This document shows, one piece after another, positions 1 through 64,000 of a stretch of DNA of 64,000 nucleotides. The notes beneath the pieces were generated by a model, which saw only the letters and a program-made list of their open reading frames with translations, searched no databases and was not told the origin of the DNA. Location: assembly GCA_013151645.1 (NCBI GenBank), contig JAADHU010000051.1, positions 62,001-126,000 on the forward strand. The letters are read 5' to 3'. How positions within the stretch are numbered: position 1 is the first letter of the stretch; each line of letters starts with the position of its first letter. Both the position numbers and the translations under genes were made by a program. Origin of the DNA: Gammaproteobacteria bacterium. Lineage in GTDB: Bacteria; Pseudomonadota; Gammaproteobacteria; Steroidobacterales; Woeseiaceae.

Positions 1-824
1 GCGGCGAAGTAATCACGCTCAAAACCGAGCTGATCATCGACACGGAGAGAGGTGAAATCACCATCGATTTTGCCGGTAGCTCGGGACCCAGTCGGAGCGG
101 CATCAATGTTGTCACGGCTTACACCCATGCCTACAGCACGTTCGCGATTCGCAGTATTCTGGACCCGGACCTGCCGAATAACGCGGGCAGCCTTGCGCCA
201 ATCATTATCAGGGCGCCCGAACAATGCATCGTCAACGCGCAATATCCATCGCCGGTCAATGCCAGACACGTGGTCGGCATGTACGTACCGTTTCCGATAC
301 TGAAGGCCTTGGCACAAGTGGTGCCGGACAAGATTCTCGCCGAGGGTTCCGGGGCGGTATGGACAATCCAGATCCAGGGCCGCGACAAGCACGGAAAATC
401 CTTTACCAGCTCGATGTTCAACTATTCCGGCGGCATGGGTGCGCGCAAGACCAAAGCCGGCCTCTCTGCAACCTGCTACCCGACCGGCGTCGCCGCCGTG
501 CCCGTGGAGGTGCTCGAGGCATCCATCCCCATCGCGTTCACGTGCAAGGAACTTGCACGGGGTACCGGTGGCAAAGGTCTCGTCGATGGCGGTGACGGAC
601 AGCGTATCGGCTTTCGAATGCGGACTGGACAGGAGTGGTTGCTCAACGCCATTCCCAGTCGGCTGAGTTCACAGGCCGAAGGCATGTTCGGCGCCGGCAA
701 TGGTGCAGCCGGCCAGTTCCTGGTCAACGGCGAGTCAAGCTCCGAGGCCAAGAAACTGGTCATGCAGGCGGACGACATCGTACTAATGCAAACCCCCGGT
801 GGCGGGGGCTACGGCGAGGCCTGA
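1..824 (+). CDS. Hydantoinase B/oxoprolinase family protein, C-terminal part
   Basis: The frame is open from base 3 and encodes the last 273 residues of a HyuB-type subunit. This family performs ATP-dependent hydrolysis of hydantoins, 5-oxoproline or acetone carboxylation-type reactions together with a HyuA subunit in the cytoplasm. Visible family signatures are the segment around AYSTFAIRS, the NARHVVG stretch, GGMGARKTK, and the glycine-rich end PGGGGYG that closes HyuB proteins. The family is usually 500-600 residues, so about half the gene lies upstream of the window, and the partner HyuA would be expected there too. The exact substrate cannot be assigned. The stop is TGA at 822-824. Confidence 0.88.
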   Translation, partial: GEVITLKTELIIDTERGEITIDFAGSSGPSRSGINVVTAYTHAYSTFAIRSILDPDLPNNAGSLAPIIIRAPEQCIVNAQYPSPVNARHVVGMYVPFPILKALAQVVPDKILAEGSGAVWTIQIQGRDKHGKSFTSSMFNYSGGMGARKTKAGLSATCYPTGVAAVPVEVLEASIPIAFTCKELARGTGGKGLVDGGDGQRIGFRMRTGQEWLLNAIPSRLSSQAEGMFGAGNGAAGQFLVNGESSSEAKKLVMQADDIVLMQTPGGGGYGEA

Positions 825-854
825 TGCCGAAATCGGTGCGACAACGTTGCCGGT

Positions 855-1346
855 TTATTCCTGAGTAAAATTCGGCGGAACCTGCGGGGTCTCGCCACCC
901 TTGACCCAAAGCAGCATTTCATTGCCCCACGGATCGCGAAAGCAGTGATTAAAACCGCCGAACTCCGCCCAAAAATGATCGCGCCAGAGAATAGTCGCCC
1001 CGAGTCGTTCCGCGGTGCCCAGAATTCTGTCCACGGAGTCATCTTCGCTGACCATGATCCATACACGCGCCTTGCGACCATCGTCCGCCAGCTTGCGTGG
1101 CTCGACGCCGTCCGGATCCGGGTGCGGTCGCGCATTGGCCGCGTTGTAAATTCCGAGATGAAGGTTCCCCACTTCACTTTGAGTGCCGTCCGATAAACTG
1201 AAGTTTTGTCCCGGCACCATGCGATGATAGTTGCCGTTTAGTCGCGGATCATCTTCCCAACCAAATACCTCCGCATAAAATTCACCTGCAGCATCAGGGT
1301 CATCGGAAGCAAGATCGACAAAAATAAGCGTATTGGGATATGACAT
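855..1346 (-). CDS. VOC (glyoxalase-fold) family protein
   Basis: This 163-residue protein has the vicinal-oxygen-chelate layout: an opening beta strand (NTLIFVDLAS), a DPDAAGEFYAEVFGW helix typical of the fold, and a closing FRDPWGNEMLLW segment, which is the classic end of a VOC domain. It has no signal peptide, so it is probably cytoplasmic. Members bind a metal and act on diverse small molecules (antibiotics, catechols, methylglyoxal adducts); the substrate here cannot be read from sequence. It is transcribed divergently from ribF across a roughly 110-bp gap and convergently with the hydantoinase gene, so it is probably monocistronic. Confidence 0.85.
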   Translation of the reverse strand: MSYPNTLIFVDLASDDPDAAGEFYAEVFGWEDDPRLNGNYHRMVPGQNFSLSDGTQSEVGNLHLGIYNAANARPHPDPDGVEPRKLADDGRKARVWIMVSEDDSVDRILGTAERLGATILWRDHFWAEFGGFNHCFRDPWGNEMLLWVKGGETPQVPPNFTQE

Positions 1347-1457
1347 GTTTTAATACTCTCCGTAGTAGCCCGTTGCAACTCCAGACAGTGTGAGGAGTTA
1401 ACCGGGCTCGATTGAATTATTATTAACGTAGCTAGGTTAGCAGGCCCGACTTAAATC

Positions 1458-2396
1458 ATGCAAATCATACGTAGTACAAATGGCACTCCGGTGGATCGCC
1501 TGGCGAAAGGCAGCATTGCGACGATCGGCGTTTACGACGGACTGCACCTGGGTCATCAAAAATTGCTTGATCGGGTGTTGTCAGAAGCACGGGATTCCGG
1601 TTTGCCATCACTGGTCATGAGCTTCGAACCCACACCGCAAGAGTTTTTCTCACCGCAAAACCCACCGCCCAGACTAATGCGTTTTGGTGAAAAATGTCAG
1701 GCGCTGGCCGAATATGGCGTTGATGTCTATTACTGTGCAAATTTCGACGCCGAGATGCGCAGCCTGACGGCAGAAGCATTCATTCAGAAGGTTCTTCTCG
1801 ACTCGCTCAAGGTGCGCAAACTGATCGTTGGCGAGAGTTTTCATTTTGGCTTGAATCGCAGCGGCAACACAGAGCTGCTGGAAAAGGCGGCCGAAAAACT
1901 CAATTTCGAAGTGCTTCGCGTTCCCGGCGTTAGTTACGAGGGCGAAACTGTGAGCAGTACGGCTGTTCGCCACGCCCTGTCGTCGGGTGACTTGCAGCGT
2001 GCGGCGGAGCTACTCGGCCGCCCATACCGCATGTCGGGCGAAGTAGTGCAGGGAAAGCACCTCGGTCGAAAACTCGGATTTCCCACCGCCAACGTAAACC
2101 CGGATCGCCTGCAGGTGGCCTTCATGGGTATCTTTGCCGCCAGGGTATCCGGACTGGGGCCGAACGTGTTGGACGGCGTTGCAAGTCTCGGCACCCGCCC
2201 CACGGTCAATGGCACGAAACCATTGCTTGAAGTGCATATTTTCGACTTCGACGAAGAAATTTATGGCGAGGAAATCCAGGTCGACTTCATCGAGAAATTG
2301 CGTGATGAGGAGAAATTCGACGATCTGGACGCGCTCATCGAGCAAATGCAAAAAGACGCGACGCAGGCACGCGACATTTTGGCGAAACTTGGGTGA
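1458..2396 (+). CDS. ribF: Bifunctional riboflavin kinase / FAD synthetase
   Basis: RibF phosphorylates riboflavin to FMN and adenylylates FMN to FAD. The N-terminal adenylyltransferase domain shows the nucleotide-binding GVYDGLHLGH motif (HxGH at residues 30-33) and the SSTAVR segment at 166-171. The C-terminal flavokinase domain shows GRKLGFPTANV with the diagnostic PTAN near residue 210. The 312-residue length is normal for the family. In many proteobacteria ribF precedes ileS and lspA, but here the next gene is a convergent amine oxidase, so that usual linkage is absent. FAD from RibF would serve the flavoproteins nearby, but adjacency is no evidence of a functional link. Confidence 0.96.
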   Translation: MQIIRSTNGTPVDRLAKGSIATIGVYDGLHLGHQKLLDRVLSEARDSGLPSLVMSFEPTPQEFFSPQNPPPRLMRFGEKCQALAEYGVDVYYCANFDAEMRSLTAEAFIQKVLLDSLKVRKLIVGESFHFGLNRSGNTELLEKAAEKLNFEVLRVPGVSYEGETVSSTAVRHALSSGDLQRAAELLGRPYRMSGEVVQGKHLGRKLGFPTANVNPDRLQVAFMGIFAARVSGLGPNVLDGVASLGTRPTVNGTKPLLEVHIFDFDEEIYGEEIQVDFIEKLRDEEKFDDLDALIEQMQKDATQARDILAKLG

Positions 2397-2454
2397 AGTG
2401 CGGGAAACGTCGTCATTGAGAAGCGAAGCGTCGCTGCAATACCGAGTGTTTCGC

Positions 2455-4083
2455 CTATACCGTATCGCGCTCAACGATGCCGTCGATGGCATGGTAAGCC
2501 GAAAGAATGGCACCTTCCTGCCAGCCCTGCAAAATGCTCAGGTGCTCACCGGCAAAAAATATATTCTCATCGGCCGTCAACAAGACGCCGGGATCTGACG
2601 TCCCCCAGGCGCCCAGTTGAAACGGGATCTTTGGCCACGATACGGTAATACCCCGGCTCACCTCGTTCGCGTATTCTGAGTGCAGGTTCGCCCCCGCGGT
2701 GATGCTGGTGCTCAGACGCTGTTGTACTGTCTGGTTGGAAAAATTGTTCCCGGCCACACCGCCAAACATATAGGCACCAACCAGGATGCCGCTGTCTTTA
2801 CCGTAGCGACTATTGGGGTACCAGATCTGGGTGATGTCCTGCGTCGTCCAGGAAATACCGCCATAGATATTGTGATCCTGTTCCCAGAATCGTCGAGACT
2901 GAAAGGCCACTTTGCCGGCCGCCGCGTAACTGAAACCATTGATGGCGGCTTGATGCGATGCGGAAAAGTCATTGGCAATATTGCGTAATACCGTGGCTGG
3001 AATCGTACATAGGCAGTAGTCCGCATCCATACTTGAAGCCGTGCCAAATCTGTCCTGATAAACCACCCGAACCCCGCCAACGATCTTGCGCACCTCGCTC
3101 ACGACCGCTTCATAAACGATATCCGTTGCTACGCGCGATTCGAAGGCCCTCGCGATTCGATCCATCCCGCCGATCGGCTGCAGCATGGTCGCTTGCTGAT
3201 TGATCCCCTCCGGGAAATCTGTGCGTAGCTGCAGGAAAGAATCGCGAATCAGGTCTTGTAATTGCGATGGGCTGAGCCGTTCACCACGGCGTCGACTACC
3301 GGTGTTTTCCTGGTCCGGAAAACCCGCGCGACTCGTGCCGGTATAGTCGAACGTGCCATCCAGGTCACCGTAATTTCGCAACATGTTCAGAACATTGGTT
3401 TTGTCGATCGCCGACAATTCCTGGTCCAGCGCATTCTGGCTGACCGCTGTCGCGAGCAAACGTGCAATGTTGCCGCGCGAATCCGCGCGCACGCGACGTA
3501 CTATTTGTGCTTGCCCGTTGAAAGATGCCGAGGAATGCAACAACGCTGCTCGATTGTCATTGATGAAAACCTCAAGGGCAACGCCGAACTCCCGGCAGTA
3601 TCCCAGCAAGAATTCATGGTGGTGCGAGATTCGCGCCGGACCGACATTGAAATAAAGGTCATCGTCAACATCGAACAGGCACATTTGCGAAGAATCCGTT
3701 TCAGTGACCGTATCGCCGGCGCGAATGGTTCGGTTACGACCACCCGCGTTCGGTAGCGCCTCCAGAATCGTGCAGGTATAGCCGAGCTTTTTCATCTCGA
3801 AGGCGGTCGTCATGCCCGCAATGCCAGCGCCGAGAATCACGACAGACTTGCCAATCCCGGCATTGCTCGGCCAGTCGCCGGGCCGAGGTGAGAGAAGGGC
3901 ATTGGGTGGCGGTGGCGGCGGGATGTTCGGCAACCCGGGTTCGGCTGACGAAGATCCGCAACTCGCGGCTACACTGCTGATACCCAGAGCGGTCATTGTG
4001 CGCAGCATGGTGGCGCTGCCCATTGTGTGTCCAATGGTCGCCAGAAATTCCCGCCGCGCCATTGTTTTCTGCTCGGAAGTCAT
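2455..4083 (-). CDS. Tat-exported flavin amine oxidase family protein
   Basis: This 542-residue flavoprotein resembles monoamine/L-amino-acid oxidases. The N-terminus has a twin-arginine motif (ARREFLATI, R10-R11) followed by a hydrophobic stretch and a possible lipobox ending at Cys42 (VAASC), then an unusual run of six prolines at 55-60. The dinucleotide-binding motif GAGIAG is at 85-90 with Glu108 ending the second strand and GGR at 114-116, as in the amine oxidase family. The C-terminal FFAGEHLS segment is the usual FAD-contacting motif. It is predicted to be folded with FAD in the cytoplasm, exported by Tat, and perhaps lipid-anchored in the periplasm. The amine substrate is unknown. It is convergent with ribF. 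Confidence 0.88.
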   Translation of the reverse strand: MTSEQKTMARREFLATIGHTMGSATMLRTMTALGISSVAASCGSSSAEPGLPNIPPPPPPNALLSPRPGDWPSNAGIGKSVVILGAGIAGMTTAFEMKKLGYTCTILEALPNAGGRNRTIRAGDTVTETDSSQMCLFDVDDDLYFNVGPARISHHHEFLLGYCREFGVALEVFINDNRAALLHSSASFNGQAQIVRRVRADSRGNIARLLATAVSQNALDQELSAIDKTNVLNMLRNYGDLDGTFDYTGTSRAGFPDQENTGSRRRGERLSPSQLQDLIRDSFLQLRTDFPEGINQQATMLQPIGGMDRIARAFESRVATDIVYEAVVSEVRKIVGGVRVVYQDRFGTASSMDADYCLCTIPATVLRNIANDFSASHQAAINGFSYAAAGKVAFQSRRFWEQDHNIYGGISWTTQDITQIWYPNSRYGKDSGILVGAYMFGGVAGNNFSNQTVQQRLSTSITAGANLHSEYANEVSRGITVSWPKIPFQLGAWGTSDPGVLLTADENIFFAGEHLSILQGWQEGAILSAYHAIDGIVERDTV

Positions 4084-4227
4084 TTGCCCTCCTCAGACAC
4101 CGAGTAGACGCGAACGCGTCAACCCTGAAATGATGGTGTTTGGAGGTTGAAACCGGAACAAGGTTCCCTTACAAGCCCGGAATCTTAGTTTGCATAGGCC
4201 CGTCGCAGGACCGACAGAACGCCGCTT

Positions 4228-5544
4228 CTACGCAGTGCCGTACTTCGTTTCCACCGTGATACCAACTTCTTTCAGAAAACCTGTTGGCAGTATGCCACCT
4301 GCTGAAACGATAACGGCATCATTCTTAATCGGTATGGATTTTCCTTCCTGCTCGATGAGCACAGAATCCCCCTGAATCGTTTTCACGTTCGAGTTCAGGA
4401 GGATCTGCATTTGCCCCGCTGCCGCCAGGGCCTCAACCTTGTTACGATTCTTGGCCTTGGCTCGCGTAAACGCGGCGGACCGGTACGACAAGGTTACTGT
4501 CGTTCCTGATTGCTCAGCGATACTATGCGCCGCTTCGAGCGCACTATCACCGCCGCCGACGACAAGCACGTGTTGATTTCGATATTGCTCGGGATCAATC
4601 AGTCGATAGACCACCTTTGAATGCTCCTCGCCCGGAACACCCAGTTGGCGAGGAGTACCTCGTCGACCAATCGTCAACATCACTGCGCGGGTTTCATAGG
4701 TGCCCTTGGTCGTCTCGACTTCAAAGCTCGTGCCGTCCGGTTTTTTCGTTATGCCGGTTACCCGCTCGTTATATTGAACCTTCAGTCCAGTCTCGCGCTC
4801 AACCCCATGCCAAAACTCCAGCAGCTTCTCTTTGCTCGTCTCCGTGAACTGCATCATTCCAACAACGGGCAGCAATGCCGGTTTGGTCATGACCAGTTTT
4901 CCTCGGGGAAAGTGGGCGACTGTTCCACCAAGGGAGTCCTGTTCAATGGTGACGTAACGCATTTTTCCCTGCATCGCGCCAAGGGAAGCGGCAAACCCGG
5001 CCGGACCGGCACCGACAATGACGACATCGAATCGACCTGATTTGCCCAGACCGTTGAGCTTTTTGACCGAGTCCATGGCCTGCTTACCTTGTTCGATGGC
5101 ATTTTTTATCAGGCCCATGCCACCCAGTTCTCCTGCGATAAAGATACCGGGTACAGTCGTCTCGAAATTTGGCTGCACCAGCGGTATGTCCACTCCGCGC
5201 CGCTCCGTGCCGAAGACCAGTTGTATGGCGTCGACGGGACAGGCTTTTTCGCACGCCCCATGTCCGATGCAATTGCTCGGCCCGACCAGCCTCGCCTTAC
5301 CACGAATAATCCCCAGGACAGGATGGGCATTCTGCTCCGGACACGCTGCAATACACGAACGACAGCCGACGCACTTGTGGATATCGATCACCGGGTGCAG
5401 CGACGGTGGCTCAAGCATGCTGGCGGCAATTGCCTCTTCCGCCGCCAGCAGGCTTGCCCGTTCCCTGCGCATTCTTGAGCGGATGTACCACACAAAAATC
5501 GCAAGGATGGGCACCAAATATAAGGTAAGTAGCAGCGGACTCAT
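4228..5544 (-). CDS. Membrane-anchored ferredoxin/FAD-NAD(P) oxidoreductase, apparently circularly permuted
   Basis: This 438-residue protein starts with one transmembrane helix (residues 3-20), then a ferredoxin domain. The first cluster motif is complete (C58, C61, C64, C68). The second is C92, His95, C98, C102, with His where the second Cys is expected. Residues 128-158 (TTVPGIFIAGE and following) look like the C-terminal FAD-contacting piece of a thioredoxin-reductase-like enzyme, yet they come before the FAD motif GAGPAG (178-183) and the NAD(P) motif VVGGGDSA. The protein ends just where that piece would normally follow. No redox CxxC is visible. It lies divergent to the multiheme cytochrome genes, and I infer that it moves electrons between NAD(P)H or ferredoxin and that chain. 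There is no close family I can name. Confidence 0.8.
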   Translation of the reverse strand: MSPLLLTLYLVPILAIFVWYIRSRMRRERASLLAAEEAIAASMLEPPSLHPVIDIHKCVGCRSCIAACPEQNAHPVLGIIRGKARLVGPSNCIGHGACEKACPVDAIQLVFGTERRGVDIPLVQPNFETTVPGIFIAGELGGMGLIKNAIEQGKQAMDSVKKLNGLGKSGRFDVVIVGAGPAGFAASLGAMQGKMRYVTIEQDSLGGTVAHFPRGKLVMTKPALLPVVGMMQFTETSKEKLLEFWHGVERETGLKVQYNERVTGITKKPDGTSFEVETTKGTYETRAVMLTIGRRGTPRQLGVPGEEHSKVVYRLIDPEQYRNQHVLVVGGGDSALEAAHSIAEQSGTTVTLSYRSAAFTRAKAKNRNKVEALAAAGQMQILLNSNVKTIQGDSVLIEQEGKSIPIKNDAVIVSAGGILPTGFLKEVGITVETKYGTA

Positions 5545-6063
5545 GGATTTTGATAGTACTTAAAAAATGACGAATGAACGGTAGCAGTGACAGGGCCGTC
5601 ATTGACACGGCTTCCTTCACATTATCGGTAACTGACACCCCCTGTAGAATGCATCTTGTGCCAGCCGATAGCGGGGCGATCAAGTTCCAACAGCGGAACG
5701 GAGTCGCACGATAAAATTCTGCTCCTTGTTCAACATCAACGGCTGAAACATTCCGGACGACGGTTAATTCGGCAGGCGCTACAGCAGTGGGGCTGCTTAT
5801 CGCAGAAAACATTTTGCCGAGGAAAATACGAATCATTACCATTTGCGAACTAACTGCTTGAAAGAAAATGGGTTTGCGAATTGTGTCGCAATTCGACGAC
5901 AAAAAATGCTTGTTTTTCAGGGTATTAGCGAAGAATTTTTTCGAAAATCACGGAACCCTTTACGGTATGAATTCGTCAAGTTAAGGAGCTACCGGTATTG
6001 CGGCTTGGTGCAGCGACATTTTTTGAGCATCAGGAAAACGTAACTTTAGTCAATGGAGATGAC
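5545..6063. other. Divergent intergenic region of about 520 bp
   Basis: This gap separates the oxidoreductase from the cytochrome locus and is visibly AT-richer than its surroundings. I find no convincing gene in it. It holds a perfect 7-bp inverted repeat (CGAATTG / CAATTCG, 5-bp spacer) at 5877-5895 that could be an operator. A TTGAT-AGTA-CTTAA sequence near 5552 only weakly resembles an FNR/Anr box. Promoters for both directions are expected here. Confidence 0.5.
5877..5895. promoter_or_regulatory. Inverted repeat, candidate operator upstream of cytochrome locus
   Basis: CGAATTG and CAATTCG form perfect 7-bp arms around TGTCG. The site lies about 170 bp upstream of the first plus-strand gene of the cytochrome cluster and in the only long AT-rich gap of the region. 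No regulator can be named, and a chance palindrome is possible. Confidence 0.3.
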
Positions 6064-6897
6064 ATGAGCGTACTATTTTTTGTGGTTGCGTTAGCGATGT
6101 CGATGCTTGCTGTCGCGATCGTCGCCAGACCGCTGATTTCCGTAGCAAGCAATCACGATAGGGGATTTGCACGACTACCGTTGCTAATTGTCGTCACCGT
6201 CGTTCTTCTGGCGATTGGACTTTATGCCATTATCGGTCGTCCGGATGCCACTTTTTCGTCAGCAGGTCGCGAAACCGGCATGGGCAGTTCACCGCCGGCC
6301 ACCACAACCGTGGCTGACAATAAGGTCGGCTCAATCGCGAGCCTGCTCGGTGGGCTGGAAGAAAGGCTGCGGCGCGAGCCGAATGATGCCGATGGCTGGT
6401 TGTTGCTCGCGAAATCCTATCAACGACTTGGCCAATTGGCGGAGGCCCGTGATGCCTATGCGAAAGCAAAAGCGTTAGGTCAGAGCGATGCCACGCTCGA
6501 ATCGTCTTTGACGGGTGACCATTTGCCTGCCAAAGGGGCCGTGGAAATCCGTGGACGCGTCAGCATTGCGCCGGATCTTGCCGCTTTACTGGACGAAGCA
6601 GCGACGGTATTCGTGTTAGCAAAAGCCGTCAACGGATCGCCAATGCCGCTCGCTGTTCTACGCAAACCAGCCGCCGAACTGCCCTTCGAATTTACGTTGA
6701 CGGATGAAATGTCCATGGTACGAGGCGGTGGCCTGTCGAGCGTTCCGGAAGTTATTGTCAGCGCGAAAATTTCGACATCCGGTGATGCTTTACAAACCGA
6801 TCCCGGCTACGAAGTACACAGTCGCCGGACCGCGACTGCCGACTCGTCTTATCTGGAGCTACGTATAGGCGCTGCCACGTCCACGGAAGATAAATAA
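6064..6897 (+). CDS. CcmI/CycH-like cytochrome c biogenesis TPR protein
   Basis: Start ATG 6064 is chosen because GGAG lies just upstream and the protein then begins with a membrane helix. The 277-residue protein has two N-terminal transmembrane segments (about 3-22 and 38-57), a TPR unit (EPNDADGWLLLAKSYQRLGQ and the helix after it), and a C-terminal CcmI-type beta domain recognisable from TVFVLAKA, MPLAVLRKP and the LPFEFTLTDEMSM segment. CcmI presents unfolded apocytochrome c to the heme ligation complex at the periplasmic face. No other ccm gene is nearby, so this is probably an extra copy serving the two heme-rich cytochromes encoded downstream (inference). An 17-bp gap leads to the next gene, consistent with an operon. 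Confidence 0.82.
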   Translation: MSVLFFVVALAMSMLAVAIVARPLISVASNHDRGFARLPLLIVVTVVLLAIGLYAIIGRPDATFSSAGRETGMGSSPPATTTVADNKVGSIASLLGGLEERLRREPNDADGWLLLAKSYQRLGQLAEARDAYAKAKALGQSDATLESSLTGDHLPAKGAVEIRGRVSIAPDLAALLDEAATVFVLAKAVNGSPMPLAVLRKPAAELPFEFTLTDEMSMVRGGGLSSVPEVIVSAKISTSGDALQTDPGYEVHSRRTATADSSYLELRIGAATSTEDK

Positions 6898-6914
6898 CAA
6901 AACGGACTTAGACC

Positions 6915-7823
6915 ATGAATGAGATAGCCATCAAACAGCCGATTGCTTTCGGAGAGAAACCCTCATCCGCGGCGACTCGGCCAAAACGAAAAAAAGACAG
7001 CTCTTTTTGGGGATACACTTCGTTGGCCGTACTAATCAGCATTGGTTGGTTACTGCGCGAAAAACAGTGGATCAATCCGGAACACGGTGTGGGCTACTGG
7101 CTTGGCATCGCTGGCGGATCAATGATGCTCGCCCTCCTTCTGTACCCGCTTCGTAAGCGTATTCGAATTCTCAATCTATTGGGGCCAACCAAGTACTGGT
7201 TTCGCCTGCACATGATCCTCGGCCTCGCCGGCCCGCTATTGATCCTGTACCACTGCAATTTTCAACTGGGCTCCTTTAATAGTCAGGTCGCGTTTTATAG
7301 CATGCTGCTCGTCGCCAGTAGTGGCATCATCGGGCGCCATTTCTACGCGCGCATTCATCGTGGTTTGTACGGCCAAAAAACCAGCCTGAGAGAGTTGCAG
7401 AACGAACTGACCGAGTCAGTTGAGAAAAGCCATGGGCTGGCCAAGTTGATGCCGCAACTGATCGGCAGGCTGGATACCTTGTCGAATGAGTTACAGGGCG
7501 ACCGGGTCACACAGTCTCTGGGTATTGGACGCAGCTTGCGCTGGACCTTCAGCCACCATTTCGTGCGCTTATCTTTGCTCATCACCGCCCGTCGTGAGCT
7601 AAAGGCTGCGGCCGCAACATCTGACGTCATCGCAAGAGACTACAGTCGCTTCAGCCGTCGCACGTCATCGTTCATTCGCGACTATACAAGTCTGATGGGC
7701 AGAGTCGCGCAATTTTCATTCTACGAGCGGCTGTTTGCGCTTTGGCACATCTTTCATCTGCCGATATTTTTCATGATGGTGATTTCGGCACTATTTCACA
7801 TACTCGCAGTACACATGTATTAG
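6915..7823 (+). CDS. Cytochrome-b-like polytopic membrane protein
   Basis: I do not recognise a named family. The 302-residue protein has about five predicted membrane helices (roughly 33-48, 60-77, 97-113, 124-140, 276-298) with a soluble, helix-rich section at 150-265. Histidines sit within or at the ends of helices: H99, H113, H142, H148, and a C-terminal group H278, H281, H295, H300. That pattern suits bis-histidine b-type heme ligation, as in ferric-reductase or b561-type domains. It lies between a CcmI-like gene and a 21-heme cytochrome, so the likely role is to oxidise quinol or accept electrons from the divergent flavoprotein and pass them to the periplasm. That role is inferred. A YedZ-like or cytochrome b561-like protein is the main alternative. 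Confidence 0.65.
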   Translation: MNEIAIKQPIAFGEKPSSAATRPKRKKDSSFWGYTSLAVLISIGWLLREKQWINPEHGVGYWLGIAGGSMMLALLLYPLRKRIRILNLLGPTKYWFRLHMILGLAGPLLILYHCNFQLGSFNSQVAFYSMLLVASSGIIGRHFYARIHRGLYGQKTSLRELQNELTESVEKSHGLAKLMPQLIGRLDTLSNELQGDRVTQSLGIGRSLRWTFSHHFVRLSLLITARRELKAAAATSDVIARDYSRFSRRTSSFIRDYTSLMGRVAQFSFYERLFALWHIFHLPIFFMMVISALFHILAVHMY

Positions 7824-7844
7824 GCCGAAAGGCCTGACGTCAGC

Positions 7845-9410
7845 ATGAACTTGCGGATTTTCTTCACTGGACTGGCCATGGTTTTCGCTTTTCTCAATCC
7901 AGCATCCGGCAATACCGCCGGAATCGAGACTCTGGTCATGCCGGGGAAAGTGATCGAAGGTCACGCAGAAGTCGAATCAGAATGCTCCTCCTGCCACAAG
8001 GCCTTCAAACGTGGAAATCAGCGAACCTTATGCCTTGATTGCCATGAAGATGTTGCACTCGATATCGAACGTACTATCGGTTTTCACGGCCTATTTGACG
8101 CCGCCGGCGAGCATGACTGCGCTGATTGTCATACCGACCATGAAGGGCGTGACGCGGACATCGTGCAGTTGGATGAGAATTCCTTTGACCATACCTTTAC
8201 TGACTTCAACCTACTGGGCAAGCACGCCGAAGTCATTTGTGCGGACTGCCATGCCGTGGGAGAAACTTTTCGCGACGCGCCCGGCACCTGTTATTCCTGC
8301 CACGAACAGGACAACGTTCATGACGAAGTCATGGGCACAGTGTGTGCTGACTGTCATACACCGGTGGACTGGAAGGATGTCGAATTTGATCATGACACTA
8401 CCAACTATCGGCTGCTCGGAAAGCACCAGGAAATTGCCTGCCTGGACTGTCATGAAGACCGGACCTTTCAGAATACCGCGACGACTTGTTACGGCTGCCA
8501 TGCCGAAGAAGACGCACACAACGGGCGCAGCGGACAAGAGTGCGACAACTGCCATAGTCCTTCTGCCTGGACGGATACGAGTTTCGACCACAGCCGCGAT
8601 ACGCAATTCCCTCTTGATGGCAAACACGCCGAGCAATCTTGCGATGGTTGCCACAGCGACGATCCCTTCGCGGATGAACTGCAGAGCAACTGTGTGTCCT
8701 GCCATCTTGAAGACGATAATCACGCGGGAAATTTCGGCGAACAATGTGAAACGTGCCACACAAGCGACGATTGGGTGAAAGTGACATTCGATCACGATGT
8801 CGATACAGGTCACCCGCTCAATGGCGCGCACGAATCCATCGCGTGCGAATCCTGTCACATCGAACCAATCTTCGAAGTGGGGTTGGGATCAGACTGCAAC
8901 TCCTGCCACGAAGAAGACGATGCTCACAAGGGCGAGCAAGGCATGGTCTGCAATGACTGCCACAACGAGGCTTCGTGGCAGGACGATGTCTTTTTCGATC
9001 ACGACCTGACGCAGTTTCCGTTGCTAGGCACCCATGCCTCGACTGAGTGCGATGGCTGTCACGACTCGCATGTTTTCCGGGATGCGCCCGAGGCCTGCGT
9101 GGACTGTCATCTCGAAGAGGATCCGCATGAAGGTCGCTTCGATAGCAACTGTGGCGGCTGCCATAACCCGGTCGATTGGGAAGACTGGCAATTCGACCAC
9201 GATATGCAAACCGATTTCTTGCTCGACGGTGCGCACCTGGCGGTGAACTGCGATGGTTGCCACCGGCAATCGCTCGCAACGATGGCGAAACTCGGTAGTC
9301 GTTGTACGGATTGCCACCGGGCAGACGATATTCATGACGGAGAGTTTGGCTATGATTGCGGCCGCTGTCACTCCGCCGATTCGTTCCGCGACGTAAGGGC
9401 GATCAGATGA
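7845..9410 (+). CDS. 21-heme c-type cytochrome
   Basis: The 521-residue protein has a signal peptide (about 1-22) and 21 CxxCH heme-attachment motifs, counted by eye, spread evenly to the C-terminus. The repeat pattern is one heme motif, an acidic DD/EDxH segment, a second motif, then W-x-x-x-x-F-D-H and L-x-G-x-H before the next. The extra histidines would supply distal ligands for bis-His hemes. The mature protein is strongly acidic. It fits the broad cytochrome c3/multiheme class and is periplasmic or on the cell surface. The stop codon overlaps the ATG of the next cytochrome (ATGA at 9407-9410), showing translational coupling. No substrate-binding active site is visible, so electron conduction is the simplest role. 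Confidence 0.93.
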   Translation: MNLRIFFTGLAMVFAFLNPASGNTAGIETLVMPGKVIEGHAEVESECSSCHKAFKRGNQRTLCLDCHEDVALDIERTIGFHGLFDAAGEHDCADCHTDHEGRDADIVQLDENSFDHTFTDFNLLGKHAEVICADCHAVGETFRDAPGTCYSCHEQDNVHDEVMGTVCADCHTPVDWKDVEFDHDTTNYRLLGKHQEIACLDCHEDRTFQNTATTCYGCHAEEDAHNGRSGQECDNCHSPSAWTDTSFDHSRDTQFPLDGKHAEQSCDGCHSDDPFADELQSNCVSCHLEDDNHAGNFGEQCETCHTSDDWVKVTFDHDVDTGHPLNGAHESIACESCHIEPIFEVGLGSDCNSCHEEDDAHKGEQGMVCNDCHNEASWQDDVFFDHDLTQFPLLGTHASTECDGCHDSHVFRDAPEACVDCHLEEDPHEGRFDSNCGGCHNPVDWEDWQFDHDMQTDFLLDGAHLAVNCDGCHRQSLATMAKLGSRCTDCHRADDIHDGEFGYDCGRCHSADSFRDVRAIR

Positions 9411-11548
9411 TCATGAAAACACACATTGAACCGACTCTTGTCCGTCAGACCGTTTCCGCCGCGTGCCTGTTTGCATTGGCGCTTTTTCTGATCCCGGCCA
9501 GCCTGTTTGCGCAGGAACCATTCGACCATTTCAGCACCGGCTTCAGTCTGGATGGTGCCCACGCAACCGTTGGTTGCGAAGGTTGCCACGCCGGGGGCTC
9601 TTTCGAGGGAACCAACCCGGATTGCGTCAGTTGCCATTCCCGCATTGGTCTCGGTAGCGCCTCCATTAAGCCGCCCAATCATGTTGCATCGACCAACTTC
9701 TGCATTGACTGCCATACGACGGCCGCGTGGAGTCCGGTTGCCTATATGGATCACACGGCGGTCACTGGCAATTGCGGCACCTGTCACAATGGCGTCGTTG
9801 CCACCGGCAAGAACACGACTCACATTGCCAGCAGCGAGCAATGTGATGACTGTCACCAGTCTTCATTATGGACTCCCGCCGTATTTGACCATGCGAATGC
9901 TACTGGCGACTGTTTTAGTTGCCACAACGGCGTAACGGCCACCGGCAAGGGCGCCATACACATTCAGACCACGAACATTTGTGAAGATTGCCATAGCACG
10001 GCGCTCTGGCAACCGGCTACCTTCGTCGATCATACGCAGGTCATTGGCAGTTGCGGTTCGTGCCACAATGGCACAATCGCATCAGGCAAGAACCCGACTC
10101 ACTTCACGAGCAGCGACAATTGCGACGACTGCCACACCACGACGGGATGGCTGCCAGCGACTTTCGACCACGCTAACATCGCTGCCAATTGTTCCAGTTG
10201 CCATAACGGCGTCGATGCGACCGGCAAGAATCCGACACACATCCGGACCACCGAAGTTTGCGAGGACTGCCACAACAGCTCCTTGTGGGCACCGGCCGAC
10301 CTGATTGACCACACCCAGGTACTGGGTACCTGTGGTTCCTGCCACAACGGCACAATTGCTGCGGGCAAGAACCCCACGCATATCATCAGTGGCGACAACT
10401 GTGACGACTGCCATACAACGGTGGCATGGGTACCGGCCAACTTTGATCACGCCAGCATCATTGGTGGCTGCGCGACCTGTCACGACGGCGTTGGCGCCAC
10501 CGGCAAGAATCCGGGGCATATCCAGACCACCAATATTTGTGAGGACTGCCATAACAACACGCTGTGGGTGCCGGCCGATTCGGTCGACCACACGCAGGTC
10601 GTGGGTACCTGTGGCTCGTGCCATAACGGCACCATCGCGACGGGCAAGAACCCGACCCACATCCAGACCGGCAACAATTGCGACGATTGCCATACAACGG
10701 TGGCATGGTTACCCGCCAACTTCGATCACGCCAATATCGTGACGGGGTGTATCACCTGTCACAATGGCAATGGCGCAACCGGCAAGAACCCCACACACAT
10801 CCAAACCACGAACGTTTGTGAAGATTGCCACAACAATACAATCTGGGCGCCAGCCGACACGGTCGATCACACGCAGGTGCTAGGAACGTGTAATTCCTGT
10901 CACAACGGAACCATAGCGACAGGGAAAAACCCGACGCATATTAACAGTGGCAATAACTGCGACGATTGTCATACGACGGTGGGATGGATTCCGGCGTTCT
11001 TCGATCACGTCAATATCGTGGATAACTGTTTCAACTGCCACAACGGGACCGATGCCACTGGCAAGAATCCAACGCACGTACAAACCACCAATGTCTGCGA
11101 AGATTGCCACAATACCAACCTGTGGGCACCGGTCGACACTGTTGATCATACTCAGGTCCTCGGGTCCTGCTCTACCTGCCACAACGGTACGATTGCGACC
11201 GGCAAGAACCAGGGTCACTTCATCACTGCACGGGAATGCGATTCCTGTCATGACACGGCCGCCTGGATTCCCGATAATTTCAGGCATACGACACTGGCGT
11301 ACGAACCGCTGGATCATCGAGGCAACCTGCCTTGTACCGCATGCCACCTGGGCAATGCGGAGCCAGTCAGCTGGTCCTTCCCCGCGTATCAGCCCGATTG
11401 TGCCGGCTGCCACGCCGATGACTATCGACTAAACAAACACGAAGCCGCAGGGGGGGGCTTCGAATCGATCAGCCTGAATCGTAATTGCGCCGGCGCCTGT
11501 CATCAGAAGAATCAGCAGCACCGCATCAGTGATGGAGGCTGGGATTGA
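9407..11548 (+). CDS. 28-heme-site c-type cytochrome with tandem tetraheme repeats
   Basis: Start ATG 9407 overlaps the upstream stop; ATG 9413 is an alternative. The 713-residue protein has a signal peptide ending near SLFAQ, then 27 CxxCH motifs and one CxxxCH (CAGACH, bases 11486-11503) near the C-terminus. Most of the protein is a repeat of two related units of 46 and 47 residues, each with two hemes: a CDDCH unit with FDH and a CEDCH unit with DHTQV, both carrying the CHNG and GKNPTH motifs. Histidines in DH and THI can be distal ligands. The extended repeat architecture suggests a rod or wire of stacked hemes. It is probably periplasmic or exported through the next gene's barrel (inference). 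Comparable proteins are known in metal-reducing and sediment bacteria. Confidence 0.92.
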   Translation: MIMKTHIEPTLVRQTVSAACLFALALFLIPASLFAQEPFDHFSTGFSLDGAHATVGCEGCHAGGSFEGTNPDCVSCHSRIGLGSASIKPPNHVASTNFCIDCHTTAAWSPVAYMDHTAVTGNCGTCHNGVVATGKNTTHIASSEQCDDCHQSSLWTPAVFDHANATGDCFSCHNGVTATGKGAIHIQTTNICEDCHSTALWQPATFVDHTQVIGSCGSCHNGTIASGKNPTHFTSSDNCDDCHTTTGWLPATFDHANIAANCSSCHNGVDATGKNPTHIRTTEVCEDCHNSSLWAPADLIDHTQVLGTCGSCHNGTIAAGKNPTHIISGDNCDDCHTTVAWVPANFDHASIIGGCATCHDGVGATGKNPGHIQTTNICEDCHNNTLWVPADSVDHTQVVGTCGSCHNGTIATGKNPTHIQTGNNCDDCHTTVAWLPANFDHANIVTGCITCHNGNGATGKNPTHIQTTNVCEDCHNNTIWAPADTVDHTQVLGTCNSCHNGTIATGKNPTHINSGNNCDDCHTTVGWIPAFFDHVNIVDNCFNCHNGTDATGKNPTHVQTTNVCEDCHNTNLWAPVDTVDHTQVLGSCSTCHNGTIATGKNQGHFITARECDSCHDTAAWIPDNFRHTTLAYEPLDHRGNLPCTACHLGNAEPVSWSFPAYQPDCAGCHADDYRLNKHEAAGGGFESISLNRNCAGACHQKNQQHRISDGGWD
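9701..11236 (+). repeat. 279-bp in-frame tandem repeat in cytochrome gene, about 5.5 units
   Basis: The first codon of the CDDCH motif falls at 9842, 10121, 10400, 10679, 10958 and 11237, exactly 279 bp apart each time. A half unit of 141 bp (CIDCH) precedes it at 9701. Each 279-bp unit encodes 93 residues and four heme sites, made of a 138-bp and a 141-bp half. Copies share whole protein motifs but differ at many synonymous positions, so the duplications are not very recent. No length change breaks the register. Confidence 0.93.
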
Positions 11549-14076
11549 CTAGCGGCCAGCACGTGCCGGTCCCATCAGTCATGAGTAGACTATTGCGACA
11601 ATTGAGGTTCCTGGTAATCGTGACCAGCGGCCTGCTGACTGCCACAGTTGCGATCGCAGGACCCGGCTTCATATCAGGCACCAGAATCTCGAAAGGTAAC
11701 TTTCTCGCCGAGATTACCGTTCAATTCAATTGCGGCGTCCGATACATCGATCATGAGCCCGCCAAAGGTGGCGATCAGATGAGGATTCGACTGGAATCCA
11801 CGGGAATATGCCGCGGCGTCTCTCCGCTGGTCGAAAATATTCGCGAGCAATATCGACCTGCCGATGCCGACAATGCGAAGCTGGTCAATCTTGAATACGA
11901 TGGCGAAACGCCAGCCGGGCCGTTGTTGCGATTGGATTTTAGCGAGCCCGTTCGGTTCGCGATCAGACCGTCGTCAGATGACAACACAATAGCTATCCGC
12001 GTTTACTTCGATGCAGCCCAGGTGACATTGGCCGAACCAAGATCGACCGGGCGAAGCAGCCGACGTGTTGCGCCACCGGCGGAACGTACCGCACGATACG
12101 TCATCAACCTTGCTTCGTCGCGCAGACCGCCCGGCACGGCTGACCTGCCGAAATTCGCACTGGATTCTTATCAATCAGTGTTCGTCTCAGAGGCGATCAT
12201 CGATCAGGCCACCTGGTACCGCCTGCGACTCGGGTACTTCGAATCCGCCCGGGATGCCTCGCGGCAATTGGCCCGCGTGCGCAAGCAGTACCCAACAGCC
12301 TGGATCGACCGCGCTTCCGGCGAGACGACGACCGTGGCGGACGTCGCCGCACCCATTACCAAACAGCAATCGCCGGAAGGGGCTGCAGTCACCCGGCGAA
12401 CGCCCGCAAACGCGGCAGGCCTCGTCGGTAAGTCGACTCATGGTCCTGACAGCGAAGCAAAACTGGCAAAGCTCATGCGCGATGCCCATCGGGCGATGAC
12501 CGCGGGCGAAATATCCCGTGCCGTGCAGATCTACACCAAGGTTCTGCAACAACCGGCGAATCAGTATCAGCGACAGGCACAAGAGTATCTTGCGTTAGCA
12601 CGTGAAAGAAACGGGCAAACAGCCCATGCGAAAGCGGAGTATCAACGGTATTTGGCAGTCTACCCGGATGGCGAGGGCACCGCCCGAGTCCGGCAAAGAT
12701 TGTCCGCTCTGCTGTCAAAAACCAGGCAGCGAAGTACGGTTTCCGGTCAGGCGGCCGATGGCCGCAGGGACGCAGAGGTCAACCCGTGGAATATTCGCAC
12801 GTTTTTCTCTCAGTACTATCGGCGCGACGTTAATCAGCCGGATGGGAACGACGACATTATCAGCCAATCCTCTGTGTACTCGGACATCAATATCGATGCC
12901 CGGCGACGTGGCGAACGCTATGATTTTTCTTCCCGAATAACGACCGGCTACCGAAACGATTTCCTCGCCAGCTCTCGCAGTGGCGGTAACGACCTGCGAC
13001 TCTCGTACGCCTATGCCGACCTCGCCGATAGCAAGACGGGGTTGCGCGGCCGGCTGGGTCGCCAGTCCCGGAGCAATGGTGGCGTGCTGGGTCGATTTGA
13101 CGGCATCAATTTCAGCTACCAGGCCAGCGAAAAACTGCGCGTTGATACTGTACTCGGAAAACCGGTGTATTCGACTGCTGACGGCGTGAACAACGAACGA
13201 ACGTTCTACGGTATCAGCTCGAATTTTGGCCCCATTGCCGACGGTCTTGATATTGGCCTGTTCTTTCTTCAGCAAGATATCAATGGCATTGGCGACCGCC
13301 ATGTCGTGGGAAGCGAAGTCCGATACTTTGCGGAAAACAAAAGCCTGTGGGGACAAATTGACTACGATACTTCGTTCAAGGAATTCGGCAGCATGTTCCT
13401 GCAAAGCAGCTGGCGGTTGCCATCGAAGCTCACGATATCCGGAATACTCGACCGCCGCAGAAGCCCCTTCCTGAGTACGGGCAATGCGGTGATCGGCCAA
13501 TCGGAATTGTCCTTCGGGGAACTTAGTGCGATTTTCACTGAGCATGAACTCCGGCAGTTGGCCCTGGATCGGGCGGCGCAAACCACAACCATAACCCTGG
13601 GGCTGTCACGGCCGCTCACGCCCAAGCTGCAGATCAATCTGAACGCCAGTGAATCGGCCATCGCCGCAACACCGGCGTCCGGCGGCGTGGCCGCGACACC
13701 TGCGACGAGCTACCGCTACTATTCGGCTGACATGGTAGCGAGCAGCCTTATCGCGCAAGGCGATGTCACCATCTTCGGTGTGCGCTATGCAGATTCGGAC
13801 AGCACCAAGGTCTGGTCACTTAACCTGGACACACGCTTTCCGCTTGGCCGATCGTTGCGTATCAACCCACGAATGCGGGTGGACTACCGACAAATCAAAT
13901 CGGACCTGAGTAGCGAATGGATTCTTACGCCCGGGCTACGACTTCAGTATCGCTGGGGTCGGAAAGTCCGGCTCGAATTTGAGGCTGGCAAGCGATTCGC
14001 TAACCGGACTTTCGCTGAATCTGATATAAAGCGCCAATCCTATTTTATCAACTTCGGTTATCAGATATTCTATTAG
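11545..14076 (+). CDS. SPOR/TPR/outer-membrane beta-barrel protein of cytochrome locus
   Basis: I chose TTG 11545 because GGAGG lies 6-7 bases before it and it overlaps the upstream stop (TTGA); ATG 11581 is the alternative. The 843-residue protein has a signal peptide (to about 39), a beta-rich domain at 45-160 vaguely like AMIN domains, an SPOR-like segment at 184-258, a TPR region at 303-390, and from about 418 alternating strands with the look of a porin barrel, ending in aromatic GYQIFY as outer-membrane proteins do. Its position directly after two giant cytochromes suggests a role like MtrB/PioB, a barrel that seats or exports a cytochrome. There is no clear homology to MtrB by eye. A generic surface-exposed TPR-barrel is the alternative. 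Confidence 0.72.
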   Translation: MTSGQHVPVPSVMSRLLRQLRFLVIVTSGLLTATVAIAGPGFISGTRISKGNFLAEITVQFNCGVRYIDHEPAKGGDQMRIRLESTGICRGVSPLVENIREQYRPADADNAKLVNLEYDGETPAGPLLRLDFSEPVRFAIRPSSDDNTIAIRVYFDAAQVTLAEPRSTGRSSRRVAPPAERTARYVINLASSRRPPGTADLPKFALDSYQSVFVSEAIIDQATWYRLRLGYFESARDASRQLARVRKQYPTAWIDRASGETTTVADVAAPITKQQSPEGAAVTRRTPANAAGLVGKSTHGPDSEAKLAKLMRDAHRAMTAGEISRAVQIYTKVLQQPANQYQRQAQEYLALARERNGQTAHAKAEYQRYLAVYPDGEGTARVRQRLSALLSKTRQRSTVSGQAADGRRDAEVNPWNIRTFFSQYYRRDVNQPDGNDDIISQSSVYSDINIDARRRGERYDFSSRITTGYRNDFLASSRSGGNDLRLSYAYADLADSKTGLRGRLGRQSRSNGGVLGRFDGINFSYQASEKLRVDTVLGKPVYSTADGVNNERTFYGISSNFGPIADGLDIGLFFLQQDINGIGDRHVVGSEVRYFAENKSLWGQIDYDTSFKEFGSMFLQSSWRLPSKLTISGILDRRRSPFLSTGNAVIGQSELSFGELSAIFTEHELRQLALDRAAQTTTITLGLSRPLTPKLQINLNASESAIAATPASGGVAATPATSYRYYSADMVASSLIAQGDVTIFGVRYADSDSTKVWSLNLDTRFPLGRSLRINPRMRVDYRQIKSDLSSEWILTPGLRLQYRWGRKVRLEFEAGKRFANRTFAESDIKRQSYFINFGYQIFY

Positions 14077-14078
14077 TC

Positions 14079-14666
14079 ATGCGCCATTTCCGGCAATCGG
14101 TTTCTCTGCTGCTCGCAGTACTCATCGCAACGATCGGCGGTTGCGGTTCAACCGGAACAGTGATTCAGAATACTCTGGATCCGGTAACCGGCATTACGAT
14201 CACCCATGCCGACGTTCCGATGCTCTTTTATCGAGACAGCTCGGCACGGGCCGCCTACGCACGCGATTTCGTCAATCTGGGGCCGATAATGATCAATCGA
14301 ATGGGCCAGTACCGGTATTTCCTGTGGCTGGCTGCCTGGGGCACGATACAGAACAGCCATTTGACTGAAGCACGCGATGGTTTCGAATCGATTATCGTGT
14401 TTGTCGATGGCGAACCCCTGGGACTCACTAGTGTCGGCTGGGCGCCCGAGACGATTGGCGCGTCGGCATCGGTATACATCAAGCCGGTCACATCGGCAAC
14501 TGAAGCATACTACGAAGTAACTGCGGACCAGTTACGCCTGATTGCCGATGCAACCGATGTCAGGCTGCAGTTGACCGGATCAGCGACTCGCGCTTACGAA
14601 CCCTGGGATAGCCAGACATCTGCTCACGCCAGTCTACGGGCATTTCTTGAGTTCGTGAGCTATTGA
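14079..14666 (+). CDS. Lipoprotein of unknown function, end of cytochrome operon
   Basis: This 195-residue protein starts 2 bp after the barrel gene. It has a lipoprotein signal with lipobox IGGC (Cys at about 22) followed by GSTGT, with no Asp at +2, so outer-membrane sorting is likely. The remainder is a compact alpha/beta domain without cysteine, so it carries no heme. It has tryptophan-containing strands (WLAAWG, VGWAPE) and no motif I recognise. Its position as last gene of a tight operon suggests an assembly or accessory role for the barrel or cytochromes, by inference only. Confidence 0.75.
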   Translation: MRHFRQSVSLLLAVLIATIGGCGSTGTVIQNTLDPVTGITITHADVPMLFYRDSSARAAYARDFVNLGPIMINRMGQYRYFLWLAAWGTIQNSHLTEARDGFESIIVFVDGEPLGLTSVGWAPETIGASASVYIKPVTSATEAYYEVTADQLRLIADATDVRLQLTGSATRAYEPWDSQTSAHASLRAFLEFVSY

Positions 14667-15048
14667 GAAAACCGTCGCTACCGCTGAAATTCACGCAAGC
14701 AGAGCGACTCGTATCCGAATACGGCACGCGATCCGGGTTCCGGTCCGGGTCATAGCGAGACCGGGTTCGTGGCGAGCCGACACAGCCACGGAGACCAAAG
14801 GCCGAGCCGCACCGGATGCGACGGCGATTGACCTGATTGAGGGGCTTCGTGCGCCCTGCCCGGATACCCCCCACACCTAGTCGCAGGCTCTCTGAAATAC
14901 CCAACGCTTGACGATGGGAGTGATTTTGTCCCCATTTCGTTCAGAAATACCAGTGAAATCAGCATTCTGTGACGTATTTCGCACCCGCCGAACGGGCAGC
15001 CGCCTAAGATATGTCAAGTTAACAAGACTGACACAAGACCGATCTGCC
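14667..15048. other. Intergenic region of about 380 bp
   Basis: This gap separates the end of the cytochrome operon from a secreted protein gene. Several short open frames cross it on the minus strand, but they have arginine-rich, unlikely compositions and no ribosome-binding sites. I see no strong terminator hairpin with a T-run and no RNA gene. Confidence 0.4.
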
Positions 15049-16533
15049 ATGAGGAATGAACCTCTGTCCAACGTGCCGCGCTGGCAACGAATACTGCTGT
15101 GGTCAGTATGCGTACTGCCATGCCTGGGCTATGCTGCGCCGGGCGACATTCTTTTCAGTGATAATTTCGAACGCTCAAACCTCGCTCCATGGACGACGAC
15201 CAACCCCGGCGTTTCCGGAATAATGACCGGTGGACAAACATCCAACTCCCCGAATCGCGGCGCGTTTACTCGCAGTCGCCCCGTCGCGATTACAAGCCCG
15301 GCGTTTAATGCCGCCGTACCGGCCGCACAAGTCAGCGTCTGGGTTCGTCGCGGCAGCGATGCCTTCAGCGAATACCCGGACTCCGGTGAAAACCTGGTCA
15401 TCGAGTACCGTCGTGCGGACAACAGCTGGGCCGCGCTGGCAACCTTTCTGGGCGGCGGCTCACCCGGGCAGGTTTTTCTGCCAACACTGGCATTGCCGCC
15501 CGACGGACTGCACGGTTCACTGGCCATCCGCGCGCGACAAACCGGCGGTAGCAACGGCAACTTCGACTGGTGGCACATCGACGACGTGGTTGTTACCGAG
15601 ACCGCTCCGCCGGTGCCGCTAACTGTCGGTAGCTGTGACAATTTCGAATCAGGCCTCAGTGGCAACTGGTCGATAAACCAGTTCAGCGGCTTCGCTGGCA
15701 CCAGCGCTGCGACGTCGCAGTCGCCGGTGTTTTCTCTGTTCCTCAACGGCGGCGTTGTTGAAGTGACTTCGAGTGCAATTGATACGAGCGACCTGTCGTT
15801 CTCGGATATTTCGATGTGGATTCGGCGTGGAGCCGACGCGTTTAGTGAAGACCCCGATAACGTCGAAAACCTGGTGATTGAGTATTTGAATGACGGCGGT
15901 GGTTGGACCGCGCTGGAAACGTTCACCGGCAATGGCGCTCAGGGGCAGATATTCCTGCGTACGTTCAATATACCGGCGGCCGGCCGTCACGCCGGTTTTC
16001 GACTGCGATTCCGCCAGACCGCAGGGTCCGGCGCGGGATGGGATTTCTGGCATATCGACGACGTCTGCATGAATCAAGTAATGCGACCGGACCTGCTGGT
16101 AACCAAATCAGTACAGACGGTGTCAGACCCAGTTAACGGCAGTAGCAATCCGAAAGCGATTCCCGGCGCCATCATGCTGTATACGATTAATGTCTCGAAT
16201 CAGGGCCCTGGCCCGGTTGACAACAACAGCCTGGCAATTACCGATATCGTCCCTGCCGACAGTGCACTGTTTGTAGGCACCAGCGGCGGCGACCCAATCG
16301 TTTTTGCCGATGGCGCGGTCGCCAGCGGCCTTAGTTACAACTTTGCCAGTGATGTTACTTTTAGCAGTCAGCCAGGTGGTGGAACGCCGTTCACTTACTC
16401 GCCAACACCCGATGCCCAAGGCTACGATGCGGCGGTCACGGGCTACCGCGTCAACCCCGCCGGCAGCATGAACGCTGCGGTCGGTAGTGCTTTTCCCGCT
16501 TTCAATATTCTGCTGACCGTCAGAATCCAGTAA
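15049..16533 (+). CDS. Secreted protein with two MAM-like domains and a DUF11-like domain
   Basis: ATG 15049 is preferred because it places a signal peptide (to CLGYA|AP) at the start of a 494-residue product. Two homologous domains of about 155 residues follow: each opens with a DNFE motif, has WVRRG/WIRRG-x-DAFSE, a VIEY strand and ends WWHIDDV or FWHIDDV, the usual end of MAM/concanavalin-like adhesive domains. The last 150 residues resemble a DUF11 repeat (LLVTKSVQTVSDP, YTINVSNQGPGPV, ITDIVPADSA), common in bacterial surface proteins. No sorting anchor is visible. The protein is probably extracellular and adhesive or structural. A link to the neighbouring cytochrome operon is possible but unsupported. 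Confidence 0.78.
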   Translation: MRNEPLSNVPRWQRILLWSVCVLPCLGYAAPGDILFSDNFERSNLAPWTTTNPGVSGIMTGGQTSNSPNRGAFTRSRPVAITSPAFNAAVPAAQVSVWVRRGSDAFSEYPDSGENLVIEYRRADNSWAALATFLGGGSPGQVFLPTLALPPDGLHGSLAIRARQTGGSNGNFDWWHIDDVVVTETAPPVPLTVGSCDNFESGLSGNWSINQFSGFAGTSAATSQSPVFSLFLNGGVVEVTSSAIDTSDLSFSDISMWIRRGADAFSEDPDNVENLVIEYLNDGGGWTALETFTGNGAQGQIFLRTFNIPAAGRHAGFRLRFRQTAGSGAGWDFWHIDDVCMNQVMRPDLLVTKSVQTVSDPVNGSSNPKAIPGAIMLYTINVSNQGPGPVDNNSLAITDIVPADSALFVGTSGGDPIVFADGAVASGLSYNFASDVTFSSQPGGGTPFTYSPTPDAQGYDAAVTGYRVNPAGSMNAAVGSAFPAFNILLTVRIQ

Positions 16534-16660
16534 CGCAAGGGCTGACGATAGATTTCGCGGTGCTCGCCGCGATTTGGCAAACAATCGCCATTCCAATAAT
16601 ATTCATTCTGAACGGACGTGATAACCATCGCGTACTTAAATATTCCAAGTGGAGATATTC

Positions 16661-17677
16661 ATGTTAACGACGCGTGTTTTTGTCACGGTTCTGCTTATAT
16701 CGATCTTCAGCACGATATCGCCGCCCGGTGTCGCGGCCACCGGCGACGACACAATCAAACTGACGTTTCTTGGTACCGGAGCACCGCGTCCGTCACACAC
16801 TCGCTACGGACCCTCGATTCTCCTTGAGGCCGGCGAGCACAGGATACTGGTCGATGCCGGCCCCGGCATGCGCGAACGACTGTTCCAGGCGGGTGGCTTC
16901 GAACTGCTCACGGATATCGATCATGTCTTGCTGACGCATCTGCATTTCGACCACACCATCAGCGTGCCGGGGTTGTGGTTGACCGGCTGGTTGTACGGCC
17001 GCAAGACACCGATGACAGTTTACGGACCGACGGGCACCGCGGCAATGATGAAGCATTTCAGGGCCGCATACGACTGGGATATCCGCTACCGCGAGATTGT
17101 TGGCGTGCATAAAGAAGGATCGGATCTGATCGCCCATGACGTCAGTCCCGGAGTCGTATTCGATAAAGACGGACTAAAAGTTACGGCATTCAATGTTGAG
17201 CACATGCCGATCAATGTTGAGACTGGAGAACTGCTGGGTCTCGAAGGCGCGACGATCGGCTATCGCATTGACTACAAGGGGCGATCCGTTCTTTTCTCAG
17301 GGGATACGCGATCAACACCGTCCACCCGTATCATCGAACATGGCAAAGGTGTCGATGTGCTCATCCACGAAGTGCAGGTGCCCGCGCCCGGCGACACGCC
17401 GGAAGCCCGACTTGCCAACGTCAGCCTGTCCGTGCATTCAACGCCCGCGCAGGTTGCCTATGTATTTGAAAAAACACGGCCACGCATGGGAGTCTATTCA
17501 CACATCATTCCACCGGAAATCAGTTCGGATGAACTGCTCGGGGCTACCGATTACGACGGCGAGATGATGGTTGCCGAAGACCTCATGACGTTGACAATCG
17601 GTGACGAAATCACAGTCGGGCGCGCTGAGCGCGCAGGCACCGACATATTTACCGAAGCGGACGTCGTCGACAAGTAA
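16661..17677 (+). CDS. Secreted metallo-beta-lactamase-fold hydrolase (RNase Z/arylsulfatase-like)
   Basis: ATG 16661 is chosen for the GGAG seven bases upstream. The 338-residue protein carries a signal peptide ending near GVAAT and then an MBL fold close to the RNase Z/arylsulfatase branch: FLGTGAP, LVDAGPG, the metal site THLHFDHT, FSGDT with the metal-bridging Asp, and a distal IHEVQ segment followed by HSTPAQVA. Because it is exported, tRNA processing is ruled out; a periplasmic ester, sulfate-ester or lactone hydrolase is more likely. Length and layout are normal for exported family members. The substrate is unknown. It appears monocistronic, followed by the palindromic element at 17702. 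Confidence 0.85.
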   Translation: MLTTRVFVTVLLISIFSTISPPGVAATGDDTIKLTFLGTGAPRPSHTRYGPSILLEAGEHRILVDAGPGMRERLFQAGGFELLTDIDHVLLTHLHFDHTISVPGLWLTGWLYGRKTPMTVYGPTGTAAMMKHFRAAYDWDIRYREIVGVHKEGSDLIAHDVSPGVVFDKDGLKVTAFNVEHMPINVETGELLGLEGATIGYRIDYKGRSVLFSGDTRSTPSTRIIEHGKGVDVLIHEVQVPAPGDTPEARLANVSLSVHSTPAQVAYVFEKTRPRMGVYSHIIPPEISSDELLGATDYDGEMMVAEDLMTLTIGDEITVGRAERAGTDIFTEADVVDK

Positions 17678-17701
17678 GCGCAGTCGCGCGTCTGATCAAC
17701 A

Positions 17702-17866
17702 AGCAGCCTGTTGAAAAACGCCGTTTTTCGACAGGCTGCGTACGGTACAGGGATGTACCGTCATTTTCGCTGGCTGCGAGCCATTAAAAATGTGAGCAAT
17801 TCGAAAACCACGTTTTTGAATTGCGGTGTTGAAAATACCATGGATGATTTTTTTCAACAGACTGCT
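17702..17866. repeat. 165-bp composite palindromic element (MITE/REP-like)
   Basis: The ends AGCAGCCTGTTGAAAAA and TTTTTCAACAGACTGCT form terminal inverted repeats with one mismatch. Inside are three hairpins: 17703-17739 (GCAGCCTGT arms with A/T-rich inner stem), 17743-17760 (CGGTACA/TGTACCG with loop GGGA), and 17796-17824 (GCAATTCGAAAAC against GTTTTTGAATTGC, one mismatch). It has no coding capacity. The right end overlaps the stop codon of the convergent VOC lipoprotein gene. The design fits a nonautonomous mobile element or REP-type repeat; it may also terminate transcription from both flanking genes. No clear target-site duplication is visible. Confidence 0.7.
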
Positions 17867-18854
17867 AGGGCGCCGCGATCATCTCCACCAACGCGGCATT
17901 GACCGGAATATCTGAAAACACGTCCCACTCCAGGTAATAGCCTGCCGGGTCATAGGCTACGAAAGCCCGGTATTCGTTTTCGACTTCAATGGTTTTCGAG
18001 CGCATCTCCACACGATCATCATTGCTCAGGTATTCGTACCATCCGTCAATATTGTCCGTGAAGAACGACAGCGTAACTGCTTTCTCCTCGGTAAAACGAT
18101 GCATTCCGCGTTGTTCATCCACCAGGCCAAAGTATCCACTGGGCCCGATTCGATAAATTTTTGTCCACCCCTGATCAACGAGTAAATCGAAACCCATGAC
18201 GTCCTCGTAGAATTTATGCGTACCCGGCATGTCTTTGTAGTAGAACCAGACCACGGTTGCCTTAAAGCCTAGTCCTGCAGGTACGTTCGACGTTCCCGGC
18301 TCTGGATAGAGCGTTGGCGTCTCCGCGAGGATGGGCAACAATCGCCTGTTCTCTGCATGGTCATTGAATCGCTCGAATTCAAGCAGGTACCCCTCCGGGT
18401 CGATCGCGACGAAACTGTCGTGTGAACTGCCCTTAACGAGGTTGAATTCCGTTGACCGTAAAGCGACGTTCTGCGTTTGAATGTAGTTCCACCACCCGTC
18501 GAGGTTATCCGTCACCAGTGCAATCGTCGTCGTTTTCGGTTCCGACGAAGCATGCATACCTTTGGTCTCATCCACCAGCGTGACAAACGATTTCGGCGCG
18601 ACCTGCATGATCTTCGCAAATCCATAATCGGCCGCAACCCGGAACCCCAGCACGTTACGGTAAAACTCAGTAGCGGCGTCGACGTCCCGGTAGTATAAAA
18701 AGACATTGCTGGCGGTGGTGCCGAATGCTTTCAAAGGATCGACTGATTCGGCCTGATCCAGTGCGAGAGTCGCGCGCGACGACTCGCCCTCAGGACTGCA
18801 GCCTGTAAGCAGAAGTGCATAGAGAAAAAACGAAAGCACCACTTGATAACGCAC
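17865..18854 (-). CDS. Double-VOC-domain lipoprotein
   Basis: GTG 18854 is chosen because GGAG lies eight bases upstream and the product then starts directly with a lipoprotein signal (lipobox LLTGC, Cys19). An upstream ATG at 18911 is possible. The 329-residue protein contains two VOC/glyoxalase units; each has an FYYRDVDAATEFYRNVLGF or FYYKDMPGTHKFYEDVMGF opening and a FVAIDPEGYLLEFE or FVAYDPAGYYLEWD closing segment. A tandem VOC pair gives one complete barrel site, as in extradiol dioxygenases and bleomycin-resistance dimers. Lipid anchoring places it in the envelope, which is unusual for this mostly cytoplasmic fold. The substrate is unknown. Confidence 0.82.
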   Translation of the reverse strand: MRYQVVLSFFLYALLLTGCSPEGESSRATLALDQAESVDPLKAFGTTASNVFLYYRDVDAATEFYRNVLGFRVAADYGFAKIMQVAPKSFVTLVDETKGMHASSEPKTTTIALVTDNLDGWWNYIQTQNVALRSTEFNLVKGSSHDSFVAIDPEGYLLEFERFNDHAENRRLLPILAETPTLYPEPGTSNVPAGLGFKATVVWFYYKDMPGTHKFYEDVMGFDLLVDQGWTKIYRIGPSGYFGLVDEQRGMHRFTEEKAVTLSFFTDNIDGWYEYLSNDDRVEMRSKTIEVENEYRAFVAYDPAGYYLEWDVFSDIPVNAALVEMIAAP

Positions 18855-19043
18855 AGTTTTCGCTCCGGCATTGCTATATCTGTAAGAATTCCGGATATTA
18901 GCACCTCGCATGGGGGGATCGATTGAAATTTCTTGAGCTACGCGCTCTGCACGTTATCCCGATTCCGGAGTTCTCCGGCTCGGTGTACGCACCAACCGAA
19001 GCCGCTGGACTTTTTTCAGTGGCTGGTGCCCGGGGAGCAAGTC

Positions 19044-20423
19044 GTGGCCGTTAACTCATCGTCTCCCACGATGTGGTCGAGCCGACCTGCCTTCTTGCTG
19101 GCCACGGTTGGCGGCGCAATCGGCCTGGGCAACCTGTGGCGGTTCCCGTACATGGCCGGCGAAAACGGCGGTGGCGGGTTTGTCCTAATCTACCTGGGAT
19201 TCGTTTTCTTGCTTGGGCTGCCTATCATCGCGGGCGAAATGATGCTGGGGCGTCGCGGCCGCGGTAGTCCGCTGCACTCGATTGCCAGTCTGGTCAGGTC
19301 AGAGAACGCAAATCCGTTATGGCGTGTTATTGGCTGGATGAGTCTTTTGATTCCGTTTCTCGCGCTGAGCTATTACGCCGTAATCGCAGCCTGGGCACTG
19401 GACTACCTGGGTCTGGCGATCACCAATGCATTCGACGGATTCGACGCAGTCACGTCCGGCAACGTTTTTGGTCAGCGTATTGGCATGACCGTGAATCAGG
19501 TGCTTCTGCACGGTGCGTTCGTTGCGATGACAGTGTGGGTTGTTGCGAAAGGTCTCAATGACGGAATTGAACGCATGTCCAAGATCATGATGCCCGCATT
19601 GTTTGGCGTCATACTGGTCCTGGTCGTTTACGGAATGGTGAGCGCGGATTTCGCCGCCGCCGTCGAATTCCTGTTTAAGCCCGATTTCGGCAAACTCACG
19701 GGGCTGTCCGTATTGATGGCACTCGGTCAGGCATTGTTTTCGCTCGCCGTTGGCGTTGGGCTGCTGATCACCTATGCCGCGTACATGCCCAGTGACTACT
19801 CCATTCGCATATCGGCAACCATTGTCTGTATTGGGGACACGGTTGCTGCCTTGTTGGCGGGACTGGCCATTTTTCCCATCGTCTTCGCGAACAACCTGGA
19901 TCCGGGTGGAGGTCCTGGCCTGGTATTCGAAACGTTGCCAATCGCGTTCGGCAATATGCCGGGCGGTCAGTTCATTGGTGTACTGTTTTTCCTGCTGCTT
20001 TTTTTCGCGGCCTATACCAGCGCCGTTGGCATGCTGGAACCGGTGGTTGCCTGGCTCGAGGAAAAAAGGCCCGGGCGCCGAAAATTTCTCGCACGCAGTG
20101 CCGGCTTTACGATATGGATACTGGGTCTCGGCTCGATTTTTTCGTTCAATATTTTCTCGGACTCAAACCCGCTTGGGTTTCTTGGTATCGAAGGAACGTT
20201 CTTTTTCCTCATCGACTTTACCGTCGCGAACGTCATGTTGCCCGTCAATGCGTTGTTGATTGCGATTTTCGCTGGCTGGGCGGTCAAACGCTCAACCGTC
20301 GTTGAGGAATTCGCGAACAGCGGCGAAGCGTGGATCCTGTTCTGGCGCATCGTCAATCGTTATCTGGCGCCGGTCGCAATCGGCATTGTATTGCTGGATT
20401 TAATATTCGGTTTTTCGCAGTAA
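19044..20423 (+). CDS. NSS family sodium-dependent amino-acid/neurotransmitter-type transporter
   Basis: GTG 19044 is preferred because GGGGAG lies six bases before it and the protein then begins just ahead of the first helix. The 459-residue protein has the NSS (LeuT/SLC6) hallmark VGGAIGLGNLWRFPY in helix 1, where Na+ and substrate bind, followed by about eleven further helices. The AYTSAVGMLEP motif in the helix 8 region is also typical. It imports an amino acid or amine with Na+ at the inner membrane; specificity cannot be read. The length is slightly short compared with LeuT (about 510), usual for the bacterial 11-12 helix subgroup. It is divergent from the VOC lipoprotein. Confidence 0.92.
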   Translation: MAVNSSSPTMWSSRPAFLLATVGGAIGLGNLWRFPYMAGENGGGGFVLIYLGFVFLLGLPIIAGEMMLGRRGRGSPLHSIASLVRSENANPLWRVIGWMSLLIPFLALSYYAVIAAWALDYLGLAITNAFDGFDAVTSGNVFGQRIGMTVNQVLLHGAFVAMTVWVVAKGLNDGIERMSKIMMPALFGVILVLVVYGMVSADFAAAVEFLFKPDFGKLTGLSVLMALGQALFSLAVGVGLLITYAAYMPSDYSIRISATIVCIGDTVAALLAGLAIFPIVFANNLDPGGGPGLVFETLPIAFGNMPGGQFIGVLFFLLLFFAAYTSAVGMLEPVVAWLEEKRPGRRKFLARSAGFTIWILGLGSIFSFNIFSDSNPLGFLGIEGTFFFLIDFTVANVMLPVNALLIAIFAGWAVKRSTVVEEFANSGEAWILFWRIVNRYLAPVAIGIVLLDLIFGFSQ

Positions 20424-20442
20424 CGGGATACGCTCTATCCGT

Positions 20443-21549
20443 TTAGACGAGCGTTGTATTGAATTTGGCCGGCGATACAATTTCAAGAAACTCGAGGTCG
20501 TCTGAAAAATCAGACAGTACGTACTTCGATTCAGCCGGCATCGTCAACGAGTCGCCGGCGACGAGATTCCAGTGACCCCCATTCTCGCAATCCAGCGTCA
20601 TTGATCCCTGCAACACGAAATTAAATAAGAGCTCAGTATCATGTCGGCTCCGTATCGTCGCTGCTTTCGCTGATGGCCGTACTACAACCACCGCGACGAG
20701 ATTGTCAGTCGCTGCGGCGATACCGGTATCCCTCATCTCGAAGCCGTCAATACGCCAGGGTATCCATTCGGCATCCGCGCACTTGTGAAAATTGAATGGC
20801 TGGCCACCGAAATCACGATCTGGCTTTCGCGCCGACGTCGGCAATTCCATGTCATGATCCACCAGCGTCGCATGTTCGGCCGGACAACCGATTTCCACGA
20901 CCTCAAAGCCGTCAGAACATTCCAGCACCCTGTGGCGGATATGCGGGGGCTGTAACACACAGTCCCCGGCCTCCATCAGGAATGACGGCCCCTGGTCCTC
21001 ATAGACGAGCCGCACCCAGCCTTTGTAGCAATAGATCATCTGGAAGAGGATGTGATGATGATGTACATAGTCCGGCACCGGACCACCTGTCGGGATGCGT
21101 ATGTGCGATGCGATATAACGCCCGCCCAGCCGACCCGGAATCAGGTCGCGATACTGCATGCCGGCGCGACCCGTACCCCATTCACCGTCGTGTGACATCT
21201 GCCGAACGATGAGAGACGGCGCCAGTGGTGCAAGTTCGAGCGAGGTTGTCGCCGGGCGAAACTCGATCTCGGTACCGTTTGGCGCCACCAATGGCGACGC
21301 TGGTGTTACCAGACGTTCTTCATCACGGCAGACGAAAACCAGGCTCCCCGGCGGTGCATCACTGTCCCGATCGAGCCTGAGCCGCGTGCCAAAACCGGAG
21401 ATGACGGCAATCCGTGGCGCATCGGCCGGATAGATCATGTCAATGCGAAATCCCAGTACACCGGTAAAGAAATCCAGCGTGTCTTTGATATCGGCGCACG
21501 GCAACACGATCTCGGCGCCCTCAATCGTTTTAGTATCGATGTGTTTCAT
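20443..21549 (-). CDS. VOC-bicupin fusion protein
   Basis: ATG 21549 is chosen (AGGA nine bases upstream) over an upstream frame extension. The 368-residue protein begins with a VOC domain of about 110 residues (EIVLPCADIKDTLDFFTGVLGF), then two cupin domains: cupin 1 with a VHHHH metal motif and AGDCVLQPPHIRH, cupin 2 with RSRHDTELLF, VLQGSMTLDCE and VAGDSLTMPAES. Cupin 2 lacks a full two-histidine first motif but keeps RHDTE. There is no signal peptide, so it is cytoplasmic. The combination suggests a metal-dependent oxygenase, isomerase or lyase of a small carbonyl or aromatic compound. I know no named family with this order. Confidence 0.8.
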   Translation of the reverse strand: MKHIDTKTIEGAEIVLPCADIKDTLDFFTGVLGFRIDMIYPADAPRIAVISGFGTRLRLDRDSDAPPGSLVFVCRDEERLVTPASPLVAPNGTEIEFRPATTSLELAPLAPSLIVRQMSHDGEWGTGRAGMQYRDLIPGRLGGRYIASHIRIPTGGPVPDYVHHHHILFQMIYCYKGWVRLVYEDQGPSFLMEAGDCVLQPPHIRHRVLECSDGFEVVEIGCPAEHATLVDHDMELPTSARKPDRDFGGQPFNFHKCADAEWIPWRIDGFEMRDTGIAAATDNLVAVVVVRPSAKAATIRSRHDTELLFNFVLQGSMTLDCENGGHWNLVAGDSLTMPAESKYVLSDFSDDLEFLEIVSPAKFNTTLV

Positions 21550-21666
21550 GAATACGAATCCTGAAAAAACGCCGGCCGGTCCGGGGACCGAGACACGATG
21601 CGGTATGCTCTTGTTGTTTCGCATCGTATACTTTGGCAAGCGTGGCGTCTGCAGGGGGAACCAAGC

Positions 21667-22488
21667 ATGAGTGATGAAAACCAGCCAGCCATGGATCGCG
21701 ACACCATGCCGTTCGTGGCTCCCTGTCGCATCATATCGCCACTCGCCCCGTTCGGCTGGCTACGCAAGGGCGTCGCTGACCTGAGAGCCTCTCCCAAAGC
21801 CAGCATCGGCTATGGACTGATGATGGCCGGAATCATGGCGCTGGTATCCGCCCTGGCATGGTTCTACGGCACCCACTGGTTTATGTTCGCAATGATCGGT
21901 GGTTTCGTGTTTCTCGCGCCGCTGGCGTGTATCGGCCTCTATGCAATCAGTGCTCAGTTGGAGCGCGGCCAGCCCGTGTCGCTCACGCGGAATTTGCGCG
22001 CCGCACTGAAACGGTATTTCGGCAATCAAATGATTTTTGCCCTGGCGTTGCTCGTCATATTCCTGGTGTGGGCGCGCGCTGCGACCATGTTGAGTATCTT
22101 CCTGCCGGATACGGGCAACCCGGCCGTCGAGGACCTCACCGGCTACCTCGCTATAGGATCGTTTATCGGTGCAATTTTCGCCACGGTTACTTTTAGCGCC
22201 AGCGCCTTTTCACTGCCGATGATTATGCACCGCGACGTCGATACGATTACGGCCATCGTCACCTCGATCAACGCTGTCTTGCGCAACAAGCTGGCAATGA
22301 TCATCTGGCTGGGTTTGATTGTGCTCGGTCTGGTCATTGGGCTGTTCACCGCCTTTGTCGGCCTGATCGTCATCTTGCCGGTGATTGGCTTCGGGGCCTG
22401 GCACGGCTACCTGGAAACCATCGACGCGGACGAATTTCCTCGTCACTCAATCGGCATAACCTCTGTCCCGCGGCAGCCGTCGTCCTGA
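21667..22488 (+). CDS. DUF2189 integral membrane protein
   Basis: ATG 21667 follows a purine-rich stretch and removes an unlikely N-terminal extension. The 273-residue protein has about six membrane helices and family features of DUF2189: an opening soluble segment with WLRKGVADLRASPKASIGYG, then AMIGGFVFLAPLACIGLYAISAQLERG, SAFSLPMIMHRDVD, and a closing HGYLET segment. The function of the family is not established. These genes often lie next to cytochrome oxidase operons, and here the cbb3 operon begins 160 bp downstream on the same strand, so a link to oxidase expression or assembly is possible. Confidence 0.85.
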   Translation: MSDENQPAMDRDTMPFVAPCRIISPLAPFGWLRKGVADLRASPKASIGYGLMMAGIMALVSALAWFYGTHWFMFAMIGGFVFLAPLACIGLYAISAQLERGQPVSLTRNLRAALKRYFGNQMIFALALLVIFLVWARAATMLSIFLPDTGNPAVEDLTGYLAIGSFIGAIFATVTFSASAFSLPMIMHRDVDTITAIVTSINAVLRNKLAMIIWLGLIVLGLVIGLFTAFVGLIVILPVIGFGAWHGYLETIDADEFPRHSIGITSVPRQPSS

Positions 22489-22649
22489 ATCCGCGATTTC
22501 GGAGGGCCCGATACTACTTCCGCTTCTGCCTGAAGCAAAGCGGGAGTATCATTGAGGAAAACCCGTATATCGGACGCGCCCGGCTTCTGGGATGCTTGCC
22601 GACGGAAAAATCAACGTGCTTGCCAACGAACACTAATTGGGACTAAGAA

Positions 22650-24065
22650 ATGCAGATGGAGTCGAGTTACAACGACAAGGTTGTACGCCAGTTCATGATC
22701 ATGACCATCGCCTGGGGTGTCATTGGCATGCTGGTTGGAATCTTTATCGCCGCAGAGCTCATCTGGCCGGGCCTGAGCTTCGACCAGCCCTGGCTGACTT
22801 ATAGCCGCCTGCGACCACTGCATACCAATGCCGTCATATTCGCATTCGGCGGTTCTGCGCTGATCGGCATGTCGTACTATGTTGTGCAACGCACCTGTCA
22901 CGTCCGCCTGGCGTTCGACAAGCTGGCGGCATTCACCTTCTGGGGCTGGCAGACAGTCATTGTCCTTGCGGTCATTACGCTGCCAATGGGCATCACCCAG
23001 AGCAAGGAATATGCCGAGCTCGAATGGCCGATTGATCTGCTGATTACTGTTGTCTGGGTCGCCTATGCCGCCGTATTCCTGTTCACTGTTGGCCGACGTC
23101 GCGTCAAGCACATTTATGTCGCCAACTGGTTTTTTGCTGCTTTCATTATCACGATCGCAGTGCTGCATATATTCAATAACCTCGCCATTCCGGTCAGCCT
23201 GACCAAGTCGTATCCCATTTATGCGGGCGTTATCGACGCCATGATGCAATGGTGGTACGGGCACAACGCAGTGGGGTTTTTCCTCACAGCGGGTTTCCTC
23301 GGCATGATGTACTACTTCGTACCGAAACAGGCGGGTCGACCCATTTATTCCTATCGGCTGTCGGTGGTACATTTCTGGGCCTTGATCGCGATCTACATGT
23401 GGGCCGGACCTCATCACCTGCATTACACGTCGTTACCGGACTGGGTCCAGTCAATTGGCATGGTGTTTTCACTGATATTGCTGGCACCTTCCTGGGGCGG
23501 CATGATCAACGGCATCATGACCTTGTCGGGTGCCTGGCATAAATTACGCACCGACCCGATTCTCAAGTTCATGATCGTTTCATTGTCGTTCTACGGCATG
23601 TCGACCTTCGAAGGGCCGATGATGTCGATCAAGACGGTCAATGCGCTGTCCCACTACACGGACTGGACCATCGGTCACGTACATTCCGGTGCCCTGGGAT
23701 GGGTCGCGATGATGACCATCGGCTCGTTGTATTGCCTGCTGCCACGCCTCTACAACAAGGAAGCCATGTACTCGACCAAACTCATCGATGTGCATTTCTG
23801 GACATCGACGATCGGCGTCGTACTGTATGCCGTGCCCATGTGGATTTCGGGTGTTACGCAGGGACTGATGTGGCGCGCGTTCAACGATGACGGCACGCTG
23901 ACGTATTCCTTTATTGAAACCGTCAAATTTACCTATCCGTATTACGGCATTCGTTTGCTGGGTGGAATGGTGTTCTTCTCGGGCATGCTCGTCATGGTCT
24001 ACAACACATACAAGACCATTGTGGACGTTAAACCCACTCCCGTATCTGTCATTCAACCGGCGTAA
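22650..24065 (+). CDS. ccoN: Cytochrome cbb3 oxidase subunit I
   Basis: CcoN is the catalytic subunit, holding low-spin heme b and the high-spin heme b3-CuB centre that reduces oxygen with high affinity. The 471-residue protein has twelve predicted helices and signature stretches [14 protein letters not shown] (heme ligand His), [10 protein letters not shown] (CuB ligand His), the [12 protein letters not shown] pair, and [11 protein letters not shown]. All metal-ligand histidines are in place. It heads a compact ccoNOQP operon. I found no convincing FNR/Anr box (TTGAT-N4-ATCAA) in the 160 bp upstream, which is notable because these operons are often oxygen-regulated. Confidence 0.97.
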
Positions 24066-24069
24066 GACT

Positions 24070-24681
24070 ATGGCAATCAAACACGATAGCATTGAGAAAA
24101 ACATCAATTTGATGGCAGTCCTGATCGTCATCGTCATCAGCATCGGTGGCCTGATCGAAATCGTGCCATTGATGATGGGTTCTGAAGTGAACGAGCCTTA
24201 CGAGGGCATAAAGCCCTACCCCGCTTTGCGGCTCGCCGGACGGGACGTCTATGTCCGCGAAGGTTGTTACAACTGCCATTCTCAGCAGATTCGCCCTTTC
24301 CGCAGCGAGACAGAGCGTTACGGCCCTTACTCCGTCGCCGGAGAATTCGTCTATGACCGGCCGTTCCAGTTTGGCTCCAAACGGACCGGCCCCGATCTCG
24401 CACGCGTCGGCAAGCGTTACAGCGACGACTGGCACCGCATTCACTTGCTGAAACCTCAGGAACTGGTCCCTGATTCTAATATGCCGGCCTACCCCTGGCT
24501 CGCCGAGGCGATGATTGACCCCGATCTGATACAAACCAAGATGCGTGCCTTGCGCATGCTGGGCGACCCTTACAGCGACGAAGAAATCGCGGCGGCGCCG
24601 GCGGCCGTCATGAACAAAACCGAACTCGATGCACTGATCGCCTATTTACAGGATCTTGGCACCGTACGGTCGGCGCGGTAG
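24070..24681 (+). CDS. ccoO: Cytochrome cbb3 oxidase subunit II (monoheme cytochrome c)
   Basis: CcoO is a membrane-anchored monoheme cytochrome that passes electrons from CcoP to CcoN. ATG 24070 lies 4 bp after ccoN. The 203-residue protein has one N-terminal transmembrane helix (about 14-36), the family motif [15 protein letters not shown] with heme attachment at Cys66, and a distal MPAYPWL segment providing the methionine ligand. The [16 protein letters not shown] segment is typical of CcoO. Translational coupling with ccoN is likely. Confidence 0.97.
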
Positions 24682-24693
24682 GAGACAATAGCA

Positions 24694-24876
24694 ATGGACA
24701 TAGGACTCGCTCGCGGACTGATCACAGTGACGTTGCTGGCATTGTTTATCGGCTTGTGGTTCTGGAGCTGGAGCAAAAAGCGACAACCGGAATTTGAAGC
24801 CGCATCGCAACTACCGCTCGAGGAAGACACCGATCATCCTCCCGCAGACAACAAAGAAATGGAGCACGATTCATGA
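24694..24876 (+). CDS. ccoQ: Cytochrome cbb3 oxidase small subunit
   Basis: CcoQ (FixQ) is a single-helix subunit that stabilises the oxidase complex. This 60-residue protein has one helix (about 9-26, TVTLLALFIGLWFWSW) followed by a basic-then-acidic tail, as usual. Its stop codon overlaps the first bases of ccoP (ATGA). Order and size match the family. Confidence 0.92.
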   Translation: MDIGLARGLITVTLLALFIGLWFWSWSKKRQPEFEAASQLPLEEDTDHPPADNKEMEHDS

Positions 24877-25769
24877 GCACCGCGTGGAGCTGGTACATAA
24901 TTATTGGCACAGTCTTGAGTATGCTCGGTTGTTTCTGGCTTATTTTCTGGTCCAACAAGCAACGCGCATCGGATGAGGAAATCAAGGAATCCGAAGCGCA
25001 TGTCTGGGACGAAGATATTCGTGAGCTGAACAATCCGCTGCCCATGTGGTGGCTTTGGTTGTTTATTCTTTCAATTCTTTTTAGTGCCATTTATCTGGCC
25101 GTTTATCCGGGGCTCGGGAAATTTGCCGGTATTAGCGAATGGTCGCAGCACGATCAGTACAACCAGGAAGTCGCGGCGGCAGAAGCGAAGTATGGGCCAG
25201 TATTCGCGAAATACGGCGCGATGGAGGTCGTTGACCTGGTTAGCGACCCCAAGGCGCTGGGCATTGGCAAGAGCCTGTTCGCAAACTACTGCTCACAATG
25301 TCACGGATCGACAGCGCAGGGGGCGCGCGGCTTTCCCAACCTGACTGATAACGACTGGCTCTACGGTGGTGAACCGGCGAAAATCGAGTTTGCAATCCTT
25401 AATGGTCGCGCAGGAGTGATGCCGGCACTTGCGCCCGCCCTTGGTTCTGAGTCCGATCTCGATTCGATGGTGGAGTACGTGCAGTCGCTGGCAGATGGCC
25501 AGGATACATCGTCACCGGCACACGCAAAATTCGTCATGTTCTGCAGCGCGTGTCATGGCGCAGATGGAAGCGGCAATCAATTGCTTGGTGCACCGAACCT
25601 GACGGACGATACGTGGTTGTACAGCAGCGCAAAAGCGGAGATCCGGCGCGGTATTGTCGAGGGTCGACGCGGTGACATGCCTGCGCATTCACAGCTGATT
25701 GGGCCGGATCGGGCGCGGATTCTGGCTGCCTATGTTTATAGTTTGTCTTACGATTCTGCCGCACACTGA
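24873..25769 (+). CDS. ccoP: Cytochrome cbb3 oxidase subunit III (diheme cytochrome c)
   Basis: CcoP is the diheme electron-entry subunit. The 298-residue protein has an N-terminal helix, the conserved WDEDIRELNNPLPMWW segment before a second helix (about 60-80), and two c-type heme domains with CSQCHG (Cys140) and CSACHG (Cys224). Distal methionines are in GVMPAL and GDMPAHS. All expected features are present. It is followed directly by a small membrane gene rather than ccoG. Confidence 0.97.
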   Translation: MSTAWSWYIIIGTVLSMLGCFWLIFWSNKQRASDEEIKESEAHVWDEDIRELNNPLPMWWLWLFILSILFSAIYLAVYPGLGKFAGISEWSQHDQYNQEVAAAEAKYGPVFAKYGAMEVVDLVSDPKALGIGKSLFANYCSQCHGSTAQGARGFPNLTDNDWLYGGEPAKIEFAILNGRAGVMPALAPALGSESDLDSMVEYVQSLADGQDTSSPAHAKFVMFCSACHGADGSGNQLLGAPNLTDDTWLYSSAKAEIRRGIVEGRRGDMPAHSQLIGPDRARILAAYVYSLSYDSAAH

Positions 25770-25770
25770 C

Positions 25771-26061
25771 ATGAACGTTGAAGATGACACTAACGTTGGC
25801 ACCTGGAGTCGCGATACGCAGAAAATCGCCGTGCTCTCGTGGATTTCGTTTTTGTCGGCATCCGTTTTCACCATGTTGCTGTTTGCGTTCGTCGATCCGC
25901 TGATCATTGTTGATTCAATTAATATCTCGTTTGTTGAAAGCAGTAACGCCGGCTACGCGATCGGATTCGTTTTTCTGTGGGTGCACAGCTGGACTAGTGG
26001 TTGGCTGGTGCTTCGCCTGGTACGGCGGAAACGCGTCGGACCTCGCCGCATTCGCCACTGA
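25771..26061 (+). CDS. Small two-helix membrane protein inserted between ccoP and ccoG
   Basis: ATG 25771 begins one base after the ccoP stop. The 96-residue product has an acidic, soluble N-terminus (about 1-17), two predicted transmembrane helices (about 20-48 and 63-84), and a very basic C-terminal tail (RRKRVGPRRIRH). I do not recognise it. It occupies a place where many gammaproteobacterial cco operons go straight to ccoG, and the spacing shows it belongs to the operon. A role in oxidase assembly or stability is plausible but unsupported. Confidence 0.7.
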   Translation: MNVEDDTNVGTWSRDTQKIAVLSWISFLSASVFTMLLFAFVDPLIIVDSINISFVESSNAGYAIGFVFLWVHSWTSGWLVLRLVRRKRVGPRRIRH

Positions 26062-26081
26062 TAAAAGTCCCGAGTTTCACG

Positions 26082-27467
26082 ATGAGCAATGAGTCCGCCG
26101 ACTACGAGTACGGCCAGTTATATCGCAGTGAAGAGAAGATCTATCCGCGCGAAGTAAAGGGCCGATTCGCGACCTTCCGAAAATTTTCGATGCTGATGTT
26201 GCTCGGCATGTTCTATGGCGGTCCCTGGCTGGAATGGGGCGGCCGGCAAGCCGTCCTTTTCGACCTTCCCGCACGCAAGTTCTACATATTCGGCATGACC
26301 ATGTGGCCGCAGGATTTCATCTATCTCGCGCTGCTGCTGATTATTCTTGCCGTCAGCCTGTTTTTTTTCACCGCGCTCGCAGGCCGCGTCTGGTGCGGTT
26401 TTGCCTGTCCGCAAACCGTGTGGACGGAGGCATTCACATGGATTGAACGACTGCTGGAGGGAGACCGCAACAAACGGATGAAGCTGGACAAGGCCCCGTG
26501 GACTTTTAACAAGATCTGGCGCAAAACAACGAAGCAGTTCCTGTGGATAGCGCTGGCGCTGATAACCGGCTTTACGTTTGTGGGCTACTTCGTGGATATC
26601 CGCGCGCTGTCCGGACATCTGCTGACTTTGACGGCGGGTCCCTGGGAATGGTTCTGGGTGATTTTTTACGGCTTCGCGACCTATGGCAATGCCGGCTTTA
26701 TGCGTGAGCAGGTTTGTAAGTACATGTGCCCGTATGCGCGCTTCCAGAGCGCTATGTTTGACATGGATACACTGGTCATCGCCTATGACGAGGAACGCGG
26801 TGAACCCCGCGGTGCCCGTCGGCGCGGTACGGATCCCAGCGACGCCGGCCTCGGCGCCTGTATCGATTGCACCATGTGTGTGCAGGTTTGTCCGACCGGA
26901 ATCGATATCCGCGACGGCTTGCAATACGAATGCATCGGCTGCGCGGCCTGCATCGATGCCTGCGATCAGATCATGGACAAGATGGACTACCCGCGCGGCC
27001 TGATTCGTTACAGCACCGAAAACGCCATTTTGCACAAGCGCTACAGCCTCATCCGCCCGCGCACGATAGTCTACAGCCTGGTCCTGACCGTGCTTGTCGC
27101 CACCATGGTGTCATCCATCGTGCTCCGCGAACCGGTCATACTGGACGTACTGCGTGATCGGAATACACTTTATCGCGATGTCGGCCGGCAGGGTATTGCG
27201 AACAGTTATACTTTAAGAATCGTGAACAAACACAATACCGAGCATGAGTATGTGCTCAGTGTCAGCGGCCTGGAGGGCATCAGAATCCAGGGTGAAACGA
27301 CGTTTGTGGTCCGTGGCGAATCCGTATTTACCTTGCCAACGACCGTCACTGCGCCGCACGAAAGCGCGGTCGGTGGCAAAACCATCGAGTTTGTTCTTGA
27401 GAGTGTGGATGGCAGCATCCGGATCGTCGAAGAGAGTCGCTTCCGCGGTCCCTCAGGAGAGAATTGA
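26082..27467 (+). CDS. ccoG: Cytochrome oxidase assembly polyferredoxin, Cu(II) reductase family
   Basis: CcoG (RdxA/FixG) is a membrane iron-sulfur protein; family members reduce Cu(II) to Cu(I) for cbb3 copper-centre assembly. ATG 26082 gives 461 residues. Helices flank WCGFACPQTVWTEAF and CKYMCPYARFQSAMF, two motifs with paired cysteines near the membrane, and a soluble dicluster domain has CIDCTMCVQVCPTG and CIGCAACIDACD. The C-terminal beta domain (about 350-461) is periplasmic and Ig-like, as usual. It fits the operon position expected for cbb3 assembly genes. Confidence 0.95.
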   Translation: MSNESADYEYGQLYRSEEKIYPREVKGRFATFRKFSMLMLLGMFYGGPWLEWGGRQAVLFDLPARKFYIFGMTMWPQDFIYLALLLIILAVSLFFFTALAGRVWCGFACPQTVWTEAFTWIERLLEGDRNKRMKLDKAPWTFNKIWRKTTKQFLWIALALITGFTFVGYFVDIRALSGHLLTLTAGPWEWFWVIFYGFATYGNAGFMREQVCKYMCPYARFQSAMFDMDTLVIAYDEERGEPRGARRRGTDPSDAGLGACIDCTMCVQVCPTGIDIRDGLQYECIGCAACIDACDQIMDKMDYPRGLIRYSTENAILHKRYSLIRPRTIVYSLVLTVLVATMVSSIVLREPVILDVLRDRNTLYRDVGRQGIANSYTLRIVNKHNTEHEYVLSVSGLEGIRIQGETTFVVRGESVFTLPTTVTAPHESAVGGKTIEFVLESVDGSIRIVEESRFRGPSGEN

Positions 27468-27468
27468 T

Positions 27469-27657
27469 ATGCACGCAGATACCGTCATGGAAAACGAACC
27501 CTGGTACCGGAACCCGTGGGTCTGGCTGGTGATTGCGATTCCCTCGCTCACCGTCGTAGGCTGCATTTTTACCATCTACCTGGCACTGGCGAACCCGGAG
27601 CACCTGGTAAGCGATGACGCTGTCGAGGGACGAACACCAGCCGCCGAACGACGCTAG
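27469..27657 (+). CDS. fixH: Short FixH/CcoH-like protein
   Basis: Starts 1 bp after ccoG. The 62-residue product has the FixH opening (WYRNPWVWLVIAIPSLTVVG) and one transmembrane helix (about 15-38), then ends after about 20 residues. FixH/CcoH proteins usually continue with a periplasmic beta domain to about 150-180 residues. That part is absent, and the next gene starts 2 bp later, so this is a natural short form or a truncated gene. CcoH interacts with CcoN during cbb3 assembly. Position between ccoG and ccoI supports the call. Confidence 0.75.
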   Translation: MHADTVMENEPWYRNPWVWLVIAIPSLTVVGCIFTIYLALANPEHLVSDDAVEGRTPAAERR

Positions 27658-27659
27658 AA

Positions 27660-30140
27660 ATGACGCCCCAGGCAGCCTGCTTTCATTGCGGAGAGGCACT
27701 TCCTGGTGGCAAGCCCATACTTGCCAGTCTGGGCGACGATCATCAGCCGGTTTGCTGCATTGGTTGCAAGGCGGTCGCCGAGTTTATTCACAGCAGCGGT
27801 CTCGAGGCTTTTTACCAGCACCGCAGCCGACCGTCTGCGGATCTCGGTCTGCGCGCCGAGCCATTGGAATGGCGACATTACGACGACCAGGACTTGCTGC
27901 TGCGCTACGTTAGCGACGATGGCAAGAACGCGACGACGACAATCGAAATCGGCGGCATGTATTGTTCTGCCTGCGTCTGGTTGCTGGACAACGCGATGTT
28001 GCGACTGGACGCTGTCGAATCGGTCTCGGTCAGTCCGGCGACACGACGGGCGGTGATTCGGTGGGACAAATCCCGCCTCAAATTCAGTCAGCTGCTGGCG
28101 GCCATTGCGCAGGTTGGATTCAAACCCTCTCCCACCAGTGCGGGACTGGCAAGCGATGAACACGATGGCGAATCACGCCAGGCACTTAAACGCCTGATCG
28201 TCGCGGCGGCCGCTGGCATGCAAGTCATGATGTTCGCCGTCGCGCTGTATGCCGGTGACTACTATGGCATTGAGGCCCATATCGAGCGGTTCTTGCGCAT
28301 CATCAGCCTGTTCGTTTGCCTGCCGATCGTTTTTTATTCGGCACGGCCTTTTTTTGCGGGTGCCTACCGCGGCATCAAAGCGCGTTCCCCGGGCATGGAT
28401 CTGCCGGTTGCAATCGCCATTGCCGCCGCCTTTATCGCCTCGATCCGTGCGACCCTGATGAACGTTGGCGATATATATTTCGACTCGGTCGCCATGTTCG
28501 TCCTGTTCCTCAGCGCAACAAGATACCTTGAAATGCGAGCACGCCACCGTTCGGAAGATCGCACTCAGGCGCTGGCACAGTTGCTTCCGGAAACCGTGAT
28601 CCGGGTCCGAGACGACGAGACCGACGTCATTCCACTCGATAAACTGCGTGTCGGCGACGTAACCTTGATTCGTCCCGGCGACGTTATTCCTGCCGATGGG
28701 AGAATACTCTCGGGCGAACTGGCCGTTGATGAGGCACTGCTGAGCGGAGAATCGCTCCCGGTCAGTCGTGAGCCAGGAATGGACGTATTCGCCGGCGGGA
28801 TTAACCGCGCTGGAATCGCGTCGGTACAAATAACGTTGACCGGTGCCAGCACCAGTCTTGCGGAAATCGGGCGATTGCTCGAACAGGCCAAAGCGGACCG
28901 ACCGCCCATCGCGCTACTCGCGGATCGAATCGCGAGCAAATTTGTTGTTGGGATGTTGCTGGTTGCCGCGATAACGGGTGCTGTCTGGCTGACAATCGAT
29001 CCATCGCGTGCGTTCGAAATTGTATTGGCGACGCTGGTTGTCACCTGCCCCTGTGCGCTGTCGCTGGCAACGCCAGCTGCCATCGCAGCATCGGCATCGC
29101 GACTGGCACGCGACGGCTTCCTGCTCATAAAGTCGCGCGTTCTGGAAGTACTGACGAAGCCCGTTACCCTTGTATTCGACAAGACCGGTACCTTGACCGA
29201 AGGTCGCCCGACAATTCTGGAAACCCGGGTACTGACGACATCCGATGCGCGAAGCGCGGACGAATACCTGGCGCTGGCCGCCGAAATTGAGACCGCTTCG
29301 GAGCATGTGTTGGCGCGTGCATTCAGTCGTCATTACAAAGTCGGTGCGAATCGATCCGGCAATATTCGTTCACAACAGGGTGCGGGCGTCGAGGCGGTCG
29401 TAAACGGTGCGCTCTACCGAATCGGCAGTGAACAATACGTCTCTGAACTCAGCGGGAAAGCCCATCTTTCCGAGGGCAAAGACGCAGACTCCACTCTGGT
29501 TTACCTCGGCGACGAGCATTCGATCCTTGCAAGATTCGCCATCGGCGATGAACTGCGTCACGATGCAGAACAAACGATCCGCCAATTACTGCACCTCGGC
29601 TACTCCGTCGCCATCGCCAGTGGCGACAGAGAGGCTGCGGTAGCCACTGTGGCGAAAAAACTCGGCATCGATCGGTGGCACAGCCACCTCTCTCCATCGG
29701 ACAAACTCAATCTCGTCGACGAACTGCAGCAAGCCGGTGAGACCGTCGTGATGGTCGGCGATGGCGTTAACGATGCACCCGTGCTGGCGGCCGCCGACGC
29801 CTCCGTCGCCATTGACGCCGGAACGGCACTCGCTCGCGCCAGCGCCGATGCCGTTGTTCTCGGTAAGAGACTGGGCAGCGTCGTCGATGCTATTGTGGTT
29901 GCCGGTAAGACAAAGCAGATCATTCGGCAGAATATCGCATGGGCAATCCTGTACAACATTACTGCCGTGCCACTGGCTGCCGCAGGTCTGCTCGCGCCGT
30001 GGATGGCGGCGATCGGAATGTCGGTCAGCTCTTTGCTGGTGGTACTCAATGCCCTGCGATTACAGAGCGCGAAGCTGGCGGTCAATGATTCGGATCGCGG
30101 CAATAATGCGACAAGAGTAGCGCAAGAGGCTCTGGTATGA
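27660..30140 (+). CDS. ccoI: cbb3-type copper-transporting P-type ATPase
   Basis: CcoI (FixI/CtpA) exports copper to the periplasmic side for CuB insertion in cbb3 oxidase. The 826-residue P1B ATPase begins with a metal-binding zinc-finger-like segment (CFHCGEAL and CCIGCKAV), then an HMA domain with MYCSACVW (Cys102, Cys105), and eight expected helices. It has the intramembrane CPC site (463-465), the phosphorylated Asp507 in DKTGTLTEG, and GDGVNDAPVLAAAD near the C-terminus. All catalytic motifs are intact. It overlaps ccoS by 4 bp. Confidence 0.96.
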   Translation: MTPQAACFHCGEALPGGKPILASLGDDHQPVCCIGCKAVAEFIHSSGLEAFYQHRSRPSADLGLRAEPLEWRHYDDQDLLLRYVSDDGKNATTTIEIGGMYCSACVWLLDNAMLRLDAVESVSVSPATRRAVIRWDKSRLKFSQLLAAIAQVGFKPSPTSAGLASDEHDGESRQALKRLIVAAAAGMQVMMFAVALYAGDYYGIEAHIERFLRIISLFVCLPIVFYSARPFFAGAYRGIKARSPGMDLPVAIAIAAAFIASIRATLMNVGDIYFDSVAMFVLFLSATRYLEMRARHRSEDRTQALAQLLPETVIRVRDDETDVIPLDKLRVGDVTLIRPGDVIPADGRILSGELAVDEALLSGESLPVSREPGMDVFAGGINRAGIASVQITLTGASTSLAEIGRLLEQAKADRPPIALLADRIASKFVVGMLLVAAITGAVWLTIDPSRAFEIVLATLVVTCPCALSLATPAAIAASASRLARDGFLLIKSRVLEVLTKPVTLVFDKTGTLTEGRPTILETRVLTTSDARSADEYLALAAEIETASEHVLARAFSRHYKVGANRSGNIRSQQGAGVEAVVNGALYRIGSEQYVSELSGKAHLSEGKDADSTLVYLGDEHSILARFAIGDELRHDAEQTIRQLLHLGYSVAIASGDREAAVATVAKKLGIDRWHSHLSPSDKLNLVDELQQAGETVVMVGDGVNDAPVLAAADASVAIDAGTALARASADAVVLGKRLGSVVDAIVVAGKTKQIIRQNIAWAILYNITAVPLAAAGLLAPWMAAIGMSVSSLLVVLNALRLQSAKLAVNDSDRGNNATRVAQEALV

Positions 30141-30349
30141 CGATTCTCTATTTATTGATTCCGCTCGGGCTGTTGCTGCTCGCCGTCGGGATAGCCGCAT
30201 TTTTCTGGGCTGCAAAGTCCGGTCAGTTTGACGACCTTGACTCGCCCGCGTGGAGTGTCGTCATGGATGACGATCGCGCACCCGGGATACCCTCGAAGAA
30301 GCCGGTCGAGCACGCCAACCAGGACGAGTCTATCGACGATTCGACATGA
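30137..30349 (+). CDS. ccoS: cbb3 oxidase maturation protein
   Basis: CcoS is a small single-helix protein needed for cofactor insertion in cbb3 oxidase. This 70-residue protein has one helix (about 3-27) and the family tail GQFDDLDSPAW, which is diagnostic. It starts inside the end of ccoI (ATGA overlap) and its end overlaps the start of the next gene by 4 bp. Order GHIS is standard, and the acidic C-terminal tail is variable among homologues. Confidence 0.92.
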   Translation: MTILYLLIPLGLLLLAVGIAAFFWAAKSGQFDDLDSPAWSVVMDDDRAPGIPSKKPVEHANQDESIDDST

Positions 30350-31440
30350 CACTCGAGCTACTTTTACCGGTCGCATTTCTGGCGGGGTTTTTTGGCAGTG
30401 GCCACTGTCTCGGCATGTGCGGGCCGATCGTTTTGCTACTGGAAAACCCGCAAACTCAGGTGCCCGTTTTTCAAGGCATGCTTCGTCGCGTCCTCTACAA
30501 TGCAGGGCGACTGTTCTTTTACGCGTTGCTCGGCGCGGTCGCCGGCGCTGCAGGACTGGTGCTGACCAAAGTGGCCGGTATCTCTTCGGGCCTTTTCATG
30601 CTGCGAATGCTTGCGGCATTGCTGGTCATCGCACTCGGCCTCAATCTGCTCTTTAGTCTGCCATTACTGAATTACCTGGAGCGCAGCGGTGCACTATTGT
30701 GGCGCCATCTTTCGCCATTCGCTCGTCACGTCCTGCCAATTTCGACGCCTGCCCGCGCGCTCGGCGCCGGATTCGTCTGGGGCGCATTACCCTGCGGCCT
30801 CGTGTACAGCGCAGTCGCCATCGCAGCAACCAACGGCAGCGCCATCGGCGGCAGCCTGATCATGCTCGCTTTCTGGCTGGGCACGCTCCCGGCACTGCTT
30901 CTGGCCGGAGCATCTGCCAATACACTGGGAAAATGGACACGTCACGCTGCGCTTCGGCGTCTCACCGGGCTTATGCTGCTGTGTGCAGGCATTCTCGCCT
31001 TGGCATTGCCGTACTTTCACAGCGGTACCGCTGGCAGTCACAGCGCGCATTCCACCGTATCGACGGCGCAAACGGTCTCGTCATCCGTCGGGACGCGGAG
31101 CCCTTATTCCGGTGCTATTGTCTGTGCTCCCTCGGGAGCTTCGGCGGCGGACGGAGATCCCAGAATTCGACCCGTGATCACGGTCATCGAGCCATTCACG
31201 TTCAATGAGGTCCGGGCCATGTCAATCAACGGCTCTATCGAAATCAGCAACGCAACGAGTGCGATCGGAAAACCCATGGCGGGCAATACGACCAACGCCG
31301 CAAACGTCGCACCACCACCAACACCGGCAACACCGAACGAGCTGATGGCAACAATACCAATGAGCGAGATCATAAACGCCGGATCGAGTGGGTTAATGCC
31401 CATACTGGGTGCGATCATCGTCGCCAACATCGCCGGATAG
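30346..31440 (+). CDS. SafE/TauE-type membrane protein (UreH-like) with antisense C-terminal extension
   Basis: The first 225 or so residues form the sulfite-exporter TauE/SafE (UreH-like) family often found after ccoS: six or seven helices with FFGSGHCLGMCGP, GAGFVWGALPCGLVYSA and LMLAFWLGTLPALL. Such proteins are usually about 220-240 residues and probably help metal or cofactor handling during oxidase assembly. Here the frame runs on to 364 residues. The last 337 bp lie antisense to the 3' end of the convergent symporter gene, and the extension has low-complexity, non-membrane sequence. The extra part is probably a read-through tail after loss of the normal stop, though it may be translated. 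Confidence 0.85.
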   Translation: MTLELLLPVAFLAGFFGSGHCLGMCGPIVLLLENPQTQVPVFQGMLRRVLYNAGRLFFYALLGAVAGAAGLVLTKVAGISSGLFMLRMLAALLVIALGLNLLFSLPLLNYLERSGALLWRHLSPFARHVLPISTPARALGAGFVWGALPCGLVYSAVAIAATNGSAIGGSLIMLAFWLGTLPALLLAGASANTLGKWTRHAALRRLTGLMLLCAGILALALPYFHSGTAGSHSAHSTVSTAQTVSSSVGTRSPYSGAIVCAPSGASAADGDPRIRPVITVIEPFTFNEVRAMSINGSIEISNATSAIGKPMAGNTTNAANVAPPPTPATPNELMATIPMSEIINAGSSGLMPILGAIIVANIAG

Positions 31441-32483
31441 ATTCCCGCACAGCCATTCTGACCAATCGTTGCGCCGAAGGTAGCCGAAAGGTTGGCGATC
31501 GACTGTGGCACACCCAACTCGTCGATCTGGGTTTCGACATTCAGGGGAATCGTTGCCGCGGAACTTCGCGACGTAAAAGCGAAGGTCAATACCGGCCACA
31601 CCTTCTTGAAATAGTCCGCGACGGCCACGCCATTGAGTCGCAACAACAGCGCATGGACTCCGAACATGATCGCGATCGCGGTGTAGGACGCGACAATGAA
31701 CGTCAGTAAATTGAGGATATCTTTACCGTTTGAGCCCGCAACCACTTTGGTCATCAAGGCGAGGATTCCATACGGCGTCAATAACATGATCATTCGTACC
31801 AGCTTCATGACGATTGCTTGCGTGGTTTCGACGAACGCAACAATCATCTGGCCCTGCTCTTCATTCTCTTTCGCAACCAGCAGTGCCGCAATTCCAAACA
31901 GGATGCCAAAAATAACCACGGCGATAATCGACGTTGGCCGAGATCCGGTCAGGTCGGAGAAAATATTCGAGGGAATAAACCGAATCAGCATATCTGCGAG
32001 ACCTAGGTCGGCAATGGACTCCTGCCGTGACTCAAGAGCACTGGCGGTTGCCAGTTCGCGCGCGCCCTCCGTCATGCCGTCCATCGACAACCCGAAAACA
32101 TTTGCCATGAGTACGCCGACAAATGCCGCAATCATCGTCATGCCGATCAGAATGCCGATCACCGATCCACCGATCTTGCCCAGTGCCGCGACCTCCCGCA
32201 TGCGAATCACGGCCGCAATCATCATGATCAGCACCAGTGGCATGATGACCATTCGAAGCAGGTTGATATAGCCGATACCGACCACGTTGGTCCACGTCAG
32301 CGTTTCCTGAACGACGTCGCTGCTACCGGCGTAAGCAAATTGCAATAGCAATCCGAATGCGATGCCCAGACCGAGTCCCGCGAGAATCTTGCGCGACAAT
32401 GAGGTTTCCGCCCCCCCGAATCGCACCAGGAATACGATCAGGCCTGTGAAAACAACGAGATTGATGATGACGTAAACGTTCAT
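31104..32483 (-). CDS. DAACS-family sodium/proton symporter (L-cystine TcyP-like)
   Basis: The 459-residue protein has the fold of the dicarboxylate/amino acid:cation symporter family, with about eight helices and two re-entrant loops. The loop AFTSRSSAATIPLN and NLSATFGATIGQNGCAG are closer to TcyP/YhjT-type L-cystine symporters than to DctA (which has a SSSST loop). It is expected in the inner membrane, importing cystine or a dicarboxylate. The C-terminus overlaps the preceding safE tail in opposite orientation (337 bp), so the two are convergent and could interfere in transcription. Its promoter lies in the 250-bp gap at 32484-32733, which shows no gene. Confidence 0.88.
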   Translation of the reverse strand: MNVYVIINLVVFTGLIVFLVRFGGAETSLSRKILAGLGLGIAFGLLLQFAYAGSSDVVQETLTWTNVVGIGYINLLRMVIMPLVLIMMIAAVIRMREVAALGKIGGSVIGILIGMTMIAAFVGVLMANVFGLSMDGMTEGARELATASALESRQESIADLGLADMLIRFIPSNIFSDLTGSRPTSIIAVVIFGILFGIAALLVAKENEEQGQMIVAFVETTQAIVMKLVRMIMLLTPYGILALMTKVVAGSNGKDILNLLTFIVASYTAIAIMFGVHALLLRLNGVAVADYFKKVWPVLTFAFTSRSSAATIPLNVETQIDELGVPQSIANLSATFGATIGQNGCAGIYPAMLATMIAPSMGINPLDPAFMISLIGIVAISSFGVAGVGGGATFAALVVLPAMGFPIALVALLISIEPLIDMARTSLNVNGSMTVITGRILGSPSAAEAPEGAQTIAPE

Positions 32484-32733
32484 GTGTCCACCATTGATTG
32501 CTTGAAGAGGTACGTGGGTCAGGTGATCGCTGCGATACCCAATTCACCCGATGTGCGTAATTTACACCTTATTTTGTCCATAGTGGCGGTCAATCGGGTG
32601 CAGCCATTCAAACCATACTCGTTTCCGGGTCGCGGACCCCGCAGCGACCGGGTATTCATTGCGCATCGCGAGACAGCGCTTTGGCAACCAACGACGAATC
32701 CGCTACGAATAGCAGTTCCTGACGAAAGGACCA

Positions 32734-34896
32734 CTATCGGCTGTCTTCTCCCGGCCGATAACGGGCACTTGCGTCTGCTTCGATCCCGGCACGATCCATG
32801 AGCACGGGCCGGAATTTTTCATTTGCGAAAAGAGCCACCTGATCAGCATAGTGTCGTGAGTTGACGTCGAGAGTCGCGCTACCGAACTGATGAATGGCGG
32901 AGCCCCTGACCGAGCCATCTTCTGACCATTCGGCCAGGATGATTAGCGTATCTCCGGCCGCTGCCCGAAACGTTCCATCGACCAGCGTGCCACCGGGGTA
33001 AACCGCTCGCAGAACATCCGGCGCGCCGCCCATGGGCAAATTCACGTCACCACGGACGATCCGATTCAGTTCGCCCCATTCAGGATCGATGCGGCCATAT
33101 GACTCCATGAGCAGGCGAGTCGCATTCCTGAACGATTCGCTTGCCGATGCGGGCTCTTTGCCGGTCAACGAACGTGTCACGTAGCCCATCGTCGACAATA
33201 CGCCCAACGCGGCATGCCGGTTGCCGATATCCGTCGAGAGATCCCACTCGCTCAGGTGGCGGGCGGCGTCGCTCAGTGTGCGCTCGGCACTCCAATCCGC
33301 CGCCAGTATTTCCGCAATGACACTTGCGACCACGGAGCGCTCCGAATACGTCTTGTCGAATTTGATCTGCAGCAGCCGATCACGACTGATCGCTTGCATG
33401 TCCTGCGTGAGTTCCATCAATCGCAGCGACCGGTTGGTGTCGTCGTCCTGCAGTCCATAGGTTGAATCGAAGTTTTCTTTAAGCAGATTGTCCGTGCCGT
33501 TGGTCGCGCGAAAAGGAGAATTGTTCGCGTTGAACAATATCCCGGACGCGGGGTTGATGAGTTTCGGTATGTCCTCGTAGGGACGATAGCGGTCCCAGAT
33601 CAAATCGGATCGGTCACCGGGAAGATCAATGCTCCAGTCCCAGCCGGCAACTCGTTGCGGAAACTGACCGTTGTATACGAAAGCGATGTTGCCGTCTTTA
33701 TCGGCATAAACGTAGTTAATGCTGGGCAGTGCCACCATGGACATGGCCCCACTCCATTCCTCGAAACTGGCTGCCTTGTTAAGACGACGGTACTGTTCCA
33801 ACTGGCGTATTTCGCTCATGCCCGCATAACGAATTGCAAATACGCCACGTTCAGTCTTCAGAACCGGACCGTGCACGGACCGATAGATCGTTTCTTTCGC
33901 GGGAAAGGCGAACGGACCCCACAACGCAACGTCGATAGATGCTGTTTTCTGCTCAAAAGCGACGTACTCGCCATCCATCAGATATTCGTTGTCGTTATCC
34001 GGGTTGATTGTAAGTCGATACACATCAATCAGATCAGGATTGTTGACCGTATTCGCCCAGCCGAGATCGCGGTTGAAGCCGTGAAAAATGACCGGACCGC
34101 CTGGAAAGGTGCCGCCGTAAACATCAAGACCGTCCTCACTGATCAGGTGCGCTTCATACCAGGCGACAGGACCGGTGTAAGGCTGGTGCGAGTTAACCAA
34201 AAGTCGTGTCACGGTATCGGTGGATCGCGAAGGTGCTACCGCGATCGCATTTGAACCAGGCTCGATCGGCCGCACCGGCAGGAAATGAAATGCAGTATTG
34301 TTTTCGGCAGGCGCGATGGCCAGTGAGCGGTCGCCCTTACCCGTCAGAAGTCGCGTCAATACTTTGTCGGCCCCGTAAAAGAACGGTGTCTTGAATACGA
34401 ATCCTGCAATGACATCCTGGCCGGTCATGGGGTAGAGCCCGTTGAGCGTTTCATCAGGGTGCTCGGCGGCGTACAAGTTCACGCCCACGGCGTACGCCTC
34501 CGCCATCATCCTGGCAGGCGCCGGCAGCTCACTGGCATACTTCCCGTCAACTAAATCCCAGACTCCGAGCAATGCGACAAGGTAGTCGGATACGGCCGCA
34601 TCGCGACCCCGGTATCGAGCTAGCCTGCCGCGAGAGGCGGCCAATACCGTTTGCAGCGTACCGAAATCGTCTTCCGACTGTGCGTACCCCAACCCGTAGG
34701 CCACATCCGCATCCCGGCTGCCGAATATGTGGGGCACACCCCAGGAATCCCGAATGATTTCGGCATCGTATTGCTGCGCGGCGATGTGAGCATCGTGCAA
34801 GGACTGATTCTGCGCCAGTGGTGCCCAAAACCAGGCGGCAATAACCACCGTGACTAAGGCAATTGCTGTGGCAACCAGCAACCAATTTCGCTTCAC
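32734..34896 (-). CDS. Penicillin acylase family N-terminal nucleophile hydrolase
   Basis: GTG 34896 is chosen because GGTGGAG lies five bases upstream; a frame extension to ATG 34953 lacks a ribosome site. The 720-residue protein begins with a membrane anchor or signal (about 5-26), then the alpha chain with IRDSWGVPHIFGSRD, a spacer, and the autoprocessing site around Ser215 in PGSNAIAV, where the N-terminal Ser becomes the nucleophile. The beta chain has FHGFNRDLGWANT and LPSINYVYADKDGNI. Family members deacylate penicillins, acyl-homoserine lactones or aculeacin; the substrate is not readable. It lies just downstream of a Tat-exported GH1 gene on the same strand, so both act outside the cytoplasm. 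Confidence 0.9.
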   Translation of the reverse strand: MKRNWLLVATAIALVTVVIAAWFWAPLAQNQSLHDAHIAAQQYDAEIIRDSWGVPHIFGSRDADVAYGLGYAQSEDDFGTLQTVLAASRGRLARYRGRDAAVSDYLVALLGVWDLVDGKYASELPAPARMMAEAYAVGVNLYAAEHPDETLNGLYPMTGQDVIAGFVFKTPFFYGADKVLTRLLTGKGDRSLAIAPAENNTAFHFLPVRPIEPGSNAIAVAPSRSTDTVTRLLVNSHQPYTGPVAWYEAHLISEDGLDVYGGTFPGGPVIFHGFNRDLGWANTVNNPDLIDVYRLTINPDNDNEYLMDGEYVAFEQKTASIDVALWGPFAFPAKETIYRSVHGPVLKTERGVFAIRYAGMSEIRQLEQYRRLNKAASFEEWSGAMSMVALPSINYVYADKDGNIAFVYNGQFPQRVAGWDWSIDLPGDRSDLIWDRYRPYEDIPKLINPASGILFNANNSPFRATNGTDNLLKENFDSTYGLQDDDTNRSLRLMELTQDMQAISRDRLLQIKFDKTYSERSVVASVIAEILAADWSAERTLSDAARHLSEWDLSTDIGNRHAALGVLSTMGYVTRSLTGKEPASASESFRNATRLLMESYGRIDPEWGELNRIVRGDVNLPMGGAPDVLRAVYPGGTLVDGTFRAAAGDTLIILAEWSEDGSVRGSAIHQFGSATLDVNSRHYADQVALFANEKFRPVLMDRAGIEADASARYRPGEDSR

Positions 34897-34953
34897 GAAT
34901 TCTCCACCGACATCGTTATTTGCTGTTTCGGGGAAACGGAAGCGCCTGAACAT

Positions 34954-36381
34954 CTATTCGAACCCGTTGGTCTGGGCAACACGCCGATACCAGTCTGCGG
35001 ACTTCTTGGGTGTTCGTTTCTGGCTGTCGAAATCGACATAGATGAAGCCGAACCGTGGTTCGTAACCGGCGGTGAATCCGAAATTATCCAGAATGGTCCA
35101 CGCGTGATAGCTGCGGATATCGGCGCCATCTCTCATCGCTCGCGCCACTGCATCCAGGTGACCTCGGTAAAACTCGATTCGCCGCGGGTCCACTATTTCG
35201 TTCTGCGCGTTCAGTTTATCGGCAAAGGCACCACCGTTTTCCGTAATCTCAATGATCGGTCGGTCGTAGTCCCGGGTGACGCGGACGAGCACCTTGTATA
35301 ACGCGTCAGGCCACACTTCCCAGCCCAGATCAGTCCTCGTCGTCCCGTCTCCCCCGAACGTTGTATGGACACCCAGACCGAACGGGCTGTCGACCGGATC
35401 TATTGCTCTGCAGATTTTTCGACCGTAGTTATTGACGCCGATAAAATCGAGAGGCGCCCTGCATATTTCCAGATCAGCTGGCCGTACACCCATCCGCTCA
35501 TAGGGGGCATCTCCGGGGAATGCATCCGGGTATTTACCGCGCAATGCCGGCTCCAGAAACCATGCGGTATAGAATTGCTGCGCGCGCTCTGTCGCCAGAG
35601 CGTCTTCCCCGGAACTCGTCGCCGGTTCGTAGGCGGCCATGTCGAAAACGGAGCCTACTTTGAGATTCGGTCGCGCTGCCTTCACGGCACGAAACCCCAG
35701 ACCTTGCGCAAGATTGCTTGTGTGAACCGCCTTAAGGAACGCGGTCGCGTCCTTCCTCCCCGGTGCGAAAATACCCCGCAGGTAGCCGAATTCAGTGAAG
35801 ATTCGCGCCTCGTTGATCAGCGCCCAGTTGGATACTCTGTCGCCAAACGACTGAGTTACTATCGCCGCATAGTCAGCGAATCGGTCGGCGATGTCCCTGT
35901 TTGGCCAACCCCCCTTGTCTTCAAGAACTTGCGGCAGATCCCAGTGATAAATCGTCGGAAACGGCCGAATACCGGCCTCGAGCAACGTGTCGATGAGACG
36001 GTCGTAAAAGTCGATGCCCTTTGGGTTCGGTTTCCCCGAACCGGTCGGCTGAATGCGGGGCCACGAGATCGAGAATCGATAGGTCGTCAGATGCATGTCT
36101 CGCATCAGGGCAACGTCCTGCCGATACCGATGGTAGTGATCACAAGCAACGTCGCCGGTTTCTCCTGAGCGAATCTTGCCGGGCGTATGCACGAATCGAT
36201 CCCAGATGGATTCGCCTTTCCCGTCTTCGGCCCAGGCACCTTCTATCTGGTAGGCCGCGGTTGCCGTCCCCCACAGAAACCCTGGCGGAAATTCGATACG
36301 GTCCTTTTGGACTTGTGCGTGCCCGGGTCCACCGACAATGGTAGCGAGGCTGGCGGCAAGGAATTCTCTTCGATCGATCAT
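34954..36381 (-). CDS. Tat-exported GH1 beta-glycosidase
   Basis: GH1 enzymes hydrolyse beta-glucosides, galactosides or related bonds with retention. The 475-residue protein starts with a twin-arginine-like signal (DRREFLAASLATIVGGPGHA), rare for GH1 because most are cytoplasmic. Family motifs are FLWGTATAAYQIEG near the start, the acid/base Glu191 in LINEAR (usually NEP), and the nucleophile Glu381 in ITENGG. The NEP-to-NEA change is a small but real deviation. The gene's stop is followed by the acylase gene about 57 bp downstream. The two probably form an operon acting on exported substrates (inference). Confidence 0.9.
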   Translation of the reverse strand: MIDRREFLAASLATIVGGPGHAQVQKDRIEFPPGFLWGTATAAYQIEGAWAEDGKGESIWDRFVHTPGKIRSGETGDVACDHYHRYRQDVALMRDMHLTTYRFSISWPRIQPTGSGKPNPKGIDFYDRLIDTLLEAGIRPFPTIYHWDLPQVLEDKGGWPNRDIADRFADYAAIVTQSFGDRVSNWALINEARIFTEFGYLRGIFAPGRKDATAFLKAVHTSNLAQGLGFRAVKAARPNLKVGSVFDMAAYEPATSSGEDALATERAQQFYTAWFLEPALRGKYPDAFPGDAPYERMGVRPADLEICRAPLDFIGVNNYGRKICRAIDPVDSPFGLGVHTTFGGDGTTRTDLGWEVWPDALYKVLVRVTRDYDRPIIEITENGGAFADKLNAQNEIVDPRRIEFYRGHLDAVARAMRDGADIRSYHAWTILDNFGFTAGYEPRFGFIYVDFDSQKRTPKKSADWYRRVAQTNGFE

Positions 36382-36485
36382 CGTACAACCTTGTGATTAA
36401 GATGGATGTATTTTCCAGATTGCCTTACGGTTGGATACTTATCGAAAATGCGCTGCACCAATCATGATATGAGGTACCACACCAC

Positions 36486-38219
36486 ATGGGGATTGTAAAA
36501 CGAGTCATTCATTTTCCGGGCGCAATTGTATTTGCCATCGCTGCGGTCACGGTTCTGCTGAGCGGCAATTCGGCAATGGCCGCCGCCGAGCTGATTGTCA
36601 TTAACGGTGATATTTACACAGTTAACCCGACGACGCCGCGGGTAGAAGCCTTTGCGGTCGAAAACGGCAAGTTCATCGCCATCGGTACCAACGCGCAAAT
36701 TCGGGCGCTGGCTGACGAGAACACTGTAGTGATCAATGCACAGGGCAACACGGTTACGCCCGGCTTTATTGATGGCCACGCCCACGTGGGCGGAAATTCA
36801 CCCGTCGTTGCGGGCGTTGATCTATCCTATGTCGCGGACAAAGATGAGTGGTTGAGACGAATCGAAGAAGCCGACAAGCGGTTGCCGGAGGGCGAATGGC
36901 TAACCGGGGGCGGCTGGGACCACACGGTTATCGACGGCATATACCCGAACCGACAAATGCTGGACGAAGTCGTGCCCGACCGGCCGATCTTTCTCAGTCA
37001 TATTGATGGTCACTACGGCTGGTCGAATTCTCTGGCTTTCGAAATGGCGGGTGTAACGGCCGACTCGCCGGTACCGCCCGGTGGAGAAATTGTGCTTGAT
37101 CCGAATACCGGAGAACCGACCGGCATTCTTCTCGAAGGCGCGCAAGGCCTTGTCGGAAGCATCGTTCCGGAACGCAGCGATGTGCGCCGTCAAGAAGGCC
37201 TGGCAACGATGGAAAAATATGCCAATAGTTTCGGGATCACCGGCTTACATCAGATGGGTGGCCTCGAGGATTATTTGCACATTGTCGAAAACGGCGATCC
37301 TACTCTCAGAATCTGGTACGGGGAAAGGAGTCCTCGTGGAAGCGGTGCCGATTACGCGACCATCGTCGAAAATATTCTTGCCCTGAAAGCGGATACGGCT
37401 GCGCGGGTCCAAGCCACCGAAAAGGAGAGTGAGGCAGGTCCGCTGCTGGAGGTCGGCTTCGTCAAACTTGATAACGATGGCGTATTGTCGGCTCACACCG
37501 CCGTGTTGATGGAAGGCTACCGCGATCGCGAAGGGTGGAAAGGCGAATATACAACCTCCCCCGGGAACCTCAAAATGCAAGTGGAAATGCTGACGGCTGC
37601 CGGCTTGCCAGTCGCAATTCACTCGATCGGCGACGCCGCCGTGCGTGCATCGCTGGATGCTTTTGAAGCCGCCCGCGAAAACGTCGTTCCATTCCCGAAC
37701 CGTATCGAGCACATTGAATTGGTAGAGGCGAGCGATATCGCACGCTTTAAGGCGCTCGACGTCGTTGCCTCAATGCAGCCGAATCATGCAACCAATTCGA
37801 TCGGTTATGTGCCGGAACGCGTGGGAACGTATCGCGAGACACGCGCTTACGTATGGAAATCGATGCTCGATGCCGATGTGCCGCTGGTTTTTGGCGCTGA
37901 CTACCCTACATCGCCGCTTAACCCATTGATCCAGATCGCCGATGCCGTGTTCCGTGTAAGCCCGTTCGGTTTTAACAACGGCGAATCATGGCACCCGGAA
38001 CAGGCCGTCAGCTTCACTGAAGCCCTGCATGCCTACACGCAGGCAGGTGCAGACATGACTGCGTGGAAAACCCGGACAGGTTCCATTGCCATCGGGAAAT
38101 GGGCCGACTTCGTTTTGCTCAACGGCAAGGTTCCCGTACCCATGGACGAGGACTTTCGCACGCTTGCCGTCGATGCGACGTATTTTGCCGGTCGTAACGT
38201 CTATACGAAGCCACGCTAG
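36486..38219 (+). CDS. Secreted amidohydrolase (YtcJ-like)
   Basis: The 577-residue protein begins with a signal peptide (to about 33) and has the D-aminoacylase/YtcJ branch of amidohydrolases: GFIDGHAH with metal-binding His98 and His100, the long central insert typical of YtcJ, HSIGDAAVR, HIELVE, and FGADYPTSPLNP near the end, followed by WADFVLLN. Members are metal-dependent hydrolases acting on N-acyl or cyclic amide substrates. It is transcribed away from the GH1 gene across about 100 bp and is apparently monocistronic. The periplasmic location would allow it to work with the acylase, but that is speculation. Confidence 0.9.
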   Translation: MGIVKRVIHFPGAIVFAIAAVTVLLSGNSAMAAAELIVINGDIYTVNPTTPRVEAFAVENGKFIAIGTNAQIRALADENTVVINAQGNTVTPGFIDGHAHVGGNSPVVAGVDLSYVADKDEWLRRIEEADKRLPEGEWLTGGGWDHTVIDGIYPNRQMLDEVVPDRPIFLSHIDGHYGWSNSLAFEMAGVTADSPVPPGGEIVLDPNTGEPTGILLEGAQGLVGSIVPERSDVRRQEGLATMEKYANSFGITGLHQMGGLEDYLHIVENGDPTLRIWYGERSPRGSGADYATIVENILALKADTAARVQATEKESEAGPLLEVGFVKLDNDGVLSAHTAVLMEGYRDREGWKGEYTTSPGNLKMQVEMLTAAGLPVAIHSIGDAAVRASLDAFEAARENVVPFPNRIEHIELVEASDIARFKALDVVASMQPNHATNSIGYVPERVGTYRETRAYVWKSMLDADVPLVFGADYPTSPLNPLIQIADAVFRVSPFGFNNGESWHPEQAVSFTEALHAYTQAGADMTAWKTRTGSIAIGKWADFVLLNGKVPVPMDEDFRTLAVDATYFAGRNVYTKPR

Positions 38220-38249
38220 AATAGTCGAAGAGCAGTGTTTTCCATTTTC

Positions 38250-38294
38250 TTGACACGAGGGAATATTACCTTATTATATAGCCATATGGCTATA
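38250..38294 (+). promoter_or_regulatory. Sigma70-type promoter and palindromic operator at arsR-like start
   Basis: A perfect -35 TTGACA (38250-38255), 16-bp spacer and -10 TATTAT (38272-38277) precede a perfect 18-bp palindrome TATAGCCATATGGCTATA (38277-38294) that contains the ATG start at 38286. Transcription would begin about where translation begins, giving a nearly leaderless mRNA. The palindrome overlaps the -10 edge and is a natural autoregulatory site for the ArsR-type repressor. Confidence 0.65.
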
Positions 38295-38639
38295 CGTTAT
38301 TCTAACTCGTTGAACCTGACATTCCATGCATTGGGCGATGAGTCTCGACGTAAGATCCTGGCGATGATTAGTCATAAACAACGTTGTACCGCCGGCGAAA
38401 TCGTGCATCTATTTGATGTTTCTCAACCGACGGTATCGAAGCACCTGAAGGTCCTGGAGGCTGCGGGCTTGGTTACACGACATATCGAAGGACGTCATCA
38501 TATCTTCGCATTACGAGCTGACGGATTAAGAGAAGCCGACGGCTGGATTCGTCGACACCTTGCTTTTTGGGAGAGCAGCTTAGATAGACTGGGCCACATC
38601 TTAGACACAGATGAGAACGATTTCGATGACGGCCGTTAG
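38286..38639 (+). CDS. ArsR-family winged-helix repressor
   Basis: ATG 38286 gives 117 residues; an upstream in-frame GTG would lie in front of the promoter. The protein has the winged helix of the ArsR family: FHALGDESRRKILAMI, a recognition helix in LFDVSQPTVSKHLKVLE, and wing residues RHIEGRHHIFAL. No metal-binding cysteine pair is seen near the DNA-binding helices, so it likely senses something other than arsenite or zinc. The gene order ArsR then SRPBCC protein is a common pair, in which the regulator controls its partner. It is AT-richer than the surrounding genes, which suggests transfer. Confidence 0.88.
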   Translation: MAIRYSNSLNLTFHALGDESRRKILAMISHKQRCTAGEIVHLFDVSQPTVSKHLKVLEAAGLVTRHIEGRHHIFALRADGLREADGWIRRHLAFWESSLDRLGHILDTDENDFDDGR

Positions 38640-39099
38640 CAATAAGACAGAAACCATCCAGATCGAGAAACTCTATAAGCATTCGATCGGAAAAGTGTTC
38701 AACGCTTTTTCCAGAAAAGAAATATTCGAACAATGGATTGCACCGTCGGACGAAATTGGTACGAAGATACTTTTACATGATTTCACAATCGGCGGACGGT
38801 ACAGAATAGAATTTTCTGTGCCAAAGCTCGGAAAACTATTTCTAGGTGGCGAATACGTTCATATCGAGTATCCGAAACAGATTTGTTTTACGTGGGTCTG
38901 GGAGAAACCTGATATTCATGCTGGTATTAATTCACTGGTCACTGTGAATTTTCTAAAACACAAAGATTATACGAAGCTTGTAATTACGCATGACAATCTC
39001 ACTACGTTACAAGCAACTGAACGACACGTTCAAGGCTGGAGCAGCACCTTGACACGACTGGATCAATTTCTTTCCGAGCAACCTGACGAACGAGACTAA
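38626..39099 (+). CDS. SRPBCC/AHSA1-domain protein
   Basis: The 157-residue product (ATG 38626; ATG 38611 is an alternative) has the AHSA1-like START fold: an opening strand, the helix VFNAFSRKEIFEQWI, then FTIGGRYRIEFS, TWVWEKPD, and the closing long helix HVQGWSSTLTRLDQFL. The fold binds hydrophobic ligands. It overlaps the ArsR gene by 14 bp, so the two are translationally coupled. AHSA1 partners of ArsR repressors are frequent but their ligands are mostly unknown. The codon and base use is AT-richer than elsewhere in the window. Confidence 0.88.
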   Translation: MTAVSNKTETIQIEKLYKHSIGKVFNAFSRKEIFEQWIAPSDEIGTKILLHDFTIGGRYRIEFSVPKLGKLFLGGEYVHIEYPKQICFTWVWEKPDIHAGINSLVTVNFLKHKDYTKLVITHDNLTTLQATERHVQGWSSTLTRLDQFLSEQPDERD

Positions 39100-39102
39100 A
39101 CG

Positions 39103-39513
39103 ATGGAATATTTACCGATTACGTCGACAATCGCTGCATCACTGGCGATTGTGATGTTTGCATTGACCGTGATGGTTTCTATTGGGCGCATTAATCTGGG
39201 AAAAGCGGAAGGAGATGTCGCAAAATACCCGATCGGGGACGGAAACAACGAAAATCTAAAACGCCGAATTGGTGCTTTCAGAAATTTTACTGAATACGCT
39301 CCAATGTGCCTGATTTTGATTGCTCTAATTGAGATTAACGGCGCCGGCGCTTCACTCATTTGGGGTTTAGGCGTTGCTTTCGTCGCAGGACGATTACTGC
39401 ACGTAGTCGGCATGTTGACCAACCCTCATTTCCCGCTCCCCAGAATCATTGGAATGTTCGCCACATACGCGGCACTGCTGGTACCTGCAGGATGGCTCAT
39501 TCTTGGGAACTAA
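39103..39513 (+). CDS. MAPEG family membrane protein
   Basis: This 136-residue protein has four predicted helices and the MAPEG pattern: RINLGKAEGD near helix 1, RRIGAFRNFTEYAPM, and GLGVAFVAGRLLHVVGM. In eukaryotes MAPEG proteins are glutathione transferases or leukotriene synthases; bacterial members are mostly uncharacterised and membrane-bound. It starts 3 bp after the SRPBCC gene, forming a three-gene operon with ArsR. The gene is convergent with the S9 peptidase, with only 14 bp between stops. Confidence 0.88.
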   Translation: MEYLPITSTIAASLAIVMFALTVMVSIGRINLGKAEGDVAKYPIGDGNNENLKRRIGAFRNFTEYAPMCLILIALIEINGAGASLIWGLGVAFVAGRLLHVVGMLTNPHFPLPRIIGMFATYAALLVPAGWLILGN

Positions 39514-39527
39514 CGCCATGCATCGCC

Positions 39528-41867
39528 CTAGAGAATCGGCTGCGGCCGCAAATGTTCCACGAAGTAATTGGTCATCAGCGTGTACATGTGCAGTTCCGTC
39601 CCTTCACCTTCATCGAGGCTGTGGCTTCGATTCGGGTAGGACATGAAATCGAATTGCCGATTGTATTTGACCAATTCGTTGATGAGTCTCTCGGTGCCCT
39701 GATAGTGTACGTTGTCATCGCCAGTACCGTGTATCAGCAGTAGCTTGCCTTCCAGTTGCGAGGCAAAGGTGATTGGTGATCCTTGTCGGTAGCCGTCCTC
39801 ATATTCGTCGAGTAGACCGGAGTACCGTTCCTGATAGATCGAATCGTAGAGACGCTGGTCCGCAACGGGCGCTCTCGATATGCCGACGTGATACTGCTTC
39901 GGAAAGCGGAACATCAGGTTGAGCGTCATCGATCCACCGCCGGAATGCCCCCAAACGCCGACTCGATCGGTATCGATATAGTTCCAGCGGTCAGCAATGG
40001 CCGAGAGCGCATCCGATTGATCGCGCGAACCCAGAACGCCAACTGCGCCATAAATCGATTTGCGCCATGTCCTGCCGCGTGGTGCCCGGGTTCCGCGGTT
40101 ATCCACTGACGATACGATAAATCCCTTCTGGGTCAGCAGCATGTGCCATAAATGCCTTGGGCCGTACCAATTGTCGCGCACCGTCTGACCCACCGGATCG
40201 CCGTACACATAGTTAACAACGGGATATTTTCTAGACGGGTCGAAATTGGGCGGTCGCATAATGAAGCCATCGAGAATCAATCCGTCCTGCGCCTCGACCT
40301 GGAAGAACTCATGGTCACCCAGGGCGATGTTCGACAACGTGTCGATGAGCGCCTGATTGTCCTCGAGTACATGGCGGATCTCGTGGTCCGGCAAAGAAAC
40401 CAGCCGATACTGTGGTGGCTGACTGAACGAAGAGTGGCTATGTATTGCCCAGCGACCATCTTTCGCAATCTGGTAGCTGTTAGTGCCACTGTATTCGTCC
40501 GGAGTGACGCGCGTCATTTGACCACGGCCATCGAGCCGGGTTCGGTACAGGTACCGCTGCGCCATATCATCCGGTGACGCGATAAAATACAACCAACCCG
40601 ATTCTTCGTCGATCATCTCCATCGATACGATGTCAAATTCTCCCGGCGTAAGATCGATGATCGACCGACCATCGCGGGAGACGCGGTAAACATGCCGCCA
40701 GCCACTGCGTTCGCTGATCCAGGTAAAGGCATCTTCCTTGTCGAACCAGGTAACATCGATCACGTCCTCGATAAAGGCGGCTTCCTCTTCAGTCAATGCC
40801 GTCGTCAACTCACCAGTCTTTGCGTCGGCGTAGTAGACGGTGTTCGTATCCTGTTTTCGATTCATGTGCTGTACGATTATCTGCTCGCTGCTGTTAGCCC
40901 AGTCCATACGCGGGATATACATGTCTTTGGCGACCCCCGGCAACCTGGCCCAAACCGTTTCTTTGCTTGCCAGCGAAACAACGCCGACGCGAGCAGCCGA
41001 GTTTTCCTCGCCCACTTTGGGGTAAGGGAAGCGTGAAATTGCAGGATAAAGCGAATCGGTGTTGTTGATCAGAATAAAATCCTGCGCAGCACTCGTATCA
41101 AGTTGCCAGTAAGCGATACTCTTGCCATCCGGGCTCCAGCGAAACCCGTCTTTGATCTGAAACTCCTCTTCGTAGGCCCAATCGAACAGACCGTTGATCA
41201 CAGTATCGGAGGCGTCTGTCGTCAACTGTTCAATCGAACCACTGATAAGGTTCTGCACGTAAATATTGTCGTGCCAAACGTAAGCCGCCCGCGTGGCATC
41301 CGGTGAAAATTTGGCGAACATCAACGTGCTCGGCTCCACATCGTCTCCACCAAGCTGCCATAAGCGACCATCGGCGATATCGAGCAGCCAGTAGTCACCT
41401 CTGCTCTTTGTCCGCCATACCTTTTTACTGTTTGTGTAGACGAGCAGCCGGTCACGATCGTCCGACCATTGGTAGTCGTCAATGATCAGGGCACGGTCGG
41501 CGCCCACCGGCGTAAGCTGTTGCGCTGAGATCAATATCGTACGGTCCATCGTCTCGGGATCGTAGAAGACAATGTCTTCAGGCGCTTTTACATCCTCGCC
41601 GGCGTCATCCTTTTCGGGCTCCGCATCAAGCCAGTCAGCGGCGGTTTCAAGTGCCGTATAGCCACTGCCGTCTTCAAGCCAGCGGATTTTCCCCGGTTCT
41701 TCCGGTTTGTACGCTTTATCTTTGAAGATGGCTTCGAGGGTCAGCAACTGGTCGTCTCGTAGAGGAGCGACCGAACCACCCTTTTCGTCCGCGCCACAAG
41801 CGCCCAGGAACAGCGTAAACACGAAAACTAACGACGAATATCTGAAGCATTGCAAACTTACAGGCAC
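39528..41867 (-). CDS. S9 family dipeptidyl-peptidase IV-like lipoprotein
   Basis: This 779-residue peptidase has a lipoprotein signal (FTLFLGAC, Cys near 24), an N-terminal DPP-IV beta-propeller (to about 510) and a C-terminal alpha/beta hydrolase. The catalytic triad is visible: Ser642 in GHSGGG, Asp717 in GTGDDNVH, and His749 in NRSHSL. The Glu-rich EEEFQ motif (YEEEFQIKDGFRW) that recognises the substrate N-terminus is present, so release of N-terminal dipeptides, probably X-Pro, is expected. It acts in the envelope in peptide scavenging. It is the last in a run of minus-strand genes, 212 bp downstream of a DUF5666 gene. Confidence 0.93.
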   Translation of the reverse strand: MPVSLQCFRYSSLVFVFTLFLGACGADEKGGSVAPLRDDQLLTLEAIFKDKAYKPEEPGKIRWLEDGSGYTALETAADWLDAEPEKDDAGEDVKAPEDIVFYDPETMDRTILISAQQLTPVGADRALIIDDYQWSDDRDRLLVYTNSKKVWRTKSRGDYWLLDIADGRLWQLGGDDVEPSTLMFAKFSPDATRAAYVWHDNIYVQNLISGSIEQLTTDASDTVINGLFDWAYEEEFQIKDGFRWSPDGKSIAYWQLDTSAAQDFILINNTDSLYPAISRFPYPKVGEENSAARVGVVSLASKETVWARLPGVAKDMYIPRMDWANSSEQIIVQHMNRKQDTNTVYYADAKTGELTTALTEEEAAFIEDVIDVTWFDKEDAFTWISERSGWRHVYRVSRDGRSIIDLTPGEFDIVSMEMIDEESGWLYFIASPDDMAQRYLYRTRLDGRGQMTRVTPDEYSGTNSYQIAKDGRWAIHSHSSFSQPPQYRLVSLPDHEIRHVLEDNQALIDTLSNIALGDHEFFQVEAQDGLILDGFIMRPPNFDPSRKYPVVNYVYGDPVGQTVRDNWYGPRHLWHMLLTQKGFIVSSVDNRGTRAPRGRTWRKSIYGAVGVLGSRDQSDALSAIADRWNYIDTDRVGVWGHSGGGSMTLNLMFRFPKQYHVGISRAPVADQRLYDSIYQERYSGLLDEYEDGYRQGSPITFASQLEGKLLLIHGTGDDNVHYQGTERLINELVKYNRQFDFMSYPNRSHSLDEGEGTELHMYTLMTNYFVEHLRPQPIL

Positions 41868-42014
41868 TTTTTACTCTCCCGCCGGGGCCAGTCTGGTTAT
41901 CGATGGTGATTGTGGCGGCAGACGCCGCCTCGGCGCAAGCAGAAAAACGCCAAATAAAACGGCCCGGCCCCAACACCAGCGGCCCGGCAACGGGGGATTC
42001 AAGGCGCCGCCGAA

Positions 42015-42048
42015 CTGTTCTGGATACGCGTATTGCGGTCCAGAACAG
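42015..42048. terminator. 10-bp perfect hairpin between DUF5666 and S9 peptidase genes
   Basis: CTGTTCTGGA and TCCAGAACAG are perfect arms around a 14-nt loop, 30 bp beyond the stop of the DUF5666 gene. No clear T-run follows on the minus strand, so this may be an attenuator or mRNA-stabilising hairpin rather than an intrinsic terminator. Confidence 0.4.
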
Positions 42049-42079
42049 CTTGCTTCGCTCAAAATTGGCCAGAGAGTCC

Positions 42080-43495
42080 CTAGTTCTCGATATCGACCTC
42101 GGTCGCAATGATTGTTCCACTGCTCAGGACACCCACGGCTTCTACCAGGCTTCCCTGCGCCTGGCCGAAAAAGGCAGCCGGGGTAATCGAGTTGTCATTT
42201 TCGTCCTGGAACGTTGTGCCGCCGGCTGTCTGCACGGTGACACCGAGGATGGTAAAGTCGGGGTCGTTGACCGAATCAACGAATCCGCGCAAGGCAACTT
42301 CATCGTCAAAGTCCTCTCTTTCGAGGCGCGTAGCAGTAACTCCGTTGGCATTCTCAACGCCGCGCAAGACGACGAAGTCTCCGACGACGATGTCGGCAAG
42401 ACTGAACGGTCGCAAATCGGCATCGCTCTTGTCCTCAATACGAGTTGAGGCATCCACGTTCACCGCAATCCCGAGTAACGTGATCTGGTTAGCCTGTACA
42501 TCTTCCACGAGCGATTCGATGCGGACGAAACCCGATAGTTTGAGTTCTACTTTGCTGGCTACCAAAACACCTGCGGTATCGATTTCGCCCTCGACTTCGA
42601 CTTTTCGATTCAATGCAAGATCCATACTCGCGCCATTTTCGAACTGCGTATTGCCATCGGTGGCGACGGTGATTCCTTCCACGTCAAAATCCGTTGCGGA
42701 ACCGAATCGCGTGATGAACCCTTCAATTTCGACATGATCGCCATCTTCAGCAAGCGCGCCGCCCTTGAATTCAATACGGGTTGCCAGCAATTCTCCGGAT
42801 GCACCAAACATCGTGCCCTGCGCCTCCACTTGTTGGCCGTCTTCGGGCATTCCACCGGGGAAGTTGTCAATCGTCGCCGCGCTGTAGTCGACCACAAGAT
42901 TGCTGATTTGCAGCGTCGTGGCGTTCACATTGCTGACGGTACCCTGGACTTCGAAGGCACTTCCGGCCAACTTTCTTTCAACGCGTGTGGCGCCGATACT
43001 GCCATCCGCGAGGAAAAAGCCACTGATTTCCACGATATCGCTAATCACCAGACCGCCGAGTGACGCGGGGATAATCGCAGTATCAAACGATGTGTCGGCA
43101 TCCACTCTAACGAGTTGCCCCAGTACGGTGAGCGTACCGGCGAGCGTGTCAATCGCGCTGATCGGCCCCTCCAGAATATCGTCGAAATCGACACTGTCGG
43201 CGATACCCGTTGTTCCATCGCTCCCCAGACTTCCCTTCACAACGACCACCTGGCCGACCGCCAGGTCGGTTTCGTTGGCGGGACTCCCTTCCACCGTAAT
43301 GGTCGCACTCGAAATGTCGTAACGAACATCATTGACGATAATGCTGCCAAAGCCCGTAATAGTGCCTTTTGCCACTGCGACCGCAACCGGTGCGGGTGCG
43401 CCACCGCCATCGATGCCCGCTACCTGGGTTCCGCCACCGCCGCATGCCGCAACCAATGCGACCGCTATCAGCACAAGAATGCCCTTTGATTTCAT
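42080..43495 (-). CDS. DUF5666 lipoprotein (471 aa)
   Basis: The protein has a lipoprotein signal (ALVAAC, Cys near 18), then a glycine-rich linker and about six repeats of 65-75 residues of the DUF5666 type. The first opens with TITGFGSIIVNDVRYD; later units start with EGPISAID, VQGTVSNV, IEGFITRFG, and end in the recurring A-T-R/K-V/I-E pattern. Each resembles a small OB-like beta domain. Function is not established; the whole is probably a rigid, outer-membrane, extended repeat protein. The start codon overlaps the end of the DUF6502 gene (ATGA at 43492-43495), so the two are coupled. Confidence 0.82.
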   Translation of the reverse strand: MKSKGILVLIAVALVAACGGGGTQVAGIDGGGAPAPVAVAVAKGTITGFGSIIVNDVRYDISSATITVEGSPANETDLAVGQVVVVKGSLGSDGTTGIADSVDFDDILEGPISAIDTLAGTLTVLGQLVRVDADTSFDTAIIPASLGGLVISDIVEISGFFLADGSIGATRVERKLAGSAFEVQGTVSNVNATTLQISNLVVDYSAATIDNFPGGMPEDGQQVEAQGTMFGASGELLATRIEFKGGALAEDGDHVEIEGFITRFGSATDFDVEGITVATDGNTQFENGASMDLALNRKVEVEGEIDTAGVLVASKVELKLSGFVRIESLVEDVQANQITLLGIAVNVDASTRIEDKSDADLRPFSLADIVVGDFVVLRGVENANGVTATRLEREDFDDEVALRGFVDSVNDPDFTILGVTVQTAGGTTFQDENDNSITPAAFFGQAQGSLVEAVGVLSSGTIIATEVDIEN

Positions 43496-44313
43496 GATTC
43501 GCTCCTCTCATTCAATTCGTTTTCAATCCAGTAAGTGCCAATACCCAGTCGCACACTGCTGGATGAATCTGCGCCGCTGTCCTCGTGCGCGGTCAGCCAG
43601 GCATCAACCCGTTCGAGAAATTCCTGGCCTTCTTTTTCGACGAAATCGCGGAACTCCGGTACAGAATCCGGCGAAATCTTGCTGTTCGTCGCACGCCGTT
43701 CGAAGCGACTCGGGTCTTCCTTGTCACGATGCAGGTTGTAAGCCACCGTGTAGCCGATTTCTTCAAGTACGTTGCCCGATCTCAACATTTGTTCCGGATC
43801 CATGAGCACGGGCATGTAATAACGTTTCTGCACGGTCAAAATTCCGTCCGCGTCTTCTTTCACAGCTTCAACGTGTTTCAATTCTTTCAACATCGCCGTT
43901 GCTGCAACATCACCACTGTATTTGCTACACAAAGCCTCAAAAGACTGCGTTGCACCAGCGGGCGGTAACGGCCTGGGCTTGCTTTTTGCGTCGAGAAACT
44001 CGGCATCCTGATACCACCCGGCAAGTACCCGGGTTGCATAGTTCATGCGGCTGAACATTGCCGGATTCTCTTCGAGTAACAACGTACGCAAACGTCGCAC
44101 CTCACGTCGCGTCATTCCGGTGAGAATCGCGACCCGTGAAATGTTGGTGGGCCGACCATCAATGCCAAAGTCTTCGGTCGCGACTTCGACATAAGTTGCC
44201 TTGCCAACGTCGGCAAATTCGCGCCAATTGACACCGGCCCGCAGCATGATCCGTGCAATCGGGCGTAACAGAAACCGCAGCGCGGCAGTCGCAAAAGTTC
44301 TGGCATCACCCAT
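43492..44313 (-). CDS. DUF6502 family protein
   Basis: The 273-residue protein has no signal peptide. The opening (FLLRPIARIMLRAGVNWREFADVGKATYVEVA) and the SRVAILTGMTRREVRRL segment, which looks like a helix-turn-helix, match DUF6502 as I know it. A long C-terminal region is mostly helical. A cytoplasmic DNA-binding or regulatory role is possible, perhaps controlling the DUF5666 lipoproteins encoded on either side, but the role of this family is not established. The gene overlaps its downstream neighbour by 4 bp. Confidence 0.75.
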   Translation of the reverse strand: MGDARTFATAALRFLLRPIARIMLRAGVNWREFADVGKATYVEVATEDFGIDGRPTNISRVAILTGMTRREVRRLRTLLLEENPAMFSRMNYATRVLAGWYQDAEFLDAKSKPRPLPPAGATQSFEALCSKYSGDVAATAMLKELKHVEAVKEDADGILTVQKRYYMPVLMDPEQMLRSGNVLEEIGYTVAYNLHRDKEDPSRFERRATNSKISPDSVPEFRDFVEKEGQEFLERVDAWLTAHEDSGADSSSSVRLGIGTYWIENELNERSES

Positions 44314-44351
44314 GGAATAAACTCGTTTTCACAGTTTCAGGTCGCAGCTGA

Positions 44352-44377
44352 ACGGACCCGCGTGATCGCGGGCCCGT
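44352..44377 (-). terminator. GC-rich hairpin after DUF5666 gene
   Basis: ACGGACCCGCG, a 4-nt loop, and CGCGGGCCCGT form an 11-bp stem with one mismatch, about 60 bp past the stop of the second DUF5666 gene. It is strong, but the following T-tract is weak, so termination is only probable. Confidence 0.45.
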
Positions 44378-44434
44378 CCATGCTCCGCCAGTATAGCGGC
44401 TGCTGTTAGTCGAGTTGTATTCCCGAAGTTAATA

Positions 44435-46018
44435 TCAGTCCTCGAACTCAAGCTTGCTTGCATCCAGCGCAGCTGACATGCAGGAACCATCCTGATCCAG
44501 ACTCTTGGCCTCCACAATGGCTCCGTCAAACAGGTTGGCGAAAAATGCCGCACGACCGATCGATGCATCGTTTGCGCTCTTGAAGTCATTAGCCGGCACA
44601 CTATCCGTCGATACGGTCACGCCCTGGATAACGAAACTAAACGCGGTTTCATCACCGACTATGCTCGAAACAGGCCCTCGGAGCTCACAATCGAAATCGT
44701 TATTGTCGATTGCCATCTCATCGCGCTCAACACGAGTCCAGGTGACCGACCCGTCATCGTTCTCGTATCCGCGAGACTTGATCCGGTCGCCTGCCTGCAA
44801 ACGAGCCATGAACTCAGCCGGTGTCAGGTGATCGCCACCGTCTGCGGCGTCATCCCGGGCACTGCTGTTGCCGGTCGGGTTGATGACGAGACCGAGCCGT
44901 GTCGTGAATCCGGAGCTGTCCATTGCGATCGACTCGATCAGGTCTTCCGTGCGCACGTTATCCTCGACTTCGAGCTCCGACGCTCGCAGGACGAGCACAT
45001 CATCGGCATTGAAGCTTCCCTTGATCTCGATGCGTAAACCCACCAGTGCTTGCAGGGACGATGCGTCCGTCACCGGTATGGTCATGCCATTAATCGTGAA
45101 AGTATTCGGTGTGACGCTGGTGTCGACCGATTGCAGGACTCCTTCGATTTCAAACTCACCAGAGTGCTCTGCGCCGAAATCGTCCTCACGTTCAACACGC
45201 ACGGCCGTCCACTCAAGATTGACAAGATCTGCCTTCACTTCGACGAATACGCCCAGTAGATCTTCGTTGAACAGCAGGCCATCGTCGAAGATGGTATTGG
45301 CCATATCGATTCTAAACACGACTGAGTGCACGGTGATCCGGGAATTGTCGAGGTCGATGTTCTCGACGAAACCCTTTACCTCGAGTTCGTCGCCATCTAC
45401 GTCCGGATGACCAACTTCCGGGTTACCGCCCAGCCCGTCGAGTTCGCGATCGAGACGGCTCGCCAGAAAACCGGTGTCGGTTGGAAAACCGCTGACTTCG
45501 ATGACCATGCCGTCCAGCAGATCGCCGAAATCTATGCCGGGTATGCCGTCATTGTTACCGATATCGTTGTCGAAGATCGTATCGAGATCGACCGTTACTT
45601 CTACGCCGACGATTTCAAAAGTACCCGTCCCCGGATCGACGCCCGGCAGAATGTTGTTGATTGGGCCTTTCAGGTCATCGTCGTATTCAATGCTTTGTGC
45701 CGATCGCAGACCATTGTCATCCTGACCTTTCACTTTCACTTTCATGCCAACACGCAAGACGCTGTCGTCCCCCATTAGATCGGCTTCTCCCTCAATGGCG
45801 ATGACGGTGTCGGCCTCGACTTCGTACTTGACGCCGTTAATCCAGACGCTGCCGAAACCGGTAATCGCGCCGACCGCCGTAACGGACGTGGGGGCCGGTG
45901 GCGGTGGTGGTGGGGTTACAATCGGTGATGTTGTACCGGATGACGAACTGCCACAAGCCGTCAAACTGACCAACGCGGCCACGCCCAGGATCGACCCGAA
46001 TAGTCTCGTAAATTTCAT
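44435..46018 (-). CDS. DUF5666 lipoprotein (527 aa)
   Basis: ATG 46018 starts directly with a lipoprotein signal (ALVSLTAC, Cys near 21) followed by a Ser-rich and Pro-rich linker. The mature part has repeated DUF5666-type units; the first opens with VGAITGFGSVWINGVKYE, and later ones end in SRLDREL, VRVERED or TRVERDE. It is a paralogue of the 42080-43495 gene with which it shares layout but only modest local identity. The two lie on either side of DUF6502. The product is probably outer-membrane attached; no catalytic residues are visible. Confidence 0.82.
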   Translation of the reverse strand: MKFTRLFGSILGVAALVSLTACGSSSSGTTSPIVTPPPPPPAPTSVTAVGAITGFGSVWINGVKYEVEADTVIAIEGEADLMGDDSVLRVGMKVKVKGQDDNGLRSAQSIEYDDDLKGPINNILPGVDPGTGTFEIVGVEVTVDLDTIFDNDIGNNDGIPGIDFGDLLDGMVIEVSGFPTDTGFLASRLDRELDGLGGNPEVGHPDVDGDELEVKGFVENIDLDNSRITVHSVVFRIDMANTIFDDGLLFNEDLLGVFVEVKADLVNLEWTAVRVEREDDFGAEHSGEFEIEGVLQSVDTSVTPNTFTINGMTIPVTDASSLQALVGLRIEIKGSFNADDVLVLRASELEVEDNVRTEDLIESIAMDSSGFTTRLGLVINPTGNSSARDDAADGGDHLTPAEFMARLQAGDRIKSRGYENDDGSVTWTRVERDEMAIDNNDFDCELRGPVSSIVGDETAFSFVIQGVTVSTDSVPANDFKSANDASIGRAAFFANLFDGAIVEAKSLDQDGSCMSAALDASKLEFED

Positions 46019-46308
46019 GATGTTGTCCTCGCTCAAAAAACGTTCAAAGCCCACCCGCGGTGGGGCATTCCAGACCGTGTTGGATTCCCCACCCGTCGAT
46101 CTGAGGAGCAACCTTAACAAAACTGGATATATGAGTCAAATTATCTCATATATTTATTGTCTTACTGAAAACACGCAATATGAGCACCTGCATGGCCATC
46201 GACGCCCTCGCCAACCGTCTGCTCGGCAGAAGCCTAAAACAGCACCGGTTTGCCCTGCGTATCGATGCCGAAACAGGTACCATCCGTACGCTCAACCCGG
46301 AGGACGAT

Positions 46309-46848
46309 GTGAGCACAACCCCACCTGAAGAAATGATCGGCGAAGAAGAAATTCGTCAACGCGTCAATGAACTCGCCGAACAAATTTCGAAGGACTATGC
46401 GGACAAGGGCACTATCGTGCTCGTGGGCGTTCTCAAGGGTTCTTTTATTTTTCTCGCCGACTTATCACGACGACTTTCAATTCCGCGTACGATCGAATTT
46501 ATCGCGGTATCCAGTTACGGCAACAGCAGCGTGCAAAGTGGCGCAGTTCGTCTTCTCATGGATGTCCGCGGAAACATTGAAGGCAAGCACGTCCTGATCG
46601 TCGAAGACATCGTTGACACTGGTCACACGCTGCACTATTTGATCGGCATGATGGCGTCACATGGCCCTGCGTCAATCAAAACCTGTGCCCTGTTGCATAA
46701 AGTAGAGCGTGCCGAAATTGATGTGCCGGTGGACTATGTCGGCTTCAGTATCCGCGATGAATGGGTCGTCGGCTATGGCCTCGATTACGCCGAACGCGAC
46801 CGCACCCTGCCCTACATTGGAATCGTCCATCCCGACGACCGTGACTGA
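46309..46848 (+). CDS. hpt: Hypoxanthine phosphoribosyltransferase
   Basis: Hpt makes IMP or GMP from hypoxanthine or guanine and PRPP in purine salvage. GTG 46309 is chosen because GGAGG lies five bases upstream and it gives the usual 179 residues; a 43-residue N-terminal extension would otherwise be needed. The PRPP-binding loop VEDIVDTGHTL is at 98-108, and the LKGSFIF segment at 42-48 and the DYVGFSI segment near the end are typical. The downstream neighbour is a convergent symporter. Regulation is not evident. Confidence 0.93.
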   Translation: MSTTPPEEMIGEEEIRQRVNELAEQISKDYADKGTIVLVGVLKGSFIFLADLSRRLSIPRTIEFIAVSSYGNSSVQSGAVRLLMDVRGNIEGKHVLIVEDIVDTGHTLHYLIGMMASHGPASIKTCALLHKVERAEIDVPVDYVGFSIRDEWVVGYGLDYAERDRTLPYIGIVHPDDRD

Positions 46849-46890
46849 CGATCCCCGGTCGGGGAGGCGCAGCGATTCCGTCGGTCCGTA

Positions 46891-48651
46891 TCAGGCCGAA
46901 CGTGGCACGCGAATATGTTCTACCAGGTGCTGGATTCGTTCCGGAGGCGGTGCGGTGAGATAACTTACGCCGATGATAACCGTGAAGCTGAATATCGCAC
47001 CAAGTACGCCGATGCCTTCCGGCGAAATACCGAACCACCAATTCGCGGCAACATTTTCTCCCCACGGTGCGCCTGCCCACTTCAGGAACAAGCCTTTGAA
47101 ATACTCAATATAACCGTAGGTAAAGAGCAGGCCTGTCAACATCCCGGCGATCGCACCCTGCTTGTTGGCACGTTTGAAAAATATGCCCAGGACAATAACC
47201 GGAAACAGCGACGCTGCCGCCAGGCCAAAGGCAAACGCAACAACCTGTGCTACCCAGCCCGGCGGATCGAAACCGAGATATCCGGCGATCAGTATTGCAA
47301 AAGCAGCCGCGATTCGCCCTGCCAGAAGTTCGCCCTTTTCTGAAATGCCGGGCACAAAGATGCCCTTGATCAGATCATGGGAAACCGCGGCGGAAATAAC
47401 GAGCAACAACCCGGCGGCTGTCGATAACGCGGCTGCGATGCCGCCGGCGGCAACCAGCGCAATGACCCAATCGGGGAGTCCGGCTATTTCCGGGTTGGCA
47501 AGCACCATAATATCCCGGTCAACGGACAGCTCGTTGCCTTGCCAGCCAAAGGCGGCCGCCTTTTCCGCAAACTCGGTATTTGCGTCGTTGTAATACTGAA
47601 TCCGGCCGTCGCCATTCTTGTCATCGAAACTCACGAGACCGGTTTGTTGCCACGTATCCATCCAGTCCGGTCGATCAGCGTAGCGGAGATTGCCATCGAT
47701 GCTCCCCACTTCGCCAGGCTGTACCGTATTAATCAGGTTGTAGCGGGCCATCGCACCAACCGCCGGCGCGGTCGTATACAGTATGGCAATAAACAGCAAT
47801 GCAAAGCCCGCGGAGGTCCGCGCATCCTTTACTTTCGGCACCGTAAAGAAACGCACAATGACGTGCGGTAAACCGGCCGTTCCCGCCATCAGCGCGAGCG
47901 TAATGCAAAAAACATCGATGCGACTTTTACTACCGCTCGTGTACTGATTGAAACCAAGCGACACGACAATGTCGTCCAGCTTTTCGAGAAGCCCCACACC
48001 GGTTCCTGCGATCTCACTGCCGAAAGCCAGTTGCGGTATCGCATTGCCTGTTATTTGCAGGCCAATAAAAATAGCCGGCACGGTGTACGCGAAAATCAAG
48101 ACACAATACTGGGCAACCTGCGTGTAGGTGATGCCTTTCATGCCACCCAGTACCGCGTAGATGAAAACCACGCCCATACCGATCATGAGACCGATGGTCA
48201 CTTCGACTTCGAGAAAACGCGAGAAGACGATACCGACACCACGCATTTGACCGGCAACGTAGGTAAAGGAGATGAATATCAGGCAAATGACCGCCACAAC
48301 TCTTGCCGTGCGCGAGTAGTACCGTTCCGCGATAAATTCCGGAACCGTAAACTTGCCGAACTTGCGTAAATAGGGCGCCAGGAAGAGCGCCAGCAGCACG
48401 TAGCCTCCGGTCCAGCCCATCAAATAGACAGAGCCGTCGTAACCGAGAAATGCAATAAGTCCCGCCATCGAAATAAAGGATGCAGCACTCATCCAGTCAG
48501 CCGCCGTTGCCATGCCGTTGGCAATCGGGGACACGCCTTTGCCCGCAATATAAAAATCCCGCGTATTGTGTGCGCGCGACCAGATAGCGATGCCGATGTA
48601 CAGCACGAAACTCGCGCCAACGACCATATAGGTCAGAGTTTTCAGCTCCAT
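46891..48651 (-). CDS. VC_2705-type sodium:solute symporter, large subunit
   Basis: The 586-residue protein is a sodium:solute symporter (SSS) with about thirteen helices, close to the acetate/carboxylate ActP-like branch. Features are ATAADWMSAASFISMAGL, FGKFTVPEFIAERY, and GAIFSFTVIIGVSYLT near the end. A periplasmic insert of about 80 residues between helices carries DDKNGDGRIQY, an EF-hand-like calcium loop. The partner DUF4212 small subunit lies upstream, 9 bp away. I recognise this pair as the VC_2705 type (large and small subunits); the substrate, likely a short-chain carboxylate, is not certain. Confidence 0.9.
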   Translation of the reverse strand: MELKTLTYMVVGASFVLYIGIAIWSRAHNTRDFYIAGKGVSPIANGMATAADWMSAASFISMAGLIAFLGYDGSVYLMGWTGGYVLLALFLAPYLRKFGKFTVPEFIAERYYSRTARVVAVICLIFISFTYVAGQMRGVGIVFSRFLEVEVTIGLMIGMGVVFIYAVLGGMKGITYTQVAQYCVLIFAYTVPAIFIGLQITGNAIPQLAFGSEIAGTGVGLLEKLDDIVVSLGFNQYTSGSKSRIDVFCITLALMAGTAGLPHVIVRFFTVPKVKDARTSAGFALLFIAILYTTAPAVGAMARYNLINTVQPGEVGSIDGNLRYADRPDWMDTWQQTGLVSFDDKNGDGRIQYYNDANTEFAEKAAAFGWQGNELSVDRDIMVLANPEIAGLPDWVIALVAAGGIAAALSTAAGLLLVISAAVSHDLIKGIFVPGISEKGELLAGRIAAAFAILIAGYLGFDPPGWVAQVVAFAFGLAAASLFPVIVLGIFFKRANKQGAIAGMLTGLLFTYGYIEYFKGLFLKWAGAPWGENVAANWWFGISPEGIGVLGAIFSFTVIIGVSYLTAPPPERIQHLVEHIRVPRSA

Positions 48652-48660
48652 GCGACGAAT

Positions 48661-48918
48661 TCAGTCTTCATGCACATCGAATTTCTGATCCATCTTGTTC
48701 ATGCGCCAGGCGTAGAAAAAAATGAGTACGACGAAGACGTAAATTGATCCCTGCTGAGCAAACCAGAAACCCAGTTTCAAGCCACCGAGTTGAAACCTGT
48801 TGAGCTCTTCGACGAACAAAATACCAAATCCATAGGAACACACGAACCAAACGAACATGCAGCTCGCAACGAGGCGGAGATTGGCACGCCAGTAAGCCGA
48901 TCGATTTTCGGGGGTCAT
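48661..48918 (-). CDS. DUF4212 sodium:solute symporter small subunit
   Basis: ATG 48918 gives 85 residues with two helices (about 14-33 and 48-68) separated by a short loop. The YWRANLRLVASCMFVWFVCSYG and FWFAQQGSIYVFV segments are hallmarks of DUF4212, which pairs with the SSS transporter encoded immediately downstream. The small subunit stabilises or is needed for the large one. Spacing shows an operon. The ATG is chosen because the homologous family begins near here; an upstream frame extension has no ribosome site. Confidence 0.9.
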   Translation of the reverse strand: MTPENRSAYWRANLRLVASCMFVWFVCSYGFGILFVEELNRFQLGGLKLGFWFAQQGSIYVFVVLIFFYAWRMNKMDQKFDVHED

Positions 48919-49409
48919 AGTGTGCTTCTGTCTCGAATGGATGGACCGCGGACAATCTAACAGAGCGCCATTCACGATTTCAAACCGGCTTGGGATCGGC
49001 GTTTCGGCCGAACAAAAAAACGGCCCCGGTTACGGAGCCGTTCAACCTTGTTAGTACTTGGATCTTGGCCTTACATCCCCCGCCAAGTGGTACCTGAAGG
49101 TGTCGTCGAAATCATGCGGTGTCTGCTTTGTTGTTGAAAGGACACTACTTGCACGCCCAAAAGCTCTCAAAATACGGCCTGGATGTCAATTTCCTAGCAG
49201 GATACCCGCGACAGCCGGTCGCTCGACACAAGAACGTTGCGTATTAGCAACACCACATATGTGCCAATTGCGGATCGATATGCCGTTTATCAAGCACTTG
49301 ACCGCGATTTGTCGGGCAATGCCTGCCGCCGGTCTGTATCGCCTGACGGAAGGCCCGTTTTCGATACCGGAGCGAAACGCTGGGCATCGCGCACATCACC
49401 AGCGGTGAT
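48919..49409. other. Intergenic region of about 490 bp
   Basis: This gap lies between the symporter small-subunit gene and the histidine phosphatase gene. Apart from the hairpin at 49013-49041 I see no gene. Short plus-strand frames cover 49058-49419, but their compositions are unlike proteins and no start signal is visible. No tRNA or rRNA is recognisable. Confidence 0.45.
49013..49041 (-). terminator. Intrinsic terminator, minus strand
   Basis: ACGGCCCCG, loop GTTA, and CGGAGCCGT make a 9-bp stem with one mismatch. Reading the minus strand it is followed by a run of seven Ts (49014-49020 as A on the plus strand). It fits a terminator for leftward transcription from the histidine phosphatase gene, about 370 bp past its stop. 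Confidence 0.6.
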
Positions 49410-50129
49410 TCAGCGGTAGCTCAGCGCAGCCTCATTCAGGTGCGCGACGTCATTGAATCTATCCAGAGAGACTCTGTCGCCGCTGAAAGTAAATCGCGTA
49501 ACCGACCCATTGTAGATTCGCCAGTTCAATTCGGCGGCTTTTATGTCCGGCGCGCGGAGGATAGTTTGCATGCTGACACCGATGGGTCCGCCGGACGTAA
49601 AGACGGCAACTGACTCTCCGCTCTGCGCCGTATTCATGATACGACGCAGCGCTTTGCGGACCGAGCCACTCCACTGTACCCAACTCAGCGGCACGTTGTC
49701 GCATTCGTAATCACCGCCAACCCAGCACGCCGTGACGGCTTCCAGAAGGCGGTGAAAATACCGATAGCGATCCGCATGAGTACCTGCTTTCTCGAACGCG
49801 TCAGCGAGTGCTGCAACCCCGGCATCCGTCTCGCGCAGATGCCGACCGAGACTCTGCAGGATCGCCTCGGCAGGATACTCATTGAGCGCCTCGATCTGCG
49901 TCGGTTCGGGCCAGTTTTCGTCCTTGTTCGAAAATATTTCACCGACGGACTTCGCCGTGCGGATCTGCCGCTTGAGCGTGCCGCTCCAGACGCGGTCAGG
50001 CCTTACCCCCTGCGCAATCCAGGCATGCCCCAGCGCTACCGCCTGCTCAACACCGAGATCGGACAAACGGTCATAATCCTCAGTGAACAAACGTGCCTGT
50101 CCATGGCGCACCAGTAAGAGCTGACTCAC
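49410..50129 (-). CDS. Histidine phosphatase family protein
   Basis: GTG 50129 is chosen (GAGG five bases upstream) because it begins one residue before the conserved start of the fold. The 239-residue protein has the catalytic LLVRHGQA motif (His9), a DRLSDLG segment with an Arg nearby, and a later FTSGGPIGV segment where the second catalytic His is usually in HGG; here it is TSGGP, so that position has no His. Other members are phosphoglycerate mutases and phosphatases of cofactors. The missing second His suggests altered activity or a diverged alignment. It lies divergent to gloB. Confidence 0.8.
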   Translation of the reverse strand: MSQLLLVRHGQARLFTEDYDRLSDLGVEQAVALGHAWIAQGVRPDRVWSGTLKRQIRTAKSVGEIFSNKDENWPEPTQIEALNEYPAEAILQSLGRHLRETDAGVAALADAFEKAGTHADRYRYFHRLLEAVTACWVGGDYECDNVPLSWVQWSGSVRKALRRIMNTAQSGESVAVFTSGGPIGVSMQTILRAPDIKAAELNWRIYNGSVTRFTFSGDRVSLDRFNDVAHLNEAALSYR

Positions 50130-50281
50130 GGCTGCCTCGCACCGGCTTGTGCGCTTGTCAACTGGCGAACGCAAAAACTTTCCATCACAATCATCTTCCT
50201 GGCGACACGATCCGGCTGCCGATAATATCGTCACGGCAGGCCGACGTATATCAACGATGAACTGCTGCGGGAAATCGACAA

Positions 50282-51073
50282 GTGATTGTAGAGCGAATAT
50301 GGACCGCTAACGCGTACCGCAACTTTAACTACCTGGTTGCCTGCCCTGAAACCGGCGACGCGCTGGCCATCGATCCGCTGGACTACGAAAAGTGCCTCGC
50401 AGCGGCCGAAAAACAAGGTTGGACGGTCAGTCAGATTCTCAATACACACGAGCACGGCGATCACATTGGTGGTAACAAGGCGATGGCGGCTGCAACCGGC
50501 GCCAAGATCATTGCGCATCAAAATGCCGCTAATCGCATTCCCGATATGGACCGCGGTGTCGGTGCCGGCGACATCATAAAGGTCGGCAATTCGGTTGAGC
50601 TCGAATGCCTCGATACGCCGGGGCATACCATGAGCCACGTCTGCTTACTGTCGCATACCGACCAGCCCGCACTCTTCAGCGGCGATACGCTTTTCAATGC
50701 GGGAGCCGGAAACTGCCATAACGGTGGCCATCCGAACGAATTGTACGAGACGTTTGCCAATCAACTGCAGAAACTGCCGACAAACACACAGATTTTTCCG
50801 GGGCACGACTACCTGCTGACCAATCTTGGCTTCACGATCGACCGGGAACCGGACAACGAAATTGCAGCGCAGATGCTGTCGCAAAACCAGGATCAAAGCC
50901 CGGAAAACGGCGTCGTAACGACGCTCGAGCAGGAAAGGGAAATCAACACGTTCTTTCGACTGCAAAGCCCCACCGTCATCGCTCGCCTGCAGGAATCCTT
51001 TCCGGAACTGGATGACTCGCCATCACCGAGAGACGTATTCCTCAAGCTCCGCGAACTGCGTAACAGCTGGTAG
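50282..51073 (+). CDS. gloB: Hydroxyacylglutathione hydrolase (glyoxalase II)
   Basis: GloB hydrolyses S-lactoylglutathione to D-lactate and glutathione, the last step of methylglyoxal detoxification. The 263-residue protein begins at GTG 50282 and has the MBL metal site THEHGDHIGG (His56, His58, Asp60, His61), CLDTPGHTMSH, FSGDTLFNAGAGNCHNG with the bridging Asp, and FPGHDYLLTN with a further His. The C-terminal helical domain that binds glutathione is present. Length and all ligands are normal. The 3' end overlaps the convergent thiamine kinase gene by 32 bp. Confidence 0.95.
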   Translation: MIVERIWTANAYRNFNYLVACPETGDALAIDPLDYEKCLAAAEKQGWTVSQILNTHEHGDHIGGNKAMAAATGAKIIAHQNAANRIPDMDRGVGAGDIIKVGNSVELECLDTPGHTMSHVCLLSHTDQPALFSGDTLFNAGAGNCHNGGHPNELYETFANQLQKLPTNTQIFPGHDYLLTNLGFTIDREPDNEIAAQMLSQNQDQSPENGVVTTLEQEREINTFFRLQSPTVIARLQESFPELDDSPSPRDVFLKLRELRNSW

Positions 51074-51914
51074 ACAATCCCCGGCCCAGCGTAACTTGCA
51101 ACGTTTCGAGCTGCCTTGCCTGAGTCGGGTGCGGATTCAATACCTGGCGGACAGCGAGCCATAGCCAGTGCAGCGCACCGTACAAACGTACTTGTGTCGA
51201 TAATCGCTGCCGCGTTTCCACATTGCTGCCGCCGGCATACGCAGTCAACAGTGCATCGGCGGCCCGCCCGTCCAGTCGGTGATAAGCAATGACAGAGGCG
51301 AGGTCAAATAACGGATCGTTGTCGCAGGCATACTCCCAATCCAGCAGCAAGAGTCCGGGGCTGGCGATAATATTCGCCGCAACAACATCGTTGTGACAGC
51401 AACACGAATGCCCGGCCGGTGCAATATCCTCGATGATGCGTTTGCAGTGCGCACCGATTTCGTGCAGCTCCTGGCGTGACGACAGCTTGTCGAGATAGCC
51501 GTTCGCAATGCCGAGAGCGTCGAAACGCTTGCCCGACAACGGCAATACATGCACCGACCTCAGGAGATCGGCAAGCAATTCGAGGTTCCTGGGAATCTGC
51601 AGGTCGTCGTGCGTCCAGACCCGGCCGTCTACGTAGCGCAGCAGTAGAATACCGTTGTCCTTGTCGGCGTGCACGATCTCCGGTGCGAGACCTGCCGAGG
51701 ACGCCTGAGAAACAATACTGACTTCGGTGACCCTGTCCAGACCGAAGGCATCGGTGTGGACCGCGTTCAGACGCAAGATATATGTCGCTTTGTCGCTGGT
51801 CAGTTTGTACACACGGTTGGTCAGACCGCCACTCATCGGCTGGATACGAAAAGAGCCAGGCTCCATACCCGGCACCAGCGCCAATGCCTGATCCGGTTCC
51901 AGCGGTTTACTCAT
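51042..51914 (-). CDS. Thiamine kinase-like phosphotransferase (APH/ChoK fold)
   Basis: ATG 51914 (overlapping the pnuT stop as ATGA) gives 290 residues. The fold is the aminoglycoside phosphotransferase/choline kinase type, with the nucleotide loop GGLTNRVYKL, the catalytic CHNDVVAANII (Asp as base), and LLDWEYACDNDPLFDLA supplying the metal-binding Asp. By context it should phosphorylate imported thiamine: it is the third gene after a TPP riboswitch, a TonB receptor and a PnuT transporter. ThiK-like enzymes are the closest functional match. An alternative is a choline or ethanolamine kinase, but the riboswitch argues against it. Confidence 0.85.
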   Translation of the reverse strand: MSKPLEPDQALALVPGMEPGSFRIQPMSGGLTNRVYKLTSDKATYILRLNAVHTDAFGLDRVTEVSIVSQASSAGLAPEIVHADKDNGILLLRYVDGRVWTHDDLQIPRNLELLADLLRSVHVLPLSGKRFDALGIANGYLDKLSSRQELHEIGAHCKRIIEDIAPAGHSCCCHNDVVAANIIASPGLLLLDWEYACDNDPLFDLASVIAYHRLDGRAADALLTAYAGGSNVETRQRLSTQVRLYGALHWLWLAVRQVLNPHPTQARQLETLQVTLGRGLSTSCYAVRGA

Positions 51915-52534
51915 CCGGCTTCCGGAAGTGTCTGAGCATTGCGCCAGGACCGTGTCCATGCAATCAGACCCAGCGGAATCAATGCAACGTACAGGACGAA
52001 GAGCAGCGATGTCAGCTCAAGATCGCGCGACCAATAGATAAAAATCGACACCAGATCAATCACCAGCCAATACCACCAGTTTTCCAGTACCTTTCTTGCC
52101 ACCAGGAAAGTCGCCCAAACGGCGGAATATGTCGTCATCGAATCGACATACGGAAACGCCGCATCACTATAGCGGTCGAGAACATAACCCGTCGACAGCG
52201 ACAATGCGGCGATCATGACAATTGCGATGAGATGAAAATTTCGTGGCCAGATCGTGATCGGTAACTCGTCTGTATCGCCGGCAACGTTTCTCCAGCTGAT
52301 CCAGCCATAAACCGCCATGCCGAAGTAAAAAATATTGAGCAACGATTCCATATAGAGCTTTGCTTCGGCAAACAGAACCACGTAAATCGCCGTACTGATG
52401 GCAGCGCAAAACCAGCACCAGATATTCTCGCGAATCGCGAGAACCAGATAAGCGATGGCGAGTATCACGCCGGCCAGTTCATAGCCGGACATCTGTGAAA
52501 ACTGGGCAGCGATATCGACCGGCAGACTATTCAT
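51911..52534 (-). CDS. pnuT: PnuC-family thiamine transporter (PnuT)
   Basis: The 207-residue protein has about seven helices and the PnuC-fold repeats: RENIWCWFCAAIST followed by MESLLNIFYFGMAVYGWISW, and in the second half VLENWWYWLVIDLVSI. PnuC proteins carry vitamin precursors by facilitated diffusion, with a kinase trapping the substrate inside. Here the partner gene is a thiamine kinase and the operon is under a TPP riboswitch, so PnuT (thiamine) is favoured over PnuC (nicotinamide riboside). It follows the TonB receptor by 14 bp and overlaps the kinase by 4 bp. Confidence 0.88.
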   Translation of the reverse strand: MNSLPVDIAAQFSQMSGYELAGVILAIAYLVLAIRENIWCWFCAAISTAIYVVLFAEAKLYMESLLNIFYFGMAVYGWISWRNVAGDTDELPITIWPRNFHLIAIVMIAALSLSTGYVLDRYSDAAFPYVDSMTTYSAVWATFLVARKVLENWWYWLVIDLVSIFIYWSRDLELTSLLFVLYVALIPLGLIAWTRSWRNAQTLPEAG

Positions 52535-52548
52535 CGCGACACGCCTTT

Positions 52549-54654
52549 CTAGAATCTCATATCGAATGTAACACCGAGCTGGCGCGGATCACCCTGCCGT
52601 ATGTAGAGGGTGTTCGGAAAATTCGGCGGCTCATTGCCGAAAAAGAATCCGCGCACGGCGTAACGTTCATCCAGCAGATTGCGTGCCCAAATCTGGGCGG
52701 TCCAGCGTTCGGTTTCAAAGCCAAGACGCACGTTCACGAGCTCGAAGGGAGTCGATTTCTGGTCATGGCTTATATCGAAATAAAATTCGTCGCGCGCCGA
52801 CCAGTCAACGCGCGCAAATAAGCCACCCGGATGCCGATACATGCCACCCATTGCCAGAGAATAGGCAGGCGCATGCGCCTGATTGCGGCCACTCAAATCG
52901 GCGTCGGGCGTCACAAAGCGATCAAACTCGGCGTTCAGGAGACCGACGCTGGCCGACAGCTCCCAGCGATCGACCGGCGTCCAGCGAACATCGGCTTCCA
53001 GCCCCAGCGTCGTCCCTTTCGCCGCGTTAGCGGTAAAAAACACGAAAGACGCAGGATCATTCGGAACCAGTTGTGCCGATGTCCGTACCTGTTGATCACG
53101 CCGCTCGTTACGGAACACCGCCGCATTAAATACCAATCGATCGTCGAGCCAGCCCGATTTAATGCCGAGCTCCAGGCTCCAGAGTGCTTCCTGTACGAAC
53201 TTGCGCTGCCCATCCGGCACCAGACCCAGATTGAATCCGCCGGCTTTGTAGCCTTTTGCCAGTGTGACATAGCCGTTGATGCCCTCGGCGATCGCGTGAC
53301 GGTAACTGATCTCACCGCCAACCATGGTCTCTCCCGGATCGACGGAGAGACCGTCAGAATCAGAATATTCCGTCGAGCGATTCTCAATGCGCAGACCGGT
53401 TGAAAGCGTACCCTTCCGGCCGAGCGAAAAACTCAACTGTCCGAACAACGCGGCGTTGCGCGCCTCAAAGCGACTGTCCAGGCGCGTATCGAGTGACAGG
53501 GCGAAGTCGAAGAACGGATCGAAATATTCACCCTGATTGCGGGTCGACAGTGTCTCATCGAGACTCTGTATGAATAGTCCACCGAGCCACTGCACGCGGT
53601 CGTTCAGCAAGCCGGCCCCCTCCGCAGAGGCTACGCGGATCTCCTGGCTGATCGTCTTCCGCTTGCGATCGTTGCGAGACACAAAATCGTAGGTGAACGG
53701 CGCCCAGGCATCGGCATTACCCCAATCGGCATCAAACGAAAAATTCATATCCGAATCGGCAACCGACGTAATTGATGTCAACGAGATGGAGTCCGAGCCC
53801 TCCCAAACTGCCTTGAATGCCGCCCCGATGCTGGTCTGAGCATCCTTGCCCGGACGGTCGGACAAGACGGTGAGGCTGTTATCGATGGCGAAGGCATCGT
53901 AGCCATCGTTGATATCGGTAAACATACCTGTCAGACGCATTGTCCAGTCGTTATCCGTTTGCCACAATAACTTGGCGCGAACCGTCGTTTCCCGGCGGCC
54001 GTTCGTGTCCGATCTGCCGAGATAGGTATTGTTGCGAAATCCGTCGCTTTCGTAGCGTTGCGCGCTGAGCCGATATTTGAATTTTCCATCCGCCGTCAGC
54101 GGTCCACCAAAAGCGATACCGCCTGACAAGGCGGCGTCTCCGCCTGCGCTTAGACGTAGCACGCCCGTCTGCTCGTCCGTCGGCTCGACGCTTTGCACGT
54201 AGATCAGGCCAGCCAATGCGTTGGCACCATAGCGACTCCCCTGAGGTCCCTTGAGCACTTCGATCTGCTCGATATCGAATAGCGTCGCCACCGAACCAAT
54301 GCCGCTGAAATCGATGTCATCAATGAGAAAACCGACGGACGGATTTGGCGCGCCTTCGTATTGCTCCAGTTCGCCGGCGCCACGAATCTGAAAATGGCGC
54401 GCACGATTGCCGTCGCCGGACCAGTTGAGGTTCGGGATGGAATAGATGAGCTCTTCGAAATGCTGAATCGCAGACAGCTCAATCGTCTCACGGTCGAGAA
54501 TCGTCATGCTTGACGGCACGTCGACACTGCTGCGCCCGCGGAAATCGGCCGTAACAACGATTTCTTCAAGCGAATCGTCTGCAAACGCCGTGAGTGATAC
54601 AAGGGACAGGGAAAGCACAACGGCGTTGCGCATAAAGCAGCTTGGCGGGAACAT
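52549..54654 (-). CDS. TonB-dependent outer-membrane receptor, thiamine-related
   Basis: The 701-residue protein has a signal peptide ending near TAFADD, a TonB box (EEIVVTA), a plug domain (SSMTILDRETIE, GSRYGANALAGLIYVQ) and a 22-strand-like barrel ending in DPRQLGVTFDMRF with a terminal aromatic. It moves a scarce ligand across the outer membrane using TonB energy. Because the TPP riboswitch lies directly upstream and PnuT plus thiamine kinase follow, the ligand is probably thiamine or a precursor. Receptors of this class were reported as riboswitch-controlled Omr-type proteins. Start ATG 54654 follows an AGAGGA ribosome site that is part of the riboswitch 3' end. Confidence 0.9.
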   Translation of the reverse strand: MFPPSCFMRNAVVLSLSLVSLTAFADDSLEEIVVTADFRGRSSVDVPSSMTILDRETIELSAIQHFEELIYSIPNLNWSGDGNRARHFQIRGAGELEQYEGAPNPSVGFLIDDIDFSGIGSVATLFDIEQIEVLKGPQGSRYGANALAGLIYVQSVEPTDEQTGVLRLSAGGDAALSGGIAFGGPLTADGKFKYRLSAQRYESDGFRNNTYLGRSDTNGRRETTVRAKLLWQTDNDWTMRLTGMFTDINDGYDAFAIDNSLTVLSDRPGKDAQTSIGAAFKAVWEGSDSISLTSITSVADSDMNFSFDADWGNADAWAPFTYDFVSRNDRKRKTISQEIRVASAEGAGLLNDRVQWLGGLFIQSLDETLSTRNQGEYFDPFFDFALSLDTRLDSRFEARNAALFGQLSFSLGRKGTLSTGLRIENRSTEYSDSDGLSVDPGETMVGGEISYRHAIAEGINGYVTLAKGYKAGGFNLGLVPDGQRKFVQEALWSLELGIKSGWLDDRLVFNAAVFRNERRDQQVRTSAQLVPNDPASFVFFTANAAKGTTLGLEADVRWTPVDRWELSASVGLLNAEFDRFVTPDADLSGRNQAHAPAYSLAMGGMYRHPGGLFARVDWSARDEFYFDISHDQKSTPFELVNVRLGFETERWTAQIWARNLLDERYAVRGFFFGNEPPNFPNTLYIRQGDPRQLGVTFDMRF

Positions 54655-54661
54655 GCAAGAA

Positions 54662-54767
54662 TCCTCTTCCTACGCCGGTATTAACCGGATCAGGTTCTAA
54701 GGGTTCCCGCAATGGCGTTACCCCCTGGTAACGTCACGAGTCTCAGGTCAGTTGACCACCCCTGGTG
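54662..54767 (-). promoter_or_regulatory. TPP (THI element) riboswitch
   Basis: Read on the minus strand, the sequence has the conserved parts of the thiamine pyrophosphate riboswitch in order: GGGGTGG at the 5' side, CTGAGA (plus-strand 54741-54746), a perfect optional hairpin CGTTACC/GGTAACG (54716-54733), then ACCTGATCCGG and GCCGGCGTAGGA (plus-strand 54668-54695). It ends only eight bases before the start codon of the TonB receptor, and the AGAGGA ribosome-binding site lies at its 3' edge. Repression by blocking translation initiation is therefore the likely mode. No terminator hairpin is visible. Confidence 0.95.
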
Positions 54768-54835
54768 ATGTGCAGATCATACAACAAAAGTGCCTGTAGA
54801 CGGACGGTTCTGTTAAGCCCGATCGCACCAGCGCG

Positions 54836-55699
54836 CTACGGTTCGAGTCGTTTGATGAGGCTGGATGTATCAAACCGTATGCCGCCGAGATCCTCCACTT
54901 CGGCATAGAAGCGATCCACCAGTTTCGTCACCTCAAGCGTGGCGCCCACTCGCGCCGACTCTTCAAGGGCTATTTTCAGATCCTTGCGCATCCATTCGAC
55001 CGCAAATCCGAATTCGAACTCATCGTCAACCATGGTTTGCCAGCGGTTCTCCATTTGCCAGGACTGCGCCGCACCTTTCGAAATCGCACCGATTACCGCG
55101 GCTACGTCCAGCCCTGAACGTTTGGCCAGATGCAGGCCTTCCGCAAGACCCTGCACGATGCCGGCAATGCATATCTGATTGACCATCTTGGCTTTTTGAC
55201 CACAACCAACTTCGCCAATCAATGTGCAGGCTTTGGCGTAACAACCCATGACCGGTAAAATTTTCTCGTACGCAGTCTGATCGCCACCCGCCATGATCGT
55301 CAATTGCCCCGACTCCGCACCGGCCTGTCCGCCGGAGAGCGGGGCATCGAGAAAGTCGACACCCTGTTTCCGTGCCAGATCATGGACTTCGCAGGCCACC
55401 TGTGCCGACGCCGTCGTGTGATCCACGATGACCGATCCTTCAGCAGCACCCGCCAGTACGCCGTCGTCACCGAGAATTACCTCGCGTACATCGTCATCAT
55501 TGCCAACACAGCACAATACGATCTCCGCGCCGACCGCTGCCGCCTTCGGTGTTGCGGCTACCGACCCGTCGTATTCTTTCTGCCAGGCGGTTGCTTTACT
55601 CGTCGTCCGGTTAAACACCGTAACGTCGTACCCGGCGCGCGCGAGAAAACCGGCCATCGGATAACCCATTACTCCGAGGCCTGCGAAAGCCACTCTCAT
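54836..55699 (-). CDS. NAD(P)-dependent beta-hydroxyacid dehydrogenase family protein
   Basis: ATG 55699 is chosen (GGGAG six bases upstream); the 287-residue enzyme belongs to the 3-hydroxyisobutyrate/tartronate semialdehyde reductase family. Visible are the NAD(P) motif GLGVMG near the N-terminus, FNRT after the second strand (favouring NADP), the substrate motif DAPLSGGQAGAESG, the catalytic Lys in GCGQKAKMVNQ, and a C-terminal KDLKIALEE segment. The substrate cannot be read with certainty. The gene sits between the riboswitch and the RND operon on the same strand. Confidence 0.9.
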   Translation of the reverse strand: MRVAFAGLGVMGYPMAGFLARAGYDVTVFNRTTSKATAWQKEYDGSVAATPKAAAVGAEIVLCCVGNDDDVREVILGDDGVLAGAAEGSVIVDHTTASAQVACEVHDLARKQGVDFLDAPLSGGQAGAESGQLTIMAGGDQTAYEKILPVMGCYAKACTLIGEVGCGQKAKMVNQICIAGIVQGLAEGLHLAKRSGLDVAAVIGAISKGAAQSWQMENRWQTMVDDEFEFGFAVEWMRKDLKIALEESARVGATLEVTKLVDRFYAEVEDLGGIRFDTSSLIKRLEP

Positions 55700-55800
55700 C
55701 TCCTGCTCCCTATTCTGACTCAATGCTGTCAGCGCATCTTACCGCAACTCATGCGCCGCTTTCGCCGACACGCGCAATGCGAAACATTCGAACCAATCAG

Positions 55801-58800
55801 CTAAGCGGCTTCGAGCGTGTTCTTGTATTCCGAAACATAGTAGAGCACCGGAATAAAGACCAGTGTCAATAACGTCGACACCAGTATCCCGAAAATCAGA
55901 GAAACAGCGAGGCCGTTAAAAATCGGGTCATCGAGAATAAAAAACGCACCGAGGGTCGCGGCAAGCGCGGTCAGGATGATCGGCCTTGCACGAACTGCGC
56001 TGGCATGAACGACCGCGTCCTCAAGTCGTGCGCCCTGAGCGACCTCGTGCCGAATAAAATCAACCAGAAGAATCGAGTTTCGTACGATGATACCTGCCAG
56101 CGCGATCATGCCAATCATTGAGGTCGCCGTAAACTGGGCGCCCGTCAATGCATGTCCGGGCAGGACACCAATGACGGTGAGAGGAATGGGCGCCATGATG
56201 ATCAAGGGCATCCGATAGGACTGGAACTGAGCCACAATCAGGAGGTAAATCAGGATGAGGCCGACGGAATATGCGATACCCATGTCACGAAACGTTTCAA
56301 AAGTCACCTGCCATTCGCCATCCCACTTCACGCTGTATTTATAGGGATCGTCGGGCTGACTGATAAAGTTCTGCCCAATCGGCTGATCGATTCCCGGCAG
56401 TTCTTCTATGCGACTCACCAGGTCAAACATGCCGTACAGCGGACTATCGAGCGAACCGACCATATCAGCAGTGACAAAGACGACCGGCAACAGATCTTTG
56501 TGATAAATCGTTTGCTCCCAGTGAGACTCACTAGTCCGTGTGATCTCGGCTAATGGCACCAGGTTGCCGGTGCGACTGGCAACTCGCAGCGTCAATAGCG
56601 TATCGAGATCTGCCTTGTCGGCCGTCGAAAATTCAAGTCGTACCGGTGTCGCATGCTTTTGGTAGTCATTCTGAATATAGGCGACATCTTCTCCGTCCAA
56701 TGCCATTCGCACCGCGCGCACTACGTCAGCCTGTGCCACGCCAAGCAACGCCGCCTTGTTTCGGTCCACTGCAATGATCAACCGTTTGGATGCAGTTTCA
56801 ACACTGTCATCGACATCGACAATATCCGCTGTGCTTGCAAACATTTGCCGCAATTGAGTCGCCAGTTTCGTTTGCCCGGAATAATCGGGGCCGTAAATTT
56901 CAGCCACGATCGGCGCCTGAACCGGCGGGCCTGGCGGTACTTCGACAATCTTCACCGAACCGCCATACGACCGTCCGATTTCGTTAAGTCGCCCTCGGAC
57001 ACTACGTGCAATATCGTGACTTTTTCGATCGCGATCGTGTTTATCGACAAGATTCACCTGGATATCACCCAGGTTGGGTCCTTTTCGCAAATAGTACTGG
57101 CGCACCAGGCCATTGAAATTAATTGGCGCGGCGGTTCCCGCGTAGATTTGATAGTCGGTCACTTCACGGACCGTCGCCAGGTGCTCGGCCATCTCTTGCA
57201 GAACGCGACTGGTTTGCTCAACGGTCGTGCCCTCTGGCATATCGAGGACGACCTGAAATTCCGATTTATTGTCGAACGGCAGCATTTTCAGCGACACTAA
57301 CTGTACCGCCACCAGTCCGATGGACAAGACAATGGCGACAGCGACACCCGTGAACAACAACTTTCTTGCGCGCCCACCGGCCCGGCCGCGAAGAAAAGGC
57401 CCGACCAGCCTGAGAAACAAACGCTGGGCCTGATCGGAGCCCTTCTCATCCGGCGACCCCTCGCCGTGTTTGCGCAACAGTTTCTGACTTGCCCACGGCG
57501 TAAAGACCAGGGCCACCATCAGCGACAACAACATACCCATGCTGGCATTGATTGGAATAGGGCTCATATAAGGACCCATGAGTCCCGACACAAATGCCAT
57601 CGGCAAAAGCGCCGCGATGACGGTGAACGTTGCGAGTACCGTTGGCCCTCCAACCTCGTCGACGGCGGGCGGAATCGCTTCCCGCAAGGAGCCGCCTTCG
57701 AGCATCATGTGGCGGTGAATGTTTTCAACCACGACGATCGCATCGTCCACCAGAATACCGATGGAGAATATCAACGCAAACAAAGAGACACGATTGATCG
57801 TAAAGCCCCAGGCCCATGATGCGAATAATGTCAGCGTCAATGTGATGATTACGGCTGAACCAACGACAACCGCTTCGCGCCAACCCAGAAAAACGACGAT
57901 GAGAAGTATCACCGAGCAGGTAACGAAAATCAGCTTTTGGATCAGCTTCTTCGCCTTGGCATTGGCCGTGTCGCCGTAGTTACGCGTCACCGTGAATTCA
58001 ACGCTGTCGGGAATCATGACCCCGCGTAACTGGTGCAGACGCTGAATAACCTGGTCGGCGATATCGGAGGCGTTCATGCCTGGTTTCTTGGCGACGGCCA
58101 GCGTCACGGCCGGTGACTGCACGCCGTCGCTCAAGCCGATGTGCTGCGCGCCGGCACCCGTGCCGAACGTTACGAACTGTTCCGGTTGATCCGGGCCACT
58201 TCTTACTTCAGCTATATCGTCCAGATATACGGGCTTGCCACCAAACACACCAACGACAAGTTCTGCGATACCGTCTGCATCGGAAAAGAATCGGCCAGCC
58301 GTAACCGGCACCACGACGTTGTTGTTAACAATCTCGCCGGCATGCGCAACAACGTTACCACCCTGCAACGCTTGTCTCAGCGCCGTCGGCGACAGTCCTT
58401 TGGCCGCCATACGCTGCGGATCAATGACGACATGCACAACATTATCGGGTCCACCGATGGTGTAGACATCACGAGTGCCAGGGACCCGCTTGATTTCCGC
58501 TTCGATCGAGTAGGCTATTCGTTGCAGTTCGTGGGCGCCTATAGTCTCGTCCCGCGTCCATAAGGTCACCGTCACCACTGGAACGTCGTCAATGCCCTTT
58601 GGCTTGATCAATGGCTGCAGCACGCCGCTCCCGGGCGGCTGCCAGTCAAGATTCGACATGACCGCATTGTGCAGGCGAACAATGGCCTCAGTGCGGCCTT
58701 CACCAACTTCGAACTGGACCGTCAAAACCGCCATGCCGGGACGCGATACGGAGTACGTATGTTTTACTCCGTCGATCTCGTCCAGCACCTGTTCCATCGG

Positions 58801-59022
58801 TATGGCAACCTGGTTTTCTACTTCGATCGCACTGGCGCCGGGAAACGGCACGAATATATTCGCGAACGTGACGTTGATTTGCGGTTCTTCTTCCCGAGGC
58901 GTCACAAGGATCGCGAAAACACCCAGCAGCAAGCCGGTCAACGCCAATAGTGGCGTTAGTTTGGAGTCCTGAAAGCGCCGCGCAATCGCGCCTGAAAATC
59001 CGAGCGTCTTCTCATCACTCAT
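55801..59022 (-). CDS. RND efflux permease
   Basis: ATG 59022 gives 1073 residues, normal for an RND pump. It has twelve helices, two large periplasmic loops, and the helix 4 motif GILVDDAIVVVEN with the proton-relay Asp pair; a helix near the end (GIIVRNSILLVDFI) matches the second-half equivalent. The N-terminal strand TPREEEPQINV and the EVENQVAIPMEQVLDEIDGV segment are typical of acriflavin-resistance-like heavy-substrate pumps. It forms an operon with the adaptor (8-bp overlap) and TolC-like gene upstream. Export of drugs, toxic organics or metals is expected; specificity is unknown. Confidence 0.94.
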   Translation of the reverse strand: MSDEKTLGFSGAIARRFQDSKLTPLLALTGLLLGVFAILVTPREEEPQINVTFANIFVPFPGASAIEVENQVAIPMEQVLDEIDGVKHTYSVSRPGMAVLTVQFEVGEGRTEAIVRLHNAVMSNLDWQPPGSGVLQPLIKPKGIDDVPVVTVTLWTRDETIGAHELQRIAYSIEAEIKRVPGTRDVYTIGGPDNVVHVVIDPQRMAAKGLSPTALRQALQGGNVVAHAGEIVNNNVVVPVTAGRFFSDADGIAELVVGVFGGKPVYLDDIAEVRSGPDQPEQFVTFGTGAGAQHIGLSDGVQSPAVTLAVAKKPGMNASDIADQVIQRLHQLRGVMIPDSVEFTVTRNYGDTANAKAKKLIQKLIFVTCSVILLIVVFLGWREAVVVGSAVIITLTLTLFASWAWGFTINRVSLFALIFSIGILVDDAIVVVENIHRHMMLEGGSLREAIPPAVDEVGGPTVLATFTVIAALLPMAFVSGLMGPYMSPIPINASMGMLLSLMVALVFTPWASQKLLRKHGEGSPDEKGSDQAQRLFLRLVGPFLRGRAGGRARKLLFTGVAVAIVLSIGLVAVQLVSLKMLPFDNKSEFQVVLDMPEGTTVEQTSRVLQEMAEHLATVREVTDYQIYAGTAAPINFNGLVRQYYLRKGPNLGDIQVNLVDKHDRDRKSHDIARSVRGRLNEIGRSYGGSVKIVEVPPGPPVQAPIVAEIYGPDYSGQTKLATQLRQMFASTADIVDVDDSVETASKRLIIAVDRNKAALLGVAQADVVRAVRMALDGEDVAYIQNDYQKHATPVRLEFSTADKADLDTLLTLRVASRTGNLVPLAEITRTSESHWEQTIYHKDLLPVVFVTADMVGSLDSPLYGMFDLVSRIEELPGIDQPIGQNFISQPDDPYKYSVKWDGEWQVTFETFRDMGIAYSVGLILIYLLIVAQFQSYRMPLIIMAPIPLTVIGVLPGHALTGAQFTATSMIGMIALAGIIVRNSILLVDFIRHEVAQGARLEDAVVHASAVRARPIILTALAATLGAFFILDDPIFNGLAVSLIFGILVSTLLTLVFIPVLYYVSEYKNTLEAA

Positions 59023-60115
59023 CTCTATCAACCGTCGCCGAATATTCCTTCAGATAAATGCCGGCCCGAACCGGGTCTGAAGCCACTAGCTCGTTCTCTG
59101 TTATCCCGGCCAGTATCTCAATGCGCTCACCATAGCGACGGCCAAGACGTACCTGCCTGAGCGTCGCCCGATCACCATCAAGAACATAGACGGCTGTCAG
59201 TTCACTTCGACGAACCACGGATTTTTCCGGAACCAGCAGCCGTCGGGCTTCACCAACAACGAAACCAACCTTGACAAACATACCCGGGAAGAGCGTCGCG
59301 CTGTCCTCCGGCAAATTGACCCGTACCGTAAAGGTATTCGTTACCGGATCGGCGACAGGATAGAAGGTCATACTCTCCGCTGTAATCCGTTGATCGTCTG
59401 CGTAGACGAATGCTTTGCCGATTTCACGAATAGGCTTGAACATACTTTGAGGCACATCCACATTGACCCTCAAAGACTGTAGCGACAAACCGCTCATGAT
59501 CGGCTGGCCTGGTCTCACAAGTTCTCCAACCTCAATATGTCGTTCAGCGACGATGCCGGCATACGGCGCGCGGATAACGGTATATTCAAGTTGCTCCTCG
59601 GCCGTCGTCACGCCGGATAGCGCAGCATCGGCGCGCGCTTTCGCCGCTGCATGATTCGCTTTCGCCTGTTCGAAACGCGCCTTTGAGACCGTTTCGTTGC
59701 CAAACATGGTTTCGATACGCTCGAACTCCGTGGCGGCCTCCTCAAGCCGTGCCTGCGCCTCTACCAGCGACGCATTAGCCCTGCGCAGTGCTGCGCGCTG
59801 TTCGGTATCGGTAAAGCGCACTATGACGGCACCCTGCGGGACAAAGTCGTTGACGTCGTAGGCAATCTCGGCCACTCGGCCCGACGTTTGCGCAGACACT
59901 GTGCTCTGATTGATGGCCTCTACGGTGCCATCCCAGACTCGCTCGCGCGGCGTCACTTCTGACACGGCGGGTGTCACCGGGAACGGATAGGGGTCTGCGG
60001 CGAGTAGCGGCAAAGTGCCACCAATCCCGAGAACCATCAACGCCAATCGCGCCCGATATCTTTTTCTCTGTAAAACAGAAACGCCCCGCCTGACTTTCAA
60101 CACTCGACCATTCAT
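59015..60115 (-). CDS. RND efflux periplasmic adaptor (MFP)
   Basis: The 366-residue membrane-fusion protein has an N-terminal signal or anchor (about 18-38), the lipoyl-like WDGTVEAINQSTVSAQTSGRV segment, an alpha-helical hairpin (about 110-165), VIRAPYAGIVAERHIEVGELV, and a beta-barrel plus membrane-proximal domain. It bridges the pump to the outer-membrane channel. The start overlaps the TolC gene's stop (60112-60115), and the stop lies inside the permease start, so translation is coupled throughout. Confidence 0.93.
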   Translation of the reverse strand: MNGRVLKVRRGVSVLQRKRYRARLALMVLGIGGTLPLLAADPYPFPVTPAVSEVTPRERVWDGTVEAINQSTVSAQTSGRVAEIAYDVNDFVPQGAVIVRFTDTEQRAALRRANASLVEAQARLEEAATEFERIETMFGNETVSKARFEQAKANHAAAKARADAALSGVTTAEEQLEYTVIRAPYAGIVAERHIEVGELVRPGQPIMSGLSLQSLRVNVDVPQSMFKPIREIGKAFVYADDQRITAESMTFYPVADPVTNTFTVRVNLPEDSATLFPGMFVKVGFVVGEARRLLVPEKSVVRRSELTAVYVLDGDRATLRQVRLGRRYGERIEILAGITENELVASDPVRAGIYLKEYSATVDRDE

Positions 60116-61413
60116 AACACTCCAACCGCCCTTGCCAGACGATACCTGGCGTATGCTGCGTCGTAACGCGCGTTGTCGTAGTTGCTGCGACTCACGGTTC
60201 GCAGTCCTTCGGCATCGAGAACTTCGGTATTCGTGCCTTCTCCGTTGCGATAGCGATCTCGTACCACGCGCAAGTTTTCATTCGCCTGTTCGATCGCCCC
60301 TTCTGCAAGCTTGATGCGTGCGACCGTTTCGTTCATTTGCAGCCAGGCGCTGTGTACCTGCAACTCGACGACCGATTGAAGATCCCGATACTCCCGGTAT
60401 AGAGCGCTCGATTGCATCGACAACGCACTCGCTTTGTCACGAGATCGATTGGCGTCAAAAACAGCCCATTGCACGCCGAAACCAATGCTCCAGAAATCCT
60501 GTCTATTGAGGAAACTGTTTTCCAGCGCGGTGTAACCACCCACTAATGACAACTGCGGTCGAGACTTTGCACGGGTTGACTGGGCGCGCGCTCCGGTTGC
60601 CTCAGCGGCTGACCGCAGTCCGTCCAGTTCACTGCGATTGGAAAAAGCTGTTTCCGTCAGTACCTGTAAGGATTCAGGCACAAGTCGTGAATCAAGGCCG
60701 GGTAGTTTGTCATCGAGGTTTACCGGATCCGCTAACCGTCGACCTAAGCCCTTATTGTACATCGCCTTTGTCAAATCGACATTATTGCGAGCCTGTAACT
60801 GACGTTGCTTCGCTGCTGCGAGGGACACCTGAGCTGCCAGCAAATCGTTCTTCGCAACTGCACCGGTCGCAAACATATCGTTTATGTCAGCTACGTGCCG
60901 AGTGAGACTGCTCACCAGGCTTTCCGCAACCCGCAGTGCGCTACTGGCACGCAGCACACCGATAAAATTTTCCGCGACTTTGAGCCGCACATCCTGCGCG
61001 TGCGCCTGGGATCTCAACCGTTGTACCTGCACACTGGATTTTGCCGCCTGCACACTATTGCTGATCATGCCGGACGTAAATAGCGGCAAGGTGACACGCG
61101 CATCCGCCATGAGTTGCGACGAACCGCCGAACAGCGGCAGCTGTCCCGGCAGCCCGGCGCCGCTAAAATCGAAGGCGGGTGTTTCATTAAATTGGGTAGC
61201 GCTCGCACTGGCAACCAGTGTGGGCCAGCGGCTCCCCCGGGCTGCAGCCAGATCCGATTCCGCCGCCGCGACACGGAACTCGGCGGCCTCGATGGTCAGA
61301 TCTTCCGCCGTGGCGATGAGCCATGCTTCCTGCAGCGTCTCACCGGCGGCCGGCCGGACGGTGAGAAGCAGACAGACGATAGACTGCAACATACTGAGCG
61401 AATGCTTACCCAT
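60112..61413 (-). CDS. TolC-family outer-membrane efflux channel
   Basis: ATG 61413 begins a signal peptide ending near RPAAG|E; an upstream GTG at 61452 is possible. The 433-residue protein has the two internal repeats of TolC-type channels with long helices; the SEL-like ASATQFN segment and the RDRYRNGEGTNTEVLDAE segment near the end are family features. It forms the outer-membrane exit for the RND pump encoded downstream. Its promoter region holds a 15-bp palindrome at 61472-61486. Confidence 0.92.
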   Translation of the reverse strand: MGKHSLSMLQSIVCLLLTVRPAAGETLQEAWLIATAEDLTIEAAEFRVAAAESDLAAARGSRWPTLVASASATQFNETPAFDFSGAGLPGQLPLFGGSSQLMADARVTLPLFTSGMISNSVQAAKSSVQVQRLRSQAHAQDVRLKVAENFIGVLRASSALRVAESLVSSLTRHVADINDMFATGAVAKNDLLAAQVSLAAAKQRQLQARNNVDLTKAMYNKGLGRRLADPVNLDDKLPGLDSRLVPESLQVLTETAFSNRSELDGLRSAAEATGARAQSTRAKSRPQLSLVGGYTALENSFLNRQDFWSIGFGVQWAVFDANRSRDKASALSMQSSALYREYRDLQSVVELQVHSAWLQMNETVARIKLAEGAIEQANENLRVVRDRYRNGEGTNTEVLDAEGLRTVSRSNYDNARYDAAYARYRLARAVGVL

Positions 61414-61471
61414 AATCTTCTGCACCTGATCTTCCCGCGCCGGGGTTGTCACCGTTGAGAATACCCAATTA

Positions 61472-61486
61472 TATCGCGAAGCGATA
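61472..61486. promoter_or_regulatory. Palindromic candidate operator upstream of RND efflux operon
   Basis: TATCGC-GAA-GCGATA lies about 60 bp upstream of the tolC-like start in the divergent promoter region between the efflux operon and the SPFH gene. The site has the look of a TetR/MarR-type operator, but no regulator gene is adjacent, so the assignment is tentative. Confidence 0.35.
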
Positions 61487-61640
61487 ATCCAGGGCGACCC
61501 TGCTACTAAGGGATTGTCCTTACTGGTATGGAATTTTTCGTCGTCAATTGTCCCGATAGTCGTTCATGAGGAATCTTGAAATTCTGTTTTTTGCCCCCAT
61601 ATCCCGCAAGTTGTTTATGCCCACCCTACTGGAGAAAAAT

Positions 61641-62543
61641 ATGGCGAGTACAAAAATGCAAAGAACCGGCCCAATTATAATCGTCGTGGTTGGTCTGGTC
61701 CTGCTGCTTGGCTCGAATTTTTACAAAACGGTTCCACCGGGACATGTCGGCGTCGCCACTTTATTCGGCAACGTTCGGCCCACGGGCTATACACAAGGTC
61801 TGCACATTCCGGTCAATCCTCTGTATGGCTGGACAATGTTTGACGCCCGGGAACAGACTCACATGGAAACGGCGAACGTACCCAGCCAGGACCAGTTGCA
61901 AACCAAACTCGATGTCAGCGTGCAATATCGAGTGATCGCCAGCATGGCGCCCACCATACTTGAACAAACCGGTGACGCAGCCAAGGCCGTTGAAGTGCAC
62001 TTGAAACCGAAATTACGCTCCTTGCTCAGGGAACAGGGAAAAAGCATCAAACGAGCGGAAGATTTCTTCCGGGAAGAAACACAGGAGGCGCTGCAAACAG
62101 GTTTGACGGATGGACTTCGAGAGTATCTGGCACCGAAAGGTATTGAAGTATCTGCCGTTCTAATACGCGACATCGCTTTGCCGCCGTTTATCGTCCAGGC
62201 CATTGAGAAAAAGAAGGAGCGTGAACAGGCCGTGGAACAAGAACGCGCAGAGCTCGAACGCGTTAGAACCGAATTACAGCAAGAGGTAGCCCGGGCAGCG
62301 GCAGGTCGAGAGGCAGCCGATCAGGAAGCGGCGCGCAAACGCATTATGGCGGATGCCACGGCTTACGAGATCACGCAGATCAACACGGCAGTGGCCAACA
62401 ATCCGGCCTATATTCAGTTGCAGTCTCTGGAGGCGCTGAAAGCCATATCGAAAGATCCCGCGAGTAAGATCTACTTCCTGGACGGTAGCAGCCCCAGCCC
62501 GTTACCGTTGATGCACCTGGGCGATTCCCAGGGACGACAATAA
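61641..62543 (+). CDS. SPFH/prohibitin-like membrane protein
   Basis: ATG 61641 is chosen (GGAG six bases upstream). The 300-residue protein has an N-terminal helix (about 9-25), an SPFH domain starting at TVPPGHVGVATLFGNV, and a coiled coil rich in Glu/Arg (about 195-250) with the QAVEQERAELERVRTELQQE stretch. It ends in a Ser/Pro tail. SPFH proteins form ring assemblies on membranes and protect against stress or control proteolysis. No NfeD or protease partner is adjacent. It is divergent from the efflux operon and ended by a terminator at 62573. Confidence 0.92.
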   Translation: MASTKMQRTGPIIIVVVGLVLLLGSNFYKTVPPGHVGVATLFGNVRPTGYTQGLHIPVNPLYGWTMFDAREQTHMETANVPSQDQLQTKLDVSVQYRVIASMAPTILEQTGDAAKAVEVHLKPKLRSLLREQGKSIKRAEDFFREETQEALQTGLTDGLREYLAPKGIEVSAVLIRDIALPPFIVQAIEKKKEREQAVEQERAELERVRTELQQEVARAAAGREAADQEAARKRIMADATAYEITQINTAVANNPAYIQLQSLEALKAISKDPASKIYFLDGSSPSPLPLMHLGDSQGRQ

Positions 62544-62572
62544 GCTCATATCCCGGCACACACAGACCCAGG

Positions 62573-62602
62573 CGGGAGCCATTCAATCTGGCTCCCGTTT
62601 CT
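62573..62602 (+). terminator. Intrinsic terminator after SPFH gene
   Basis: CGGGAGCCA and TGGCTCCCG form a perfect 9-bp stem around TTCAATC, followed by TTTCTTG. It lies 30 bp past the SPFH stop and faces the convergent unknown gene. Confidence 0.8.
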
Positions 62603-62650
62603 TGCACTTCACTGTCCATAGTGCGCGGCGGCTTTTACCGCCGGGCGAGA

Positions 62651-63139
62651 TCAAGCGATTTCTTCCAGTCTCTCCCAGAAGTCGATGTCGGGAATGCCAT
62701 GCATCATTGCCGTAACCATTTCGACAAAGTCAGCATTGAAAAAGGGACTGCACAACTCCCATAGATCCCGCGCTCGCTTCGTTCCGAGCAGAAAATAAAT
62801 CACACCTCGATAACTTAGCCACGTCTCTTCATCAAGGGCGCCGCTTTGATGCTGTAGCCACTCGTGCTCACGAGCACGCATTTGACCCACGATCCAGAAC
62901 TGCAACCGGGTCTTGTCAGCGAAACTTGGTGTCTCTTCTTGCGAGAATAATCTCCCAAGCTCGGGATGTTCGATGAATTTGTAAACACCGCTTAGATCGT
63001 TGGTAACCTGCGCCTGCCTTGATTCCGAGCGCAATAGCTCCGCACCCTGCCGCACCTGCAATGACAAATAAATCAGCGTGATGATGATCATGACGACGCC
63101 GATAATCTCGGCGAGATAGGCATACTGTTCAAGCGTCAT
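62651..63139 (-). CDS. Small membrane-anchored protein of unknown function
   Basis: The 162-residue protein has one N-terminal membrane helix (about 8-26) and then a helix-rich soluble part. Conspicuous is the W-rich segment REHEWLQHQSGALDEETWLSYR followed by YFLLGTKRARDLWE. I do not recognise a named family; similar small proteins with one N-terminal helix are common in marine gammaproteobacteria. The helical domain is probably cytoplasmic or periplasmic depending on topology, and no catalytic motif is visible. Confidence 0.75.
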   Translation of the reverse strand: MTLEQYAYLAEIIGVVMIIITLIYLSLQVRQGAELLRSESRQAQVTNDLSGVYKFIEHPELGRLFSQEETPSFADKTRLQFWIVGQMRAREHEWLQHQSGALDEETWLSYRGVIYFLLGTKRARDLWELCSPFFNADFVEMVTAMMHGIPDIDFWERLEEIA

Positions 63140-63220
63140 ATTCTTCCCCTAAGGCTCAGACGAAACCTTGCATAAGGTCGTTATTCCGGACACCACATCA
63201 GCCCTGGCTTGCATGACAGA

Positions 63221-63808
63221 CTATGCCCCGGTAACAGCTACCATGACCTTATAGGTACCTGCCATCACATCCATCTCAAGATTGTACAAACGCCCGTCAA
63301 AATCCGCCTTCGTCTGCGGCAATACGATGCGCAAACGAGTCTTCGATTCTGCCAGATTACGGCATGCCTGATCCCCGGCTTTTCCGCACAGTAGTGTAAC
63401 GATTCTCTGCGCATCTTCTCCCGTACGCGTATCCTCCCAAAGCGTATAAACTGCAGGCGGTCGATACGTGTAAAAATACTCGATAAAATACGGATGCGCG
63501 TCGATTGCTCCCGTCCGGTCTGCACTGAATCTTACGGTAACGGTATGGGCCGCCCCGCCTGCACCCTCTTCCTTCCTGGTATACTGCATGAGATAGGATT
63601 TTCTCGATTTCCTGTCGCTACCGGGCGCATAACCCTGCTTTTCAAGCCCCAGTTTGATCTCCTCCATTGTCATTCCAAGATGAACGCCCTGAACATCCAG
63701 TGCTTTCACCTTTGAAATCACGCTCTGGCTGACAGGCTCTGCGACAACAGCAACCGGGAACACAAACGATAACAGGGCAAACCCGGCGAGAAAAAATAAT
63801 CTACCCAT
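63221..63808 (-). CDS. Exported protein of unknown function
   Basis: ATG 63808 is chosen because AAGGA lies five bases upstream and the product starts with a signal peptide (GRLFFLAGFALLSFVF, cleaved near VVA|EP); GTG 63829 overlaps the dehydrogenase stop (GTGA) and is an alternative. The 195-residue mature protein has a VKALDVQGVHLGMTMEEIKLGL segment reminiscent of small periplasmic PepSY- or SmpA-like pieces (the GVHLGMT phrase occurs often in such proteins), then beta-rich sequence with two cysteines (LLCGKAGDQAC). Function is unknown. Confidence 0.75.
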   Translation of the reverse strand: MGRLFFLAGFALLSFVFPVAVVAEPVSQSVISKVKALDVQGVHLGMTMEEIKLGLEKQGYAPGSDRKSRKSYLMQYTRKEEGAGGAAHTVTVRFSADRTGAIDAHPYFIEYFYTYRPPAVYTLWEDTRTGEDAQRIVTLLCGKAGDQACRNLAESKTRLRIVLPQTKADFDGRLYNLEMDVMAGTYKVMVAVTGA

Positions 63809-63825
63809 AACCATCCTTGGCCCGA

Positions 63826-64000
63826 TCACGTCGATTGTTTTCTGCGTGGATCGAGACCCATTGAGCGGGCGATAATTTCCCGCATGATTTCCGAGCTACC
63901 GGCATAGATTCGCGAGATACGAGCATTCAGATACATGCGGCAGATAGGATATTCGTCCATATATCCTGCCCCGCCGTGCAGTTGTACGCAGTCGTCCACA
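63826..64000 (-). CDS. Acyl-CoA dehydrogenase, C-terminal end
   Basis: The frame is open from the window edge and encodes the last 57 residues of an acyl-CoA dehydrogenase: QLHGGAGYMDEYPICRMY with the conserved glycine pair, then RIYAGSSEIMREIIARSMGL, which is the closing helix of the family. It catalyses FAD-dependent alpha,beta-dehydrogenation of acyl-CoA. The catalytic base lies upstream outside the window. The stop overlaps the alternative GTG start of the next gene. Confidence 0.93.
   Translation of the reverse strand, partial: VDDCVQLHGGAGYMDEYPICRMYLNARISRIYAGSSEIMREIIARSMGLDPRRKQST

Follow-up and report, generated by a model that had tools for sequence, protein, structure and literature searches.

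The gene cluster at positions 4228-14666 of the window (the whole 64,000-nucleotide stretch of Woeseiaceae DNA analysed here) is a member of PCC3, a porin-cytochrome conduit type described by He et al. in 2017 (PMC5566968), with a conduit function that is predicted from sequence. Its flavoprotein, here called FerFlav, appears from its distribution across genomes to be an almost obligate fifth part of PCC3. The initial annotation had proposed a separate conduit, unlike MtrCAB and PioAB, and that separateness is well supported, although the type is not a newly found one. PCC3 is present in many Proteobacteria, where it has been proposed as a route for iron oxidation, and it is discussed in later papers (PMC10734462, PMC12442390, PMC8788666, PMC12016527, PMC13386937), one of which calls it functionally unverified (PMC12442390). 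While the conduit type was already known, the co-occurrence of FerFlav, the heme-count pattern, the prediction of a 22-strand barrel with SPOR and TPR parts, and the presence of a CcmI-like protein and a lipoprotein in many loci are added here. The seven parts of the cluster lie where they were initially placed:

4228..5544, minus strand: FerFlav, the divergent ferredoxin/flavoprotein (Pfam Fer4_10, 1.3e-10; Pyr_redox_3, 4.5e-41; conserved Cys and His95; hydropathy peak at 3-21)
about 6064..6897, plus strand: CcmI/CycH-like cytochrome c maturation protein with TPR and Ig_CycH (Ig_CycH, 1e-25); start proposed at ATG 6064, the open reading frame itself opening at TTG 5998
6915..7823, plus strand: PCC3 inner membrane protein (IMP), proposed di-heme b (WX3HX13H at 95 and 277, SGXXG at 136)
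7845..9410, plus strand: inner 21-heme cytochrome, probably periplasmic, built of 3-heme repeats (21 CXXCH)
about 9407..11548, plus strand: distal cytochrome, probably trans-barrel and extracellular (27 CXXCH and one CX3CH; length-variable homologues); start proposed at ATG 9407, the open reading frame itself opening at TTG 9356
11545..14076, plus strand: outer-membrane barrel with periplasmic beta domain, SPOR and TPR (SPOR, 1.6e-5; AlphaFold2 mean pLDDT 85.2)
14079..14666, plus strand: small lipoprotein with no family assignment (IGGC lipobox, identified by eye; weak DUF6507 match below the cut-off)

The genes are as tightly packed as first described, with plus-strand neighbours either overlapping or separated by fewer than 25 bases. 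The count of 28 hemes given for the distal cytochrome holds only if the CX3CH site is included with the 27 CXXCH motifs. Family matches across the locus were to Fer4 and Pyr_redox, Ig_CycH/TPR, Cytochrome_C7, and SPOR. When conservation of gene order was checked, as had been suggested, the identical order was found again in many other genomes, in which the IMP is 35-69% identical to the window copy (16 aligned sequences from other genomes); the arrangement is therefore not due to chance. The CcmI copy and the lipoprotein occur in many PCC3 loci, and a lipoprotein homologue is found 3' of the barrel in many of them. A second Ig_CycH protein is encoded elsewhere in the window's genome.

Assignment to PCC3 follows the published description (PMC5566968) closely: a porin, a very large distal cytochrome, an inner cytochrome with a median of 21 hemes and few residues per heme, and an IMP of about 300 residues with two WX3HX13H motifs and SGXXG. 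In the window the IMP has 302 residues, with motifs at W95/H99/H113, W277/H281/H295, and S136-G140. His99, His113, His281, and His295 are invariant in 17 aligned sequences (the window copy included), as are the tryptophans and the SGXXG residues, and both WX3HX13H motifs lie in a single open reading frame at 79 of 80 loci, the remaining locus being cut. The inner cytochrome has 21 hemes at 24.8 residues per heme, the published range for PCC3 being 22-39 (PMC5566968). The distal cytochrome, predicted to reach the cell surface, is made of many-heme repeats of 23 or 24 residues, and beside it lies the predicted outer-membrane beta-barrel. A homologous copy of the locus is present in Bradyrhizobium sp. 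STM 3843, which is among the PCC3 carriers named by He et al. (PMC5566968). The published IMP has five transmembrane helices; a simple hydropathy scan marked only about three regions here. Published PCC3 porins have up to 42 transmembrane regions (PMC5566968), against the 22 strands predicted for this one. At a threshold of 0.1, neither Pfam nor NCBIfam gave a family for the IMP, and solved structures gave no relevant match to it; among its relatives, 5 of 17 matched DUF4405 weakly (best E 0.015). The paired histidines suggest that it binds heme b. Overlong reading frames at two loci (L108 and L110) hinted at a fusion of IMP and cytochrome, which was rejected after checking.

Like MtrCAB, MtoAB, and PioAB, the cluster combines a barrel with a periplasmic multiheme cytochrome, and its outer cytochrome recalls MtrC; those systems, however, use 10-heme cytochromes, in contrast to the 21 and 28 sites found here. 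The MtrB barrel has 26 strands, against 22 predicted here, and the MtrB/PioB model (TIGR03509) did not match the present barrel in an NCBIfam search at E 0.1. The MtrA/DmsE model (TIGR03508) scored 121.5 bits against the 28-site protein and 23.7 bits against the 21-heme protein, below its cut-off of 192.2. Because these models fail and the heme counts are not 10, membership of the MtrCAB/PioAB group was rejected. A search of the window's own genome for MtrB gave no match, but the controls were equally silent, so absence cannot be read from this. PCC4, which has an IMP with the same histidine motif and Fe-S/redox proteins nearby (PMC5566968), was likewise rejected, since its three cytochromes, with 4, 5, and 10 hemes, are all periplasmic and it lacks an extracellular one (PMC5566968), whereas the cluster in the window has two cytochromes, with 21 and 28 sites.

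The FerFlav protein begins with a hydrophobic helix, followed by a pair of [4Fe-4S] motifs, in the second of which His95 replaces one cysteine, and a FAD/NAD(P) domain of the thioredoxin-reductase/YpdA kind; thioredoxin/YpdA-type reductases are also its closest solved structures by sequence. In an alignment of 41 FerFlav sequences, only the seven Fe-S ligand positions have cysteine in at least 15 of them, so the redox CXXC typical of thioredoxin reductases is not conserved. Among 60 relatives, FerFlav (E 1e-60) was found in the same 16 genomes as strong IMP matches and in no other, the line for the latter (E <1e-60) having been drawn after the list was inspected. A draw of 370 genomes from the class, with a few genomes in common with the 60, gave FerFlav in 38 of 39 IMP genomes and in 3 of 331 genomes lacking IMP (Fisher p about 4e-47, uncorrected for kinship). 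FerFlav lies on a different contig in one of the 60 relatives (G017) and likewise in G060, G133, and G297 of the larger draw. IMP without FerFlav was seen in G228 of that draw and, at E 1e-40, in the genomes carrying loci L085 and L111. In G039, which has a PCC3 cluster with the IMP cut by a contig end, FerFlav was absent at threshold, while in G089 a TGA breaks its frame and the match falls in two pieces. This co-occurrence lends strong support to the guess in the initial annotation that the conduit is connected to NAD(P)H or ferredoxin, and such a flavoprotein would give PCC3 a concrete entry point and predict a direction. The main text of PMC5566968 (its PCC3 section and word searches) names neither FerFlav, CcmI, the lipoprotein, nor the SPOR/TPR arm, and the main-text passages of the PCC3 literature searched name no flavoprotein as a PCC3 part, though supplements or figures may mention one. 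A "4Fe-4S ferredoxin" protein cluster from 41 genomes (PMC10734462) could be a relative of FerFlav.

The two cytochromes differ in how their heme number varies. Among 75 complete copies of the inner cytochrome, 68 have 21 motifs, 6 have 18, and 1 has 22, in 3-heme units with CXXCH spacings of about 17/18/33 repeating; an N-terminal hydrophobic stretch suggests a periplasmic location. Homologues of the distal cytochrome range from 5 to 51 or more hemes around a nearly constant five-heme start, in which the first five heme spacings are identical in 59 of 66, five-heme minimal forms among them. Distal heme numbers had first seemed to be invariably even, but of 49 counted 26 were even and 23 odd, and the claim was abandoned. 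The contrast between inner and outer cytochrome offers a testable picture, in which the inner part would be fitted to periplasmic width and the outer part could change its length in evolution. AlphaFold2 modelled the 21-heme protein poorly (pTM 0.34), and a fold search with this model returned two matches, neither useful (best E 4.9), so the idea of a fixed-length ruler rests on heme counts; that PCC3 cytochromes might span the periplasm had already been raised (PMC5566968). Structure prediction for the barrel, also suggested initially, confidently gave 22 strands, counted by hand, on a periplasmic SPOR/TPR arm. Foldseek and VIA-align returned general outer-membrane barrels (top Z 18.2, a BT1762-1763 chain and the CymA porin), and no barrel family was therefore assigned; MtrB is not among the matches listed, which excludes nothing. 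Of the two outcomes that the initial annotation gave as refuting, a barrel from an unrelated transport family and a gene order conserved in no relatives, neither was observed.

In NADPH oxidases, ferric reductases, and MsrPQ, a cytosolic flavin source feeds a di-heme b membrane protein and electrons go outward. The likeness to PCC3 is one of analogy only, the IMP having no match to any such Pfam family. We somewhat favor a comparable path here, fed by NAD(P)H and running from FerFlav through the b hemes of the IMP to a periplasmic wire and then a variable outer wire. NAD(P)H would reduce the FAD of membrane-anchored FerFlav, from which electrons would pass through the two [4Fe-4S] clusters, one of them His-ligated, to the two b hemes, much as in NADPH oxidases or MsrQ. 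The 21-heme cytochrome would bridge the periplasm and hand electrons to the first five distal hemes, seated within the 22-strand barrel, and the repeated hemes beyond would carry them out to a mineral or other external partner. Through its SPOR and TPR part the barrel may be anchored to peptidoglycan; the CcmI copy may aid loading of the 49 hemes, and the lipoprotein may cap or lock the barrel. Outward flow is hinted at by the nearly constant company of an NAD(P)H-type flavoprotein. Transfer from NAD(P)H to the outside is downhill and runs with the membrane potential, while transfer from Fe(II) to NAD(P) by such a path opposes both; the outward direction is inferred from this. Taken further, and only tentatively, PCC3 may be an NAD(P)H oxidase acting across the envelope, in which FerFlav and the di-heme b IMP form a split, NOX-like pair, rather than mainly an iron-oxidising quinone reductase. 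Cytoplasmic reductant would then leave by a fixed-length periplasmic heme ruler and an outer wire of tunable length, with the first five hemes of that wire spanning the barrel.

Against outward flow stand the occurrence of PCC3 in iron oxidisers and the model of its discoverers, in which Fe(II), minerals, or similar external donors feed the IMP and then quinone (He et al., PMC5566968); FerFlav would then be a side branch or regulator. Carriers include Sideroxydans, Leptothrix, and Gallionellaceae (PMC5566968, PMC10734462, and a later paper), and PCC3 expression was above the mean in strain CL21 (PMC12442390). However, expression of both PCC3 clusters in ES-1 was lower on Fe(II), and PCC3 protein levels on magnetite stayed low to moderate, the listed outer cytochrome going undetected while Mto proteins rose (each reported in one of PMC8788666, PMC12016527, and PMC13386937). 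The published inward model also leaves the near-obligate FerFlav without explanation, and we consider it unlikely, if still a serious contender. We give little credence to the proposal that the cytochromes store electrons in the envelope as a capacitor, or pass them to a soluble acceptor rather than to outside solids: the very high heme number would suit storage, which has been suggested for PCC3 (PMC10734462), but in 51 of 80 loci a barrel of this family is present, with many of the others cut by contig ends, and the inner heme number is nearly constant while the outer varies. Least probable is a role for FerFlav off the electron path, as a thiol-disulphide reductase in cytochrome c maturation, which the neighboring CcmI-like gene and the reductase-type structural relatives would suit but which is opposed by the lack of widely conserved cysteines beyond the cluster ligands and by the way FerFlav follows the PCC3 IMP across genomes.

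For the Woeseiaceae, the PCC3 locus supplies a specific candidate conduit. A paper covering the family lists mtrCAB together with outer-membrane multiheme cytochromes, in passages that do not mention PCC3 (PMC12175321). Elsewhere in the window's genome, a further locus (L029) holds a cluster of flavin/Fe-S protein, IMP, and decaheme cytochrome.

The seven genes described here by the initial annotation were all recovered, with open reading frames, family matches and heme-motif counts that match its description:

4228-5544, minus strand, divergent ferredoxin/flavoprotein (FerFlav), two [4Fe-4S] motifs and an FAD/NAD(P) domain
about 6064-6897, plus strand, CcmI-like protein
6915-7823, plus strand, inner membrane protein (IMP), proposed di-heme b-type
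7845-9410, plus strand, 21-heme inner cytochrome
about 9407-11548, plus strand, distal cytochrome with 28 heme sites (27 CXXCH and one CX3CH)
11545-14076, plus strand, outer-membrane barrel
14079-14666, plus strand, lipoprotein

The genome that carries them, G000, comprises 3.96 Mb in 83 contigs. Genes from CcmI to the lipoprotein are less than 25 bases apart or overlap, and the divergent FerFlav gene is separated from them by about 520 bases between proposed start codons. The annotation's observation of a large-cytochrome conduit was sound and its functional guess good, but the kind is already known: a porin and an IMP, together with an inner and a very large distal cytochrome, make up the cluster published as PCC3, as the text of PMC5566968 describes it. 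The IMP carries the published motifs, two WX3HX13H (residues 95 and 277) and one SGXXG (136), and these residues are invariant in 17 aligned sequences. Both histidine motifs lie within a single ORF in 79 of 80 compared loci (the exception, L061, is cut); this set, the window plus 79 kept from the best 80 of 290 matches, is biased to near relatives and includes two loci, L055 and L088, from the same genome. The medians given for PCC3 are 21 hemes in the inner cytochrome, 34 in the outer one and 26 residues for each heme (He et al., 2017, PMC5566968); the window's cytochromes have 21 and 28 hemes, at 24.8 and 26.4 residues for each CXXCH. Bradyrhizobium STM 3843, named as a PCC3 carrier in the same text, has a homologous cluster (L094), in which FerFlav and IMP accompany an inner cytochrome of 18 hemes and a distal one truncated at the locus end.

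FerFlav is clear in 72 of the 80 loci (63 upstream divergent, 8 upstream codirectional, 1 downstream). Five of the other eight have less than 1.5 kb of upstream sequence, among them L086 with a 95-residue FerFlav fragment, and three have more than 9.6 kb (L085, L088, L111). In the L088 genome, FerFlav adjoins the other PCC3 copy; in the genomes of L085 and L111, a genome search at E 1e-40 did not find it. Among 60 genomes (own genome counted), IMP matches occurred in 22 at E 1e-3; the 16 with strong matches (E below 1e-60) were exactly the 16 with FerFlav at E 1e-60, a threshold at which the remaining 44 had none. Among the six weaker IMP matches are members of a second IMP family, like those adjoining decaheme cytochromes in L029, L031 and L032, and also G039, in which the PCC3 IMP is cut at a contig end and FerFlav was not found at E 1e-60. 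Across 370 genomes drawn from the whole class (completeness at least 90%; IMP E 1e-20, FerFlav E 1e-60; only the best 6 IMP and 4 FerFlav candidates per genome scored), IMP was present in 39, FerFlav in 41 and both in 38. IMP occurred without FerFlav only in G228; the three reverse cases were short pieces (G143, G322) or part of a 780-residue frame (G180). A TGA breaks the FerFlav frame in G089. The association (Fisher p ~4e-47) ignores kinship, although presence is patchy within a single family (14 of 37 in f1) and FerFlav is retained on a separate contig in G017, G060, G133 and G297; a few genomes are shared with the 60-genome sample. These sequence comparisons suggest that FerFlav is an almost obligate fifth PCC3 component, seemingly a new one as far as literature searches and checks of main texts show.

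FerFlav has an N-terminal hydrophobic helix (residues 3-21), the motifs C58-C61-C64-C68 and C92-H95-C98-C102, and an FAD/NAD(P) domain whose nearest structures are YpdA, thioredoxin-reductase and ferredoxin-NADP-reductase. All seven cysteines and His95 recur across 41 aligned sequences, apart from one that lacks C61, and outside these positions no alignment column reaches 15 cysteines; a Cys3His cluster is therefore predicted, with ligands assigned from motif position. Electrons would pass from NAD(P)H through FAD to the Fe-S clusters, then to the b-hemes of the IMP, on to the 21-heme wire, and through the barrel to the outer wire. This is the simplest path employing the conserved redox parts; NADPH rather than NADH as donor is only a guess. 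As in NADPH oxidases, outward flow would be downhill in potential and favoured by the membrane potential; carrying electrons from Fe(II) to NAD(P)+ through these parts would oppose both, and no energy source for it is apparent. On these bioenergetic grounds the consistent occurrence of FerFlav favours electron export or a redox-balancing role, and uptake by PCC3, if it occurs, should stop at quinone. Later papers stop short of verifying what PCC3 does (PMC12442390, PMC8788666, PMC12016527). According to their texts, PCC3 expression was above the mean in Sideroxydans CL21 (PMC12442390), both PCC3 clusters of ES-1 were down-regulated on Fe(II) (PMC8788666), and on magnetite PCC3 proteins were low to middling, with the listed outer cytochrome undetected, while Mto proteins rose (PMC12016527).

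The inner wire is nearly constant and the outer variable. Once ORFs truncated at locus ends are set aside, 75 complete inner cytochromes remain; 68 have 21 motifs, six have 18 and one has 22, with spacing of about 17/18/33 repeating as three hemes per unit; Gallionellaceae inner cytochromes are described with 21, 24 and 27 hemes, again in steps of three (PMC10734462). The 49 complete distal cytochromes have 5 to 51 motifs. Their first five hemes are spaced 16-26-24-23 in 59 of 66, five-heme minimal forms (L068, L086, L088) included, and most hemes beyond are spaced 23 or 24 residues. An inner wire spanning the periplasm has been proposed (PMC10734462, PMC5566968); periplasm width may set its heme number, and the distal five-heme core may be seated in the barrel with the remainder projecting. 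L065, L068 and L071 pair a five-heme minimal form with a separate 27-heme cytochrome (~830-900 aa; other spacing in L068), resembling an outer wire divided between two proteins. The distal cytochrome of Bradyrhizobium sp. BR13661 (L097:12469-20813), cut by the locus end, shows no fewer than 98 heme motifs over 2781 residues; the largest reported in 2017 had 85 (He et al., PMC5566968).

The AlphaFold2 barrel model (45 sequences; mean pLDDT 85.2, pTM 0.55) has a periplasmic beta domain, SPOR, TPR helices and 22 membrane strands, counted manually from listed strands. SPOR was detected in 33 of 45 members and the commonest TPR model in 32; fold searches return general outer-membrane barrels. SPOR domains bind peptidoglycan, so the barrel is likely anchored there. 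The SPOR/TPR barrel and the rule of constant and variable wires with a five-heme core appear to be secondary new points, within the same literature scope. Loose counts across the 80 loci, of which many are truncated by contig ends, were 79 for the inner cytochrome, 71 for distal-type cytochromes, 52 for CcmI (some, mainly in Alphaproteobacteria, longer, in other positions and possibly ordinary CcmI), 51 for the barrel and 34 for the lipoprotein. A second Ig_CycH protein is encoded elsewhere in G000, and the locus CcmI is therefore an extra copy.

Just beyond FerFlav lie FAD synthetase/riboflavin kinase (1458-2396) and flavin amine oxidase (2455-4083) genes; ORFs near FerFlav in L013, L015 and L017 have lengths close to that of the amine oxidase. 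Directly after the lipoprotein, the ORF at 14908-16533 has a Reelin subrepeat B match. Between FerFlav and CcmI, L021 (contig shared with L060) has a second IMP copy (11306-12094) that lacks its middle loop and is perhaps a decaying duplicate. In G000 itself, decaheme-cytochrome matches below cut-off occur at C31:3052-3795 (801 aa frame) and C82:18355-18960 (334 aa), and a second electron-transfer-like cluster lies at 3719-19236 of L029 (G000:C63:25000-44500). It shares the flavin/Fe-S and IMP pairing with PCC3, and its genes encode:

TPR/SlipAM-like protein
FecR protein
790-aa flavin/cNMP-binding/ferredoxin protein
distant IMP
FHA-decaheme cytochrome
HbpS-like protein
1253-aa LVIVD-decaheme cytochrome
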